A DNA stretch of 54,532 nucleotides from Gemmatimonadota bacterium (GTDB taxonomy: Bacteria; JAAXHH01), in assembly GCA_026706345.1 (NCBI GenBank), contig JAPOYX010000281.1, positions 1-54,532 on the forward strand, given 5' to 3'. A program made the position numbers and the translations under genes. Each line of letters opens with the position of its first letter. Position 1 is the first letter of the stretch. Shown one piece after another: positions 1 to 54,532 of this stretch. The notes beneath the pieces are model-generated. The model did no database searches, was not told the origin of the DNA, and worked only from the letters and a program-made list of their open reading frames with translations.

Positions 1-124
1 CGTTTATGTCCCAAGGCTTCCATTCGAAATCGCGCTGGAAATCTGGAATGACGTACCTTCCCTCCTTGAGCCTGCTGATGACCGTGTTCAGACTAATGTG
101 ATCGGGTTTCTGCGCATCCTTCAT
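1..124 (-). CDS. DUF262 (GmrSD-type) protein, N-terminal fragment
   Basis: Only the first 41 codons lie in the window; the gene runs off the left edge. The translation contains RYVIPDFQRDFEWKPWDI, the typical start of DUF262 proteins, which carry a ParB-like nuclease/NTPase fold and occur in GmrSD-type modification-dependent restriction enzymes. ATG at 122-124 is preceded by AAGGAG and overlaps by 4 nt (ATGA) the stop of the decayed hsdM remnant upstream, so the gene was probably translationally coupled to it. A defence role is inferred from family and position. Whether the gene is complete or has a DUF1524 nuclease domain cannot be seen here. Confidence 0.75.
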   Translation of the reverse strand, partial: MKDAQKPDHISLNTVISRLKEGRYVIPDFQRDFEWKPWDIN

Positions 125-510
125 TCTTTGTCTCCTTCATTGATAATCTCCTTCAACAACCCCTCCGTCTCCTTCTCCAAGGCCAGTACATCGGCCATGA
201 TTTCTTCCAGAGACCGCATGGGCTTCCGCATATAGAAATACCGTTTAAAGCCGATCTCGTATCTGATTCGCACACTATCGGGCTGATACTATGCGTCGGC
301 TACATACGGAAGAATCTCCCGTCGAAGTAACACTCAACGGCTTTTTCTACATTACGCCGGATCGTTTCAACCAACTGCTCCTCCCTGCGTATGGATGCCA
401 TATCCAAGTGCGCTCATCGCGTAATCGCCGTCGACTTTTTCATTGCCGGCTACGAAGCTAATCTCGGGGCTGGACTCCGATCCCTGCTGCCGTATCAGTT
501 TCTCTTCGGC
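121..510 (-). pseudogene. decayed second hsdM 3' end
   Basis: The minus strand encodes a clear relative of the C-terminus of the intact HsdM next door: KPMRSLEEI followed by a KETEGLL stretch matches PMRSLEEI and KETEGLL there. It is broken. A TAG stop near 290 sits where the intact copy has Trp in DAWYRPD. The frame shifts near 330, between a VEKAVECY stretch and RREILPY, and apparently again near 400, between DGDYAMSA and MASIRREEQ. The upstream part (about 400-510) is assigned to the same gene by continuity only. The reading frame ends in TGA at 121-123, overlapping the DUF262 start codon. It differs too much from the intact gene to be a recent copy. Confidence 0.65.
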
Positions 511-726
511 TCAGTCGTCGCTACGGTCAGATGGTTTTGCCCGCGCTTCTTTGCGTATCCGTGCAGCCATTTCTTCCAGCACGGGGTCGGAATACCGCCT
601 GGTATTGAACCATTCTACCCGTTCGTCAGGCGTCATATGGGCTGTTTCAGCAGTAATGCGGGCACGAGCTTCCCGCGTGAATTTGATGCGGTCGAATTTC
701 TTTTTTGCGCGAGAGGAATCCGTCAT
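511..726 (-). CDS. small conserved-looking protein after hsdM
   Basis: This 71-residue charged protein (start MTDSSRAKKKFDRIKF, then TPDERVEWFNTRRYSDP) starts at 726 and overlaps the hsdM stop by 4 nt (ATGA), a classic translational-coupling junction that supports it as a real gene. It has no signal peptide or membrane segment and looks mostly helical. I do not recognise the family. Its place between hsdM and the decayed hsdM copy suggests an accessory of the restriction-modification operon or an antitoxin-like protein, but there is no motif to prove either. Its stop at 511 is followed without a gap by the pseudogene region in the same frame. Confidence 0.6.
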   Translation of the reverse strand: MTDSSRAKKKFDRIKFTREARARITAETAHMTPDERVEWFNTRRYSDPVLEEMAARIRKEARAKPSDRSDD

Positions 727-2726
727 GACGGTTCACTCCCTCCCAAGATCTCATCCAACAACCCTTCCGTCTCCTTCTCCACTGCCACGATATCCGCCCG
801 GATCTCCTCCAGCGACCGCATAGGCTGCGGCTTGTAGAAGTACCGCGTAAAGCTGATTTCGTAGCCGATCTTCACGCTATCCGGTCGGTACCATGCGTCA
901 GTCGCATAGGGCAGGACCTCGCGCCTCAGAAATGCTTCGATACCCCCCGCTTCCTGCAACGGGATCTGTTCGGTGTCGCGAAGATCGGAGTCCGGTTCGT
1001 ATTCCACCACGGCCGGTTTGCCATCCATTTCGACTTCAAACAAGCCTCGTAGCGGATCGGGTACGGTTCCCTTCCTGTGGATCTTCCGTATAATGGGCGT
1101 TCCATCTTCGCTTCGGTTGCCGCTTGGGATTGACCCGGAACCTGCCTTGAGGTCCTTGATCTCTGCGGCTTTGTACACCCGGTTCGGATCGGCGCCGGCG
1201 ATGCGGAGAGGCCGGTCCATGGTCACCTTCCAGTACCCGAAAGCGGCGTTGTCGAAGATCCTGCTTTCATCGGTTTCTTCGAAAGCCGAGAAAGTATCGC
1301 AGATACGGGTGATTTCGTCTTCCCCGAGTTCGCAGTTCTTGTTGCCAAGATTCTTGCGCAGCGGCTGGAACCACTTGGTCGCGTCGATCAACTGTACCTT
1401 GCCCCGGCGATGCTCGGGTTTGCGGTTGGTGAGGACCCAGACGTATGTCGCGATACCAGTGTTGTAGAACATGTTGAGCGGCAGGGCGACGATGGCTTCC
1501 AACCAGTCGTTCTCGATGATCCACCGACGGATGTTGCTTTCGCCCTGTCCAGCGTCGCCGGTGAAGAGGGAACTTCCGTTGTGCACTTCGGCGATGCGGC
1601 TTCCAAGCGGCGTGTCCTGTTTCATCTTGGCTAGCTTGTTGGCTAGGAAAAGCATCTGCCCGTCACTAGAACGGGTTACTAGGGAGTATTCAGGGTCTCC
1701 ACCATGTTCGATTACGAAACGTGGGTCGCGCATGTCTTTCTTACCACCCATGCGATCCAGGTCGGTCTTCCAGCTTTTACCATAGGGCGGATTGGAGAGC
1801 ATGAAGTCAAAATCCTCGGACGAGAAGGCGTCATTGGAAAGGGTAGAATGTTCGGGACCGCCCACGATGTTGTCGGCGGCGTCACCCCCTCCCTTCAGCA
1901 GCAGGTCCGCCTTGCAGATGGCATAGGTTTCGGCGTTGATCTCCTGGCCGTACAGGTGAGTGGACACCTGCTTGCCGCGTTCTTCGGCCAGTTCCATCAG
2001 GGTATCTTCGGCCACGGTCAGCATGCCGCCGGTTCCGCAGGCGCCGTCGTAGAGCAGATAGGTGGATGACTGGATCTGGTCCGCGATGGGCAGGAAGACC
2101 AGCCTGGCCATCAGTTTCACGGCGTCCCGCGGCGTCCAGTGTTCGCCCGCCTCCTCGTTGTTCTCCTCGTTGAAGCGCCGGATCAGTTCCTCGAAGACCG
2201 TGCCCATGCCGTGGTTGTCCAGGCCGGGACGCCGGGTCGTGCCATCGGTGTTCATCACGGGATCAGGACTCAGATTGATCTCTGTCGAGGTGAGTTTCTC
2301 GATCAAGGTGCCAAGAGCGTCGGCGCGGGACAGGCGTGAGATCTGGTTGCGAAACTCGAAGTTCTCCAGGATTTCCTGTACGTTGGGCGAGAATCCGTCC
2401 AGGTATGCAGTAAAGTCGGCCGTCAGTTGCTGGCGGTTGGCCCGCGCCCTGAGGTCCCGCAGAGTGAACTTCGAGGTGTTGTAGAATGCCTGACCGGCTG
2501 CCTGGCGAAGGGCAAAATCCTGATCCACGACGCCCGCTTTGTCGAGCATCGCCTTGGTTTCCAGCACTTTCCTTTTCGTGTCCTCCAGCACCGCGTCCAG
2601 CCGGCGGAGCACCGTCATGGGCAGGATGACGTCGCGATACTTTCCACGGACATAGAGGTCACGCAGGACATCGTCCGCGATCCCCCAGATGTAGTTGGTG
2701 ATCCAGTTGAGGTCGGAGTTTGCCAT
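723..2726 (-). CDS. hsdM: type I restriction-modification DNA methylase subunit
   Basis: This 667-residue N6-adenine methyltransferase modifies DNA as the M subunit of a type I R-M complex. It has the N-terminal HsdM helical domain (residues 1-150), the SAM-binding motif I DGACGTGG (227-234) and the catalytic motif NPPYGKSW (312-319). The C-terminal helical tail has PMRSLEEI and a KETEGLL stretch. Length is normal for the longer HsdM class. The start at 2726 lies 1 nt after the stop of the PIN-GNAT gene, and the end overlaps the 71-residue gene, so this is one transcription unit. Neither HsdS nor HsdR is visible; they could lie beyond the left edge or be lost, so function is unproven. Confidence 0.93.
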   Translation of the reverse strand: MANSDLNWITNYIWGIADDVLRDLYVRGKYRDVILPMTVLRRLDAVLEDTKRKVLETKAMLDKAGVVDQDFALRQAAGQAFYNTSKFTLRDLRARANRQQLTADFTAYLDGFSPNVQEILENFEFRNQISRLSRADALGTLIEKLTSTEINLSPDPVMNTDGTTRRPGLDNHGMGTVFEELIRRFNEENNEEAGEHWTPRDAVKLMARLVFLPIADQIQSSTYLLYDGACGTGGMLTVAEDTLMELAEERGKQVSTHLYGQEINAETYAICKADLLLKGGGDAADNIVGGPEHSTLSNDAFSSEDFDFMLSNPPYGKSWKTDLDRMGGKKDMRDPRFVIEHGGDPEYSLVTRSSDGQMLFLANKLAKMKQDTPLGSRIAEVHNGSSLFTGDAGQGESNIRRWIIENDWLEAIVALPLNMFYNTGIATYVWVLTNRKPEHRRGKVQLIDATKWFQPLRKNLGNKNCELGEDEITRICDTFSAFEETDESRIFDNAAFGYWKVTMDRPLRIAGADPNRVYKAAEIKDLKAGSGSIPSGNRSEDGTPIIRKIHRKGTVPDPLRGLFEVEMDGKPAVVEYEPDSDLRDTEQIPLQEAGGIEAFLRREVLPYATDAWYRPDSVKIGYEISFTRYFYKPQPMRSLEEIRADIVAVEKETEGLLDEILGGSEPS

Positions 2727-2727
2727 A

Positions 2728-4239
2728 TTACTTCTGCAGCCAATCCTTCAATCTACGGTAGCGGTCTTCCGGAACCTGTGTAATAGATTGCGGAGGACCT
2801 TCCAATATCCCGTTTTCTTGAAGCGTTTGGAGGTCTATGGGTTCGTTCAGATGTAGAGTAAGAAGGAAATCGATGACCTTCAATGGTTTTTCGCTGGAGT
2901 TTACCAGTTCCTCCAACTGTTTGCGAGTATAGGCGGAGCGCCTCGTCGTCAAAAGCATAAGTTCGTTCAACGTCGAGGCCTCTGTCACCCTTTCGACGAC
3001 ACCGACGGTACAAATAGACTGGGAGTGCGAACGCCGCTCATCCTGTGTGGTATAGAACAGGACAACGGAACCAGGTTCAAGTTTTGTGGTAGGCGCACGA
3101 CATATGTAGGTCTTCCGTATCGTATTGCCCGGTGTACGATTCACATCTGTCGAGGAACCTTCGAACAGCGACAATTGGCTGTCAGGAAAAGCTTCCGGAA
3201 ACAGTATCCTGTAAAACCTGGGAAGGATCGGAACTACGAATTTCCGAGCGTCCGGTCTATCATAGTACGCGGGATAAAACTGACGGTTGAACGCTACGGG
3301 ATCCTTCTGATACGACGTATCCGATCGGACATCCTTCCTCAATTCCTTCTCCAGGAGCCATTCACCGTCATCGAGTGTTCGCGTCTTTTGGAAACCATAC
3401 GTTTCCAGCAAACCGATCAACACGTGCTGTTTTTCGAATGCGGTCAGATATACGACTTCGATGTCGTTCGATCTGGACCACCACAGCACCTGCTTAAGCA
3501 GTTGTTCACCGAATTTCTCTCCTTGATACTCAGGCGCCAATTTGAAGGTGGACACTTTTAATATCTTGTCCGCCCTGGTTGCGCAGTCCGCCTCTTCTTG
3601 TGTTTCAGGTTTTCGAATCACAAGTCCCGCAAGCTTGGCATCGAATCTGATTACCCAGCAAGACCGATGGCTGTTGACGCATTTTTCCTCGAACCACTCG
3701 TTAAAACCAGGATAGTCTGCTCTGAGACTGTCAAAGAACACATCTTCAACGTCGATTTGATAAGCCGGCACTTCTTCGACGTAAGGCAGTTCGACGGTGT
3801 GGGATTCGTAAGTTCGACTTATGAAATCAACCGCATCTGCTACGCCGAATACTTTTCCTCCTAGGTTTCCTCGTTCAGCCCGACGTATCAATCCCGTATC
3901 TTCTGAAATCAGGAGATCGACCGCTTTCTTCTCCAATATTCCAAGAAGTTGCAGATCGCATCTGTCGTTTTCATTCCTGATGGAACCAAATCTGCAAATC
4001 AAGTCGGATTCGGAATCAATTGCTACATCGCGAAGGCGAACGTACTTCTCCAGTTTGCTGTATGTTAACCGACGTCGCGCGCTATCCCTGTCCCGATCGA
4101 TGTCTGCATAATTAGCATCGGACACGTGGAGAGTCAGATTGTGTTTCTGGCACAACTGCGCAAGAGATGCCGCCTGGGGGTCAACCGGTTTGGGATCTTC
4201 CAGTTTGATGGCTACGTTTGTGTCGAGGAGGATTTTCAC
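2728..4239 (-). CDS. PIN - GNAT - PUA-like three-domain protein
   Basis: The 503-residue protein starts with a PIN-type nuclease domain: LLDTNVAIKLED at 4-15, acidic residues around 92-95, and SEDTG at 112-116. A GNAT acetyltransferase domain follows (about 195-290) with the acetyl-CoA loop region EYQGEKFGEQLL and YGFQKTR near its end. The last 170 residues (about 335-503) look like an ASCH/EVE/PUA-type reader domain: a beta-rich stretch with LEPGSVVLFYTT and CTVGVVERV; this assignment is weaker. It overlaps the upstream ASCH gene by 59 nt and ends 1 nt before hsdM. PIN domains cut RNA and PUA-like domains bind modified nucleic acid in known families, so an RNA-targeting defence or toxin-like role linked to the R-M locus is plausible but inferred. 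Confidence 0.8.
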   Translation of the reverse strand: MKILLDTNVAIKLEDPKPVDPQAASLAQLCQKHNLTLHVSDANYADIDRDRDSARRRLTYSKLEKYVRLRDVAIDSESDLICRFGSIRNENDRCDLQLLGILEKKAVDLLISEDTGLIRRAERGNLGGKVFGVADAVDFISRTYESHTVELPYVEEVPAYQIDVEDVFFDSLRADYPGFNEWFEEKCVNSHRSCWVIRFDAKLAGLVIRKPETQEEADCATRADKILKVSTFKLAPEYQGEKFGEQLLKQVLWWSRSNDIEVVYLTAFEKQHVLIGLLETYGFQKTRTLDDGEWLLEKELRKDVRSDTSYQKDPVAFNRQFYPAYYDRPDARKFVVPILPRFYRILFPEAFPDSQLSLFEGSSTDVNRTPGNTIRKTYICRAPTTKLEPGSVVLFYTTQDERRSHSQSICTVGVVERVTEASTLNELMLLTTRRSAYTRKQLEELVNSSEKPLKVIDFLLTLHLNEPIDLQTLQENGILEGPPQSITQVPEDRYRRLKDWLQK

Positions 4240-4693
4240 GGAGTACTTTCGTTAAAAGAGGAGATATATCTTCGTTCACGTACCTGTATGATTGAGGAAT
4301 TATAAAACCATTGTTACTGAAACTTTCGGCGCCAATCTCCTCCGACAGGCGTGTGATTGAAGACAATACTATAGCATAGCCGTTCCTGGCTCCATCGAAG
4401 TAAATATCGAAATCCCGGCGCTTTACCCCACCATCAGTATGAAACCTCGCCCAGAGGGATTCCACGGACATGTTGTATACGTCTTTCACTTTGGCCCAAC
4501 CTGTTACAGCCTGAATGGGCGATGTGGAGTAAATCCAGAGGATAGCGCCCTCCAGATGCGTTCCAACAGGAAATCTTCGTCTGAACTCGACCGTCTTCGT
4601 CCCAGTTAGTATGTTTTCAGCGTGGTGCGGATGTACGCTGAGTACAATCTGCGGTTCTGACTCTATTGGGGTACTGTACATTGCCAAAGACAT
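4181..4693 (-). CDS. ASCH domain protein
   Basis: This 170-residue protein is essentially a single ASCH (PUA-fold) domain: LSVHPHHAENILTGTKTVEF gives the family's conserved 'I..G.K..E.R' signature, followed by AILWIYSTSP and TGWAKVKDV. ASCH proteins bind RNA or cleave modified nucleosides. ATG at 4693 has GGAG 8 nt upstream and is the first gene of the leftward operon. Its 3' end overlaps the PIN-GNAT gene by 59 nt, so the two are tightly coupled and may act as partners, for example as a toxin-antitoxin-like pair. The tail (PPRHKRSHQTGR) is basic. A second in-frame ATG four codons later is possible. Confidence 0.8.
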   Translation of the reverse strand: MSLAMYSTPIESEPQIVLSVHPHHAENILTGTKTVEFRRRFPVGTHLEGAILWIYSTSPIQAVTGWAKVKDVYNMSVESLWARFHTDGGVKRRDFDIYFDGARNGYAIVLSSITRLSEEIGAESFSNNGFIIPQSYRYVNEDISPLLTKVLRENPPRHKRSHQTGRSQTG

Positions 4694-5020
4694 GCTGTGA
4701 TCTCCAATTCAGTGTGATGGCTATTAACTGTATTCTCATCAGGTACGAACTTGCGTTGGCTGTATCCGTCACTACTACACGGGCCTGGGCCTGTCGTGGT
4801 TAGGATACCCACAGTCCATATCACTATGTCCACAGTACCGTTTATCACCGGAGGAAGAGATAAAGTCTTCCCACTGATTAAGGAAACACTGCTCTTGAGA
4901 ATCCATTGCATTATGTACGTCGTTTAAAACACCTCCACAAGAAGTAACTAAACATTTGTATTGAATTCCCGGTGAAATGAAGGGCAACAAACGAGATTCA
5001 ACGCAAAGGTATAGTCGGTA
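4694..5020. other. gene-free stretch between divergent units
   Basis: No convincing gene is seen. The stretch separates the leftward ASCH operon from the rightward DUF4143 remnant and is AT-richer than its surroundings, with several stops in all frames. I looked for the missing Walker A half of the AAA gene and found no P-loop motif, so that part seems deleted rather than frameshifted. The ASCH operon promoter should lie here, but no strong -35/-10 pair stands out. Confidence 0.4.
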
Positions 5021-6010
5021 TGCGACATCTTCTGCTCGAATTTAACAAACGACCCCAGTAATGAAGTTCAACTCGACATTTACCACCAGGTGTTGTATAG
5101 CAAAATGCTGCATCGTTTTATCGAAGAGCGGAAGCTGCGGTTCGTCCTGTGCGGGTCCAGTGCAAGGAAACTCAAGCGGGCCGGCGTCAATCTGCTGGCG
5201 GGTCGGGCATTGCGCCGCGCGATGCATCCCTTCGTACCTGAGGAACTGCGGAAACGTTTCGACCTGGAGGACGCACTGCGAAACGGGTTGTTGCCCGCCG
5301 TCTGGGATTCGGAGGACCGGTCGGAGACGTTCACCGCCTACACGCAGATTTATCTCAGGGAAGAGATCCAATCCGAAGCATTGGTGCGCAATCTGCCCGG
5401 CTTCGCGCGGTTTCTTCCGCTGGCAACGTTATTCCACGCCCAAGCTATGAACGCCAACGACATTTCCCGGGAAGCGCAGGTGTCACGGTCGACAGTGACC
5501 AGTTACCTGGAGATCCTCGAGGAGACCCTCCTGTGCATCCGGTTGCCGGCGTTCGAGGGTAAACTCCGCGTACGGGAAAGGAAGCTGCCCAAATGGTACT
5601 GGTGCGATCCAGGTATTGTACGTGCCATGAAAAACCAGAAGGGACCGGTCGCACCGGAGGAACGTGGCGTCCTCTTTAAAGGGTTGGTCGCGCAGTTGAT
5701 CCGGTCGTACAAGGATTACCGAGATCTTTGCGAAGTATGGTACTACTGGGCAACGGCCGCGCAGAATAGGACTGAAGTGGATTTTCTACTTGAACGCGGG
5801 GGCGATTTTGTTGCTATCGAAGTAAAATCCGGCGGCACGTACTCTCGTTCCTGGTGCACAGGATTGAGAGCGGTGGCCGGTCTGGACGGCCTTTGCCGGC
5901 GGATCATTGTCTACCCAGAAGGACCGGAGTTGCAGACCGAGGACGGCATTGAGGTCCTGCCTTTTCCGGTTTTCTCCAACCTGCTGGCTGATGACGATCT
6001 GTGGCCGTGA
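5021..6010 (+). pseudogene. AAA ATPase / DUF4143 gene lacking its 5' half
   Basis: Intact AAA_14-DUF4143 ATPases of about 380-400 residues begin with a P-loop. Here the readable frame starts just after a TAG at 5012 with a degraded Walker B-like NEVQLD and then joins the family's sensor stretch LRFVLCGSSARKL. The DUF4143 half is intact: an HTH-like SREAQVSRSTVTSYLEIL, a WYWCDPGIVRAM stretch and the nuclease-like EVDFLL...AIEVKSG. Walker A is absent from the upstream sequence, so ATP binding is lost. The longest open part begins with GTG at 5090 (306 residues). It is most likely a decaying gene, though a truncated functional nuclease-like protein cannot be excluded. Confidence 0.7.
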
Positions 6011-6107
6011 CCCAGACAGTTACCGCATACTCAAATCGCCATTGCACGGTCCGTTACCGAGTTTCTGGCCTTTTTCAAGTTTCCTGCCTTTATACGCCTG
6101 ATTTACT

Positions 6108-6899
6108 TCACACCTCCCGCAGCAGTTCGCCCGGAATCCTGGATCCGGGATACTCCGCCTCGGGGTCGCGCTCGGCGATGATGGCCGGAACCGGATCGGT
6201 CCAATAGGCCGGCACGGTGTCGGGGCGTCTGTGCCAGGCCAGTACCAGGGTGCGGCGCTCGTCGGTCAGGTTCCGATGCGCCGAGTGCAGCACACGGGCA
6301 TCGGCCAGTACCAGGTCACCGGCCTTGACGCAGACCTCGACCTGGTCCGGGTGGTCGCTGAACATCGTGGGATGATCTTCGGCAATGAAGCGGGCGCCCT
6401 GTTCATGAGCCGGCACCATCTGGTCGTGCAGCGGGATGCGTTTAAGATGGGTGCCGGGGATGATCTTGAGGCATCCGTTCTCTCGCGATGTATCGCTCAG
6501 GTAGTAGGACACGAAGATGATCTGCGGCCAGGGAGAGCAACTCATCGGATCGTTCCACTGCATCCAGTCCTGGTGCCAGTACAGTGCCGGTTCTCCGGGA
6601 TCCTTGGTGAGGAGGATGACACCACCGGTGCTGGTAAAATCGCCCAGACCCATCTGTTCAAGGGCACGCCGCGTGGCAGGCCAGTCGAGCAGTTTCTGAA
6701 TGGTCGGGTTCTCAGTCCCCTGCGCGGTAACGTGCTGGCCCTGGTACCTGACATCGGGTGGCGGCACCCAGTTTTCCATCATGCGCTCGGATTCGATGCG
6801 CAGCTCCTGAAGGAAGGAGTCGCTGAGGATTTTGTCGACCACGCAGAAACCGTCGCGAATTAGCTGTTGGCGTTTATCTTTAGCTTGTTCGGGGGACAT
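6108..6899 (-). CDS. phytanoyl-CoA dioxygenase (PhyH) family protein
   Basis: This 263-residue Fe(II)/2-oxoglutarate oxygenase shows the double-stranded beta-helix signature. The proximal His-x-Asp is in YWHQDWMQW (H109, D111), the distal His in LHSAHRN (H205), and the 2-oxoglutarate-binding Arg in TDERRT (about 215-216). PhyH enzymes hydroxylate varied small molecules and lipids; the substrate cannot be told from sequence. It stands alone, convergent with the DUF4143 remnant and codirectional with the cyclotransferase-like gene upstream. It is only distantly similar to the second PhyH gene at 31759. Confidence 0.88.
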   Translation of the reverse strand: MSPEQAKDKRQQLIRDGFCVVDKILSDSFLQELRIESERMMENWVPPPDVRYQGQHVTAQGTENPTIQKLLDWPATRRALEQMGLGDFTSTGGVILLTKDPGEPALYWHQDWMQWNDPMSCSPWPQIIFVSYYLSDTSRENGCLKIIPGTHLKRIPLHDQMVPAHEQGARFIAEDHPTMFSDHPDQVEVCVKAGDLVLADARVLHSAHRNLTDERRTLVLAWHRRPDTVPAYWTDPVPAIIAERDPEAEYPGSRIPGELLREV

Positions 6900-6965
6900 G
6901 GAATCCTCGATTGAGTGTGGTGCAGCCAGGTCTTCTGATCTAATGTGACTGGAACTAGCCTTCGT

Positions 6966-7532
6966 TCAGACCGACCGCGTAGCTGACTCGCATAAGTCAC
7001 GATTTAGGAGACTCCAATGGTCAGTGTAACCAGCCTCGGCCAGAACCTTCTTTGCTTTCATCCGTTCTTCGCGGTCACCACGGGGATCGCGCATGTAAGT
7101 TACCTGACGCAGCATCTCGTGATGGTCTTCGTCTGGAATGTGCTCCCGCGCGCCTGCTATCACGAGCGCAAGATACCAGTCGTAAGGCTGGAGATCGGGT
7201 TTGGTAAACGTGGCCAAGTAGGTCGCCACCGGAACGATTTTGCCGCTTTCAGCCAGCCGAACGCAAAACGTGTCGCAACGTTCGTAACCAACCCCTTCGG
7301 ACTTGTCGAGGCAGCAAACCTCCGAACACGGAATCTCAAACAGCATGCCGGGAGTTCGGCAACCATTCTTCGGACTAAGCGTCGCTTTTCCGGAACAATC
7401 TTTACTGGGCTTACTGAATTTGATAATCCAGTCGTCGGCGTATGCACGCTCCTTCGAAACAGCCCCAGGACAACGATTTTGCAACCGCTTGGTCAGCATA
7501 TTCGAGCCATAAGCAAAGTAACACAAAGGCAT
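6966..7532 (-). CDS. gamma-glutamylcyclotransferase-like protein
   Basis: The 188-residue protein opens with CYFAYGSNML, the substrate-binding signature of the AIG2/GGCT/ChaC-like fold, and continues with a GMLFEIP strand and the acidic region DKSEGVGYERC where the family's catalytic Glu sits. Such enzymes release 5-oxoproline from gamma-glutamyl compounds or act on related amides. I chose the ATG at 7532 because the YFAYGSN motif should lie within the first dozen residues and AAGGAGAG stands 11 nt upstream; the frame stays open for 79 more codons, but that part shows no homology-like features. Chemistry is from family knowledge; the substrate is unknown. Confidence 0.8.
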   Translation of the reverse strand: MPLCYFAYGSNMLTKRLQNRCPGAVSKERAYADDWIIKFSKPSKDCSGKATLSPKNGCRTPGMLFEIPCSEVCCLDKSEGVGYERCDTFCVRLAESGKIVPVATYLATFTKPDLQPYDWYLALVIAGAREHIPDEDHHEMLRQVTYMRDPRGDREERMKAKKVLAEAGYTDHWSLLNRDLCESATRSV

Positions 7533-7927
7533 GGTTGGACTTCTCTCCTTCGCATGGTATGATCGGCCAGATCCTTCTGTACCCAGATTCCTTTGTAGAA
7601 TCCCAACCACGGACACGGTAAACAAAGTATTCACAATGTATACACGAAACAAGATCGTCCTATGACCCATTCGGCGATTCCCACCGCCGGGTCCACCTTT
7701 CCTCGCCTGTTTCTCCCGCAATATAACGCTCGCCCATACCCGCTTTCCGAACCTGCACAACAGTCGCATCAGTTACGCCAGCCCGCACGAATAATCCCAT
7801 TTTCGCACGATTGTTACCAGATTTACAGCGATTTCTACGACTGATTCGTAAAGGAGTGTTGGTCGCACGCATCGATTCGACGTGCGAATGGGACCATTCA
7901 CCCAAACTGCATGGGAGGAATTTGAAC
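7533..7927. other. intergenic region before triplicated small genes
   Basis: This divergent spacer lies between the cyclotransferase-like gene and the first small membrane protein. On the minus strand a weak TTGTTT-17 nt-TACTTT pair about 7624-7652 could serve the cyclotransferase gene. On the plus strand nothing convincing is seen until the GGGAGGA ribosome site before 7928. Confidence 0.3.
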
Positions 7928-8152
7928 ATGGAACTCGCTCAACTTCTCATATCGCCAGGCATGTTGCTGGCGGCCTTCATCTTCTTCTGGAAACAGAACA
8001 GAATCATCATCGACGAACTGAAAAAAGATATCGTGTCGCTGCGCGAGGAGATCACATCCATCCGTGACGGAATGCACGACATCAACGGACGTCTCGGTCG
8101 CGTAGAGGGTCTGTTGATGACCCTGGACTTTGAAAAACTGCAAAAGGAGTAG
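7928..8152 (+). CDS. small membrane-anchored coiled-coil protein, copy 1
   Basis: This 74-residue protein has one N-terminal membrane helix (about residues 5-21, ending FIFFWKQ) followed by a charged amphipathic helix with heptad spacing and a C-terminal block MHDINGRLGRVEGLL shared by all three neighbours. I chose ATG 7928 because MELAQLL aligns with the starts of the other copies and GGGAGGA lies just upstream; the frame is open further 5' without conserved sequence. It probably sits in the inner membrane with the coiled coil in the cytoplasm. The family is not recognised and the function unknown. Confidence 0.7.
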   Translation: MELAQLLISPGMLLAAFIFFWKQNRIIIDELKKDIVSLREEITSIRDGMHDINGRLGRVEGLLMTLDFEKLQKE

Positions 8153-8237
8153 TCGAATCACAACTGGCACACTGGCCGGGACGAGAATGGCTGGATCGAT
8201 TGACGGACTGCGTCCCTCACAGATTGGAGGAAAGACC

Positions 8238-8540
8238 GTGGAGATTGCACAACTTCTTGTTACACCAATCACTTTAGTGATGGCATTCATCTTCTTCTGG
8301 AAACAGGCCAAAACCGGAAGAGAGGAACTGAGACGTGAATTGAAATCGGATATGAGGGAACTGAAAACAGATCTGAAATCAGATATGAAAGAACTCAAGG
8401 AGGCATTTAAGGAAGAAACAACATCGATTCGCAAGGATGTCGCTTCCATTCGTGTAGAAATGCACGACATGAACGGACGCCTCAGCCGCGTCGAGGGCCT
8501 GTTGATGACCTCCGACATCGGACGATCAAGCAAGGAGTAA
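8238..8540 (+). CDS. small membrane-anchored coiled-coil protein, copy 2
   Basis: This 100-residue protein is a paralogue of its two neighbours. It has a membrane helix ending FIFFWKQ, then a longer heptad region with internal repeats (ELKSDMRELKTDLKSDMKEL), then MHDMNGRLSRVEGLLM. GTG at 8238 is taken as the start because VEIAQLL aligns with MELAQLL in the sister copies and GGAGG sits 7 nt upstream. The extra length over copy 1 comes from an 11-residue (33-bp) repeat unit in the coiled coil. Function is unknown. Confidence 0.7.
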   Translation: MEIAQLLVTPITLVMAFIFFWKQAKTGREELRRELKSDMRELKTDLKSDMKELKEAFKEETTSIRKDVASIRVEMHDMNGRLSRVEGLLMTSDIGRSSKE

Positions 8541-8627
8541 CTAAGGCCTGAAAGGTGTAATTTGTATGGCGAGAACGTTTGGAATGATTGCCGGCCTGCG
8601 TCCCTTACCAAAGTAGGAGGGAAGACT

Positions 8628-8885
8628 ATGATGGAACTCGCCCAGCTTCTCCTTACACCTGTTACGCTGCTGACGGCCTTTATCTTCTTCTGGAAACAGA
8701 CCAAGGCCATAACTAACGAACTGCGACGGGAACTGAAGGCAGATATGAAGGAATTGAAGGAGGAGTTAAAGGAAGAGATCGCGTCCGTGCGCACGGAAGT
8801 TACCGCCATCCGGGTAGAAATGCACGACATGAACGGACGCCTCGGCCGCGTCGAGGGTCTGCTGAAGATAACGGATTCCGGTTGA
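8628..8885 (+). CDS. small membrane-anchored coiled-coil protein, copy 3
   Basis: This 85-residue third copy starts MMELAQLLLTP, has the same FIFFWKQ membrane-helix end, a Lys/Glu-rich heptad region (DMKELKEELKEEIASV) and the shared MHDMNGRLGRVEGLL tail. ATG 8628 follows GGAGGG by 6 nt; the adjacent ATG 8631 could also be used. The three genes are about 90 nt apart, point the same way and probably share one transcript. It converges on gatB. No family is recognised. Confidence 0.7.
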   Translation: MMELAQLLLTPVTLLTAFIFFWKQTKAITNELRRELKADMKELKEELKEEIASVRTEVTAIRVEMHDMNGRLGRVEGLLKITDSG

Positions 8886-8900
8886 TTCCCGGGAACCGTC

Positions 8901-10442
8901 TCAACCTTCCGCCAGCTTCTTCCGGAGCAACTCGTTCACCATCTTCGGATTCGCCTTGCCCTGGGTCGCGCGCATGACTTGGCCCATGAAGAAGCCCAGG
9001 AGCTTGGTTTTGCCGGCCCGGTATTCGGCGACGTCGTCCGGGTGTTCGGCGAGGATGCCGCCGACGACGCTTTCGAGTTCGCCGGTATCCGAGATCTGTA
9101 CGAGGCCCTGTTCTTCGATAACCTTGGCCGGCGCTTTGCCGGTTTCGGCCATGATGTCGAGGACGTCCTTGCCGATTTTGCCGCTGATCTTGCCTTCCTT
9201 GATCTGTCCGAGGAGCTGGGCGAGGTGATCGGGTGGAATGCGGGCTTCGAGGGTCTGCTGGTCCATGCGGTTCTCGTGCTGGACGCGCAGGAGTTCGCTG
9301 AGCATCCAGTTGCTGACGGTGCGCGCTTCGTCGGCCGCTCCGTCAACTGTTCTGCCGGCCGCTTCGCCAGCCGCGCTGCCAGCCTCATCTCTGGTTGCAT
9401 CGCGGGCTGCTGCGCCGGATGCCTGGCCGACGCATGCCTCGAAGTAGTCGGCCCGGGCCCGATTCTCCGTCAGTTGCCGCGCCATGTCCTGTGGCAGTCC
9501 GTAGTCATCGACGAAGCGCCGCATGCGAACATCGGGGAGCTCGGGCAGGTCTTCGCCGATCTCGTCCACCCAGGAACGGGCGATTTCGACGGTAACAAGA
9601 TCGGGGTCGGGGAAGTACCGGTAGTCGTGGGCTTCCTCCTTCGACCGCATGGGAAAGGTCTCTCTTTTTTCCTCGTTCCACAGGCGGGTCTGGCGCACGA
9701 CGGTACCGCCGTCGTCGAGCAGCTCGGACTGCCTGGCGATTTCGAATTCCAGCGCCCGTTCCATGGACCGCATGGAGTTCATGTTCTTGATCTCGACGAG
9801 TTCGCCCAGGGGATCGCCGGGCTTGCGGATAGACACGTTGGCGTCGCAACGCAGGCTGCCCTCATCCATATTGCCGTCGCAGACGCCGATGTACTGCAGG
9901 ATCTGCCGCAGACGGGCGAGGTAGGCCGAGGCTTCGCGGGGGCTGCGGATATCCGGCTCGCTGACGATCTCCATGAGGGGCACGCCCGTACGGTTGAAGT
10001 CGATGTAGCTCAGGTCCGGATCGTACCCGGGTTCGTTGTGGATGGACTTGCCCGCTTCCTCCTCCAGGTGGATCCGCCGAAGCCGGACGAAGCGGGGACC
10101 GTCCTCGCCCTCGATCTCGATGCCGCCGGCCAGGGAGATGGGCTCGCCCGCCCGGTCGTACTGCGAAATCTGGTAGCCCTTGGGCAGGTCCGGGTAGAAG
10201 TAGTTCTTGCGGGCGAAGGCGCTGGTTTCAGCAACATGGCCGTCCACGGCCAGGGCCATGCGGATCGTGTATTCGACGGCGCGGCGGTTCAGAACGGGCA
10301 GGACGCCGGGCATGCCGAGGCAGATGGGGCAGACGCGGCTATTCGGCTCGCAGCCGAAGGCCACCGGGCACCCGCAGAAGATCTTCGAGTTGGTCAGGAG
10401 CTGGGCGTGCACTTCGAGCCCGATTACGGATTCGTAGTTCAT
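8901..10442 (-). CDS. gatB: Asp-tRNA(Asn)/Glu-tRNA(Gln) amidotransferase subunit B
   Basis: GatB presents misacylated tRNA to the kinase/amidation site of GatCAB. The protein begins [15 protein letters not shown] and carries the Zn-binding cysteines in FCGCP and CPICLGMPG, the GatB signature [16 protein letters not shown], and the C-terminal YqeY-like tail. ATG 10442 is chosen because family proteins start just before the IGLEVHAQL strand and GGAGG precedes it; the open frame extends 16 codons further. An Ala-rich insert (around residues 350-380, with AAGEAAG and DGAADEA) is unusual for GatB and lies before the helical domain. It is transcribed after gatA with a 64-nt gap. Confidence 0.97.
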
Positions 10443-10506
10443 GACCGCGTAGCCTCCGAACCTGGTGCCGCGTCGCACACTTCCATGCAATTTCTATTCT
10501 CGCCTC

Positions 10507-12084
10507 TCATGGCCGCGTAGCCTCCTCGAAGGCGTACGCTGCCCGGAGGATCCGTTCTTCGCCGAAATGCGGCCCGATGATCTGCAGGCCGATGGGCATA
10601 CCGCCGGGATCCTTACCACAGGGCAGAGAGATGGCCGGCACGCCGGCGAGGTTGATAGGTACGGTATATACATCGGACAGGTACATCTGCAGCGGGTCGT
10701 CGATCTTCTCGCCGATCCTGAAAGCGGTGGTGGGCGTGGTGGGCGCCACCAGGAGATCGACCTTCTCGAAGGCCTGGTCGAAGTCGCTCTTGATGAGCGT
10801 GCGCACGCGCTGGGCCTTGTCGTAGTAGGCGTCGTAATAGCCGGCGCTGAGCACGTAGGTGCCAAGCATGATGCGGCGTTTCACCTCGAGGCCGAACCCC
10901 CCGCTGCGGGTCGATCCGTACATGGCGTCCAGCCGGTCTTCGGGCGCGGGTGGTTGCGCGGCGACCCCACCACCTGATCCTCCGGCGGTCGCTTCAGCGG
11001 CCGTCCCTACTGCCACTTCTCCAGTCGATGCGCCGCCGACCGATCCGTCGCCGCCCGGCCCTCGAATCGACGCGCCGCCCTCGCCCCGGTACCCGTACTT
11101 CACGCCGTCGTACCGGGCCAGGTTGGAGGAGGCTTCCGCGGTGACGAGGATGTAGTACGCGGCCACGGCGTACTCGGTGTGAGGCAGGCGAACGCTTTCC
11201 ACGCGCGCGCCGAGGGATTCCATGCGTTCGATCGCCCGGTTTACGTTTTCCTTTACGGCGGCATCGAGTCCCTCGGCCATGTATTCTTCAGGCACGCCGA
11301 TGCGCACCCCTTCGATGCCCTGCTTCAGGGATGCCGTGTAGTCCGGCACCGCTTCCGAAGACGACGTGGTATCCATGGGGTCGTGGCCCGCGATGACGCC
11401 CAGGAGCCGGGCACAGTCTTCGACGTTGCGGGCCATGGGGCCGACCTGGTCGAAGGAGGATCCGTAGGCGATGATGCCGTAGCGGGAGACCCGCCCGTAG
11501 GTAGGCTTGAGCCCCACGACGCCGCAGAAGGCCGCGGGCTGGCGGATCGATCCGCCGGTGTCCTCGCCCAGGGCCAGGACCGCCGTGCCCGCCGCCAGGG
11601 CCGCGGCGGAACCGCCGCTCGAGCCGCCTGGGACCCGGTCGGTGTCCAGGGGGTTCCGGCAAACCTCGAAACTGGTGTTTTCGTTGGAGGATCCCATGCC
11701 GAACTGGTCCATGTTTGTCTTGCCGATGATCACGGCGTCCGCCTCGCGCAACCGGGCAATGACCGTGGCGTCGTATGGCGGCACGAATCCCTCGAGGATC
11801 CTGGACGCGCAGGTGGTTTCCAGGCCCTTCGTGCAGATGGCGTCCTTGATGGCGATGGGGACGCCGGCCAGTGGTCCGGTCTCTTCGCCCGCGGCGACGC
11901 GCCGGTCCACTTCCCGGGCGTCTTCGATCACCGTTTCAGGCTGGACGGCGAGATAGGCGTTTATAGCGGGGTCTTTCGCTTCGATCAGGCGCAGTACTGC
12001 CCTGGCCACCTCTTCCGCCGTCACCTCGCCCGACTTGATTCGCGGCGCCAGTTCGTGGGCCGCCATCTCGTTAAGGTGTTCCAA
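10507..12084 (-). CDS. gatA: Asp-tRNA(Asn)/Glu-tRNA(Gln) amidotransferase subunit A
   Basis: This 525-residue amidase-signature protein hydrolyses Gln to supply ammonia to GatB. The Ser-cisSer-Lys catalytic set is seen in GVPIAIKD (Lys), [11 protein letters not shown] and [17 protein letters not shown] glycine/alanine-rich insert of about 40-50 residues lies in the C-terminal half, between the YGYRGEGG stretch and [11 protein letters not shown], and is absent from ordinary GatA. GatC is not in the window. The start codon region overlaps the 3' end of the upstream VCBS-type gene by 14 nt. It forms an operon with gatB. Organisms with GatCAB usually lack GlnRS and/or AsnRS. Confidence 0.97.
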
Positions 12085-13876
12085 ACTCCGCTCCTGAACC
12101 GTCGATGGTTGATGCGATCAGCAGGGTCACGCGATGGGGTTCTACCCCCGGCTGCTGCGTCGGCGCCCCGTGCGCGTCCCGCTGCTTGAAGGGACGATGC
12201 AGGACAATATCCTGCCTGCCGTCCCCGTTAAGGTCCGCCATCCAGGCGTATTCCTCGTCGTTGGGCAGTTCGACCGCCACCTTCTGGGGCTGTCCGGCAA
12301 AGAGGTCCGGACCCGGCACGCCGGCGTAGACGTGCATTTCCCGGTGGGTCCACTCGATCAGCAGGTCGGAGCGGCCGTTGCCGGTCACATCCCCGATGAA
12401 CAGGTTCTTGTTAAACGCCCGCCGGTATTGTTCACGGTCTGTTCGCCGGGCGTGCTTCCCTCCCTGCAGCACGAAGTCAAGGGGGACCCAGCCTGGTTCG
12501 CGGGGACTTGGCGCACCATCCAACTGAATCTTCCGGATGGCGGTGGGCCGGTCCGGGATGCGTCCCTCGCTCACCCGGTAGAACGCGAGATTGAGCCACA
12601 CGTCATCGCCCATGAAGCCTTTGATCCGCTTGAATAGACTGCTTTCGAGGTATTTGTTCTCAATCGTCGTGACGACCAGGTCGATTTCACCATCCCCGTC
12701 GAAATCACGTTGGTCCATGGCGAGTTGGATATTGCCTTCGGACCGGATCGAGATGTCGGCTTTGGGCGCGAAATGGATGCCGCCATCCGAAGTACGGCCA
12801 TCGGAGGCACGGCCATCGGAGGCACGACCTTCGGGTGCGAACCGGGTGGAGCCATCGGAGGCGCGTGAACCGTAATACACTTCATAGACGGACCGCTTGT
12901 CGGCAATACTGTCGCCTTCAAGGGCGTAGACCACCAAGTCCGCGACGCCGTCCCCGTTCAGGTCGGTGAACGAATACAAGACCCGGCCCTTCATGTCCCC
13001 GGCGGCAAGCGTGGAAAGATCGTCGGAGTCGAAACGCACGGCGGTCGTGAAGGTCACGGCCTCAGGGTCGAACAGGCCCCGATCGTCCTGGATATGCGCC
13101 TCGAAGTGGTCCCCGTTCCAGAAGACCAGGTCGACGCGGGCGTCTCCGTTGTAGTCGAACGCGTGGACGCGGCTTACGCTCCAGGGGTCGAATCGATATC
13201 CGTCGGCTCCGTAGATACGTTCTAGTACAGCGGGGGGACCGACCACCACGGGATCGGCAAATGAACCGTCGTTCAACTGTACAAATACCCTGAATCCATC
13301 GTCGTCCGGCAGGACCAGGTCGATCCGCCCATCGCCGTTCACGTCATGGGTGACGTCCACGTGCGGCACTTCGCCCGGGTGAGGGGGGTCGAAACTGGAC
13401 GTGGCGGCTGCGAGGACGACTTCTGTCGACGATTCGGGATCCCACGCGTCGAGCCGGCCCTCCCCGTACGTGATCAACCGGTCGCGGCTTCCGATGCGGG
13501 CCAGGTCGACGAACGATACTCCGGGACGAAGCCGCGCATTCGTGTTCAGCGCCCAGGTCCCGTCCTCATAGGCGTATACACGCAGGTAGGGGTCGCCGCG
13601 CTCGTCCACATGCACCACGGCGAGGTCCGCGACGTCCCTGCCCAGCAGAAATCCGGACAGTACGGTTTGCCTGGCTGCCGGCCCGATGACGACTTCCTGT
13701 TTTTCGAATGTGAATACCGGGACGGTTTGTGCTGTGGATCGCGCGGCGGCGGGGCTCGGGGCGCCTGCTAAGAGGAGTATACCCGCCGGGAATATGGCAA
13801 ATGCCAGAAACAGGGTCAGCGCCGGGCTGATGCGAACGGGGTTGAATCGGGATCGGCCTGGATATCGTTTCGTCAT
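12071..13876 (-). CDS. exported FG-GAP/VCBS repeat protein
   Basis: This 601-residue protein has an N-terminal hydrophobic signal (about 18-45, ending PSPAAARS) and at least six FG-GAP/VCBS-type units with calcium-loop motifs [57 protein letters not shown] and [10 protein letters not shown]. This gives a secreted or periplasmic beta-propeller. Around residues 340-370 there is a low-complexity insert of GRASDG-type units built on a 15-bp DNA repeat. The 3' end overlaps gatA by 14 nt, so it may be cotranscribed with gatAB, an odd pairing. The ligand is unknown. Confidence 0.85.
12787..12866 (-). repeat. 15-bp in-frame minisatellite in VCBS protein gene
   Basis: Units like GGCCATCGGAGGCAC recur about four to five times with substitutions. 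They encode GRASD-type pentapeptides inside the exported FG-GAP protein. The unit size of five codons is the same as in two other exported-protein genes of this window. Confidence 0.65.
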
Positions 13877-13889
13877 CTTAATATGGGTA

Positions 13890-14165
13890 CTAGTACCACC
13901 GGTAGTAGTAAGTGGCGAAACCGATGCCGAGGATGCTGATGACGTTCACTTTCAGCGTGAACCCGAAGGTGACGGAGAATATGACGAGGGGCAGCGTCGC
14001 GGGTGGAAAGGTGTAGGTGAAGGCCTCGAGGAAGAACTGCTCCGCCATGCTGCCTGGCATGAAGTATCCGAAGAGGAGCGCGATCAACTCTCCGACGACG
14101 CTGCCGAGGATGGCGCCTACCAGGATGTAGAGTACCAGTTTACCCATCCCTTTGTATTGCGTCAT
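13890..14165 (-). CDS. small membrane protein, DUF4321-like
   Basis: This 91-residue protein has two or three hydrophobic helices (about 8-32, 55-72 and 74-86). The start MTQYKGMGKLVLYILVGAIL, a GEL.ALLFG stretch and the end GFTLKVNVISILGIG resemble the short two-helix DUF4321 family, though I rate that match as tentative. It follows pssA by about 160 nt and precedes the VCBS gene by 13 nt, all leftward. Inner-membrane location is inferred; function is unknown. Confidence 0.65.
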   Translation of the reverse strand: MTQYKGMGKLVLYILVGAILGSVVGELIALLFGYFMPGSMAEQFFLEAFTYTFPPATLPLVIFSVTFGFTLKVNVISILGIGFATYYYRWY

Positions 14166-14324
14166 GGCAGGTCTCCCTGTGGGGTGGGTGCGGTGTCTCG
14201 CATCTCGCCGAATTCATATTGTATCTTGGAGTCATTTTGTACATCGGAGTCAAATAGCGCGGGGCCATGCCGCCCTTTCCGCTCGCTCCTCCATGGTTCC
14301 CGCTCGCTCTTCCCTTGATTTCGC

Positions 14325-15083
14325 TCACTCTTCCACGGAAAGCGCCACGTCCTCGTCATGCCGGACCATGTGGATGCCCCATGCCGCGATGCCGGAGAGG
14401 ATGTACAGCAGCACGATCGGGAAGATCGTGAGCTTCGGGTCCCATACCAGGGCGACCAGGGCGACGGCGATGACAAGCAGCTTGAGGATGGACCACTTGC
14501 TCTTGAAGGCGAGCGAAGGCAGGGTTCGGTAGGACAGCGGGCTGACCATGAGAATGGACAGCAGGAGCATGAACCCCATGAACGGTCCTTCCAGGTGCAG
14601 CTCTTCCCACCGGTCCCAGCAGAAGATGACGTAGGAGGCCACGGCGATGGCCGCCACGGGGATCGGCAGTCCCATGAAGTTGTCCTTCTCCTGGTTGATC
14701 CGCTCCACCCGCCGGAGGGTCATCACGTTGAACCGGGCCAGGCGGATCGCGCCGCACATCAGGAAGAGCAGGCAGAGCACCCAGGTGATCTCGCCAAAGG
14801 GCTTCAGGGTGTAGACGAGCACCATGGGCGCCACGCCGAAGGAGACCACGTCCGCCAGGGAATCCAGTTCGATGCCGAAGCGGGTCGCCCCCTGGCTGAA
14901 GCGCGCCACCTTTCCGTCGATGGAGTCCAGCAGGGCCGCGGCGATGATGAGCCAGGGCGCCCGGCCGGGATCGCCGGTCAGGGCGTTGAACCCGTCGATG
15001 CAGTAGAAGATGGCGGATACCCCGCAGAAGATGTTGCCCAGCGTGAATACGTTCGGCAACGCGACGCGCATCCAGTTTTTCAT
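14325..15083 (-). CDS. pssA: CDP-diacylglycerol-serine O-phosphatidyltransferase
   Basis: This integral membrane enzyme makes phosphatidylserine from CDP-diacylglycerol and serine. The CDP-alcohol phosphotransferase signature DG-x2-AR-x8-G-x3-D-x3-D is complete: D56, G57, A60, R61, G70, D74 and D78 within DSIDGKVARFSQGATRFG and LDSLAD. There are about eight membrane helices, and the length (252) is typical for the integral Bacillus-type PssA. The start overlaps the psd stop by 4 nt (ATGA), so the two consecutive phosphatidylethanolamine steps are translationally coupled. Confidence 0.95.
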   Translation of the reverse strand: MKNWMRVALPNVFTLGNIFCGVSAIFYCIDGFNALTGDPGRAPWLIIAAALLDSIDGKVARFSQGATRFGIELDSLADVVSFGVAPMVLVYTLKPFGEITWVLCLLFLMCGAIRLARFNVMTLRRVERINQEKDNFMGLPIPVAAIAVASYVIFCWDRWEELHLEGPFMGFMLLLSILMVSPLSYRTLPSLAFKSKWSILKLLVIAVALVALVWDPKLTIFPIVLLYILSGIAAWGIHMVRHDEDVALSVEE

Positions 15084-15721
15084 TTGAGCACTCCCAGTAT
15101 CGTCTCGCCGCCGCGGACCCGGTCTCCGTTCTTCACCCGGATTTCCGTGCCGGCCGGCACGACTACGTCTATCCTCGAACCGAAGCGTATCAGGCCGAAC
15201 CGGTCGCCGATACGCACTTCGTCGCCCTCGTGGACGTCGCAGACGATGCGCCGGGCTACGAAGCCGACGATCTGCTTGATCAGGACGCGGCCCCTGTCCC
15301 CTTCTATGCCCAGGACCATCTGCGCGTTGTCGCCCGAGGCCTCGTCCTTGAAGGCGAGCTTGAACTTGCCTTCTATCCTCCGGCGCAGCTTGATCACGCC
15401 GCTGATCGGAATCCGGTTGACGTGCACGTTCACGATGGACAGGAACACGCTGATCTGCGTGGCCGGTCCGTCAATGAAGGGGTCGTTCCCGATCTCCTCG
15501 ACCGTCACGACCCTGCCGTCGCCGCCGGAGATCACCAGGCCTTCGCCCGGGGGCACGCACCGGGCCGGATCCCGGAAGAAGAACCCGACGAACAGGGCCA
15601 GCGCGGCAAAGACGGCCGCCAGCGCGTTCCAGATCAGACCGGGGGCCAGGTAGCCGATCACCAGGCAGCCAGCGGCAAGTGCCGCCAGGGGGATGACCAT
15701 GACCCAGCCGTCGCGTACCAT
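15080..15721 (-). CDS. psd: phosphatidylserine decarboxylase proenzyme
   Basis: This 213-residue short-type Psd converts phosphatidylserine to phosphatidylethanolamine. Two membrane helices (7-47) precede the conserved VNVHVNRIP and the self-cleavage site RFGSRIDVV: cleavage between G181 and S182 would create the pyruvoyl group. The gene lies between htrA (9-nt gap) and pssA (4-nt overlap), all leftward. Length and motifs match the archaeal/Bacteroides-like short family rather than the long E. coli form. Confidence 0.95.
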   Translation of the reverse strand: MVRDGWVMVIPLAALAAGCLVIGYLAPGLIWNALAAVFAALALFVGFFFRDPARCVPPGEGLVISGGDGRVVTVEEIGNDPFIDGPATQISVFLSIVNVHVNRIPISGVIKLRRRIEGKFKLAFKDEASGDNAQMVLGIEGDRGRVLIKQIVGFVARRIVCDVHEGDEVRIGDRFGLIRFGSRIDVVVPAGTEIRVKNGDRVRGGETILGVLK

Positions 15722-15730
15722 TCTTTATCC

Positions 15731-17116
15731 TTACAACTCGGCGATGTGCAGGGTCAGGGGCATCAGCCGGCCTTCCCGCTCGACTTCGAGTTCGATGGAA
15801 TCGCCCACCAGGCTGCCGTACAGGGCCTCCCGCGCGTCCGGGTAGCTGGCGATCGCCTCCCCGTTGATCTTCCGTATGACGTCCATGACCCGGATGCCGG
15901 CCCGGGCAGCCGGGCTTTCCGGATCGATTTCGTTGACCAGCACGCCCATCCGGTCGTCTATGTTCAGTTCCTGGGCCACGTATTCCGTGATGTCGATCAC
16001 TGACAACCCCGTCCATCCCCGCCTCGGTCCGCCGTACTGGATCAGTTCGTCCGCCACGCGCCGGACCCGGTCGATGGGTATGGCGAAGCCTACCCCTTCC
16101 GAGCCGCCGCTTTCAGAGAGGATGAAGGTGTTGATCCCTATGACCTCGCCTAGGGCGTTTACAAGCGGTCCGCCGCTGTTGCCCGGATTGATGGTCGCGT
16201 CGGTCTGGATCATGTCCCGGTAGACCGTCCTGGAGCCCTGCTCCCGGCGGAAGTCTCGGCCCACCGCGCTGACCACGCCCACGGCCACCGCCGGCTGGGC
16301 GTCCTCGATGGCCAGTCCCAGCGGATTGCCGATGGTGATGGCCCATTCACCGGCCATGATGTCGTCGGACCGGCCCAGCGCCGCCACCGGTATATCCTCG
16401 CCCTCCACGTAGAGCACGGCCAGGTCCGACATGATGTCTACGCCGACCAGGGTGCAGGCCAGGCTCCGACCGTCGGTCAGAACGGCCCGGATCCGCCGGG
16501 CCGTGTAGTCTCCCAACTGCACCACGTGGGCGTTTGTGACGATGTACCCCGCCTCGTCGATGATCACGCCCGAACCCGTGTTCGGCTCCTCGCGGGTGTA
16601 CAGTTGCGGCACCACGAAGTGGCCGAAGAAGGGGTCGTCGAACATCCGGGTGAAGCCGCGCCGCTGCATCTGGAAGGTCGCGACGATGCTCACGACCGCG
16701 GGCCCCGCCCGTTCCACCGCAGAAACGATGGTCGTCCGGCGGGACACGCTGATGGCTTCGTTGGCGGCGGCCAGTCCCGGCGGCGAAACTGCGCCTGTCA
16801 GCGGATCGCCGCGTCCGCCTGTACCGGTCGGGCCGGGCGAACTGGGCCATGCAGATGATCTGCCCTGGCCGGGCGAAGCGGCCGTTTCGGACGATTCGGA
16901 TTGCGCCGCGCCTTCTATGGATGACGGCCGGTCGGATGTCCCGTTCCCGCCCCCAGGTCCGCCGCTGATTACGTACAGCGCTTCGGGATAGGCCACCACC
17001 AGGATAACGATGCCCAGGAGCGCGCCGCCGAAGGCCGCCAGGATATACCACACCGCCATCGGGGTCCATCTCGCGGTCCAGAAGCTCCGATGGGATCTTT
17101 CGCTGTTCTGCATCAT
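15731..17116 (-). CDS. degP: DegP/HtrA-type serine protease with one PDZ domain
   Basis: This 461-residue protease is anchored by an N-terminal helix (about 23-48) and faces the periplasm. The catalytic triad is readable: H197 in TNAHVVQLG, D231 in MSDLAVLYV, S314 in NPGNSGGPLV. One PDZ domain (about 370-455) has VNEIDPESPAARAG and DVIRKINGEAI. A Gly/Pro/Ser-rich linker of about 60 residues (52-112) separates anchor and protease. One PDZ domain makes it DegS-like in layout. It lies 9 nt upstream of psd, so membrane lipid synthesis and envelope quality control may share a transcript. Confidence 0.93.
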   Translation of the reverse strand: MMQNSERSHRSFWTARWTPMAVWYILAAFGGALLGIVILVVAYPEALYVISGGPGGGNGTSDRPSSIEGAAQSESSETAASPGQGRSSAWPSSPGPTGTGGRGDPLTGAVSPPGLAAANEAISVSRRTTIVSAVERAGPAVVSIVATFQMQRRGFTRMFDDPFFGHFVVPQLYTREEPNTGSGVIIDEAGYIVTNAHVVQLGDYTARRIRAVLTDGRSLACTLVGVDIMSDLAVLYVEGEDIPVAALGRSDDIMAGEWAITIGNPLGLAIEDAQPAVAVGVVSAVGRDFRREQGSRTVYRDMIQTDATINPGNSGGPLVNALGEVIGINTFILSESGGSEGVGFAIPIDRVRRVADELIQYGGPRRGWTGLSVIDITEYVAQELNIDDRMGVLVNEIDPESPAARAGIRVMDVIRKINGEAIASYPDAREALYGSLVGDSIELEVEREGRLMPLTLHIAEL

Positions 17117-17641
17117 TCGGCACCGGGCATCCGCACCGCAACCATGCAGAATCTAAGGCAACGCTGATTTCAGTCGGAATCGCCGGGAGAAGTCCTGCGC
17201 CTGAATGACCCGGAGCAACCTTTCAAGCCGTTTCTCCGGTCCCGAAAATAGTTAATCCATATATACGCGCGGGGACCCCTCGAGTCAATACCTTTTCCGT
17301 GGGAAGGCGCGCCGTCCGGCCGTCCGGAACCCGGCATCGAAGCCCCGGGATTTGAAGTGGATTTCTTCCCGGAAGATCGGTACGCAGTCCCGGGACCGGA
17401 CCAAACTATCCGGCCAGGAGGTTAAAATGGCGTCCGGCGATTTAACAAGGATTTAACTTCAGGGAAACACTTGCGAAACAATGACGATATACATTAAGTT
17501 TGCTGAATCCGATTTTTGGCAAAATTCATCATGTCGCGGTGATGGGACCGGGCCCATCCGTCTTTTGCGGACGGACGACAGTCGGCCCGGATACTTCCAT
17601 CGTCGATTCGGACGGACCCCAACCAGGGAGGAGTAACAGTC
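17117..17641. other. divergent control region between degP and glnA
   Basis: No gene is seen in 525 bases. The region must carry the leftward degP promoter and the rightward glnA promoter. I searched for a sigma-54 GG-N10-GC site, expected for some glnA genes, and did not find a good one; no convincing sigma-70 pair either. AGGGAGGAG at 17624-17632 is the glnA ribosome site. Confidence 0.4.
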
Positions 17642-19057
17642 GTGACCCCAAACGAGGTAATCGCATACGCAAGGGACAGTGGAGCGGCGATGGTCGACTT
17701 CCGGTTCATCGACGTGCCGGGAACCTGGCAGCATTTCTCAGCGCCCATCGAAACGCTGGAAGAAGAGACCTTCGAAGAAGGCGTCGGGTTCGACGGTTCG
17801 AGCGTCCGTGGCTTCCAGACCATCGACAAGAGCGACATGATCCTGATCCCCGATCCGCTGTCGGCCAAGATCGATCCCTTCATGGAGGAGAAGACGCTGA
17901 TCCTGATCTGCAATGTCAAGGATCCGGTGACGCTTGAAATGTATACACGCGACCCGCGGTACGTCGCCCAGAAGGCCGAGGCTTACATGCAGTCCGTGGG
18001 CATCGCCGACACGGCCTATTTCGGACCGGAAGCCGAGTTCTATATCTTCGACGACGTGCGGTTCGCCCAGAAGCCGAACGCCAGCTTCCACCGGGTCGAC
18101 GCGGGCGAGGGCTGGTGGAACACGGGCCGCAACGAGGGACCGAACCTCGGCAACAAGATTCCCTACAAGCGCGGATATTTCCCCGTACCGCCGAACGATA
18201 CCCACCAGGACCTGCGTACGCGCATGGTGCTGACGCTGCGGAGCATGGGCATCGAGTCGGAAGTCCACCACCACGAAGTGGGCACGGCGGGACAGGCGGA
18301 GATCGACATACGCTTCAACACGCTGCTGCGCATGTCCGACGACCTGCTCATGTACAAGTACATCGTCAAGAACGTTGCCAGGCAGGCGGGCAAGACGGTG
18401 ACTTTCATGCCCAAGCCCATCTTCGAGGACAACGGGTCGGGCATGCACGTGCACCAGAGCCTGTGGAAGGACGGCAAGAACCTCTTCTTCGAGGCCGGCA
18501 CGTACGCCGACCTGAGCGACATGGCCCGGCACTATATCGGCGGGCTGCTCAGGCACTGCGCCTCGGTCCTGGCCTTCGCCGCGCCGACGACGAACTCCTA
18601 CCGGAGGCTCGTCCCGGGATACGAAGCGCCGATCAACCTGATCTATTCGCAGCGCAACCGCAGCGCCTGCGTGCGGATCCCCATGTATTCGAAGAGCGAG
18701 AAGGCCAAGCGGATCGAGTTCCGCACGCCGGATCCGGGGGCCAATCCCTACCTGGCCTTCACGGCCATGATGATGGCCGGCCTGGACGGTATCGAGAACC
18801 GGATCGAGCCGCCGGAGCCGATCGATCTCGATCTCTACGACCTTGAGCCGGAACAGGCCGCGGAAGTGGCCCACACGCCGCAGGACCTCGGCGAAGCGCT
18901 GGATGCCCTGGAGGAAGATCATGACTACCTCCTCAAGGGCGATGTGTTCACGCCGGACCTGATCGAGACCTACCTCGATTACAAGCGGGAGAACGAGCTG
19001 GACCAGATTCGCCTGCGTCCACACCCGTGGGAGTTCGGTCTCTACTACGACATTTAG
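17642..19057 (+). CDS. glnA: type I glutamine synthetase
   Basis: This 471-residue enzyme makes glutamine from glutamate, ammonia and ATP. Signatures include [11 protein letters not shown], the ammonia/glutamate region PEAEFYIFD, the ATP site [18 protein letters not shown] and [28 protein letters not shown] places Tyr399 where class I-beta enzymes are adenylylated, agreeing with a GlnE-like gene directly downstream. The GTG start is set by AGGGAGGAG 9 nt upstream and the family N-terminus. The gene ends before a clear intrinsic terminator, so the downstream gene may be read through or have its own promoter. Confidence 0.98.
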
Positions 19058-19089
19058 GTCGTACGGCCGTAGCGTTTCATCGTAACTTG

Positions 19090-19130
19090 CGCGCCTCCTC
19101 CGTTTCGACGCGGGGAGGCGCGGTCTTTTT
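19090..19130 (+). terminator. intrinsic terminator after glnA
   Basis: CGCGCCTCC (19090-19098) pairs perfectly with GGAGGCGCG (19114-19122) and is followed by GTCTTTTT. It sits 33 nt past the glnA stop and ends 12 nt before the GlnE-like gene, so it probably attenuates expression of that gene relative to glnA. Confidence 0.85.
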
Positions 19131-19142
19131 AAGGCCACGCCC

Positions 19143-20714
19143 ATGACGACCCTCAACATTGATCGCGTCGCGCTCGCATCGCCGATACCGGACGCGGTGT
19201 CCGGTCATCTGCGGTCCTTCGGATTCGACGACCCGGCCGACGCCTGGCGCGTGCTGGGACAGATCGATAGACGCCTGGCTCCGCTCGCCCTTCCGGGGAA
19301 TCCCTTCCCGGCGCTGGTCGAAGCGGCGGGCACCTCGCTGCAACCAGACCGGGCCCTCATCAGCCTGCACACGCTCTTTACCCGGTGCGGCGAGGATCAT
19401 ATCCCGGCCCTGCTGGACCTGCTGGCCGTCCCGTCGGAATCCCGGGACGCCCTGCTCACGATCCTGTCGTGCAGTCCGTACCTCGGCAACGTGCTCGTCC
19501 AGGACGTCGGATTCCTGCTCGACACCTTCGCCGGGGACGCGTGGCGGACGTTGCAAGACGCCGATGAACTGGACGCCGACCTGGCCGGGATGCTGCAGGG
19601 CGTGTCATCACCGGACGAGGCCATGAAACCCTTGCGCACGTTCAAGAAGCGCGCCTACCTCCGCATCGCGGTGTGCGACCTGATGAAACAATCCGGAACG
19701 CCGGCGGTCCTGGAACGGCTCACGGACGTGGCCGACTTCTGCCTCCAGGCCGCCCACGATGTGTGCGGCATGAAACTGGAGGCTCGGCACGGACGGCCGA
19801 TGCTCGAAGGATCGAAGCCGAGCGGCTTCGCCGTCATCGGCATGGGCAAGCTCGGCGGCCGGGATCTGAACTTCAGTTCGGACATCGACCTGCTCTACGT
19901 TTACGACGCCACGGACGGTCGAACCGAGAAGGACGGGACATCCACCTACGAGTACTACCCGAAACTCGCCCGGGCCATCACCGACCTCATCAGCCGGCTT
20001 ACGCCGGACGGACAGGTGTTCCGCGTCGACCTGCGCCTGCGCCCGGAGGGACGGGCCGGCGACATCGCCAATTCGATCGAAGGCTACCGGTGGCACTACG
20101 AGATCCAGGGACAGGCCTGGCAACGGCAGGCGCTCCTGAAGGCCCGGTGCTCAGCGGGAAGCAGAGAGGTGGGCGGCCGGTTCCTCGACACGATCCAGCC
20201 CTTCGTGTTCTACCCCGCCCTCGACCAGCCGCTGATCCTGGAAGACATCAACCACATGCGGGAACGGATCGCGAAGGCGCTGGTAGAACGGGGCAGCGGC
20301 GACTACCACGTTAAGCTGGGGAAGGGCGGCATCCGGGAGATCGAATTCATCGCCCAGGGATTCCAGCTCGTGTACGGCGGATTCCAGGGTTGGCCCTGGG
20401 AACGCGGCACCCGCAGGATGCTGGCGTCGCTGGCGGAAAAGGGGTACCTGTCAGATGAAGAGGCTGCCGATCTGGACGACGCCTATATCTTCCTGCGGGA
20501 CTTGGAAAACCGCATCCAGATGACCTCGGGCCACCAGACCCACGAAATTCCCCGGGACCGCGGCGCCCAGGCCGTCCTGGCCGGCATGATGGGCCTGTCG
20601 GGTGTTTCCCTCGAGGCAAGGGAGGCCGCGCCGGACCGGATGCTGGAAGCCTACGGGAAGCACACCGCCCGCGTCCACCAGATCTACGACCGGGTCTTCC
20701 ACTCGGCGATGTGA
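19143..20714 (+). CDS. half-length GlnE-like nucleotidyltransferase
   Basis: Full GlnE (about 950 residues) has two nucleotidyltransferase halves that remove and add AMP on glutamine synthetase. This 523-residue protein has one. The signature GKLGGRDLNFSSDIDLLYVY (catalytic D247 and D249), then VFRVDLRLRPEGRAG, GQAWQRQALLKAR and GGIREIEFIAQGFQ, resembles the N-terminal, deadenylylating (AR) half of E. coli GlnE, followed by the regulatory helical domain. A strong terminator follows the stop at once, so the gene is not merely cut by a frameshift. Its position after glnA supports a role on GlnA Tyr399. Whether it removes, adds or does both is open. Confidence 0.88.
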   Translation: MTTLNIDRVALASPIPDAVSGHLRSFGFDDPADAWRVLGQIDRRLAPLALPGNPFPALVEAAGTSLQPDRALISLHTLFTRCGEDHIPALLDLLAVPSESRDALLTILSCSPYLGNVLVQDVGFLLDTFAGDAWRTLQDADELDADLAGMLQGVSSPDEAMKPLRTFKKRAYLRIAVCDLMKQSGTPAVLERLTDVADFCLQAAHDVCGMKLEARHGRPMLEGSKPSGFAVIGMGKLGGRDLNFSSDIDLLYVYDATDGRTEKDGTSTYEYYPKLARAITDLISRLTPDGQVFRVDLRLRPEGRAGDIANSIEGYRWHYEIQGQAWQRQALLKARCSAGSREVGGRFLDTIQPFVFYPALDQPLILEDINHMRERIAKALVERGSGDYHVKLGKGGIREIEFIAQGFQLVYGGFQGWPWERGTRRMLASLAEKGYLSDEEAADLDDAYIFLRDLENRIQMTSGHQTHEIPRDRGAQAVLAGMMGLSGVSLEAREAAPDRMLEAYGKHTARVHQIYDRVFHSAM

Positions 20715-20720
20715 AACAAA

Positions 20721-20764
20721 ACGCCCGGCCCTGGTTTCAATGACTCCAGGACCGGGCGTCTTTC
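20721..20764 (+). terminator. intrinsic terminator after the GlnE-like gene
   Basis: ACGCCCGGCCCTGG (20721-20734) pairs with CCAGGACCGGGCGT (20746-20759), a 14-bp stem with one mismatch, followed by TCTTTCT. It begins 7 nt after the stop codon. Confidence 0.9.
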
Positions 20765-20865
20765 TATATTGTGCGCGTTACCTTACCGATCACCGTACCT
20801 TCAGACCGCGCTAAACGTAGACCGCTTGTGCGCAGACTGCGTTTGCGCGTTAAACCCCCGCACGC

Positions 20866-23800
20866 TTACGCCCAGGCCCGCTTCACGCTGGACATTACCC
20901 AGTTGCTCAGGTCCTCGAAGATCGTGTAGACCGTCGGCAGCAGGATCAGCGTCAGGATGCCCGAGGTGGTCAGGCCGCCCACGAGGGCCAGGCTGACCGG
21001 GCCCCACTGGTTGGCGCCGCGGTCTTCCACGGGACCGAAGATCTCGGGGAAGAGGATGGGGGCCACCATGGGCAGCAGGCCGAAGATGGTCGTCAGGGAC
21101 GTCATGAGTATCGGCCGCAGCCGGTGCCGGCCGCCCAGGAGCAGGGCCTCCGTGCGGGTCTTCCCTTCCCTGCGCAAATGGTTCACGTGATCGATGAGCA
21201 CAATGGCGTTGTTCACCGCCAGTCCGGACAGCACAATGACTCCGAGATAGGAGTTCGTGTTCAGCGTCGTCCCGGACAGGTAGAACACGACGAAGGCGCC
21301 CACCAGTCCGCAGAGCACCGACAGCAGGATCGTGAAGGGCTGGATGAAGGACTCCGATATGGCCGCCATGATCAGGTAGATGAGCACGACGGAGAGCAGG
21401 ATGGCGAAGAGAAACTCGCTCTGGGATTCGCGCATCATGTTCCAGTTCCGACCCATGCTCCACGAGTAACCCGGCGGCAGATCGATACCTTCCATCATCT
21501 CCGTCACCTGCGTGTTGATCCTGCGCGTCCCGGCCCTTTCGGTATTGCCGCCCACTTCCACCTGTGATTCCCGGTCATGCCGCTCGATGACGTCGGGTCC
21601 CTTCTGCTTGGAGAAACTGGCCAGGTTCCCTACGGGGATCATGCCGCCTTCGGCCCGCTCGAAGGTCATGTTCTGCAGCTTCCGCATGCTGGCGCGATCC
21701 TCTTCCTCGAGGTGCAGCAGGATGTCCACCTCGCGGTCGTCGGCCTTGAATTTGCCCCTCGCCCGGCTGCTCAGGGCCGCCTGCACGGTCCGGGCGGCCT
21801 GTCTCGGCGAGATCCCGTAAGTCTGTGCCACGGCCCGGTCGACCTGGACCTGGATCTCCTCGTCGCCCCGCTCCAGGCTCGTATCCACGTCCTTGAGGCC
21901 CGGGATGACCTCCATCCGGGTCCGGATATCCTCGGCGATATTGGAAAGCACCGCCATGTTGTCGCCGCGCAGTTCGACGTCCACGCCCGACTGCCCGCCT
22001 CCGTAACGGCGCATCCGTCCGGGTCTCCACCGCACGCCGGCGATCTCGGGCAGTGCGCTGGTGATCCGGGTCTGAAGCTGCGTGGCCGATTCCTGCCGCT
22101 CCTCCGGTGGGGTCAGCACGATGCGGATATTTGCCCGGCGCAGGCTGCCGTAGGACGAGATGGATTCGATGTGGAAGTCCTCCTTACGGTCCAGCAGGAG
22201 TTTCTCCACGTCCGTAAAGACGGCCTTGACGTCCTCGATGCTGTAGCTGCCCGGCAGGTCCGCGGCGATCGCGATGTCCCGCGTCGGCGCCATGGGCTGG
22301 AACTCCGTCTCGATGTTCTGGTACAGCCAGTAGCTGCCGTATAGAATCGCGGCGAAGGAGACTACCGTGACGAAGCGGTGCTTGAGGTTCCAGGCCAGGA
22401 CCGAAGTGTACAGCCCCGACAGCCTCGCGAAGAACGCCGAGGGCTTGCCCAGCGGCCGGTTGAACAGTCTCGACGATACCAGCGGAATGAGTGTCAGGGC
22501 GATGAACACCGCCGCCACCATGACGATGCAGAAGGTGACGACGAAGTCTTTCATGAAGAGCATGAACCGGCTTCCGCCGCCCATGAAGACGAGGGGCATG
22601 AAGACGCAAAGGGTCGTCGCGGTGGCCGCGATGATGGCCATGGTCACTTCACGGGTACCCACGACGGCCGCGATCCGCGCCGGCAGATTCGATTCCTGGC
22701 GGTGCCGGTAGATGCTCTCCAGCACCACCACGGCGGCGTCCACGAGCATGCCCACCGCCAGCATCAGCCCCATGAGCGAGATCAGGTTGATGGACACCGT
22801 GGATCCGGCGCCCTGGCGCAGCAGGTACATGAAGGTGAAGGTGCAGATGATCGATATGGGAATGGCCAGACTGATGATCAGGGTGCTCCGCACGTTCCGC
22901 AGGAAGAGGAACAGCACGATGATCGCCAGCATGCCGCCCAGCAGTCCTGTGTTCCGCAGGTCCGAAAGCCGGTCCGTTATGCTCTGCGACTGGTCGAAGA
23001 AGACCCGCGTTTCCAGGTCCGCGAACTGGGGCTGCGTCTTGAGTTCATCCAGCACGGACTGGGTGCGTTGCGCCACGTCCACGATGTTGGCGGTGGACGT
23101 CTTGTACACTCTGATCGTGACCGCGTCGACCCCGTTCAGGCGCTGGAAGCTGTCGTCCTCCGGGTAGTCGAATTTCACCTCCGCCACGTCGCGCAGCGAC
23201 AGGGTCGTGCCCGGTATGGGCAGGTTCGCCACCTCGTCGGCCGCCCGGTACTCGTTCACGGAACGGACCGAGTACTTCCGGCCGCCCTCGGTGACCGTCC
23301 CGGCCGTCAGGGTGACGTTGTTCTGCACCAGGGTCTGACTGAGATTGAACAGATCCAGGTTGTGGGACTGCAGCTTCTCGCTGTCCACGTGCACGAGCAG
23401 CTGCTTTTCGATCATCCCGCTGATTTCCACGTTCGCCACGCCTTCCACGCGCTGGATGCGCGGCTGGATCACCTTGGTGACGATGTTGTAGAACTCCGCG
23501 GGATCCCCGCCCCACGCGACGCTGAAGTTGTAGATGGGCATGTCGTTCGGGTTCCAGCGCCGGATGCGGATGCGTTCGACGTCGTCGGGAAGATCGCCCC
23601 GGACCTGGTCGATCCGGTCCCGGACCTCCATGGCCGCCATGTTCATGTCCGTGCCCGTCTCGAACTCGATGCGGACCCGCGCGTTGTCGTCGCTGGAATG
23701 GGACTCCATGCTCTTCATGTTGCTCAGCGTGCCAAAGGCGTCCTCCAGCGGCCGCGTGATCTGCCGTTCCACTTCCTCGGGCGACGAGGACGGGTACGGC

Positions 23801-23946
23801 ACGCTGACGTTCAGGGACGGGAAGGACATGTCCGGCAGGAACATCAGCGGCAGCTTGGTGTAGGAGATCACGCCAAGGGTGACGACGCTCACGATGACCA
23901 TGATCGTCGTCACCGGTCGGTTTACGGAAAATTCGGCGATGCTCAT
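20866..23946 (-). CDS. RND efflux pump inner-membrane subunit, second copy
   Basis: This 1026-residue AcrB/MdtC-family transporter moves substrates out using the proton gradient. The N-terminal helix MSIAEFSVNRPVTTIMVIV, the two large periplasmic loops, GMLVDAAVVVLESIYRHRQE in helix 4 (with the proton-relay acidic residue) and the C-terminal GLAVNNAIVLIDHVNHLRRE are typical. Its start overlaps the stop of the preceding RND gene by 4 nt, as in paired pumps such as MdtB/MdtC, so a mixed trimer is likely. The substrate cannot be told. No TolC-like gene is in the window. Confidence 0.95.
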   Translation of the reverse strand: MSIAEFSVNRPVTTIMVIVSVVTLGVISYTKLPLMFLPDMSFPSLNVSVPYPSSSPEEVERQITRPLEDAFGTLSNMKSMESHSSDDNARVRIEFETGTDMNMAAMEVRDRIDQVRGDLPDDVERIRIRRWNPNDMPIYNFSVAWGGDPAEFYNIVTKVIQPRIQRVEGVANVEISGMIEKQLLVHVDSEKLQSHNLDLFNLSQTLVQNNVTLTAGTVTEGGRKYSVRSVNEYRAADEVANLPIPGTTLSLRDVAEVKFDYPEDDSFQRLNGVDAVTIRVYKTSTANIVDVAQRTQSVLDELKTQPQFADLETRVFFDQSQSITDRLSDLRNTGLLGGMLAIIVLFLFLRNVRSTLIISLAIPISIICTFTFMYLLRQGAGSTVSINLISLMGLMLAVGMLVDAAVVVLESIYRHRQESNLPARIAAVVGTREVTMAIIAATATTLCVFMPLVFMGGGSRFMLFMKDFVVTFCIVMVAAVFIALTLIPLVSSRLFNRPLGKPSAFFARLSGLYTSVLAWNLKHRFVTVVSFAAILYGSYWLYQNIETEFQPMAPTRDIAIAADLPGSYSIEDVKAVFTDVEKLLLDRKEDFHIESISSYGSLRRANIRIVLTPPEERQESATQLQTRITSALPEIAGVRWRPGRMRRYGGGQSGVDVELRGDNMAVLSNIAEDIRTRMEVIPGLKDVDTSLERGDEEIQVQVDRAVAQTYGISPRQAARTVQAALSSRARGKFKADDREVDILLHLEEEDRASMRKLQNMTFERAEGGMIPVGNLASFSKQKGPDVIERHDRESQVEVGGNTERAGTRRINTQVTEMMEGIDLPPGYSWSMGRNWNMMRESQSEFLFAILLSVVLIYLIMAAISESFIQPFTILLSVLCGLVGAFVVFYLSGTTLNTNSYLGVIVLSGLAVNNAIVLIDHVNHLRREGKTRTEALLLGGRHRLRPILMTSLTTIFGLLPMVAPILFPEIFGPVEDRGANQWGPVSLALVGGLTTSGILTLILLPTVYTIFEDLSNWVMSSVKRAWA

Positions 23947-26900
23947 GCCTCAGCCACCTCCTGGGATACCGGTTGTCCGGCAGTACGTGTAAACAGACTG
24001 TATACTCTTGCCATGGCCGACTCTATCGTCATGTAGATGAGCGGCACGAGGACCAGCGTCACCATCGTGCCGGCGATGAGTCCGCCGATCACGGTTACGG
24101 CCATGGGCGCGCGCAACTCGGCGCCTTCACCCACGCCGATAGCCATGGGCAGCAGGCCGAGGACCGTGGTCGCCGTCGTCATCATGATGGGCCAGAGGCG
24201 CGTCTGGGCCGCCTCGACGATGGCCTCCTGCAGTTCGGTGCCCCTGCGGCGCAGCTGGTTGATGTAATCCACCAGCACGATGGCGTTATTCACCACGATC
24301 CCGGTCAGCATGATCACCCCGATCAGCACAACCACGCTGATCGTCTGTCCCGTGAGCACGAGCGTGAGGACCACGCCGATGATGGAAAAGGGGAAGGTGA
24401 ACATGATCACGAAGGGATGGAGCAGCGATTCGAACTGCGACGCCATGACCAGGTAGACGAGAAAGATCGAGAGCAGAATGGCGAACTGCAGGCTGGCGAA
24501 GGCCACCTGCATCTCCTCGTTCTGCCCCTTGATGCCCACGACGAAATCGATGGGCAGGCGAAAACTGTCGATGATTCCCTGGATGTCCTCCGCCACGTCG
24601 CCGAGCGAACGGCCCGACAACCCCGCGGACACGATGGCCACGCGCTGCTGGTTGACCCGCCGGATCTCGCTCGGGCCCTGGGAGACGTGGACTTCCGCAA
24701 CCGCCGACAGGGGGACTGGCACGGTGCCTTCCGGGTTTACCACCAGCCGTCGGATGGCGTCCAGGCTCAGCCGGGTCTCATCCTCGGCCCACACGCGGAT
24801 ATCGATCTTCCGGTCCCGGCGGGTGAGCTCCGTGGCCACGTTGCCCTGGACCTTGTTCTGCACGATCTGCGTGACCGTACCCAGGTTGAGCCCCAGGTTG
24901 GCAAGCTTCCGGCGGTCGAAGAGGATCTGGACCTCGGGATTCCCGCCTTCCATGCTCGCCTTCACGTCGGTGAGGCCGGGCACCGTGGACATTTCCGCCG
25001 CGAGTCCCTCGGAAACCTCCGTCAGCCGGGTCAGGTTGTACCCGCTGACTTCCACCTCCACCGGGTTCTTGAAACTGAAAAGCGCGGGACGGGCGAACTC
25101 GGGCGCCTCGATGCCGGGAATGGATTCGAAATCCATCCGCAGGCGGTTCATCACGGTCTCTTCCACCTCGCCACGCAGGCCCGGTTCCAGCCGGATGTGC
25201 AGCTGGCCGATGTTCTCCCGCTCCTCGCCCGCGTTGCCGCCGGACTGGCCCATGGTTCCCGCCAGCACATACACGGTGCTCACTTCCGGGTAGTCCCCGG
25301 CGATGTCCGACATGCGGTTCAACGCATCCTCGGTCACGGGCAGCGGCGTGCCCACGGGCAGCTTGACGTTGACGAAGAACTCGCCCTGGCTCATCTCGGG
25401 GATCAGCTCGATGCCGATCGTGGGTACGACATACAGGGAACCGGCCAGCAGGGCGGTCCCGGTGAACAACGTCAGCACGCGGTGTCCCAGGGCCCAGCGC
25501 AGGAACGGCGGGTAGGTCCGCTGGATGACCGGGAAGATCCGGTCGAAAACCCAGCCCACCGGCCATAGCGCCACGCGCACCAGTCCCCAGACCGTGAAAA
25601 GCACCCACCGGACGATGTAGAATACGCCCGTTACGATATAGCCCAGTCCGCGTGAGAAAGCACTCCAGACGGCCCCGATCACGGACCGGATCTTACCCAG
25701 TGACGTGGTCGGATCCGGTTGTGGACGGGATTCGTCGTCCGCGTACGGTTCCCGGTCGCGGTGCAGGATCGACGAAATGACCGGGATCAGGGTGACGGCC
25801 ACCAGGGTGGCCACGATGAGCGAGAAGGTGACGGCCAGCGCCAGGTCCCGGAACAATTGCCCGGCGATGCCCTCCACGAAGACGATGGGCACGAAGACGC
25901 ATACCGTGGTCAGCGTCGCGGCCACGACGGCCTGTCCGACTTCCGATGCGCCGAGGCGAACACGCTCCGCAATGGGCAGGTCGCCCCCTCGCCTGCGGTG
26001 CCGGTCGATGCCCTCCAGCACCACGATGGAGTTGTCCACCAGCATGCCGACCCCCAGGGCCAGCCCGCCGAGGGACATGATGTTCAGCGATACGTCGAAG
26101 GCGTACAGGAAGAAGAAGGTGGTGACCACCGAAATGGGGATGGACACGCCGATGATGAGACTGCTCGAACTCCGCAGGAACAGGTACAGCACCAGGATGG
26201 CGAGGATACCGCCGTACATGGCCGTCTTGAGCACCTCGTCCACCGACTGCTGGATGAAGATCGACTGGTCGAAGACCACCTCCAGGTTCACGCCGGAAGT
26301 GAGTCCCGCCACGGTCTCCCGCACCGAATCCAGCCGGTCCTTGACCACGCGCCCCACCTGGATCGTATTGGTGCCGGCTTCCTTGTAGATGGCGATCTCG
26401 ATGCTCTCCCGGCCATCGATCCGCGCCGACAGCTTGCGTTCCTTGTGGCTTTTCGTCACCGTGGCTACGTCGGAGAGCAGGATGGGCACGGTGTTGACCT
26501 GGCCGACGATGATGTCGCCGATCTCGTCCACGGCCTGGAACTCGTTCAGGATGCGTACCAGGTATTCCGTCTCGCCGTCCTTGATGGTTCCTCCGGCGAC
26601 GTTCACGTTCTCCTGCTCGAGCCGGGTGGCCACCTGGGTGATGGGAATGCCTAGGCTGGCCAGCCTGGACTCGTCCAGCTCCACGTGGATTTCCTCTTCC
26701 AGGCCGCCGCTGATCTTGACCGCGGCGACGCCCTCGAGGGCTTCCAGCTCGCGCTTGATCTCCTCTTCCGCCATGATGCGCAGGGCGGTAAGGCTCTCAT
26801 TCCCGGAAAGGGCGATGCGCAGGATCGGATCGAGACTCGGGTCGAACCGGAGCAGGATGGGTTTCTCCGCCGCCTGGGGCAGGTTGAGCAGGTCGATCTT

Positions 26901-27230
26901 CTCCCGCACGTTCAGGCTGGCGAAATCCATGTTGGTGCCCCATTCGAACTCCAGGATGACGTCGGACCGTTCGGGGCGGGAAATGGAGCTGACGCGCACC
27001 ACGCCGGTGACCACGCCCACCGCCTCTTCGATGGGCTCGGAGATGAGGTTTTCGATCTCGTTGGGCGCGGCGCCGACGTACTCGGTGCGCACCGTCAGGG
27101 TCGGGTACGTGATGTCCGGCAGGAGATTGATGGGCAGCCGCGAAAACGCGATGAAGCCGAAGAGCAGCATCGCCGTCATCAGCATGATGATCGTGACGGG
27201 CCTGCCGATGGAAAATCCGATGATCTTCAT
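23943..27230 (-). CDS. RND efflux pump inner-membrane subunit, first copy
   Basis: This 1095-residue RND transporter starts MKIIGFSIGRPVTIIMLM and has GMLVDNSIVVLEGIDRHRRR in helix 4 and GIVVNNAIVLVDYINQLRRR in helix 10. It is about 70 residues longer than its partner because of an insert between the two transporter halves (around bases 25520-25760) rich in Trp/Val/Phe (WVLFTVWGLVRVALWPVGW), which probably lies along or in the membrane. The start is 61 nt after the small exported gene. It is coupled to the next RND gene by a 4-nt overlap. Confidence 0.95.
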   Translation of the reverse strand: MKIIGFSIGRPVTIIMLMTAMLLFGFIAFSRLPINLLPDITYPTLTVRTEYVGAAPNEIENLISEPIEEAVGVVTGVVRVSSISRPERSDVILEFEWGTNMDFASLNVREKIDLLNLPQAAEKPILLRFDPSLDPILRIALSGNESLTALRIMAEEEIKRELEALEGVAAVKISGGLEEEIHVELDESRLASLGIPITQVATRLEQENVNVAGGTIKDGETEYLVRILNEFQAVDEIGDIIVGQVNTVPILLSDVATVTKSHKERKLSARIDGRESIEIAIYKEAGTNTIQVGRVVKDRLDSVRETVAGLTSGVNLEVVFDQSIFIQQSVDEVLKTAMYGGILAILVLYLFLRSSSSLIIGVSIPISVVTTFFFLYAFDVSLNIMSLGGLALGVGMLVDNSIVVLEGIDRHRRRGGDLPIAERVRLGASEVGQAVVAATLTTVCVFVPIVFVEGIAGQLFRDLALAVTFSLIVATLVAVTLIPVISSILHRDREPYADDESRPQPDPTTSLGKIRSVIGAVWSAFSRGLGYIVTGVFYIVRWVLFTVWGLVRVALWPVGWVFDRIFPVIQRTYPPFLRWALGHRVLTLFTGTALLAGSLYVVPTIGIELIPEMSQGEFFVNVKLPVGTPLPVTEDALNRMSDIAGDYPEVSTVYVLAGTMGQSGGNAGEERENIGQLHIRLEPGLRGEVEETVMNRLRMDFESIPGIEAPEFARPALFSFKNPVEVEVSGYNLTRLTEVSEGLAAEMSTVPGLTDVKASMEGGNPEVQILFDRRKLANLGLNLGTVTQIVQNKVQGNVATELTRRDRKIDIRVWAEDETRLSLDAIRRLVVNPEGTVPVPLSAVAEVHVSQGPSEIRRVNQQRVAIVSAGLSGRSLGDVAEDIQGIIDSFRLPIDFVVGIKGQNEEMQVAFASLQFAILLSIFLVYLVMASQFESLLHPFVIMFTFPFSIIGVVLTLVLTGQTISVVVLIGVIMLTGIVVNNAIVLVDYINQLRRRGTELQEAIVEAAQTRLWPIMMTTATTVLGLLPMAIGVGEGAELRAPMAVTVIGGLIAGTMVTLVLVPLIYMTIESAMARVYSLFTRTAGQPVSQEVAEA

Positions 27231-27291
27231 GTATAGTTTACCAGTTTACCGTGTTACCTGCTTACTGCGTTACCTTCGGATTCAATGCTAT

Positions 27292-27756
27292 TCAATGTTC
27301 GTCGCCGATCAGATTATGGATCATCTCGACCAGTGCCTTGCTCGCCTCCTCCATGGACTTCGTCTCGCGACGCGCGCCGACGTAGAGGTCCGCATACTGC
27401 TGGCAGATCTGAAGCGACGGCGTGAAGGCACCGGCCGAATCCAGTTCACGGCGCACGCCTTCCACCGTGCGATGGAACATCTCGACCGTGTCGAGGAAAC
27501 CGTCTTTCAGTTCCGCCTTTTTCACTTCATCCCATGCCTTGGCCGGCACATCGCCTATTTCGGCCGGCTTGCAATCGCACAGGGTGTGCAGTTTCGGCCA
27601 GATGGCCCGGAACCGTTTTTCCACCTCTTCACGCTTGCCGTCCTCGGGATTTTCGAGGGTCAGGGACCTCTGGATCAGTTTCTCGTACTCCGGTCCTTCC
27701 TGGGCCGTGGCCGGGAACGAGATTGACGCAACGAGCAGCAAGATAAACCAACGCAT
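27292..27756 (-). CDS. small exported protein of the efflux operon
   Basis: This 154-residue protein has a cleavable signal peptide (MRWFILLLVASISFPATAQ) and a soluble, helix-rich mature part with two close cysteines in LCDCKPAEIG and another in ICQQYAD. It sits between the membrane fusion lipoprotein and the first RND gene, all leftward, so a periplasmic accessory role in the pump is inferred. The cysteines could bind metal, in line with the CpxP-like sensor nearby, but this is speculative. No family is recognised. Confidence 0.7.
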   Translation of the reverse strand: MRWFILLLVASISFPATAQEGPEYEKLIQRSLTLENPEDGKREEVEKRFRAIWPKLHTLCDCKPAEIGDVPAKAWDEVKKAELKDGFLDTVEMFHRTVEGVRRELDSAGAFTPSLQICQQYADLYVGARRETKSMEEASKALVEMIHNLIGDEH

Positions 27757-27912
27757 AATCCATCTCCCGTGATTGTGCTTGTTGATTCCGCGCCTGCGTC
27801 TGTTTCTGCTTGCACGGTGATTGCGCGAGTACGGCTATACTAATGTATATACATCCGCGTTCATCTTCCCGCGTTATCTTCCCGTCTTCATCTTCCGTGA
27901 AGAGTCGCCGTG

Positions 27913-29418
27913 CTACTGCGGCCGTCCCCCTCCGCGCTGTGTACGCATCTGGCGCATCTGCTGGATCAGGAACGCCCGCTGCCTTTCTTCGTCATCCGCG
28001 AAAGCCGGGTCTTCCTCCATCTGCTTATCGTAGGCCGCTTTGATCTCGGGGTTCTGGAACATCCGCTCCTTCATCTGATCCAGGTCCATGGCCATCATCC
28101 TGTTGCCGCCGCGCATACCGCCATCGCCACCGCCGGGTCGACCTCCGGCCCCTTCTCCCGCGCCGTCCATGGCGGCTCCGCTGGTGGCGGCTCCGCTGGT
28201 GGCGGCTCCGCTGGTGGCGGCTCCGCGTGCGCCGGCGTTGCCTTCCTGCGCCGCCGGACGCTGTGCCGAACCTTCCCCGCCTCCACCCATGCCGCCTGCA
28301 ATCCCGTCCGCGGCGGGCGGGATCTGCCCGGCAATGCGGACGGGTGCTCCGTTACGGAGTCCCTCCTGCCCCACGGTGATGATGGAGTCGCCGTCGGACA
28401 GGCCGGAAATCACCTCCACGTAATCCCCTTCCGCGATGCCGATTTCAAGAAGCCGCTTCTCGGCCGTGCCGTCCCGGAACAGGAAGGCGTAGGATCCCTC
28501 GGCTTCCGCCACCAGCGCTTTCTTCTCGACCTGCAGGACGTCTTCGTGGATCGCGATCACCAAGTTGACCGTGGTGAACATGCCCGGGCGCAGCGTTCCC
28601 CTGCGATCCCGGATTTCCACGGTGACCTTGACCGTCCCGCTCTGGGGATCCACGATGGGACTTATCCGGGCGACCCGGCCCGTGTGGGTCTGGTCCGATC
28701 CTTCGACATTGATGCGCACCGACTGTCCCGCCCGGACCTGTCCGATGTCCTTTTCCGGCACGTAGATGCGGGCGAGCAGCGGGTCGAGATCCGCCGTGCG
28801 GAATACCACGTCATTCGCATTCACGAGGTTCCCCACCTCGATCAATCGCTCTGTGATGATGCCGGCGAAGGGACTTCGGACCGTGGCATAGGCCAGTTGC
28901 AGCTTCGCCGATTCGTACTGGGTCCGGGCCGCTTCGTACTGGAACTTGGTCTGTTCGAATTCCTGGCTGCTGAGCAGTTCCTGTTCCAGCAGCTCCTGGG
29001 ACCGGTTGTAATTCGATTCCAGGCTGTTCATGTTCACTTCCCGCTCCTGCAGCGTCAATTCCAGCGCGTCGGTGTCGAGCTGGGCCAGCGGCTGGCCTTC
29101 CTCCGCGCGGTCGCCCTCCTCGACCAGGATGGTCTTCACGAGCCCCTGCGTGCGGGAGACGACGTCCACGTGCCGCTCGGCCTCGAGCGACGTATAGGTA
29201 AGCAGCGTCGCCGCGATGTTGCCCCGCCCCACGGTTTTCACCTCGACCGGTATGGAAGCCCCGGTGCGCGCCATGGCGCCCATGCCGGGCCGCCCGCCGC
29301 GCTGATTCTGAGCCGCGTTGTCTTCCGCTTCCTCCTCGCCGCCGCAGGCAAGGGTCCCCGCCATGGCCAACGCCACCGACCAGCACGCCAGTTTCCTCAT
29401 CCCAAACCGCTTGAACAT
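27913..29418 (-). CDS. RND efflux periplasmic adaptor lipoprotein
   Basis: This 501-residue HlyD/AcrA-type membrane fusion protein links inner pump and outer channel. The signal MRKLACWSVALAMAGTLAC ends in a lipobox with Cys acylation. Then follow the barrel-sandwich parts (QGLVKTILVEEGDRAEEGQP and VRSPFAGIITERLIEVGNLV), a helical hairpin with NSLESNYNRSQELL, and the beta-barrel region. The C-terminus carries an unusual Gly/Ala-rich tail with GAATS repeats and a basic end. ATG 29418 is chosen because AAGGAG stands 7 nt upstream and gives a compact lipoprotein signal. Confidence 0.92.
   Translation of the reverse strand: MFKRFGMRKLACWSVALAMAGTLACGGEEEAEDNAAQNQRGGRPGMGAMARTGASIPVEVKTVGRGNIAATLLTYTSLEAERHVDVVSRTQGLVKTILVEEGDRAEEGQPLAQLDTDALELTLQEREVNMNSLESNYNRSQELLEQELLSSQEFEQTKFQYEAARTQYESAKLQLAYATVRSPFAGIITERLIEVGNLVNANDVVFRTADLDPLLARIYVPEKDIGQVRAGQSVRINVEGSDQTHTGRVARISPIVDPQSGTVKVTVEIRDRRGTLRPGMFTTVNLVIAIHEDVLQVEKKALVAEAEGSYAFLFRDGTAEKRLLEIGIAEGDYVEVISGLSDGDSIITVGQEGLRNGAPVRIAGQIPPAADGIAGGMGGGGEGSAQRPAAQEGNAGARGAATSGAATSGAATSGAAMDGAGEGAGGRPGGGDGGMRGGNRMMAMDLDQMKERMFQNPEIKAAYDKQMEEDPAFADDEERQRAFLIQQMRQMRTQRGGGRPQ
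28171..28226 (-). repeat. 15-bp in-frame minisatellite in adaptor gene
   Basis: GGCGGCTCCGCTGGT is repeated at 28171, 28186 and 28201 without change, with a partial fourth copy at 28216. On the coding strand it gives GAATS-type pentapeptides. Perfect identity between units suggests recent or ongoing slippage. Confidence 0.85.
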
Positions 29419-29565
29419 GAACTGCTCCTTCAATTGTAAGATCCGGTACACGCCGGTCTTGTCGTCTCACTGCCCGCCTGGCAGGCTATTCCTTTCCATC
29501 GCACCTGGGTCGGGTTGTTCCTGCGCACCGAAATCAATGGCGCGCCTTCCCGCCGGCACGTCCCG

Positions 29566-30024
29566 CTATCTTCGCCGGTATCCGTTCCGGAACCGCTCCT
29601 TGATCATGGCGAAGAACTTCGTCTGTTGCTCGGGGGTCAACACGTCCTTGTGCGCCAGGATGTATTCAAAAACGATGGCTTCCCGCTCCGCCTGCAGCGA
29701 ATCCATCTGCGCCTTGATCCGGTCTACCTCCCCACGGTCGGCATCCGGCGCCATGAGCAGATCGTACAACTGGTCCCGTTTTTCGCGGTATCCATCCCGG
29801 TAGGGTGTCATCCGTTCCCCGAGTTCGGCGCGCATTGTCCTGACCTGTTCCGCCTGGGCTTCGGTGAGTCCGAGGCGTTCGGTTACGGACATCCGGGCCT
29901 CGCGCCTGCTTTCACGGCCGCGCCGCTCGTCGTCGCCCCAGCGGTGATACGCACGGGTCGCCAGCGAAGCGAGATTGATGACCGTGAGCAGGACCACGCC
30001 CCATATGATCAGCTTTTTCTTCAT
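29566..30024 (-). CDS. CpxP/Spy-like periplasmic sensor protein
   Basis: This 152-residue helical protein has an N-terminal membrane anchor or signal (KKLIIWGVVLLTVINLASLA) and two LTxxQ-type motifs, LTEAQAEQV (about 53-61) and LTPEQQTKF (about 133-141), the hallmark of CpxP/Spy/CnrX-like proteins. Such proteins bind metals or misfolded proteins and restrain a partner sensor. It lies between anti-sigma factor and efflux genes, an arrangement like cnrYXH-cnrCBA, so it is probably the periplasmic signal receiver for the ECF sigma factor. That role is inferred from context. Confidence 0.82.
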   Translation of the reverse strand: MKKKLIIWGVVLLTVINLASLATRAYHRWGDDERRGRESRREARMSVTERLGLTEAQAEQVRTMRAELGERMTPYRDGYREKRDQLYDLLMAPDADRGEVDRIKAQMDSLQAEREAIVFEYILAHKDVLTPEQQTKFFAMIKERFRNGYRRR

Positions 30025-30097
30025 CCGTCCCGACCGTTCCTCGCAAATGGGTTCGGCTTACCTGTTAATAGTCTCGAAGTTCATACTTGCCTTTCAC

Positions 30098-30592
30098 TTA
30101 CCTGCCAGTATCGTCCAGGGGTGCGTCCCAGTCCAGCAACAGGTATTCCTGGCCGACCGATTCTGCGGTGACGTCCTGCAGGTCTTCGGCCAGCGTAAAG
30201 GCCAGAACGTTCGACTCGGCGATCGGCGCTTCCAGCTGCGCAGTTTCTCCGTTGGGACCGCTGCCGAGATAGGCGCCGATCAGGATCCCCACGGCCAGCG
30301 TGGCGGCCATCAGCGCCGGACGGGCAAGCCAGTCCAGCTTCGATCCGGCCGCCGGACCGGTTCCGACGGGCTCTTCGCCCCGGAGGGCGGTCTCGAAGCG
30401 CATACGGAGCCGCAGGGTGGGACCGGATACGCGCAGAAGCGTGTCGGAATCCCATGTCGCGCGCAGCACGTTCACCCGCTCCCGGCACCGCGGGCAGGTA
30501 CGCAGGTGTTCCTCGCACCGTGCCAGCTCTTCCGAGGGCAGATCCCCGTCGATATAGAGAAACACCCGGTCTTCAAGGAAACGATGATTCAT
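30098..30592 (-). CDS. zinc-finger anti-sigma factor
   Basis: This 164-residue protein has an N-terminal zf-HC2/ZAS motif (ARCEEHLRTCPRCRE, H-x3-C-x2-C), one membrane helix (PALMAATLAVGILIGAYLG) and a periplasmic tail. ZAS anti-sigma factors hold their ECF partner at the membrane until a signal frees it. The ECF gene is upstream on the same strand, though 200-odd bases away, wider than usual. ATG 30592 is used; GTG 30601 is an alternative start. The order sigma, anti-sigma, CpxP-like, adaptor, pumps suggests one regulon. Confidence 0.88.
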   Translation of the reverse strand: MNHRFLEDRVFLYIDGDLPSEELARCEEHLRTCPRCRERVNVLRATWDSDTLLRVSGPTLRLRMRFETALRGEEPVGTGPAAGSKLDWLARPALMAATLAVGILIGAYLGSGPNGETAQLEAPIAESNVLAFTLAEDLQDVTAESVGQEYLLLDWDAPLDDTGR

Positions 30593-30820
30593 GGCAGGCA
30601 CCCGCCTGATAAGGGTCGTCGTGTTTCTTACGGCGATTACGTTGTTTATGTCTTTTACGTTTATTCTTTTACGTTTATGTCGTTTGCGTCGTTTAGATTG
30701 CGCGGTCGAGCCGTGCGGCCGTCACCCGCTGTTATCCTCTTCCTGTAAACTTAGACAACCTGTCCGTCCAATCCATTCGATTTTTATGCAGCGTGTCGCG
30801 GCATGATCGTCCCCACCGGT
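30593..30820. other. T-rich spacer between sigma and anti-sigma genes
   Basis: This 228-nt spacer holds a low-complexity stretch (about 30640-30700) of alternating TTTACG, TTTATG and CGTTT words. No gene is seen. So long a gap in an otherwise tight sigma/anti-sigma operon may hide a promoter or an RNA element, but no clear hairpin-plus-T terminator was found. Confidence 0.4.
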
Positions 30821-31393
30821 TCAAAGTTCGTCCAGATGCGGCCGCAGCCGCCTGCCCAGGCTGGTCTTGGCCCGGTGCAGCAGGGACTCCACCGCGGAAG
30901 GGGTACAGTCCATGGCTTCGGCGATAGCCTTGTAGGACATGCGCTCGAAATGGGAGAGGATCAGCGCGGTACGCTGCCGCTCGGGTAACGCATCGATCGC
31001 CTGCCCGACGATGCGTTCCCGGTCCGCCTGCTGGAGGTCTTCCTCGACGCTCCGGTCCCGGAGCATCGCCGTCTCGTCGGCGCCCTCGTTCCAGAAATCC
31101 AGGGCGAGCCACTGCAGCCGGCGTTTCCGGCGCCGGACGTTGAGGCACTGGTTGACGGCGATCCGGTAGAGCCAGGTCCCCGGATCGGCGTCCCCGCGAA
31201 ACCGGTCGTAAGCCTGCATGGCCCGGACGAAAACATCCTGGGTAATGTCCTCCGCCTCCTGTGGATTTCCCATGAGCCGGTAGCAGGTCTGGTAGATGCG
31301 CCCATGCCAGGCATCGAACAGCCTTCGAAAGACCTCCTGCCTGTCTTCCGGCGCATTCCCCTTGAGCTCACCGGATCGATGGGTATCGGGCAT
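30821..31393 (-). CDS. ECF-family RNA polymerase sigma factor
   Basis: This 190-residue RpoE-like sigma factor has region 2 (FDAWHGRIYQTCYRLMGN, then EAEDITQDVFVRAM and FRGDADPGTWLYRIAVNQCL) and region 4 (LPERQRTALILSHFERMSYK, then TPSAVESLLHRAKTSL, an HTH). It likely directs its own operon and the efflux genes downstream. ATG 31393 is used; GTG 31405 is an in-frame alternative. A copy of a 17-bp direct repeat (31430-31446) lies just upstream. Confidence 0.92.
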   Translation of the reverse strand: MPDTHRSGELKGNAPEDRQEVFRRLFDAWHGRIYQTCYRLMGNPQEAEDITQDVFVRAMQAYDRFRGDADPGTWLYRIAVNQCLNVRRRKRRLQWLALDFWNEGADETAMLRDRSVEEDLQQADRERIVGQAIDALPERQRTALILSHFERMSYKAIAEAMDCTPSAVESLLHRAKTSLGRRLRPHLDEL

Positions 31394-31405
31394 TTTCCAC
31401 GGCAC

Positions 31406-31758
31406 CTTCGGGTCATCTTGGCGGATCGGGCGGTCCGCGCGGTCGCCGCCACCAAACTCCTGATTACATTCATGAAAACGCGGGCCATCTTACCCTTGCG
31501 CGCGGTCCGCGCGGTCGCTATAATAAAAACGGCTTGTAAACCGATGTTTCAAGCCAAAGTCTAGCATTCTGCCGAACCCGACTGAACGCGATGGGCCGCG
31601 GACCTTTCGCCGAAATCCCCATTTCGTCCGGGGTTTTCACCGAACCCGGTTTCCATCCACAATATACCGCTAAGACGCCGATTTCTTGTCTATATGTTGA
31701 GGCATCCGATCACGGACGAGGCGTAAAACCCCTGCCACGGGGCACGACGGAGGTGGTT
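31406..31758. other. divergent control region, ECF operon and PhyH gene
   Basis: No gene is seen. The region holds two perfect copies of the 17-mer GCGGTCCGCGCGGTCGC (31430-31446 and 31502-31518), each with the palindrome CCGCGCGG. One copy lies just upstream of the leftward sigma gene; the other is exactly the spacer of a rightward promoter-like pair. GGAGG at 31749 serves the PhyH gene. Confidence 0.5.
31496..31524 (+). promoter_or_regulatory. sigma-70-type promoter toward the PhyH gene
   Basis: TTGCGC (31496-31501), a 17-nt spacer and a perfect TATAAT (31519-31524). The spacer is the repeat GCGGTCCGCGCGGTCGC, so a protein bound there would block or alter the promoter. The leader to the PhyH start would be about 230 nt. 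Confidence 0.5.
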
Positions 31759-32730
31759 ATGTCAGCCATTACCGACGAACAGATGGCCTTTTTCGAAGAC
31801 CAGGGTTACCTGATGGTGCGGGGCCTGCTGGATCCGGACGAAGTACTCGAGCCCGTTATCGAGGAATACGGGACCGTGCTCGACCAGCTGGCGGATGAGC
31901 TTTACCTGGCGGGCAAGATCGAATCCAGGTACGAAGACCTGCCTTTTGGCGAGCGGATCACGAAAGTCTGGGGGGAAAGCGGCGTGGTCCACCAGCAGTA
32001 TTTCGATTTCACGCTGCCTCAGGGCAACATAAAGGAAGATACGCCCTTCTGGTGCGGTCCCGCGGTGTTCAACGTCCTGACCAACCCGCGGCTGCTCGAC
32101 GCCGTGGAATGCTTCATCGGTCCCGAGATCTACTCCAACCCGGTCCAGCACGTGCGCATCAAGCTGCCCGAGCATCTGACGCCGGTCAACCCCAGCACAG
32201 GCCGCATTCAGCTCGGCATATCGCCGTGGCACCAGGACAACGGCGTCGTCACGGAGGAGGCCGACGACACCGACATGCTGACGGTCTGGTTCTCGCTGAA
32301 GGAGGCGACGGTCGAACAGGGATGTCTCACCGTCATCCCCGAAAGCCACCGCGACGGCCTGCTCCACCACTGTCCCGATATCTGGGGCCTCGAAATCCCC
32401 GAGAAGGTGAAGGACCGGTCCGCCGCCGTTCCCCAGCCGACCAGGCCCGGCGACGTCCTGTTCCTGCACAAGCACACCTGCCACTCGTCGCTGCCCAACA
32501 AGAGCAACGAGATCCGGTGGAGCTACGACCTGCGGTACAACCCGATCGGCCAGGCCTCGGGGCGGGGCGCCTTCCCGGGATTCGTAGCCCGCAGCAAGGC
32601 CAGCCCGGAGCGGATCCTGACCGATCCCGTCGCGTGGAACCAGATGTGGGTGGATGCCAGGGACGCCCTCGCCGGTCTGCCCAACCCGTCCTTCAATCGC
32701 TGGAGCAGGGACCACGAGCTCTGCGCGTAG
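31759..32730 (+). CDS. phytanoyl-CoA dioxygenase (PhyH) family protein, second
   Basis: This 323-residue Fe(II)/2-oxoglutarate oxygenase has proximal His-x-Asp in SPWHQDNG (H158, D160), distal His in KHTCHSSLPN (H242) and Arg in NEIRWSYDLRY (R253). ATG 31759 is chosen because MSAITDEQMAFFEDQGYLMV is a typical PhyH start and GGAGG precedes it; the frame is open for 56 codons before. It is longer than the first PhyH protein here and not a close copy. The substrate is unknown; the neighbouring isomerase-like gene is convergent and not in its operon. Confidence 0.88.
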   Translation: MSAITDEQMAFFEDQGYLMVRGLLDPDEVLEPVIEEYGTVLDQLADELYLAGKIESRYEDLPFGERITKVWGESGVVHQQYFDFTLPQGNIKEDTPFWCGPAVFNVLTNPRLLDAVECFIGPEIYSNPVQHVRIKLPEHLTPVNPSTGRIQLGISPWHQDNGVVTEEADDTDMLTVWFSLKEATVEQGCLTVIPESHRDGLLHHCPDIWGLEIPEKVKDRSAAVPQPTRPGDVLFLHKHTCHSSLPNKSNEIRWSYDLRYNPIGQASGRGAFPGFVARSKASPERILTDPVAWNQMWVDARDALAGLPNPSFNRWSRDHELCA

Positions 32731-32799
32731 GGGTTTTGGACAGCCGGAGACGATGGGTGCCGGTCCGCGTCTCACTCGAGACGTACGCCTACCGTCTCG

Positions 32800-33654
32800 T
32801 TACTCGAAATGCACGCCTGCTGTCGCGGCTGTCTCCACCAGGAACCGCCTGACCTCCGCTACCTCGCCGTAGTCGGTCAGGTGCTCGACTACCACGCACG
32901 TCCAGTCCGGCAGCGACGCCGCACGGCGCAGCAGGCGCGCGTAGTCCAGCACGCCCCGACCGGCAGGCTGCTCATCGAGATGGACGATCAGCGGCACGTC
33001 TCGAGGCGCCGCATCCTTGGCGTGGACGTTCACGATCCGGCTTCCCAGGCGGTCGAAGGCGTCGTCGATGAAATCGCCGGACCTGTAGAGTGACAGGGGA
33101 TCCAGGATGTTGGCAGGGTCGAAGTTGATGCCGGCACCGGGGTGGTCGACTTCCTCCATCAGCGTCATCGCCCTGTCCACGGTGGACAGGATCGTCATCA
33201 GGGACATCTCCGGGGCGATAAGCACCCCGTGCCCGGCCGCGTACGGCCCGATCTCTTTCAATGCCTCGATAAGACGCTCCAGCGCCGCCGCGCCGTGATT
33301 CTCCGGATGGGGAAACCATGGATTCGCCGGGTGCATGCCGCCGGCCTCGGTCAGAAGCACGCGGCAGCCGAGGGCCGCGGCCAGGGGAATCCGGTCCCGC
33401 AGGATGCGCAGTTGGGCGGCAGACTCGGTGGCGTCGGGCCGCACCAGCGGGGTACCCACACTCCACCCCTGGCCGATGGAAACCCCTGCCTCGTCCAGGT
33501 TCTTCCTGATTAGCGCGCATTCGTCCACATCGACGGATACCGTCGGCTCCAGGTCCACGCCGATGACGTCGAAACCCAACTCCCTGACCCAGCTTGCGGT
33601 CCCCTTCGTGATCCGGTCCAGGGGCGGGACGAAACTATCCAGGCAGAGTCGCAT
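32800..33654 (-). CDS. xylose isomerase-like TIM-barrel protein
   Basis: This 284-residue sugar phosphate isomerase/epimerase (AP-endonuclease-2 superfamily) has the metal-site strands: LLTEAGG, LIAPEMS (the Glu), INFDPANI, VNVHAKDA (the His) and VVEHLTDYGEV near the end. Such enzymes isomerise or epimerise sugars and inositol-like compounds. Its ATG at 33654 faces away from the methyltransferase. Which sugar it uses cannot be told. Confidence 0.85.
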   Translation of the reverse strand: MRLCLDSFVPPLDRITKGTASWVRELGFDVIGVDLEPTVSVDVDECALIRKNLDEAGVSIGQGWSVGTPLVRPDATESAAQLRILRDRIPLAAALGCRVLLTEAGGMHPANPWFPHPENHGAAALERLIEALKEIGPYAAGHGVLIAPEMSLMTILSTVDRAMTLMEEVDHPGAGINFDPANILDPLSLYRSGDFIDDAFDRLGSRIVNVHAKDAAPRDVPLIVHLDEQPAGRGVLDYARLLRRAASLPDWTCVVVEHLTDYGEVAEVRRFLVETAATAGVHFE

Positions 33655-33731
33655 GATGGAAACGAATAGATTAATTAACCTGCGTATTATGAATTAGTTA
33701 TACAGACAAACGGCCGCGCTGCGTGAAGAAA

Positions 33732-33761
33732 TTGACACTTTTGGATGTAATTTCATATATA
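33732..33761 (+). promoter_or_regulatory. sigma-70-type promoter toward methyltransferase gene
   Basis: TTGACA (33732-33737) is a perfect -35 box; ATATAT or TATATA follows after 17 or 18 nt (33755-33761). It lies about 65 nt before the methyltransferase start in an AT-rich divergent spacer. Confidence 0.55.
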
Positions 33762-33826
33762 TGTATACCGAACGCACGTAATTACAAGACGATCCTGCGA
33801 CAACGGCACAAAAGGACGGCATACCG

Positions 33827-34456
33827 GTGAGCAGCAAGGACTTCTTCGACCGCGTCGCCCGGGACTGGGACGAGATGCGCGAAAGCTATTACTCCGATGA
33901 CGTCAGGGCGGGCGCCCTGGCTGCCGCCGGGGTCCGTCGAGGCAGAATCGCCGCCGACATCGGCGCCGGCACGGGCTTTATCTCACAGGGTCTGATCCAG
34001 GCGGGATTACGGGTCATTGCGGTCGATCAGTCCGGGGTAATCCTGAACGAAATGAAGCGAAAATTCGAGGACATCGACGTGATCGACTATCGCATCGGGA
34101 GCGCGGAGGACCTGCCCATTTCCGACGAAACGGTCGACTATGCATTTGCCAACATGTGCCTCCACCACGTTGAATCCCCGCCGGGCGCCATCCGGGAAAT
34201 GACCAGAATCCTGAAACCCGGGGGTAAACTCGTGATCACGGACGCGGACGAGCACGAATTCGAATTTCTGCGCGAAGAACACCACGACCGCTGGCTGGGG
34301 TTCAATAGATCTGATATAAAGGGATGGTTTGAGGCCGCGGGACTGACCGACGTAGGGGTCGACAACGTCGGATCCTGCTGCGAAGTGCAGTCGACTTGCT
34401 GCGACGATTTCGCCCGGATCGGGATATTCGTGGCCGCGGGTGAAAAACAGCCGTGA
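33827..34456 (+). CDS. class I SAM-dependent methyltransferase
   Basis: This 209-residue protein has SAM motif I ADIGAGTGFIS (about 44-54), motif II acidic end VIAVDQS, an AFANMCLHHV post-motif and the motif III stretch ILKPGGKLVITD. The layout is UbiE/Methyltransf_11. The C-terminal GSCCEVQSTCCDD has four clustered cysteines, reminiscent of thiol-metal sites in some arsenite or metal-related methyltransferases, but this is only a hint. The GTG start at 33827 gives SSKDFFDRVARDWDEM, a common opening for this group. It is separated by about 100 nt from the NagB fusion. Confidence 0.85.
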   Translation: MSSKDFFDRVARDWDEMRESYYSDDVRAGALAAAGVRRGRIAADIGAGTGFISQGLIQAGLRVIAVDQSGVILNEMKRKFEDIDVIDYRIGSAEDLPISDETVDYAFANMCLHHVESPPGAIREMTRILKPGGKLVITDADEHEFEFLREEHHDRWLGFNRSDIKGWFEAAGLTDVGVDNVGSCCEVQSTCCDDFARIGIFVAAGEKQP

Positions 34457-34552
34457 GTAACGGTCACGATACGTGGTCGCCGGTCTTGTAATCGTGTAAC
34501 ATTGGGAATCAGTACATTCGGATACCGACAACATCGTTTTCAGGACGTCCCC

Positions 34553-36403
34553 GTGCATCCCAGTACTGAACACATACCCATCGTAATCTGTCCGGACCAC
34601 AAGGCACTGTCGAAGACGGTCGCACGCGAAATCGTCGATTACGCCAGGAGCCGCGCAGAGCAGGGTCAGTTGGCCGTGCTCGGCCTCTGCACGGGCTCCA
34701 CGCCCATCGACGTATACGGTGAGCTCATCGCCATTCATCGCGGCGGCGTCAGCTTCGAGAACGTCGTCACGTTCAATCTCGACGAATACTACCCCATGTC
34801 GAGACAGTCGACTCAGAGCTATCACCGGTACATGCGGGAAAACCTCTTCGACCACGTCGACATACCGGACGACCAGGTCTTCGTTCCCCTGGGCGACCTG
34901 GCGCCGGAAGAAATCGAGGAACATTGCGACTGGTACGAGGAACGCATCCGTGCGGTGGGCGGCATCGGCATCCAGCTTCTGGGCGTCGGTCGGACGGGGC
35001 ATATCGGTTTTAACGAACCCGGCTCGCTGCCCGACACCCGGACCCGCTTGATCCGGCTGGACGAGATTACGCGCAAGGACGCCGCCTCCAGTTTCCACGG
35101 TGAGGAGAACGTGCCCATCGAGGCCGTGACCATGGGCGTCGGCACCATCCTCGACGCGGAGCGTATCATCCTCATGGCCACGGGGGAGCACAAGGCCCCC
35201 ATCGTCCGGGAGGCCGTCGAAGGCGAGGTGAGTCCCCTCGTGGCGGCCAGCTATCTGCAGAACCATCCGAACGCCACGGTCTTCACCGATCCGGCCGCAT
35301 CGAGCGAACTTACCCGCGTCAAGCTGCCCTGGCTGAACAACCACGCGGTGGACTGGACCGACCAGCTTTCGCGGCGTGCCGTGCTATGGCTGTGCGAGCA
35401 GACGGACAAGCCGGTGCTGCACCTGCAGCGGCGGGATTACAACGCCCACGACCTGTACTCCCTGGTCGACACCGTCCCGTCCGTCGACGAGCTGAACCGG
35501 AAGACCTTCGACGCGGTCCGCGCCAAGATATACGGACGCCAGGACCTGTTCACCAACAGGCGGTGCATCTGCTTTTCGCCCCACCCGGACGACGACGTCA
35601 TCTCCATGGGCGGCACGCTGTTCCGCCTGGCCGGCGTCGGCAACGACATCACCATCGCCTACATGACCAGCGGCAACATCGCCGTCTTCGACGAGGACGT
35701 GAAACGGCTCATCGACTTCATCGGGCTGACCTTCCGCGACCTGGGATGTCCCCACGAAAGGTTCGACGGCATCGTGGAAACGGTCCGGTCCTTCCTCGAC
35801 GGGAAACAGCCCGGCCAGATCGACCTCCCCGAGGTGCAGGTCATCAAGACCAACATCCGCCGGTCCGAGGCCATCGCGGCGGCGTCGACCGTGAACATCC
35901 CGCCGGAGAAGACCCGGTTCCTGGACCTGCCCTTCTACAAGACCGGCCAGGTGAAGAAAAACCCCGTCTGCGAAGACGACGTCGGCATCGTCCTGAAGCT
36001 GCTGAACGAAATCCGCCCGGAGGTCGTCTTCGTCGCCGGAGACCTGTCCGACCCCCACGGCACCCACCGCGTGTGCAAGGAAGTCATCGACCAGGCGCTC
36101 GCCGTCTACGACCGGACGAAGCCGGACGTGTGGCTTTACCGTGGCGCCTGGCAGGAGTGGGAAGTGGACGAGGCGGACGTCTTCATCCCCCTTTCCTATG
36201 AAGACCTCCAGCGCAAGATCCAGGCCATCTTCCGCCACGAGTCCCAGAAAGACACCGCCATGTTCCCGGGCGCGTACGACGACCGGGAGTTCTGGGAGCG
36301 CGTGCAGGACCGAAATACCCACACGGCCCGGCGCCTGGACAAACTGGGTTTTCCCCAGTACTACGCCATGGAAGCCTTCGTCCTGGAACGCGGCGAGCCG
36401 TAA
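34553..36403 (+). CDS. glucosamine-6-phosphate deaminase-like / PIG-L deacetylase fusion
   Basis: This 616-residue protein joins two sugar enzymes. Residues about 1-265 are NagB-like: LGLCTGSTPIDVY, VVTFNLDEYYPM (catalytic Asp/Glu) and VGRTGHIGFNEPG. Residues about 335-600 are a PIG-L/LmbE N-acetylglucosaminyl deacetylase: Zn motif FSPHPDDDVISMGG and the second His in DPHGTHRVC. The pair could deacetylate an N-acetylglucosamine phosphate and then deaminate it to fructose-6-phosphate. GTG 34553 has AGGAC upstream; a TTG at 34502 is an alternative start. The fusion type is known in other bacteria. The stop lies in a tandem repeat. Confidence 0.9.
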   Translation: MHPSTEHIPIVICPDHKALSKTVAREIVDYARSRAEQGQLAVLGLCTGSTPIDVYGELIAIHRGGVSFENVVTFNLDEYYPMSRQSTQSYHRYMRENLFDHVDIPDDQVFVPLGDLAPEEIEEHCDWYEERIRAVGGIGIQLLGVGRTGHIGFNEPGSLPDTRTRLIRLDEITRKDAASSFHGEENVPIEAVTMGVGTILDAERIILMATGEHKAPIVREAVEGEVSPLVAASYLQNHPNATVFTDPAASSELTRVKLPWLNNHAVDWTDQLSRRAVLWLCEQTDKPVLHLQRRDYNAHDLYSLVDTVPSVDELNRKTFDAVRAKIYGRQDLFTNRRCICFSPHPDDDVISMGGTLFRLAGVGNDITIAYMTSGNIAVFDEDVKRLIDFIGLTFRDLGCPHERFDGIVETVRSFLDGKQPGQIDLPEVQVIKTNIRRSEAIAAASTVNIPPEKTRFLDLPFYKTGQVKKNPVCEDDVGIVLKLLNEIRPEVVFVAGDLSDPHGTHRVCKEVIDQALAVYDRTKPDVWLYRGAWQEWEVDEADVFIPLSYEDLQRKIQAIFRHESQKDTAMFPGAYDDREFWERVQDRNTHTARRLDKLGFPQYYAMEAFVLERGEP

Positions 36404-36472
36404 AACCTCCGCATGCCGCACATGCCGCGCCGGCCGTAAAACCTCCGCATGCCGCACATGCCGCGCCGGCCG
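36401..36472 (+). repeat. 36-bp tandem duplication at the NagB/PIG-L stop
   Basis: Two perfect 36-bp copies (36401-36436 and 36437-36472) begin with TAAAACCTCCGCATG. The first base triplet of the array is the gene's TAA stop. Each unit also holds the inner repeat CCGCATG/CACATGCCGCGCCGGCCG. Confidence 0.9.
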
Positions 36473-36505
36473 GTAAATCCCGCAGCCACGCTCCGCGAAA
36501 AGCTG

Positions 36506-36535
36506 TTGATCTTCCGATCATCATTCCATTATATT
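36506..36535 (+). promoter_or_regulatory. possible promoter for the PanE-like gene
   Basis: TTGATC (36506-36511), 18 nt, TATATT (36530-36535), about 110 nt before the PanE-like start codon. It is the only AT-rich pair in this spacer. Confidence 0.35.
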
Positions 36536-36646
36536 GGCCTGCTTGATTGACGGCGCCGCGCAGGGGCCTCGACGGCTCCTGACCTGAAGTGGGGTCTGGC
36601 AGATATCGATTCATCGACCGGGAATCCCGGATTATCGGAGGCACAT

Positions 36647-37594
36647 GTGCGCATAGCGGTATTTGGTACTGGTGGCGTAGGTGGTTATTACGGGGGGCGA
36701 CTCGCCGAGGCAGGGGAAGACGTCGTCTTCATCGCACGCGGTCCGCATCTGGAAGCGTTGCGCGAAAACGGCCTTCGCGTGGAAAGTACGAAGGGCGATT
36801 TTACGCTGCCCTCGATCCAGGTCACCGGTGACCCTGAGGAAGCCGGCGACGTGGACGTGGTTATGCTCTGCGTCAAGTGCTGGCAGGTACCTGAGGCCGT
36901 CGAGGGACTGCGTCCCCTTCTCGGACCGGACACCTGTATTCTGCCCATGGAAAACGGCGTGGAGACGCCGGAGCAACTTGCCGCTGAGTTCGGCTGGCGC
37001 CATGTGCTTGGCGGGGTCTGCGGAATCGTCTCCTTCATCGCCGAACCGGGACTCATCCGACACGTGGCCTATGAACCTTTCGTCAACTTCGGCGAATGGG
37101 ACAACCGCTCGAGTGAACGGGTAGACCGGCTGCGCCAGGCTTTTGAGCGCGCCAAGGGACTTATTGTAGACACGCCGGCAGACATTCAGGCCGCCATGTG
37201 GCGCAAGTACATCCTCATCGCTTCGTGGAGCGGGATCGGCGGCGTAACCCGCGCGCCGATTGGCGTCGTCCGAAGCCAGCCTGGTACGCGCAGGCTCCTC
37301 GAGACGGCCATGGAAGAGATTCACCAGGTGGCCACCGCCCTGGGCGTCAGGCTTCCGGACGACATCGTAGCCCGGACCCTGGCCATCCTGGACAGCGTCG
37401 AATACGGCGGCACAGCCTCCATGCAGCGGGATATCATGGAAGGACGATTCTCCGAGCTGGAGGCACAGACCGGCGCGCTGGTCCGCATGGGAAAGGAAGC
37501 GGGCGTGGCCACACCGGTAAACGATTTCATCTACCACGCGCTGCGGCCCATGGAACTCCGCACCCGGGGACAGGTATCCTTCGAGGCCCCCTGA
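36647..37594 (+). CDS. 2-dehydropantoate 2-reductase family protein
   Basis: This 315-residue protein has the Rossmann NADP-binding start RIAVFGTGGVGGYYGGRLAE, the ApbA/PanE hallmarks VMLCVKCWQ and PMENGVETPEQL, and the catalytic-Lys region MWRKYILIASWSGIGGVTR. PanE makes pantoate for coenzyme A; the family also includes reductases of other 2-oxo acids, so the gene symbol is withheld. It starts at GTG 36647. It precedes the homocysteine methyltransferase by 167 nt on the same strand; a functional link to the corrinoid genes is not evident. Confidence 0.85.
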   Translation: MRIAVFGTGGVGGYYGGRLAEAGEDVVFIARGPHLEALRENGLRVESTKGDFTLPSIQVTGDPEEAGDVDVVMLCVKCWQVPEAVEGLRPLLGPDTCILPMENGVETPEQLAAEFGWRHVLGGVCGIVSFIAEPGLIRHVAYEPFVNFGEWDNRSSERVDRLRQAFERAKGLIVDTPADIQAAMWRKYILIASWSGIGGVTRAPIGVVRSQPGTRRLLETAMEEIHQVATALGVRLPDDIVARTLAILDSVEYGGTASMQRDIMEGRFSELEAQTGALVRMGKEAGVATPVNDFIYHALRPMELRTRGQVSFEAP

Positions 37595-37761
37595 GGTACG
37601 ATCCGGGGTTGTTTCCGGCGCTTCCCATGGCATGGGCAGGTGTCTCTGCCGGCGTCTTGAGACGGCGCAATGCGTTTCCAGACCCAGCGGACCGTACGCA
37701 GTTCGCGCAGCACCTGTCCGCACGCAGGGCGTGTTCCGGCAGGACAGTCTGAGAACCCTCC

Positions 37762-38763
37762 ATGAAACCATTTATCGAACGCCTGGCGGAGGACCGCCCC
37801 CTCCTTTACGACGGAGGCTTCGGCACCGAGCTCTTCTCCCGCGGCATCGAACTGGCCAACAGCGCGCTGGCCAACGAACTGTATCCCGACATTGTCAGGG
37901 ACGTCCATTTCGACTATATTGAAGCAGGTTCGGAAGCGATCGGAACGAATACCTTCGTGGCGTCGCATCCCCATCTGGAAATGGCAGGGAAGGACGCCTC
38001 CGAGTCCGTCGGGCTGATCCGGCGGTCCGTGGAACACGCCCGTGCCGCGATCGAACGAAGCGGCAGGGAGGTGTACCTCGCAGGATCCATCGGTCCGCTG
38101 CCGGGCGCCATCGAGGCCGACAGCGGCGACACCGAATTCGGCATCGCGAACAGCATCGCCCGGGACGCCCACGCGCGTGTGGGCACGGCGTTGGCCGAAG
38201 GCGGCGTGGATTTCTTCTGCGTCGAGACCATGTTTTCCGCCAACGAGGCGGCCCTGGCCGTGAACGAGTTGAGGCAATTCGGTCTTCCCATTGCGGTGAA
38301 CCAGACGTACAAGTACACGAAGGACCGGGCCACGGGCGAGGTCATCTACAAGACGGACTGGGGCCACTCGGCGGCCGATCTTCTCGAGATCCTCGCGGGC
38401 GGCGCGCAGTCCGATGGGCACGACTTGCTCGGGCACGTGAAGATCGTCGGCCTGAACTGCGGCGCGGAGTCTCGGCGCGACGAGCACACGGGAATGCCCT
38501 ACGCCATAAACGGCATCGGCCAGTTGAAGCGCGCCTTGGACGCCCGACGGGATGCGCCGAAACGGATGATGGCCTACCCGAACGCGGGGAAGGCGCGGCT
38601 GGACGAGCAGCACCGGACCTATTACGCGAATACGCCGGAGGAAATGGCGGCTTTCGTGCCGGACCTCCTCGAGGCCGGCGCCTACTTCATCGGCGGGTGC
38701 TGCGGCACAGGCGTCGCCCACATCCGGGCCTTTCGCGCGGCGATGGACCGGGTTGCGGCGTGA
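37762..38763 (+). CDS. homocysteine S-methyltransferase (BHMT-like)
   Basis: This 333-residue TIM barrel is the first clear gene of the corrinoid cluster. The zinc ligands are all present: Cys233 in VGLNCGAES and Cys313-Cys314 in FIGGCCGTG. Other family marks are LLYDGGFGTEL and GTNTFVA. It would transfer a methyl group from a donor (betaine, S-methylmethionine or a methyl-corrinoid protein) to homocysteine. In some alphaproteobacteria a stand-alone protein of this type works with separate corrinoid and reactivation proteins; the same parts occur downstream here, so methyl-corrinoid is a plausible donor (inference). Confidence 0.9.
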   Translation: MKPFIERLAEDRPLLYDGGFGTELFSRGIELANSALANELYPDIVRDVHFDYIEAGSEAIGTNTFVASHPHLEMAGKDASESVGLIRRSVEHARAAIERSGREVYLAGSIGPLPGAIEADSGDTEFGIANSIARDAHARVGTALAEGGVDFFCVETMFSANEAALAVNELRQFGLPIAVNQTYKYTKDRATGEVIYKTDWGHSAADLLEILAGGAQSDGHDLLGHVKIVGLNCGAESRRDEHTGMPYAINGIGQLKRALDARRDAPKRMMAYPNAGKARLDEQHRTYYANTPEEMAAFVPDLLEAGAYFIGGCCGTGVAHIRAFRAAMDRVAA

Positions 38764-38844
38764 GCACACGGGAGCGGCGTGCATCCGGACAGCCTGCGGC
38801 AGCTTGAGCGAAGCGCTTGTGCCCTGAGCACAGGAACGGTCGGC

Positions 38845-39114
38845 ATGGCGGTGTACCAGGTATTGTACTGGCGGGACATCCCGGCGCAGGTGCGCGTCTA
38901 CGGCGGCCGGCGTCCCCTTTCCCGCCAGATGCCCGACTGGTTCCAGCAGGAGATCGACCGGGTGGCCATGCGGGACGGACTCACCGGTACCGACGCCTAC
39001 CTGGACGAGTGGCACTGGTCCGAGAGGCAGGAATGGCCGGGAGAGGAAGAAGAGGCAGACGCGGTCGCGGCAGCCATATTGAAGCAACTCGAAGAAGTGT
39101 ACGACAAGGGATAG
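38845..39114 (+). CDS. 'virulence factor' family protein (PF13769-like)
   Basis: This 89-residue acidic protein starts MAVYQVLYWRDIPAQVRVY and has a tryptophan-rich middle (YLDEWHWSERQEW). It resembles the small proteins annotated 'virulence factor' that sit next to methyltetrahydrofolate and corrinoid methyltransferase genes in alphaproteobacteria; the name is historical and there is no sign of virulence here. I use ATG 38845 because the conserved part starts there; an upstream GTG at 38779 is open but unlike the family. It probably belongs to the corrinoid methyl-transfer unit as an assembly or accessory protein (inference). Confidence 0.7.
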   Translation: MAVYQVLYWRDIPAQVRVYGGRRPLSRQMPDWFQQEIDRVAMRDGLTGTDAYLDEWHWSERQEWPGEEEEADAVAAAILKQLEEVYDKG

Positions 39115-39149
39115 GACCAGCCGAAACAGGACAAGAACGAGGCAGGAAT

Positions 39150-39788
39150 TTGGGTCAGACGGTCGACATAGGCAGGCGCATCGAACTGGTACCCCTCGAT
39201 GCACATTTCGGGGACATATCGATCGGTCTGTACCGCCAGCAGGACGATGCGGGACCGGTCTACCAGGTATTCACCTACAGCCGGCGGGAAGGCGTCGAAG
39301 ACCGGATCACCTTCGTGGTGAAGGCCATGGAAATCCTCGGAGGCATGGTACCGGCCGGCGGTGGGCGCCTGCGGTTTCACTGCGGCTATGCACATCACCT
39401 GGCCGTAAAGCGGGTGTTCCTCGAAGCCTGCAAACTGGATCCGGCCGGCCCCGTCGAACCGCGGCCGCTGCAGATCCTGGACAAGAAGTCGGGCTTGCAG
39501 ATCAAGGTCCTGAGCGAAGGCGACGGCGTCTACCGGGTCACGGCCCACGGCGAGGGAAAGGACCGCGAACGCCGCATTTCCTTCATCGCCGGCGGGCTGA
39601 TGAAACTGGCCGAGATGGAAGAGGTAAGCGGCACCCTGGACCAGGTGGCTTTCCCCTGTGGCGAAGTCCACGACGCCCTGGTCGGGCTGTTGCTGGTCCG
39701 CGCACCCAATGTCCGGGCGGTCCTGCGCGAGCAGGAAGCGGTCGCGAGCCGGGGCGTCCTGGCCGCGCCGAGCCAGCAGGATGTTTGA
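39150..39788 (+). CDS. uncharacterised protein of the corrinoid cluster
   Basis: This 212-residue protein begins after a TTG at 39150 (GAGG 7 nt upstream), 35 nt past the preceding stop; the frame is open upstream through the other gene, so the start is uncertain. It has no signal peptide or membrane segment. Visible features are alternating beta strands (YQVFTYSRREG and ITFVVKAMEILGG), a His/Cys-containing stretch RFHCGYAHHLAVKRVFLEAC, and a second half that repeats the pattern (ISFIAGGLMKLAEM, FPCGEVHDALVGLLLVRAP). The two halves look like an internal duplication. No family is recognised; a partner role in methyl transfer is suggested by position only. Confidence 0.65.
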   Translation: MGQTVDIGRRIELVPLDAHFGDISIGLYRQQDDAGPVYQVFTYSRREGVEDRITFVVKAMEILGGMVPAGGGRLRFHCGYAHHLAVKRVFLEACKLDPAGPVEPRPLQILDKKSGLQIKVLSEGDGVYRVTAHGEGKDRERRISFIAGGLMKLAEMEEVSGTLDQVAFPCGEVHDALVGLLLVRAPNVRAVLREQEAVASRGVLAAPSQQDV

Positions 39789-39897
39789 CGACCGGCGCCG
39801 TAGTTGAAAGAAGACTACCGCTACTGGTGGATGCACAAAGCGCGATCGATGGATGCGCAACGAGATGGGTCGTTGCACGATCCATAAGGAGGCAGTC

Positions 39898-40941
39898 ATG
39901 AGCGACGAGATCATCAAGCCGATGAAGGGCCGGGACCGGGTACTGGCCGCCCTGCAGGGTGAGCCCGTGGATCGTACGCCCGTGTGCAATCCGACGTCCG
40001 TCGCCACGGTGGAACTGATGGATCTCGTCGACGCGCCCTTTCCGGACGCCAACCGGGACCCGGAACTCATGGCCCGTCTGGCGGCCACGAGCTACACGGA
40101 ACTCGGATTCGACACCATCATGCCGGTCTTCACCATCATCCAGGAGTCCTCCGCGCTGGGTTGCAAGATCCAGTGGGAGCAGAAGGACAACTGGCCTACG
40201 GTCAAGATGAGGGAACCCATCTGGACCGACGTGGACGACATCAAAATCCCATCGGATTACCTGACGCACCGGGACACGAAATGCGTCCTGGACGCCATCA
40301 GGATGCTCAAGAAGGAATATGGCGACGAGGTGGCGGTCATCGGGAAGACCATGGGCCCCTGGTCCCTGGGATACCACTGTTTCGGCGTGGAACCCTTCCT
40401 GCTCATGTCCCTTGACGACCCGGGCAGGACGCATCTCGCCCTGGACCGCATGAAGGAGGCCACGGTGGAATTCGGCATCGCGCAGATCGAGGCCGGGGCG
40501 GACGCCCTGACCCTGCCCGACCACGCCACCGGCGACCTGGTGAGCGGCGAATACTACCGCCGGTTCCTGCGGGACCTGCACATCGAGCTGGCCGAACGGA
40601 TTTCCATCCCGCTGATCATGCACATCTGCGGGCGTACCGTGGACCGCATGGGCTATATCGCGGAGACCGGGTTCGCGGCCTTTCACTACGATTCGAAGAA
40701 CAAGCCCGAGGAATCCATGGAGGCGGTCGACGGCAAGATCGCCCTCGTGGGCAACATCAATAATCCCGAGACGCTTTTCGCACGGGGTCCCGAAGAAGTG
40801 GGCCAGGAAGTCTGCCAGAACCTGGAACACGGTATTCATATGGTTGGACCGGAATGCGCGGTTCCCCTGCAAGCGTCCGTCGAGAACCTGAAGGCGATCC
40901 CGCAGGCGGTGAAGGACTGGCACAAGGCTCACGCGGCTTAG
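39898..40941 (+). CDS. uroporphyrinogen decarboxylase-family methyltransferase (MtaA/CmuA-like)
   Basis: This 347-residue protein resembles MtaA, MtbA and CmuA rather than HemE. It has the zinc-site motif MHICGRT (H242, C244) and a further Cys320 in VGPECAVPL, both expected of corrinoid:thiol methyltransferases and lacking in decarboxylases. ATG 39898 follows a GGAGG ribosome site and gives the family start MKGRDRVLAALQGEPVDRTP. It lies 108 nt before a corrinoid protein gene, so it probably moves methyl groups to or from that corrinoid. The methyl donor cannot be read from sequence. Confidence 0.9.
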   Translation: MSDEIIKPMKGRDRVLAALQGEPVDRTPVCNPTSVATVELMDLVDAPFPDANRDPELMARLAATSYTELGFDTIMPVFTIIQESSALGCKIQWEQKDNWPTVKMREPIWTDVDDIKIPSDYLTHRDTKCVLDAIRMLKKEYGDEVAVIGKTMGPWSLGYHCFGVEPFLLMSLDDPGRTHLALDRMKEATVEFGIAQIEAGADALTLPDHATGDLVSGEYYRRFLRDLHIELAERISIPLIMHICGRTVDRMGYIAETGFAAFHYDSKNKPEESMEAVDGKIALVGNINNPETLFARGPEEVGQEVCQNLEHGIHMVGPECAVPLQASVENLKAIPQAVKDWHKAHAA

Positions 40942-41049
40942 CAGCCCGGAAATCGCGTACGACTACCGGGTTCGACGCCCCGCGCGATGCGGCGGCACGA
41001 GCGGTAGACGTCAATTTCGACATGAAACGGGAGGACCGGACAGGAGCGC

Positions 41050-41814
41050 ATGGCAGAACTAAACGATATAGCCAATGACTTTCTGAAAGACGAAATAGAA
41101 GAGTTCATCGAAAGACCCAACGAGCGATCGCGGATCATCGACGCTTTCGCCCGGGCGACTCCCGCCATGCAGGCGATCTCCGCGGCCCTCATCGACGGGG
41201 ACAACGGGACGGTCGACACGCTGACCCGAGCGGCGTTGGACGACGGGATCGAAGCGCTGGAGGTGATGGACGACGGCCTGATCAACGGCATGAGCGTCGT
41301 GGGCATCAAGTTCCGGGAGAACTTCATCTTCGTGCCCGAGGTACTGGCCTGCGCCCGGGCCATGAAGGCCGGAATGGCCCACATCGAGCCCATTCTTTCG
41401 GCGTCGGGCATCGAACCGGTCGGCACCGTCATCATGGGCACGGTCAAGGGCGACCTCCACGACATCGGCAAGAACCTGTGCATCATGATGCTCCGCGGCG
41501 CCGGATTCGTGGTCCATGACCTCGGCGTCGACACCTCCGAAGACGAGTTCATGGACGCGGTGGAGGAACACGAAGCCCCCCTGCTGGGCATGTCGGCCCT
41601 GCTGACCACGACCATGCCCAACATGGGCAAGACCATCGACGCCTTCATCGACAACGACATGCGGGAGGACGTCAAGATCATGGTCGGCGGCGCGTCGGTG
41701 ACGCAGGAGTTCGCCGATGACATGGGCGCCGACGGCACCGCCGAAGACGCGGTGGGATGCGTGGAACTGGCCCAGCGCCTCCTCGAAGAACTCAAGCAGG
41801 AACAGGAAGCCTGA
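41050..41814 (+). CDS. methyltransferase corrinoid protein
   Basis: This 254-residue protein has the two-domain plan of MtaC/MtbC/MetH cobalamin modules: a four-helix cap (about 30-120) and a Rossmann B12 domain with the base-off ligand motif GDLHDIGKN (D135, H137, G140), GMSALLTTTMPNMG and VGGASVTQEFADDMGAD. It carries the methyl group between the neighbouring methyltransferases. The order UroD-type enzyme, corrinoid protein, reactivase is the usual three-part corrinoid set. The start has no strong SD but MAELNDIANDFL is the natural family start. Confidence 0.93.
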   Translation: MAELNDIANDFLKDEIEEFIERPNERSRIIDAFARATPAMQAISAALIDGDNGTVDTLTRAALDDGIEALEVMDDGLINGMSVVGIKFRENFIFVPEVLACARAMKAGMAHIEPILSASGIEPVGTVIMGTVKGDLHDIGKNLCIMMLRGAGFVVHDLGVDTSEDEFMDAVEEHEAPLLGMSALLTTTMPNMGKTIDAFIDNDMREDVKIMVGGASVTQEFADDMGADGTAEDAVGCVELAQRLLEELKQEQEA

Positions 41815-41923
41815 CCAGCCCGTCCGGCGAAGTGGACCCGGGGTGATGCGGATCGACAGACGCGGGCGGATCGATGGACGCGGCGAACCGCTGACCAGCC
41901 CGGCAATTTCCCCTACCTTTCCC

Positions 41924-43819
41924 ATGAAAAAGATCGACAAGGCGGCGTACCAGGAACGGCTGGACCGCATCACGGCCATCTTCAAGGACATGATGGCCCA
42001 TGCGACCAGACAGGCCACCTACCGCTGCCCCTACAAGAACCGTTTCGACGAATGCACCGCCCGGTTCGGGTGCCGCAACCAGCGCAAACCGCGGAAAGCC
42101 GGCGGCCTGCTCATGTGCGGCGGGGACGACAAGCTCGACTACCGCAGCGCCTGGGAGACCGAGGAGGCGCCCCTGGATACATCCGCTAATCCGGCAAGCG
42201 GCTCCGTAACCGACGGCACGACGAACCAGCCCTCGGTCATCGGAAAATCCATCTTCGACTACGCCGACGACCTCGCCGTGCAGGTGCCCACCTCGTGTTT
42301 CCGCAACGGCATCTGTCACGAGTGCATCGTGGAAATACGGCAGGGGATGGAAGGACTCGTACCTCGGACGAAACCCGAGTCCTTTCTGCGGGAGAACTAC
42401 CGGCTCGCCTGCCAGGCCCGGGTGATCGATCCGAAGGTGGACATCGCCTTTTCTCCCCTGCGCCGAACGCCCAAGATCCTGACGGTTACCGAAGAAAAGG
42501 AAACGCGGCTGGACCCCATGGTCACCCGCCGGGGCGATGCGGTTTACTACGACGGCGAGCAGGTGGACCAGTTCCGCGGGCACCTGTACGGGCTCGCGAT
42601 CGATCTCGGCACGACCACGGTGGTCATGGATTTCGTGGACCTGGAGACCGGCCGAAGCGTTCACGTCTGTTCCTTCGAGAACCCCCAGCGGTTCGGCGGC
42701 AGCGACGTCATGCACCGGATCTCCTATGACGGGTCGTTCGAGGGTGAACTCTGGAACGCCATCATCAACGCCGTCAACCACGAGATCATGGACTGGTGCG
42801 AGCGGACGGGAACCGCGCGGCAGGAGATCTACGAGATCGTCGTGGCGGGCAACTCTACGATGCGGGACCTCTTCTTCCGGCTCGTCGTGCAGAGCATCGG
42901 CCAGAAGCCCTACAAGTCCCTCATCGAAAACGAATACCTCGCGGGCGAGCGGGAGACCACGGCGCTCACCATCGGCACCCGCCGCCTCGGACTCCGCGCC
43001 AATCCGAAGGCCCGGGTCTACGGCCTGCCCATCATCGCCAGTCACGTGGGCGGCGATGTGGCGGCGGACCTGGCCACCGTCGACCTGGCCGCGCAGCCAG
43101 GCGTATCCATGCTGGTGGACGTGGGCACCAACACCGAGGTGGTCGTGGCGGGCAACGGCCGCATGATCACGGCTTCCTGTCCCGCCGGACCCGCCTTCGA
43201 GGGCGGCGGCATACAGTATGGCATGCCGGGCTACGAAGGCGCCATCGAAACGTTGAAGTGGGAAGACGGGCGGTTCGCCTGGAGCACCATCGGCGACACC
43301 GCTCCCCAGGGCGTCTGCGGCTCCGGCCTGATCGACCTCCTCGCCGAACTGCGCCGCCACGGCATGATGTCGCCCAAGGGCGTATTTTCAGATCGCAAAC
43401 AGTTCGAAGTGTCCGTCGTGCCCGAGTCCGGCATCACGCTCTCCCGCCAGGATGCCAGCAACCTCGCGCAGGCCAAGGCCGCCAACTACTGCGGTCAGTA
43501 TATTGTGCTGCGGGCCTTCGGCGTCGCTCCGGGTGACGTGGACCGCCTCTTCCTGTCAGGCGGCTTCGCCAACTACGTGGACGTCCGCAACGCCATCGAC
43601 ATCGGGTTCCTGGCCCCCGTGCCCGAAGACCGCATCGTCAAGGTGGGCAACGCCGCCGTCCAGGGCGCCCGGGAGGTCCTCCTGTCCCGCTCGCGACGCA
43701 TGGAAATGGAGACGCTGGTCAGGGACATCGAGCACGTCGAACTCGAGACCACCCCCGACTTCTTCGAGGTCTTTGTCGAGGCCTGCCAGTTCAAGCCCAT
43801 GCCGGGGGTGCTGGTGTAA
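41924..43819 (+). CDS. corrinoid reductive activator (ferredoxin-ASKHA), four-Cys N-terminus
   Basis: This 631-residue RACo/RamA-type reactivase uses ATP and an electron to rescue oxidised cob(II)alamin. Domains: a novel Cys-rich segment (C35, C44, C50, C65), a 2Fe-2S ferredoxin-like domain (C125, C131, C134, C163) and an ASKHA/DUF4445 ATPase (from about 204: LYGLAIDLGTTTVVMDF, then VVAGNSTMRDLFF, VDVGTNTEVVV and LFLSGGFANYVD). ATG 41924 is the likely start; an earlier ATG at 41846 is also in frame, and neither has a strong ribosome site. It probably serves the corrinoid protein immediately upstream. Confidence 0.9.
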   Translation: MKKIDKAAYQERLDRITAIFKDMMAHATRQATYRCPYKNRFDECTARFGCRNQRKPRKAGGLLMCGGDDKLDYRSAWETEEAPLDTSANPASGSVTDGTTNQPSVIGKSIFDYADDLAVQVPTSCFRNGICHECIVEIRQGMEGLVPRTKPESFLRENYRLACQARVIDPKVDIAFSPLRRTPKILTVTEEKETRLDPMVTRRGDAVYYDGEQVDQFRGHLYGLAIDLGTTTVVMDFVDLETGRSVHVCSFENPQRFGGSDVMHRISYDGSFEGELWNAIINAVNHEIMDWCERTGTARQEIYEIVVAGNSTMRDLFFRLVVQSIGQKPYKSLIENEYLAGERETTALTIGTRRLGLRANPKARVYGLPIIASHVGGDVAADLATVDLAAQPGVSMLVDVGTNTEVVVAGNGRMITASCPAGPAFEGGGIQYGMPGYEGAIETLKWEDGRFAWSTIGDTAPQGVCGSGLIDLLAELRRHGMMSPKGVFSDRKQFEVSVVPESGITLSRQDASNLAQAKAANYCGQYIVLRAFGVAPGDVDRLFLSGGFANYVDVRNAIDIGFLAPVPEDRIVKVGNAAVQGAREVLLSRSRRMEMETLVRDIEHVELETTPDFFEVFVEACQFKPMPGVLV

Positions 43820-43875
43820 CCGGTCCCGCAACATGCACCTGGCATACAGATCACCACTTATCGTTCAGGTCTTCC

Positions 43876-44820
43876 ATGTTCCACCTCCGTCCCGCCCGTC
43901 CATCCTCCGATGAGGCGGGCATCGCTTCCGTCGTCAATTCCTTCGAGCAGAATCCCGTTTCAGAAGATACCGTGCACGAATGGTTGACTCACACGGCTCC
44001 AGGCAGAATCGACTATCGTCAGGTGGCTGTGACGGAGGACGACGATGTGGTGGGGTACGCGGTGTCGGTACACGAGACCTGGGATCCGCCGGGACAGTTC
44101 TACGCCTGGGTGGGCGTGGACCCTACGGAGCGGGGTGGCGGCATCGGTGCCGCGCTGTACTCCGATTTGATGCGGTTTCTGAAGCGCCGCGAGGCCGGGA
44201 CCATAACCAGCGAAGTCCAGGATAACTGTGAGGTTTCTCAGGCATTTGCGAAAAAACGCGGATTCGAGAACGACCGGCATCTGTTCCAGTCGAGCCTGGA
44301 CCTCGAGGCCTTCGACGAATCACCCTTTAAGCGAGTTCTCTCGAACGTCACCGAGACTGGAATACATGTACACTCGCTCGCGGATTTTGGTGATACGTCC
44401 GACGCTCGTAGGAAACTCTACGAAGTCAACGTGATTACCGATCAGGATGTGCCGGGTTGGAGCGGCCCCGGGCTCTCATTCGAGGAGTTCAACGAGTGGG
44501 TGTATGAATCGGGCTGGTACCGGCCGGATGGCCAGTTGCTTGCAGCCGATGGGGATGATTGGGTAGGCATCTGCGCGGTACGCCTGTACCCCGAATCGCA
44601 ACAGGCTTTCAACGTGCATACCGGGGTAATCCGGGGATATCGAAGGCGCCACATCGCCCTTGCGCTGAAACTCGCCGCGATTCACCATGCCAGAAAACAC
44701 AACGCGCGGTCACTAAGTACACACAACGATTCGACGAACGGCCCTATGCTGGCGCTCAACCGGAAACTGGGCTATGTCGCGGCGCCAGGACGGTATACGC
44801 TTCGCAAGACGATGCCCTGA
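43876..44820 (+). CDS. GNAT N-acetyltransferase, tandem domains
   Basis: This 314-residue protein has two GNAT halves. The first (1-150) has acetyl-CoA motif A in WVGVDPTERGGGIGAALYSD and the ending FAKKRGFEN; the second (about 170-314) has VIRGYRRRHIALALKLAAI and the ending NRKLGYVA. Both halves look intact, as in mycothiol-synthase-like GNATs. The substrate is unknown. It lies 56 nt after the reactivase gene on the same strand but has no obvious link to corrinoid chemistry. Confidence 0.88.
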   Translation: MFHLRPARPSSDEAGIASVVNSFEQNPVSEDTVHEWLTHTAPGRIDYRQVAVTEDDDVVGYAVSVHETWDPPGQFYAWVGVDPTERGGGIGAALYSDLMRFLKRREAGTITSEVQDNCEVSQAFAKKRGFENDRHLFQSSLDLEAFDESPFKRVLSNVTETGIHVHSLADFGDTSDARRKLYEVNVITDQDVPGWSGPGLSFEEFNEWVYESGWYRPDGQLLAADGDDWVGICAVRLYPESQQAFNVHTGVIRGYRRRHIALALKLAAIHHARKHNARSLSTHNDSTNGPMLALNRKLGYVAAPGRYTLRKTMP

Positions 44821-44900
44821 AGCCTTCCGGTATAACCCCCTCATTCGATCCGCGAATGAAGTCCTTTCCAGACAACCGATACGTGGGATGCGGACACTCT

Positions 44901-45509
44901 CTACCCGCCCATCATGGCGATACGCCGCGCCATCCACTCTACGTAGGCCGTACGTGTCATTCCTCGCCTGTCTGCCTCGCTATCTATAAATACGGCCACG
45001 CCTTCGTCAATCGCCATATGTATGCGCACGCTTCGCCCGGACTGACGGATTAGCGGCACGGTCGTCAGTGCTTGTCCCGGTTCGGGACTTACCTGCTCCA
45101 GATCGCTTGGCTGAACGATCGAATCACCATCGGATTCTGTTTCGATAGCATAATCCCGTAGCGCCTCTTCGGCATTCAACAAGGCGTCATCAATGGTGTC
45201 TCCCATGGCGACGATACCCGGAAGATCGGGGAATGATACACCATAGGCACCTTTCACGCCATCGATCAAAGCGGGGTATCGGACTGCGTTACAATTGGAC
45301 ACACCCATTCCTCCTGTATCCTGTTTCGACCATTTTGCCTTCGATGCAATTGATCGTGCCACCGCCATTGACACCTTCCTGTGCCTCGGAAGTGTAATCA
45401 CACCCCGAATAATCGGGTGCCGGTAGATGTCATGTCTGGCCCCATGCCGGGACAGGTACCAACCTTCCTTCTTCAATCGTCGCCTGAGCCTGGTCGTGTT
45501 GGATTCCAT
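44901..45509 (-). CDS. hicAB: HicA-HicB toxin-antitoxin fusion in one frame
   Basis: One 202-codon frame encodes both partners. Residues 1-60 are HicA mRNA interferase with the catalytic His in SRHGARHDIYRHP and the helix KVSMAVARSIASKAKW. Residues about 70-202 are HicB: the degenerate RNase H domain (YPALIDGVKGAYGVSFPDLP and DDALLNAEEALRDYAIE) then a ribbon-helix-helix (SVRIHMAIDEG, RRGMTRTAYVEW). HicA normally ends at a stop near residue 60; none exists here. AGGAGG inside the joint stands 7 nt before an in-frame GTG at 45302, so free HicB (133 residues) may also be made. Upstream is mazEF, divergent. Confidence 0.85.
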   Translation of the reverse strand: MESNTTRLRRRLKKEGWYLSRHGARHDIYRHPIIRGVITLPRHRKVSMAVARSIASKAKWSKQDTGGMGVSNCNAVRYPALIDGVKGAYGVSFPDLPGIVAMGDTIDDALLNAEEALRDYAIETESDGDSIVQPSDLEQVSPEPGQALTTVPLIRQSGRSVRIHMAIDEGVAVFIDSEADRRGMTRTAYVEWMARRIAMMGG

Positions 45510-45621
45510 TAAGCCAAGTTATTTTGTGCAAATATATGCACATAAGCGATTCCTTGTAAACAGTTTCTTATTCAGTCGAGTTTCTTCTCCCAACCTCGAC
45601 TAATGGAATAACAAGGCCAAG

Positions 45622-45649
45622 TGTATACATCAGGTCTGACATGTATACA
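45622..45649. promoter_or_regulatory. inverted repeat between hicAB and mazEF
   Basis: TGTATACAT (45622-45630), 10 nt, ATGTATACA (45641-45649): a perfect inverted repeat of 9 bp arms, each arm itself near-palindromic. It lies 36 nt before mazE and about 110 nt from hicA. MazE and HicB both bind palindromes to repress their own operons, so this is a probable operator, more likely of mazEF by distance. Confidence 0.6.
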
Positions 45650-45685
45650 TACCGTATATCTACAGTGTATCTATAGGAGGCGTGC

Positions 45686-45925
45686 ATGAAATCCCGTACG
45701 AAAATGTGGGGCAACAGCCTGGCGCTGCGCATCCCGAAGCCGATCACGGTCCAGATGGGCGTCACCGACGATTCACCGGTGGTGCTGGTGTTGCGAGGCA
45801 GGGAATTGACCATCGTCCCGGTGGAATGTACCCGGCAAAGGCTTGTCGATCTGCTTCCGGGTGTCACGAAGCACAATCTGCACGGCCGGATTACGGTCGG
45901 AACCCCGGATCGCGGAGAAACGTGA
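45686..45925 (+). CDS. mazE: MazE-type antitoxin, AbrB/SpoVT fold
   Basis: This 79-residue protein has the swapped-hairpin DNA-binding start KMWGNSLALRIPKPI, the signature of AbrB/MazE antitoxins, followed by VLRGRELTIVPV and a C-terminal toxin-binding tail (LVDLLPGVTKHNLHG). GGAGG precedes the ATG at 45686. Its TGA overlaps the mazF start codon (TGATG), tying the two proteins' synthesis. It would neutralise MazF and repress the operon through the inverted repeat upstream. Confidence 0.9.
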   Translation: MKSRTKMWGNSLALRIPKPITVQMGVTDDSPVVLVLRGRELTIVPVECTRQRLVDLLPGVTKHNLHGRITVGTPDRGET

Positions 45926-46281
45926 TGCACAACGAGAACTACATCCCCAAACGGGGAGAATTGGTATGGATCTGCGCCCGTACGGGGGACGGATCAAACC
46001 TGTCCTCCGCATGCCCCGCCTTTGTGCTTTCACCCGGGTCCTACAACGCAAAGGTCGGCCTGGCCGTGCTCTGTCCGGTCGGCGACGAGGCGAAGGGGTA
46101 TCCATTCGAGGTCCCGATTCCCGCGGGAATGCCGGCTTCCGGCGTCATTCTGGCCGATCAGCTGGAAAGCGTGACGTGGCCGTCCTGTATACTGGAACCG
46201 ATCTGCAGCCTCCCCGCGGAAATCACGGAAGCTGTCCTGCGGAAGGCCGTGACATTGCTGGAGAGGGAAGACGGTCCTTGA
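45925..46281 (+). CDS. mazF: MazF/PemK-type mRNA interferase toxin
   Basis: This 118-residue endoribonuclease has the family pattern YIPKRGELVWI, ACPAFVLSPGSYN (the usual Arg-Pro-Ala is Cys-Pro-Ala here), GLAVLCPVGDEAKGYPFEV and SGVILADQLESVTW. The catalytic region is intact except for the substituted arginine in the 'RPAlVLSP' position, which could lower activity. Translation starts at 45925 and overlaps the mazE stop by 1 nt. A free MazF would cut mRNA and halt growth. Confidence 0.9.
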   Translation: MHNENYIPKRGELVWICARTGDGSNLSSACPAFVLSPGSYNAKVGLAVLCPVGDEAKGYPFEVPIPAGMPASGVILADQLESVTWPSCILEPICSLPAEITEAVLRKAVTLLEREDGP

Positions 46282-46350
46282 CGGTTGCGCGTTATTCAGG
46301 CAAACTTTTACGCTTCATGACGGTTGTGTGTTAATAGGACAGACTTTTCA
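46279..46350 (+). repeat. imperfect 39-bp direct repeat after mazF
   Basis: TGACGGTTGCGCGTTA.. at 46279 and TGACGGTTGTGTGTTA.. at 46318 are two diverged copies, 39 nt apart; both run on to A.ACTTTT. The first copy contains the mazF stop codon. Confidence 0.5.
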
Positions 46351-46382
46351 GGTAGAAGGGGAAAGTCGATCTCGACTCCGAG

Positions 46383-46490
46383 ATGAAGATCTGGATCTCT
46401 GGAGGCGAGTTACCGGTCAAGAAGGAATTCAAGCGGGGTATAGACGTCACGGACGTTCAGCGCACCCTGGCCGGGTTCATTCTGGACTGA
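46383..46490 (+). other. orphan 35-codon frame, possible gene remnant
   Basis: A short frame starting MKIWISGGELPVKKEF and ending LAGFILD lies alone in the 290-nt spacer before the dehydrogenase. It has protein-like composition but no start-site motif and no recognised family. It may be the tail of a lost gene. Nothing else is seen in 46351-46571. Confidence 0.25.
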
Positions 46491-46571
46491 TACCCGGGCC
46501 ATACGGAAGTAGATACACCGGGCGGTCTGCGGGCGCTGCAGCCACGGATCGTTATCCCGGGAAGGAAACCG

Positions 46572-47564
46572 ATGTCTCAGCCAACCATGAAACGCGTCAT
46601 CAAGCCCGAAGGCCTCCACCGGATCGAGATCGAGGAGGTGCCGATACCTGAACCGGGTCCCGGAGAGGTTCGGATCAAGGCGGCCTGCAGCCTGATCAGC
46701 CGGGGCTCGGAACTCGGTGGCCGGTATACGCGGGAACACGCGGTGAGCCCGGACGTCATGGGCTATTCCATGGCGGGTACGGTGGATGCGCTGGGGAAAG
46801 GGGTCGAACACCTGGACATCGGCGACGGGGTCGTCGCCCTGGCGCCCCACGCCCAGTACACGGTCCGGCCGGCCCGGCTCGTTTTTCCTTGGGACCAGAC
46901 CATCATCATGCCCATGTCGGCAGGCCTTTCCTTCGACAGCGCGCCGTACTACCCGCTGACCGCCGGGGCGGTCACCTGGGTGGAAGTGGAGGATATCAAG
47001 CCCCAGGACACCGTCGTCGTGCTCGGCCAGGGTCTCGTAGGCAACCTGATCCTTCAGGTCATCAAGGCAAATGGCGACGGCAGGGTGGTGGCCGTGGACG
47101 CGCTGGAAAACCGGTGCACCATGGCGGCGGAATTCGGCGCTGACGTGGTCGTCAACGCCCGCAAGGAAGATCCCGTCAAGATCGTGAAGCGCATGACCAA
47201 CGGTCTCGGAGCCGACGTCGTGGTCTACGCCGTGGGCGGTCCGGCGGGGCCGGCGGCCTTCGGGCAGGGGCTCGACATGCTGGCCCTTGGCGGGCTGATC
47301 CACCTGATCGGGCTATACGAGGACCAGCCTCTTTCGCTGCCTTCGGACAAGATACAGGGCCGCAGGCTGCTGGGTGGTTACTTCCGGACGCGAGCGAGCG
47401 CCCGCCAGTCCCGGCGCGCCATGGAACTCCTCGCCTCGGGGGCGATCGGTACCGAACGGATGACCTCCCACCGATTCCCCTGGCACCAGGCGGCAGACGC
47501 CTTCGCACTGCTTTACCAGAAACCCGGAGATGCGCTGGGGGTCCTGCTCGACTGGCGGGACTGA
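46572..47564 (+). CDS. zinc-type medium-chain dehydrogenase/reductase
   Basis: This 330-residue MDR protein has an N-terminal GroES-like domain (PIPEPGPGEVRIKAACSLIS, then GYSMAGTV) and a Rossmann domain (VVVLGQGLVGNLILQVI, AVDALENR, DVVVYAVGG). The usual structural zinc cysteines are missing and the catalytic Cys lies in KAACSLIS, so the group resembles the sugar-alcohol or quinone-type MDR branch. It ends 16 nt from the convergent DapA-family gene. The substrate is unknown. Confidence 0.85.
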   Translation: MSQPTMKRVIKPEGLHRIEIEEVPIPEPGPGEVRIKAACSLISRGSELGGRYTREHAVSPDVMGYSMAGTVDALGKGVEHLDIGDGVVALAPHAQYTVRPARLVFPWDQTIIMPMSAGLSFDSAPYYPLTAGAVTWVEVEDIKPQDTVVVLGQGLVGNLILQVIKANGDGRVVAVDALENRCTMAAEFGADVVVNARKEDPVKIVKRMTNGLGADVVVYAVGGPAGPAAFGQGLDMLALGGLIHLIGLYEDQPLSLPSDKIQGRRLLGGYFRTRASARQSRRAMELLASGAIGTERMTSHRFPWHQAADAFALLYQKPGDALGVLLDWRD

Positions 47565-47580
47565 GCGTCACCTTCCGGTA

Positions 47581-48474
47581 TCACTCCAATCCCAGTCTCG
47601 TCAGGAGATCGTTCAGGTCCGCCAGGGTTTCGTCGTCCAGCGGGACGAACGGCTGGCGCGCCCGGGCGGTCTTGATGGCGCCCCGGCGCTGGTAGACGTT
47701 CTTGCGAATGGATAGTCCGATCCCGGGCTGGCTCTCGAAACGGATCAGCGGGCAATACCGGTAGAAGGTCTCGGTGGCGCCGTCAACGTCGCCGGACATG
47801 TACTTCGTGTGAATGTCCTTCAGAATGTCGGGGTAGGCGAAGCCGGTCATGGTGCCCATGCACCCGTGGCGCAGTTCCTCTAGGAGCATGACTCCGCCCA
47901 GGCCGCCGAAGATCTCCACGTCGGGGTTCGCCGCAAGCACCTGGCTCGCCTTCCGCGGCGACGGTTCTTCTTCCAGTTTGAGAAAGCGGCACCGCGGGGA
48001 CCGGTCGGCGATGGTCGCGATGAAATCGATGCTCATCAGGACGCCGCTGCTCATGGGGTGGTCCTGGATCACGATCGGCACCGATACGGCGTCGGCCACC
48101 TTGAGGTAATGGGCGAGCAGCGCCTCGTCCGTGCCCTTGGCCAGCTTGGACGGCGCCACCATGAGCGAGGAAGCGCCCAGTTCCTCGGCCCGCCGGCTCA
48201 GCGCGACGCATCCGTCCGTTCCGGTGTGGCTGGTTCCCACGCAAATGGGGATGCGTCCGTCCGCGGCCTCGACCACGCCGGCGATGACCTGGTCCCGTTC
48301 GGCTTCCACCAGCTTGCTAGTCTCACCCATGACGCCGAGAATCGTGATTCCGTCGATGCCGAGGTCGTGCAGGAAATGGGTCAGCGTAGCCAGGCTGCCC
48401 GTGTCCAGGCTGCCGTCCTCTTCGAAAGGGGTCGGCGCGATAGTATACACGCCCCTGGGGTCTTGATCTGCCAT
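47581..48474 (-). CDS. dihydrodipicolinate synthase-family aldolase
   Basis: This 297-residue TIM barrel of the DapA/NanA superfamily has GVMGETSKL (the GE.. phosphate/carboxylate loop), the Schiff-base lysine in RFLKLEEEP, and GGLGGVMLLEEL. The normal DapA tyrosine region is altered (QDHPMSSG), so true dihydrodipicolinate synthesis is unlikely; a pyruvate aldolase or a dehydratase on sugar acids is more probable. The next gene upstream on the same strand is the amidohydrolase, about 100 nt away across a repeat array. Confidence 0.85.
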   Translation of the reverse strand: MADQDPRGVYTIAPTPFEEDGSLDTGSLATLTHFLHDLGIDGITILGVMGETSKLVEAERDQVIAGVVEAADGRIPICVGTSHTGTDGCVALSRRAEELGASSLMVAPSKLAKGTDEALLAHYLKVADAVSVPIVIQDHPMSSGVLMSIDFIATIADRSPRCRFLKLEEEPSPRKASQVLAANPDVEIFGGLGGVMLLEELRHGCMGTMTGFAYPDILKDIHTKYMSGDVDGATETFYRYCPLIRFESQPGIGLSIRKNVYQRRGAIKTARARQPFVPLDDETLADLNDLLTRLGLE

Positions 48475-48495
48475 GCTTATTCCTTTCGTTTAATT

Positions 48496-48613
48496 GGGTT
48501 TCAGCCAGCGGCCGTGCCCCGGCTTGCCCGTCAACCGGGTTTCAGCCAGCGGCCGTGCCCCGGTTTGCCCGTCAACCGGGTTTCAGCCAGCGGCCGTGCC
48601 CCGGTTTGCCCGT
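48496..48613 (-). repeat. 41-bp tandem repeat at the amidohydrolase stop
   Basis: Two full 41-bp units (48496-48536, 48537-48577) and a 36-bp third (48578-48613) begin GGGTTTCAGCCAGCGGCC. The third unit encodes the last residues of the amidohydrolase (KPGHGRWLKPG) and its TGA lies at the join with the second unit. The copies differ by one base. Confidence 0.9.
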
Positions 48614-49948
48614 GATCTCGCCGTCCTCGTACACGGTCTCGCCCCGCACCATGGTACGCTGAATGCGGCCCTTCATGGGCATGCCGTGGACGATGCGCAT
48701 GACTTCCCGCGCCTTGGTGAAGCATGCGTTCCGGTCGAAGGTCCATCGCGCGTCCATGTCCACGAAGGTGAGATCGGCATCGCATCCGATGGCGATACGG
48801 CCCTTGCCCGGGAGCCGGAAGACTTCGGCCTGGCGGGTCGACATCAGCCGGACGAGGTCTGTGATCGACAGGCGGCCGTCGTTGACGGCGGTCAGCATCA
48901 GGGGCACCATGGACTCGAGTCCGGGCAGGCCGGGCGGGATGGCGAATATGTCCCCGCCTTCTTTTTCTTCGGGCCGGAAGGGAGAATGGTCGCTTCCGAC
49001 GAAGTCCAGCGTGCCGTCGTGCAGGTAGGACCAGAGCGCCTCGACCTCTTCGGCGGGCCGCAAGGCGGGATTGCACTTGGCGAAGCCGCAGTGTACCGAA
49101 AGTACCTGGTCGGTCAGAAAGAGATACTGCGGGCAGGTCTCGGCGATGACGTCGAGCCCCCGCTCCTTGGCTTCCTTCACCAGTTGCGCAGCCCGCGGGC
49201 TCGAAAGATGCACCACCTCCACGGGGCCCCCGGCCTCGGCGGCCAGGCTCATCATGACGGCGACCGACGTGTCCTCCACGATGGATGGCCGGCTTTCGGC
49301 GTGGGCCAGGCCGTCGTTGCGACCCTGGGCGGCAAGCCGTTCGATGAGCGTCTCGATCATGGGCCAGTTTTCGCAGTGGAAGCTGTGGCGCAGCCCCGTG
49401 GCCGCCGTGGCGGCCATGACGTCCCGGAGCAGCGAGTAGTCCAGGCACCAGAGGCCGAAGAACTCGCCCTCCCGGTGGGACGGCGGCGCGGTCAGGAAGG
49501 TCTTGAAGGCCACGGCGCCCGCCTCGGCCACCCCACCGATAAGGTCCACGTTCTGATGGCCTGCGGCGCCGTATAGACCGAAGTCGATCAGTGACTGCGC
49601 TCCGATGGCCTCGCCCCGTTTGCGGAGTCCTTCCGCCGAACTGGCGGAAACCGGTGAGATGGGCATCTCCAGCAGGGTCGTAATGCCGCCGGCCGCCGCC
49701 GCGCTCGTGCCGGAGACGGGATCCTCCCGTTCTTCGTGGCCGGGCGACCGGAGATGGACGTGGGGGTCGATCAGACCCGGCAGGACGTGCAGACCCTTCG
49801 CCGATAGCTGCCGGCCACTTTCGGGCCGGGCATCGGGTTCGAGCACACCGGCGATGCGACCGTCCCGCACGGCGATCGTGGCGGCCATTACGCCGTCCTG
49901 GCTGACGACCCGGCCATCGGTAACGATAAGGTCAAAGGTGGAAGCCAT
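48572..49948 (-). CDS. dihydroorotase/allantoinase-type amidohydrolase
   Basis: This 458-residue cyclic amidohydrolase has the metal site: GLIDPHVHLRSPGHE (HxH), the lysine region AVAFKTFL, FHCENWP, VVHLSS and the C-terminal Asp in FVGSDHSPF. Such enzymes open hydantoin-like rings (dihydroorotate, allantoin, hydantoin). It is not in a pyrimidine operon, so allantoinase or hydantoinase is as likely as dihydroorotase. Its 3' end sits in a tandem repeat. Length is normal. Confidence 0.87.
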   Translation of the reverse strand: MASTFDLIVTDGRVVSQDGVMAATIAVRDGRIAGVLEPDARPESGRQLSAKGLHVLPGLIDPHVHLRSPGHEEREDPVSGTSAAAAGGITTLLEMPISPVSASSAEGLRKRGEAIGAQSLIDFGLYGAAGHQNVDLIGGVAEAGAVAFKTFLTAPPSHREGEFFGLWCLDYSLLRDVMAATAATGLRHSFHCENWPMIETLIERLAAQGRNDGLAHAESRPSIVEDTSVAVMMSLAAEAGGPVEVVHLSSPRAAQLVKEAKERGLDVIAETCPQYLFLTDQVLSVHCGFAKCNPALRPAEEVEALWSYLHDGTLDFVGSDHSPFRPEEKEGGDIFAIPPGLPGLESMVPLMLTAVNDGRLSITDLVRLMSTRQAEVFRLPGKGRIAIGCDADLTFVDMDARWTFDRNACFTKAREVMRIVHGMPMKGRIQRTMVRGETVYEDGEITGKPGHGRWLKPG

Positions 49949-50010
49949 GAGTTACTCCCGATAAACCGCCCGCGGGCGGGTAAGATGCGGCGACTGGTGC
50001 GGTGGGTCAC

Positions 50011-50093
50011 AATCCCTTGCGCTCGTGCTCCGGCGCGCTGTGCTCCGGCGCGCTGCTCTCCGGCGCACTCATGCTCCCTTGCGCTCGTGCTCC
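50011..50093 (-). repeat. 15-bp tandem repeat at the purN stop
   Basis: Three 15-bp units, CTCCGGCGCGCTGTG (50028), CTCCGGCGCGCTGCT (50043) and CTCCGGCGCACTCAT (50058), are flanked by two copies of TCCCTTGCGCTCGTGCTCC (from about 50013 and 50075). The purN stop codon (50069-50071) lies in the third unit, so the gene's end has been tandemly duplicated. Confidence 0.8.
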
Positions 50094-50668
50094 AGCGCTA
50101 AGGAACCCACCGTTTCGACCAGCAGTTCGTGCTCCACTACGAGGACCCGTTCCGCCAGCGACTCCGGCGTGTCGCCGGGCTTCACCGGCACGGTCCTTTG
50201 TGCGAGCACGGCCCCCTGGTCGTATTCCGCCGTCACATAGTGGATCGTGACCCCGGTGATCCGGTCGCCGGCCGCCAGCACGGCTTCGTGCACGCGCAGT
50301 CCGTACATGCCTTGCCCGCCGTGCCTGGGCAGAAGGGAAGGGTGGATGTTGATTATGCGGTCCCCGTAGGCGGCCAGCGTCTCCGGTCCCACCCTTTTGA
50401 GATACCCGGTCAGGACGACCAGGTCCACCTCGTGCCGCCTGAGTAATTCAAGGATCGACCGGTCCAGTTCCTCCGGCCCGGGGTGGGTATCGCCGTTCAG
50501 ACAATACCCCGGAACGCCCGCCGACTCCGCGCGCCGAAGCACTTGCGCCGACCGGTTGTTGCTGATCACCACGGCCGGCAGTGCCCGGATAGTCCCGGTT
50601 CCGCACGCGTCGACGACCGCCTGCATGTTGGTTCCGCGATGGGAAGCGAGAAACCCGACACGAAGCAT
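50069..50668 (-). CDS. purN: phosphoribosylglycinamide formyltransferase
   Basis: This 199-residue PurN transfers a formyl group from 10-formyl-THF in purine synthesis. Seen motifs are LASHRGTNMQAVVD, VVISNNRSAQVL, VVLTGYLKRV and the catalytic INIHPSLLPRHGGQGMYG with His and, downstream, the D in AEYDQGAVLAQ. It stands alone, leftward, between a lactonase gene and the amidohydrolase. The ATG at 50668 gives the standard start. The C-terminal end runs into a repeat array. Confidence 0.95.
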   Translation of the reverse strand: MLRVGFLASHRGTNMQAVVDACGTGTIRALPAVVISNNRSAQVLRRAESAGVPGYCLNGDTHPGPEELDRSILELLRRHEVDLVVLTGYLKRVGPETLAAYGDRIINIHPSLLPRHGGQGMYGLRVHEAVLAAGDRITGVTIHYVTAEYDQGAVLAQRTVPVKPGDTPESLAERVLVVEHELLVETVGSLALEHERKGA

Positions 50669-50762
50669 CAGCTCAGCGCCCGTACCCGAACCCGGATTCG
50701 GACGCGATCCTGAATCTGGTCCCGACCGCGCCCCGGGCCGCCTGGACAGCGGGAACGGGCTG

Positions 50763-51779
50763 TCATTCGTCCATGTCCAGAACCATCACCCATGCAGGCG
50801 ACGGTCCGACGTCATATACGTCGAGGGGCGTAAGAGCGCCCGTATCCTGGTCTACGCGATAGGCTGCCAGTCTCCCCGATCCCTGTCCCGCGGCGTAAAG
50901 ATACCGGCCCCGCGGATCCAGGTTGAAGGCCCGCGGCGTTTCCTCCGTAGGCGCCTGCCCGATCGGGTCGAGCAGGCCCGTAGCCGGATCGGCCGAGAAG
51001 CCGGCGATGCTGTCGTGCCCCCGGTTGCTGGAGTACACGAATCGGCCCGATGGGTGGATATGAATCTGCGAACAGGTGTTTTCACCGGTGAAACCCGAAG
51101 GCAAGGTCGATACCGTCTGCAAGGCCTCCAGCGTTCCCCGGTCCGGATCGAACCGGTAGGCCGTCATGCTGCTTCCCTGTTCATTGTCGGCGTAGAGCAC
51201 ATTCAGCACGGGATGATGACAGTAGTGCCGCGGTCCCGTATCCGGCGGCTGGTCCACGCGGGGCGGATCGTTCGGCGTCAGCTTTCCCGTGCCTTCGTCG
51301 AACCTGAACTGGCAGATCATGTTCGACTCGGCCACGTGGGGCACGAAGGCGAACCGGTTCGACGCGTCCGTCTGTATGTAGTGGGCGCATCGCGCCGTCT
51401 CCCGTCGATCCACGGGCGGCGCCTGGACTATGCCGTCGGCGCCTATGGCATGGACCCCCGCCACGGCGTGTCCGTAGGACGCGGAGAGCAGAAACCGGCC
51501 GGTGTTGTCCAGGGCCATGTAGGTCGTGTCCCAATCGAAGAGTGTGGAGCCCAGCAGGGAAATCCCGCCCGTCGTCCGGTCCAGGCTGTAGGTCTGCACC
51601 GACGGCTCGCCCCGCAGTCCGGCGTAAAGATGTTGCCGGGCCGCATCCACCACGAGGGGCATCACGCCGGCGCCCGCGGCGACGTCCTCCCTGAAGGTAA
51701 GGCCACCTGTGCCCGGGTCCATTTCGTATATGGCGATTTTACCCTCGCCGGTGATGGACAGGTACATATACGAGGCCAT
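50763..51779 (-). CDS. lactonase-family seven-bladed propeller (6-phosphogluconolactonase-like)
   Basis: This 338-residue protein is a beta-propeller with repeated blades of the form 'G.I..Y..D..TG.L': MDPGTGGLTF, LDRTTGGISL, FDEGTGKLTP, FDPDRGTLEA, ADPATGLLDP and VDQDTGALTP. Conserved HPSGRFVYSSNRGHDSI is the family core. It lacks a signal peptide, so it is cytoplasmic. Pgl-type lactonases open sugar lactones, but many members have unknown substrates. It stands alone. Confidence 0.85.
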   Translation of the reverse strand: MASYMYLSITGEGKIAIYEMDPGTGGLTFREDVAAGAGVMPLVVDAARQHLYAGLRGEPSVQTYSLDRTTGGISLLGSTLFDWDTTYMALDNTGRFLLSASYGHAVAGVHAIGADGIVQAPPVDRRETARCAHYIQTDASNRFAFVPHVAESNMICQFRFDEGTGKLTPNDPPRVDQPPDTGPRHYCHHPVLNVLYADNEQGSSMTAYRFDPDRGTLEALQTVSTLPSGFTGENTCSQIHIHPSGRFVYSSNRGHDSIAGFSADPATGLLDPIGQAPTEETPRAFNLDPRGRYLYAAGQGSGRLAAYRVDQDTGALTPLDVYDVGPSPAWVMVLDMDE

Positions 51780-51919
51780 CGAGCGCTCCCTTCCATGCGC
51801 GGCCGTGACCCGTCGCGCCGCGTCATTCGATCACTTGGTCTGATTGGAAAACAGGAAAGACAATTTGCAGGCCGCCCGGCGGACCGTCAAGCCTCATTTG
51901 TCCGGATCAACTGCCCGGA

Positions 51920-52768
51920 TCAGCGCTTCTTGGCGATGACGTCCTGGCGCGTGGTACTGGCGGTGGTCACCACGACGTTTTCCGTGGACCAGGCTTCGGT
52001 TTCCTCCGTGGGCGGACCGTACATGGCGTAGGACCCGGCGGGCATGAAGTGGGCCGAGTACCGCCCGTCGTCATCGGAATAGACGGTTACCGAATCCGTC
52101 CTTCCGGGCTGAAAGAAGGTCACGGGGTAACCACGCAGCGGCTGGTCGTCCCGGAGGACCGCAGGCGTGCCGCTGTCGTGCTTGACGCTGCCGGAAACCT
52201 GGCCGGAACTCGCCAGGTCGACCAGGCGGCCTACCGGCGTGAACCTCATCCCGGTAATGTCGTGGACCCGTCGGGTATCGCCCTCAAACGCGATCGAACG
52301 CATCAGGTCGAAATCGATCACGGCGTCCGCCTTCCTGCCGCGCTCGACGACTACCGGGGTGTTTGCTTCGACGATCAGTTCCTTGCCCTGCGGATCCGGA
52401 TATGCCTCGCTGAACTGCATGCCGTTCAACAGGGTCACGGTGACTTCGTGAATGTTCAGGCGCACGGCGTCGTATCTGCCCTCGGCCAGAGAGAACACTT
52501 CGAGGATCCGCGTATTGCCTCCCCCCAGTTCGACCAGGTCGATGATATGGGGCAATGTGCCGGGGGTTCCGAACGCGCTGTTCGCGGCGGAGCGGACGGA
52601 CGCCCCCGACATGTTCACTACCACCGACTGGACGTGCTGGCGCATCGGCGTCTGGGCGGCCAGACGCAACTGCAGATCACTGATCACGCTTGATGTCGGA
52701 TCGCCGCAACCGGGCGTCGCGATCGCAAGAAGAAGGATCAGAAGGCGATGAAGGATTCGTTTTTTCAT
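51920..52768 (-). CDS. DUF4382-like lipoprotein
   Basis: This 282-residue protein has a signal peptide ending in a lipobox (LLAIATPGC, Cys about 21), so it is probably anchored to the outer or inner membrane. The middle (30-190) resembles DUF4382: VQSVVVNMSGASV, DLVELGGGNTRILEVFSLAEG and YDAVRLNIHEVTV. The C-terminal part looks like a carboxypeptidase-regulatory/PEGA-type beta sandwich (GRYSAHFMPAGSYAMYG). Function is unknown; it may be a surface-layer or scaffolding domain. Confidence 0.75.
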   Translation of the reverse strand: MKKRILHRLLILLLAIATPGCGDPTSSVISDLQLRLAAQTPMRQHVQSVVVNMSGASVRSAANSAFGTPGTLPHIIDLVELGGGNTRILEVFSLAEGRYDAVRLNIHEVTVTLLNGMQFSEAYPDPQGKELIVEANTPVVVERGRKADAVIDFDLMRSIAFEGDTRRVHDITGMRFTPVGRLVDLASSGQVSGSVKHDSGTPAVLRDDQPLRGYPVTFFQPGRTDSVTVYSDDDGRYSAHFMPAGSYAMYGPPTEETEAWSTENVVVTTASTTRQDVIAKKR

Positions 52769-53072
52769 GATCCGGAGACGCCCAGATACTCAGCGCGCAT
52801 TGCGCTACCCAACCTGTCCTGTGAACGGTTCAGTCTGAAAACTACAGTTTCTTGACGTCTGTGTAAACCTCTTCCTTTTAAGCAGTTAACGCGGTTCCTC
52901 GGAGCTTCGACCACCGTATCTCCGGTCGCGGGCGGGTCAGGCGCCTGATCAGCATCGGTAGCCTCTAAGAGCCTGTCGTATCATACAACTTCGGGTATTC
53001 GAATTCTATTGCCAAAGGGTTCGCTTTTACCTATATCTATCGAATTGAGGAGGTCACAACCGGAGTTTTCCT
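52769..53072. other. divergent spacer between DUF4382 and DUF3299 genes
   Basis: No gene is seen in about 300 bases. A good rightward promoter lies at its right end; the leftward promoter for the lipoprotein gene is not obvious. Confidence 0.4.
53009..53037 (+). promoter_or_regulatory. sigma-70-type promoter for the DUF3299 gene
   Basis: TTGCCA (53009-53014), exactly 17 nt, TATATC (53032-53037), 35 nt before the DUF3299 start codon, with AGGAGG and GGAG between. Confidence 0.5.
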
Positions 53073-53771
53073 ATGATCGGCGCCAGCCGCAGACTTCTCT
53101 CCACAACCGCCGCCATGCTGCTGGTTGTTACCCTTAGCGTTGCGGGCTACCTCCCGGAGGCCGTATCGGTGCCCCCGGTCGACGCACCGCCGGTCGACGC
53201 ACCGCCGGTCGACGCACCGCCGGTCGGCGCACCGCCGGTCGACGCACCGCCGGTCGGCGCACCGCCGGTCGACGCACCGCCGGTCGGCGCACCGCCGGTC
53301 GACGCACCGCCGGTCGGCGCACCGCCGGTCGACGCACCGCCGGTCGGCGCACCGCCGGTCGACGCACCGCCGGTCGGCGCACCGCCGGTCGCATCGGCCG
53401 ACGAACCCATCAAGGTGGAATGGCGCCTCCTGGCCAGCCTCGATAACCGTACCGGCAAGCCGGGCGAGGAGTTGGCGGCGCTCGATGGCAAACTCGTCAA
53501 GGTCCCCGGATTCTCGGTACCACTTGAAGACTGGGCGTCCTCGGTGACAGAGTTCCTCCTCGTTCCCTATGTCGGCGCGTGCATCCACACACCGCCTCCC
53601 CCGCCCAACCAGCTCGTCTACGTCAAGATGAAAAAGGGCAAGTGGGCGTTTTTGAACGGGTGGAACCCGGTGTGGGTCGAGGGCGTACTCAAGATCGAGA
53701 TGACCAAGAGCGTGTACGGCCACGTCGGCTTCACCATCACCGGCCAGCGGGTCTATCCCTACGAGTACTGA
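53073..53771 (+). CDS. DUF3299 exported protein with PPV(D/G)A repeat
   Basis: This 232-residue protein has a signal peptide (about 1-31), then fourteen pentapeptide repeats PPVDA or PPVGA, then a DUF3299 domain: KLVKVPGFSVPLE, EFLLVPYVGACIHTPPPPPN (a typical DUF3299 Cys/His core) and YPYEY at the end. In other bacteria DUF3299 genes stand beside an ABC ATPase and FtsX-like permease, possibly for metal handling; an ABC ATPase gene starts 122 nt downstream here. The rigid Pro-rich spacer would hold the domain away from the membrane (inference). Confidence 0.9.
   Translation: MIGASRRLLSTTAAMLLVVTLSVAGYLPEAVSVPPVDAPPVDAPPVDAPPVGAPPVDAPPVGAPPVDAPPVGAPPVDAPPVGAPPVDAPPVGAPPVDAPPVGAPPVASADEPIKVEWRLLASLDNRTGKPGEELAALDGKLVKVPGFSVPLEDWASSVTEFLLVPYVGACIHTPPPPPNQLVYVKMKKGKWAFLNGWNPVWVEGVLKIEMTKSVYGHVGFTITGQRVYPYEY
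53181..53390 (+). repeat. fourteen 15-bp tandem repeats in the DUF3299 gene
   Basis: Units GACGCACCGCCGGTC and GGCGCACCGCCGGTC alternate strictly from the fourth unit, so the true higher-order unit is 30 bp. They encode PPVDA and PPVGA. Nearly all units are identical in sequence. Confidence 0.95.
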
Positions 53772-53823
53772 TCCGCGATGCGGACACCTGCATGACACGA
53801 TGCGGGCACCGGCATGCATTGAG

Positions 53824-53860
53824 CGCGCGTACTCGCTTAAGCCGAGGACGCGCGATTTTT
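53824..53860 (+). terminator. intrinsic terminator between DUF3299 and ABC genes
   Basis: CGCGCGT (53824-53830) pairs with ACGCGCG (53848-53854), with an inner CTCG/CGAG stem, followed by ATTTTT. It probably ends the DUF3299 transcript before the ABC gene. Confidence 0.8.
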
Positions 53861-53893
53861 CATGGAGTTACGCTTCGCAGGGATAAGTCATAG

Positions 53894-54532
53894 ATGAGCC
53901 TCGCAATCGACATCCGGCACCTGCGCTTCCGCTACGGCGGCGGCCCCTGGGTGCTGGACATCCCCGAGCTGACCCTCGCGCGGGGGACGCGCGCGTTCCT
54001 GTTCGGCCCCAGCGGCAGCGGCAAGACGACGTTGCTCGGCGTGCTGGCGGGGGTCCTGGAAGCGAACGAGGGCGTGGTCGCGGTGCTGGGCGAGGACCTC
54101 GCCTCACTTTCGGGCCCACAGCGGGACGCCTTCCGGGCGGAGCACATCGGCTATGTCTTCCAGATGTTCAACCTCATCCCCTACCTGTCGGTGCTCGACA
54201 ACATCGCGCTCCCCGCGCGCATGGACCCTGCACGCCGGGCCCGGCTGGACGGCGCGGGAGTGAAGGAGACCGCCGCGCTGCTGGCCGATCACCTGCAGAT
54301 CGGCGATCTGCTGAAGAAGCCGGTGACGGAGTTATCGGTGGGTCAGCAGCAGCGCGTGGCCGCCTGCCGGGCGCTGATCGGCGCCCCGGAACTCATCGTC
54401 GCCGACGAACCCACCTCCTCCCTGGATTTCGACCGCCGTGAGGCCTTCCTCGAGCTGCTCTTCCAGGAGTGCGAGCGCGCCGGCGCCACGCTGGTGTTCG
54501 TCAGCCACGACCGCACGCTTGAAGGCATGTTC
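53894..54532 (+). CDS. ABC transporter ATP-binding protein (LolD/MacB-like), 3' truncated
   Basis: The first 213 codons are present; the gene runs off the right edge. Walker A is GPSGSGKTT, the signature LSVGQQQRVA, Walker B LIVADEPTS, and the H-loop VSHDR. The layout and the FQMFNLIPYLSVLDN stretch after the Q-loop mark the LolD/MacB/FtsE-type group, partnered by FtsX-like permeases. With DUF3299 next to it, the whole set would resemble known DUF3299-ABC-permease loci. The permease should lie to the right. Confidence 0.9.
   Translation, partial: MSLAIDIRHLRFRYGGGPWVLDIPELTLARGTRAFLFGPSGSGKTTLLGVLAGVLEANEGVVAVLGEDLASLSGPQRDAFRAEHIGYVFQMFNLIPYLSVLDNIALPARMDPARRARLDGAGVKETAALLADHLQIGDLLKKPVTELSVGQQQRVAACRALIGAPELIVADEPTSSLDFDRREAFLELLFQECERAGATLVFVSHDRTLEGMF

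What the first reader, a model, noticed from the sequence alone, without database searches (positions are those of the whole stretch)
44901..45509. HicA toxin and HicB antitoxin fused in a single frame
Seen: no stop codon separates HicA from HicB, and a strong AGGAGG plus in-frame GTG at 45302 lies in the joint. The cell could make a self-inhibited HicA-HicB fusion plus free HicB from one gene, so toxin is never made without antitoxin. Known HicAB loci are two genes. Proteolysis of HicB or the linker would be the trigger (inference).
Basis: partly seen in the sequence, partly recalled or inferred. Interest (0 to 1): 0.7.

Follow-up and report, generated by a model that had tools for sequence, protein, structure and literature searches.

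The report
HicA-HicB fusion from a lost stop
In this uncultured bacterium a single base change has erased the stop codon between a bacterial toxin gene (hicA) and its antitoxin gene (hicB), so both are read as one protein; fused versions like this are already described, so it is a fresh example of a known kind rather than a new system.

Summary
One uninterrupted 202-codon minus-strand ORF (45509-44901) carries a HicA domain (catalytic His26 present), a short linker and a HicB domain, with a perfect Shine-Dalgarno and an in-frame GTG (45302) at the joint. The nearest relatives explain the joint: G005 (95% identical) and G006 (79%) have a TAG exactly where the window has CAG (codon 63), so this is a lineage-specific T-to-C stop loss in an ordinary two-gene hicAB operon. 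The SD and start at the joint are the ancestral hicB start, kept in all ten genus members whose joint could be read, seven of which no longer have an intact hicA. The claim that known HicAB loci are two genes is wrong: Gerdes 2024 (PMC10865869) defines Class 11 fusions, and I found two more clean fusions (L078, L083), both with an internal SD and ATG. Most likely the cell makes a fusion with HicA held by HicB, plus free HicB, and no free HicA: a disarmed toxin more probably than a proteolysis-triggered device, because hicA is lost repeatedly in this genus while hicB stays. A consensus error at one base is unlikely but not excluded.

The parts
44901..45509 (-). fused hicA-hicB ORF, 202 aa
45324..45509 (-). 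HicA toxin domain (residues 1-62; G23-x-x-H26 resembles the Gly22/His24 toxicity motif of Burkholderia HicA)
   Evidence: PF07927; alignment; PMC3969222
45321..45323 (-). codon 63: CAG (Gln) where G005 and G006 have TAG stop; first base is at 45323
45285..45323 (-). linker, residues 63-75, predicted disordered
   Evidence: AlphaFold pLDDT < 50 at residues 60-74
45310..45315 (-). AGGAGG Shine-Dalgarno of the ancestral hicB start
   Evidence: conserved GGAG 11-13 nt before the start in 10 genus members
45300..45302 (-). internal GTG start codon of hicB
   Evidence: start codon (ATG, GTG or TTG) at this place in 10 genus members
44904..45284 (-). HicB antitoxin domain with probable C-terminal ribbon-helix-helix (residues 76-202)
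   Evidence: PF15919
45525..45542 (-). palindromic putative operator TGTGCATATATTTGCACA, identical in G005, G006, G011 and G004
   Evidence: 0 of 200 shuffles within 3 mismatches
45531..45560 (-). promoter-like TTTACA-18-TATATT overlapping the operator (no more frequent than in shuffles)

Best explanation
An ordinary two-gene hicAB operon (HicB with probable C-terminal RHH, probably autoregulated at a palindromic operator) lost the hicA stop codon by a single TAG-to-CAG change in the window's lineage after it split from G005. Shown from sequence: the one-frame fusion, the polarity of the change, and conservation of the SD and start of hicB. Inferred: one mRNA is translated into a HicA-HicB-RHH fusion and, by internal initiation, into free HicB; HicA is covered by HicB in cis or in trans; no free HicA is made. 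The locus is therefore most likely a disarmed toxin that still makes functional HicB repressor/antitoxin, in a genus where hicA is repeatedly lost and hicB is kept.
For: One ORF with both Pfam domains. TAG at the same codon in G005 (95% identical) and G006 (79%), so T>C on the window branch. Internal SD plus start at the same place in 10 genus members. An identical 18-bp palindrome upstream of hicA in G000, G005 and G006, and directly upstream of hicB in G011 and G004, where hicA is cut out. hicA absent or reduced to a 3' remnant in seven of the ten genus members with a readable joint (G002, G003, G004, G007, G008, G009, G011), with at least three different boundaries. HicB stays under strong purifying selection, dN/dS about 0.05-0.08 among the full-length orphans G008, G011, G003 and G004. 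About 40 surveyed same-frame relatives are separated by one or a few stops, usually one; two independent clean fusions, L078 and L083, also keep an internal SD+ATG.
Against: No expression or toxicity data. HicA is intact and shows no damaging change (window/G005 dN/dS about 0.15), which would also fit a functional fusion. On the window branch four non-synonymous and no synonymous changes fall in the 12 linker codons against 0 and 6 in the 126 HicB core codons (post-hoc Fisher p = 3e-5); this could mean linker adaptation rather than mere decay. A consensus base error is not formally excluded.
Confidence: 0.6

Rival explanations
1. Functional self-inhibited fused toxin (Class 11-like): HicB inhibits HicA in cis; a trigger (phage protein, proteolysis of HicB or linker) frees HicA activity.
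For: Class 11 fusions exist and Gerdes proposes a CapRel-like mechanism. HicA catalytic motif intact. Cluster of linker replacements on the window branch. Two other fusions keep intact HicA motifs.
Against: Nothing shows a trigger. Within the genus the fusion is present in one species and the nearest relatives are two-gene. The genus trend is hicA loss. Free HicB from the internal start would further suppress toxicity.
Confidence: 0.2
2. Early pseudogene: the stop loss is neutral because hicA is already useless, and hicA will be deleted as in sister species; only free HicB matters.
For: Repeated hicA deletion, and a stop-loss in a dead remnant (G002); orphan HicB under purifying selection; a frameshifted hicA with intact hicB in L075.
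Against: The hicA domain in the window has no disabling change and few replacements, though a recent event would look the same.
Confidence: 0.13
3. Sequencing or consensus error: the true base at 45323 gives TAG and the locus is a normal two-gene hicAB.
For: MAG in 293 contigs; the difference is one base; no reads available.
Against: The window branch carries several real substitutions in the gene, so a genuine change at this site is far more probable than an isolated consensus error (inference). The stretch aligns to G005 over 44900-46309 with few gaps and the ORFs are intact. The same TAG-to-CAG difference is seen in the dead hicA remnant of G002.
Confidence: 0.07

Closest known systems
Class 11 HicA-HicB-DBD fused monocistronic modules (Gerdes 2024, PMC10865869)
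   Same: N-terminal HicA, middle HicB RNase H-like domain, C-terminal DNA-binding region in one ORF
   Different: Here the fusion is one base away from a two-gene relative at 95% identity, and the ancestral hicB SD and start remain inside the ORF
Class 4 hicAB operons (two genes, HicB with C-terminal RHH)
   Same: Gene order, domains, and in G005 and G006 the same operator; these are its direct relatives
   Different: A stop codon separates the genes there
CapRel-SJ46 and EzeT single-chain toxin-antitoxins (as described in PMC10865869)
   Same: Toxin and antitoxin domains in one polypeptide
   Different: Unrelated toxin families; activation or inhibition was tested there, not here
L078 (G893) and L083 (G424) fused HicA-HicB ORFs found here
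   Same: Clean in-frame HicA-HicB fusion with an internal SD and ATG for HicB
   Different: Different HicAB subfamily (about 32-34% identity); independent events. L083 has no obvious start codon before its full HicA domain

Membership tests
Class 11 fused HicAB (Gerdes 2024) | single ORF with HicA N-terminal to HicB | tested here: met
[quoted passage not shown]
   No separate RHH Pfam hit for the window protein. PF15919 matches to position 122 of 123; in L078 that region also scores as RHH_5. Two C-terminal helices predicted. Best PDB folds are HicB antitoxins.
Class 11 fused HicAB (Gerdes 2024) | monocistronic operon | tested here: met
   Neighbouring mazEF is divergent and the GNAT gene is on the opposite strand. 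The internal hicB start means more than one product may be made.
HicA toxin family (PF07927) | match above curated cut-off and conserved Gly/His toxicity motif | tested here: met
   31.9 bits vs 27; G23 and H26 present; Gly22 and His24 needed in Burkholderia HicA. The spacing differs by one residue (G-A-R-H here, as throughout this subfamily).
Functional type II toxin-antitoxin module | toxic HicA neutralised by HicB | not testable with these tools
   needs expression
Two-gene hicAB (Class 4) | stop codon between hicA and hicB | tested here: not met
   CAG in place of TAG at codon 63

The most novel reading that the evidence does not exclude
A just-born self-inhibited fused HicAB whose linker is being reshaped by selection after the stop loss. 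It would make fusion and free HicB in a set ratio and act as a triggerable defence protein, giving a single-mutation origin for Class 11 modules.
Probability: 0.15. Interest if true: 0.6.

Novelty: new member of a known kind. Interest (0 to 1): 0.33.

Why it matters
It catches the step from two-gene to fused HicAB: one transition at a stop codon, with the two-gene form at 95% identity in the nearest relative and the antitoxin's own start still inside the fused gene. That gives a direction (two genes to one) for a kind of transition whose direction Gerdes 2024 left open for the related Class 12. The genus also offers an experiment of nature: intact, fused and toxin-less versions of one locus, with the antitoxin kept under selection after the toxin is gone.

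Tried and rejected
AlphaFold on 26 sequences gave usable domain folds but pTM 0.42, so the docking of HicA on HicB in cis cannot be judged. L075 looked fused (no stop) but its hicA is frameshifted, so it is a broken hicA, not a fusion. HP1, Paracoccus and Sinorhizobium hits also looked like candidates but have a stop between the domains, or separate or broken frames. Local RNA structure at the joint is not unusual (z -0.49) and leaves the SD unpaired. dN/dS on the window branch alone has too few changes to date the fusion.

Full report
Observation. The minus-strand ORF 45509-44901 codes for 202 residues without a stop. Pfam places HicA_toxin at residues 8-59 and HicB_lk_antitox at 78-193, both above their cut-offs. 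The joint has AGGAGG (45315-45310), seven bases, then GTG (45302-45300), in frame.

Where the fusion comes from. The window lies in a MAG (G000, 293 contigs). Its nearest named relatives in the genome collection are Candidatus Latescibacterota MAGs. Ten of eleven other genomes of the same genus have the locus. In G005 (95% identical protein) and G006 (79%) the same frame runs through both genes except for one TAG; the window has CAG at that codon (63). With G006 as outgroup the change is on the window branch. No other stop lies between hicA and hicB, so this one transition makes the fusion.

The internal start is ancestral. In ten genus members, including seven where hicA is gone or only a 3' stub remains, GGAG lies 11-13 bases before an ATG, GTG or TTG at the place of GTG45302. 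Free HicB is therefore very probably still made. The joint RNA is not unusually structured and the SD is unpaired. An identical 18-bp palindrome, TGTGCATATATTTGCACA, overlaps a promoter-like -10 upstream of hicA in G000 and is also present in G005 and G006. In G011 and G004 it sits directly before hicB with hicA cut out. This fits autoregulation by HicB (inference).

Is HicA still a toxin? The G-x-x-H-D-x-Y motif is intact. Gly22 and His24 of Burkholderia HicA are needed for toxicity (PMC3969222); the spacing here differs by one residue, as in the whole subfamily. Window/G005 dN/dS is 0.15 for hicA and about 0.03 for HicB. AlphaFold gives a HicA-like fold, a disordered linker 60-74 and a HicB-like fold, with low pTM (0.42), so docking is unknown. 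The best solved matches are HicB and HicA chains of known complexes.

Genus context. hicA is missing or reduced to a remnant in G002, G003, G004, G007, G008, G009 and G011, with at least three kinds of deletion boundary; G010 was not readable at the joint. The dead remnant of G002 also shows CAG for TAG. The full-length orphan HicBs (G008, G011, G003, G004) evolve with dN/dS about 0.05-0.08, so HicB has a use without its toxin (inference). In G007, G009 and G002 the HicB frame is shorter or altered. More distant relatives also show broken or truncated hicA next to hicB (L025, L026, L028-L030, L034, L075). This makes disarming or decay of hicA the leading reading of the stop loss. Against it, four replacements and no silent change hit the 12 linker codons on the window branch (small numbers, chosen after the fact), which could be adaptation or relaxed constraint.

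How common are fusions? In surveys of about 1,460 genomes around four distant relatives roughly 40 loci match both domains in one frame, nearly all interrupted by one or a few stops, usually one. Clean fusions were L078 in G893 and L083 in G424, both from another HicAB subfamily and both with an internal SD+ATG before HicB. Gerdes 2024 had already defined Classes 11-13 of fused HicA/HicB; Class 11 matches this architecture. The premise that HicAB loci are always two genes is therefore wrong.

Judgement. Real feature; a Class 11-like fusion made by one stop-loss mutation; new member of a known kind. Mechanism (inferred): fusion plus free HicB, no free HicA, most likely a disarmed toxin. A functional, triggered fusion remains possible. 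A base error is unlikely but only reads can exclude it.

Noticed in passing
45686-46281 (+): A mazE-mazF pair lies divergently next to the hicAB fusion; a mazE-like gene also lies divergently beside hicB in several genus members (L008-L011, L013, L015).
   Followed up: partly
L008, L009, L010, L011, L013, L014, L015: hicB is kept after hicA has been deleted, at least three times independently in one genus, and the full-length orphans are under strong purifying selection; the orphan antitoxin probably has another use.
   Followed up: partly
L075 (G893 C38, locus 1273-2058 +) and L078 (1357-2328 -): One MAG carries both a frameshifted hicA before an intact hicB of the window's subfamily and, 29 kb away, a clean HicA-HicB fusion of another subfamily.
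   Followed up: partly
L009 and L011, about 2939-3118 (-): A second, distant HicA-like gene lies about 1 kb beyond the orphan hicB in G011 and G004.
   Followed up: no
L039 (S. meliloti Ak57 pSymB): hicA is broken by a small deletion and frame change while hicB is intact, compared with strain USDA1021 (L038).
   Followed up: no
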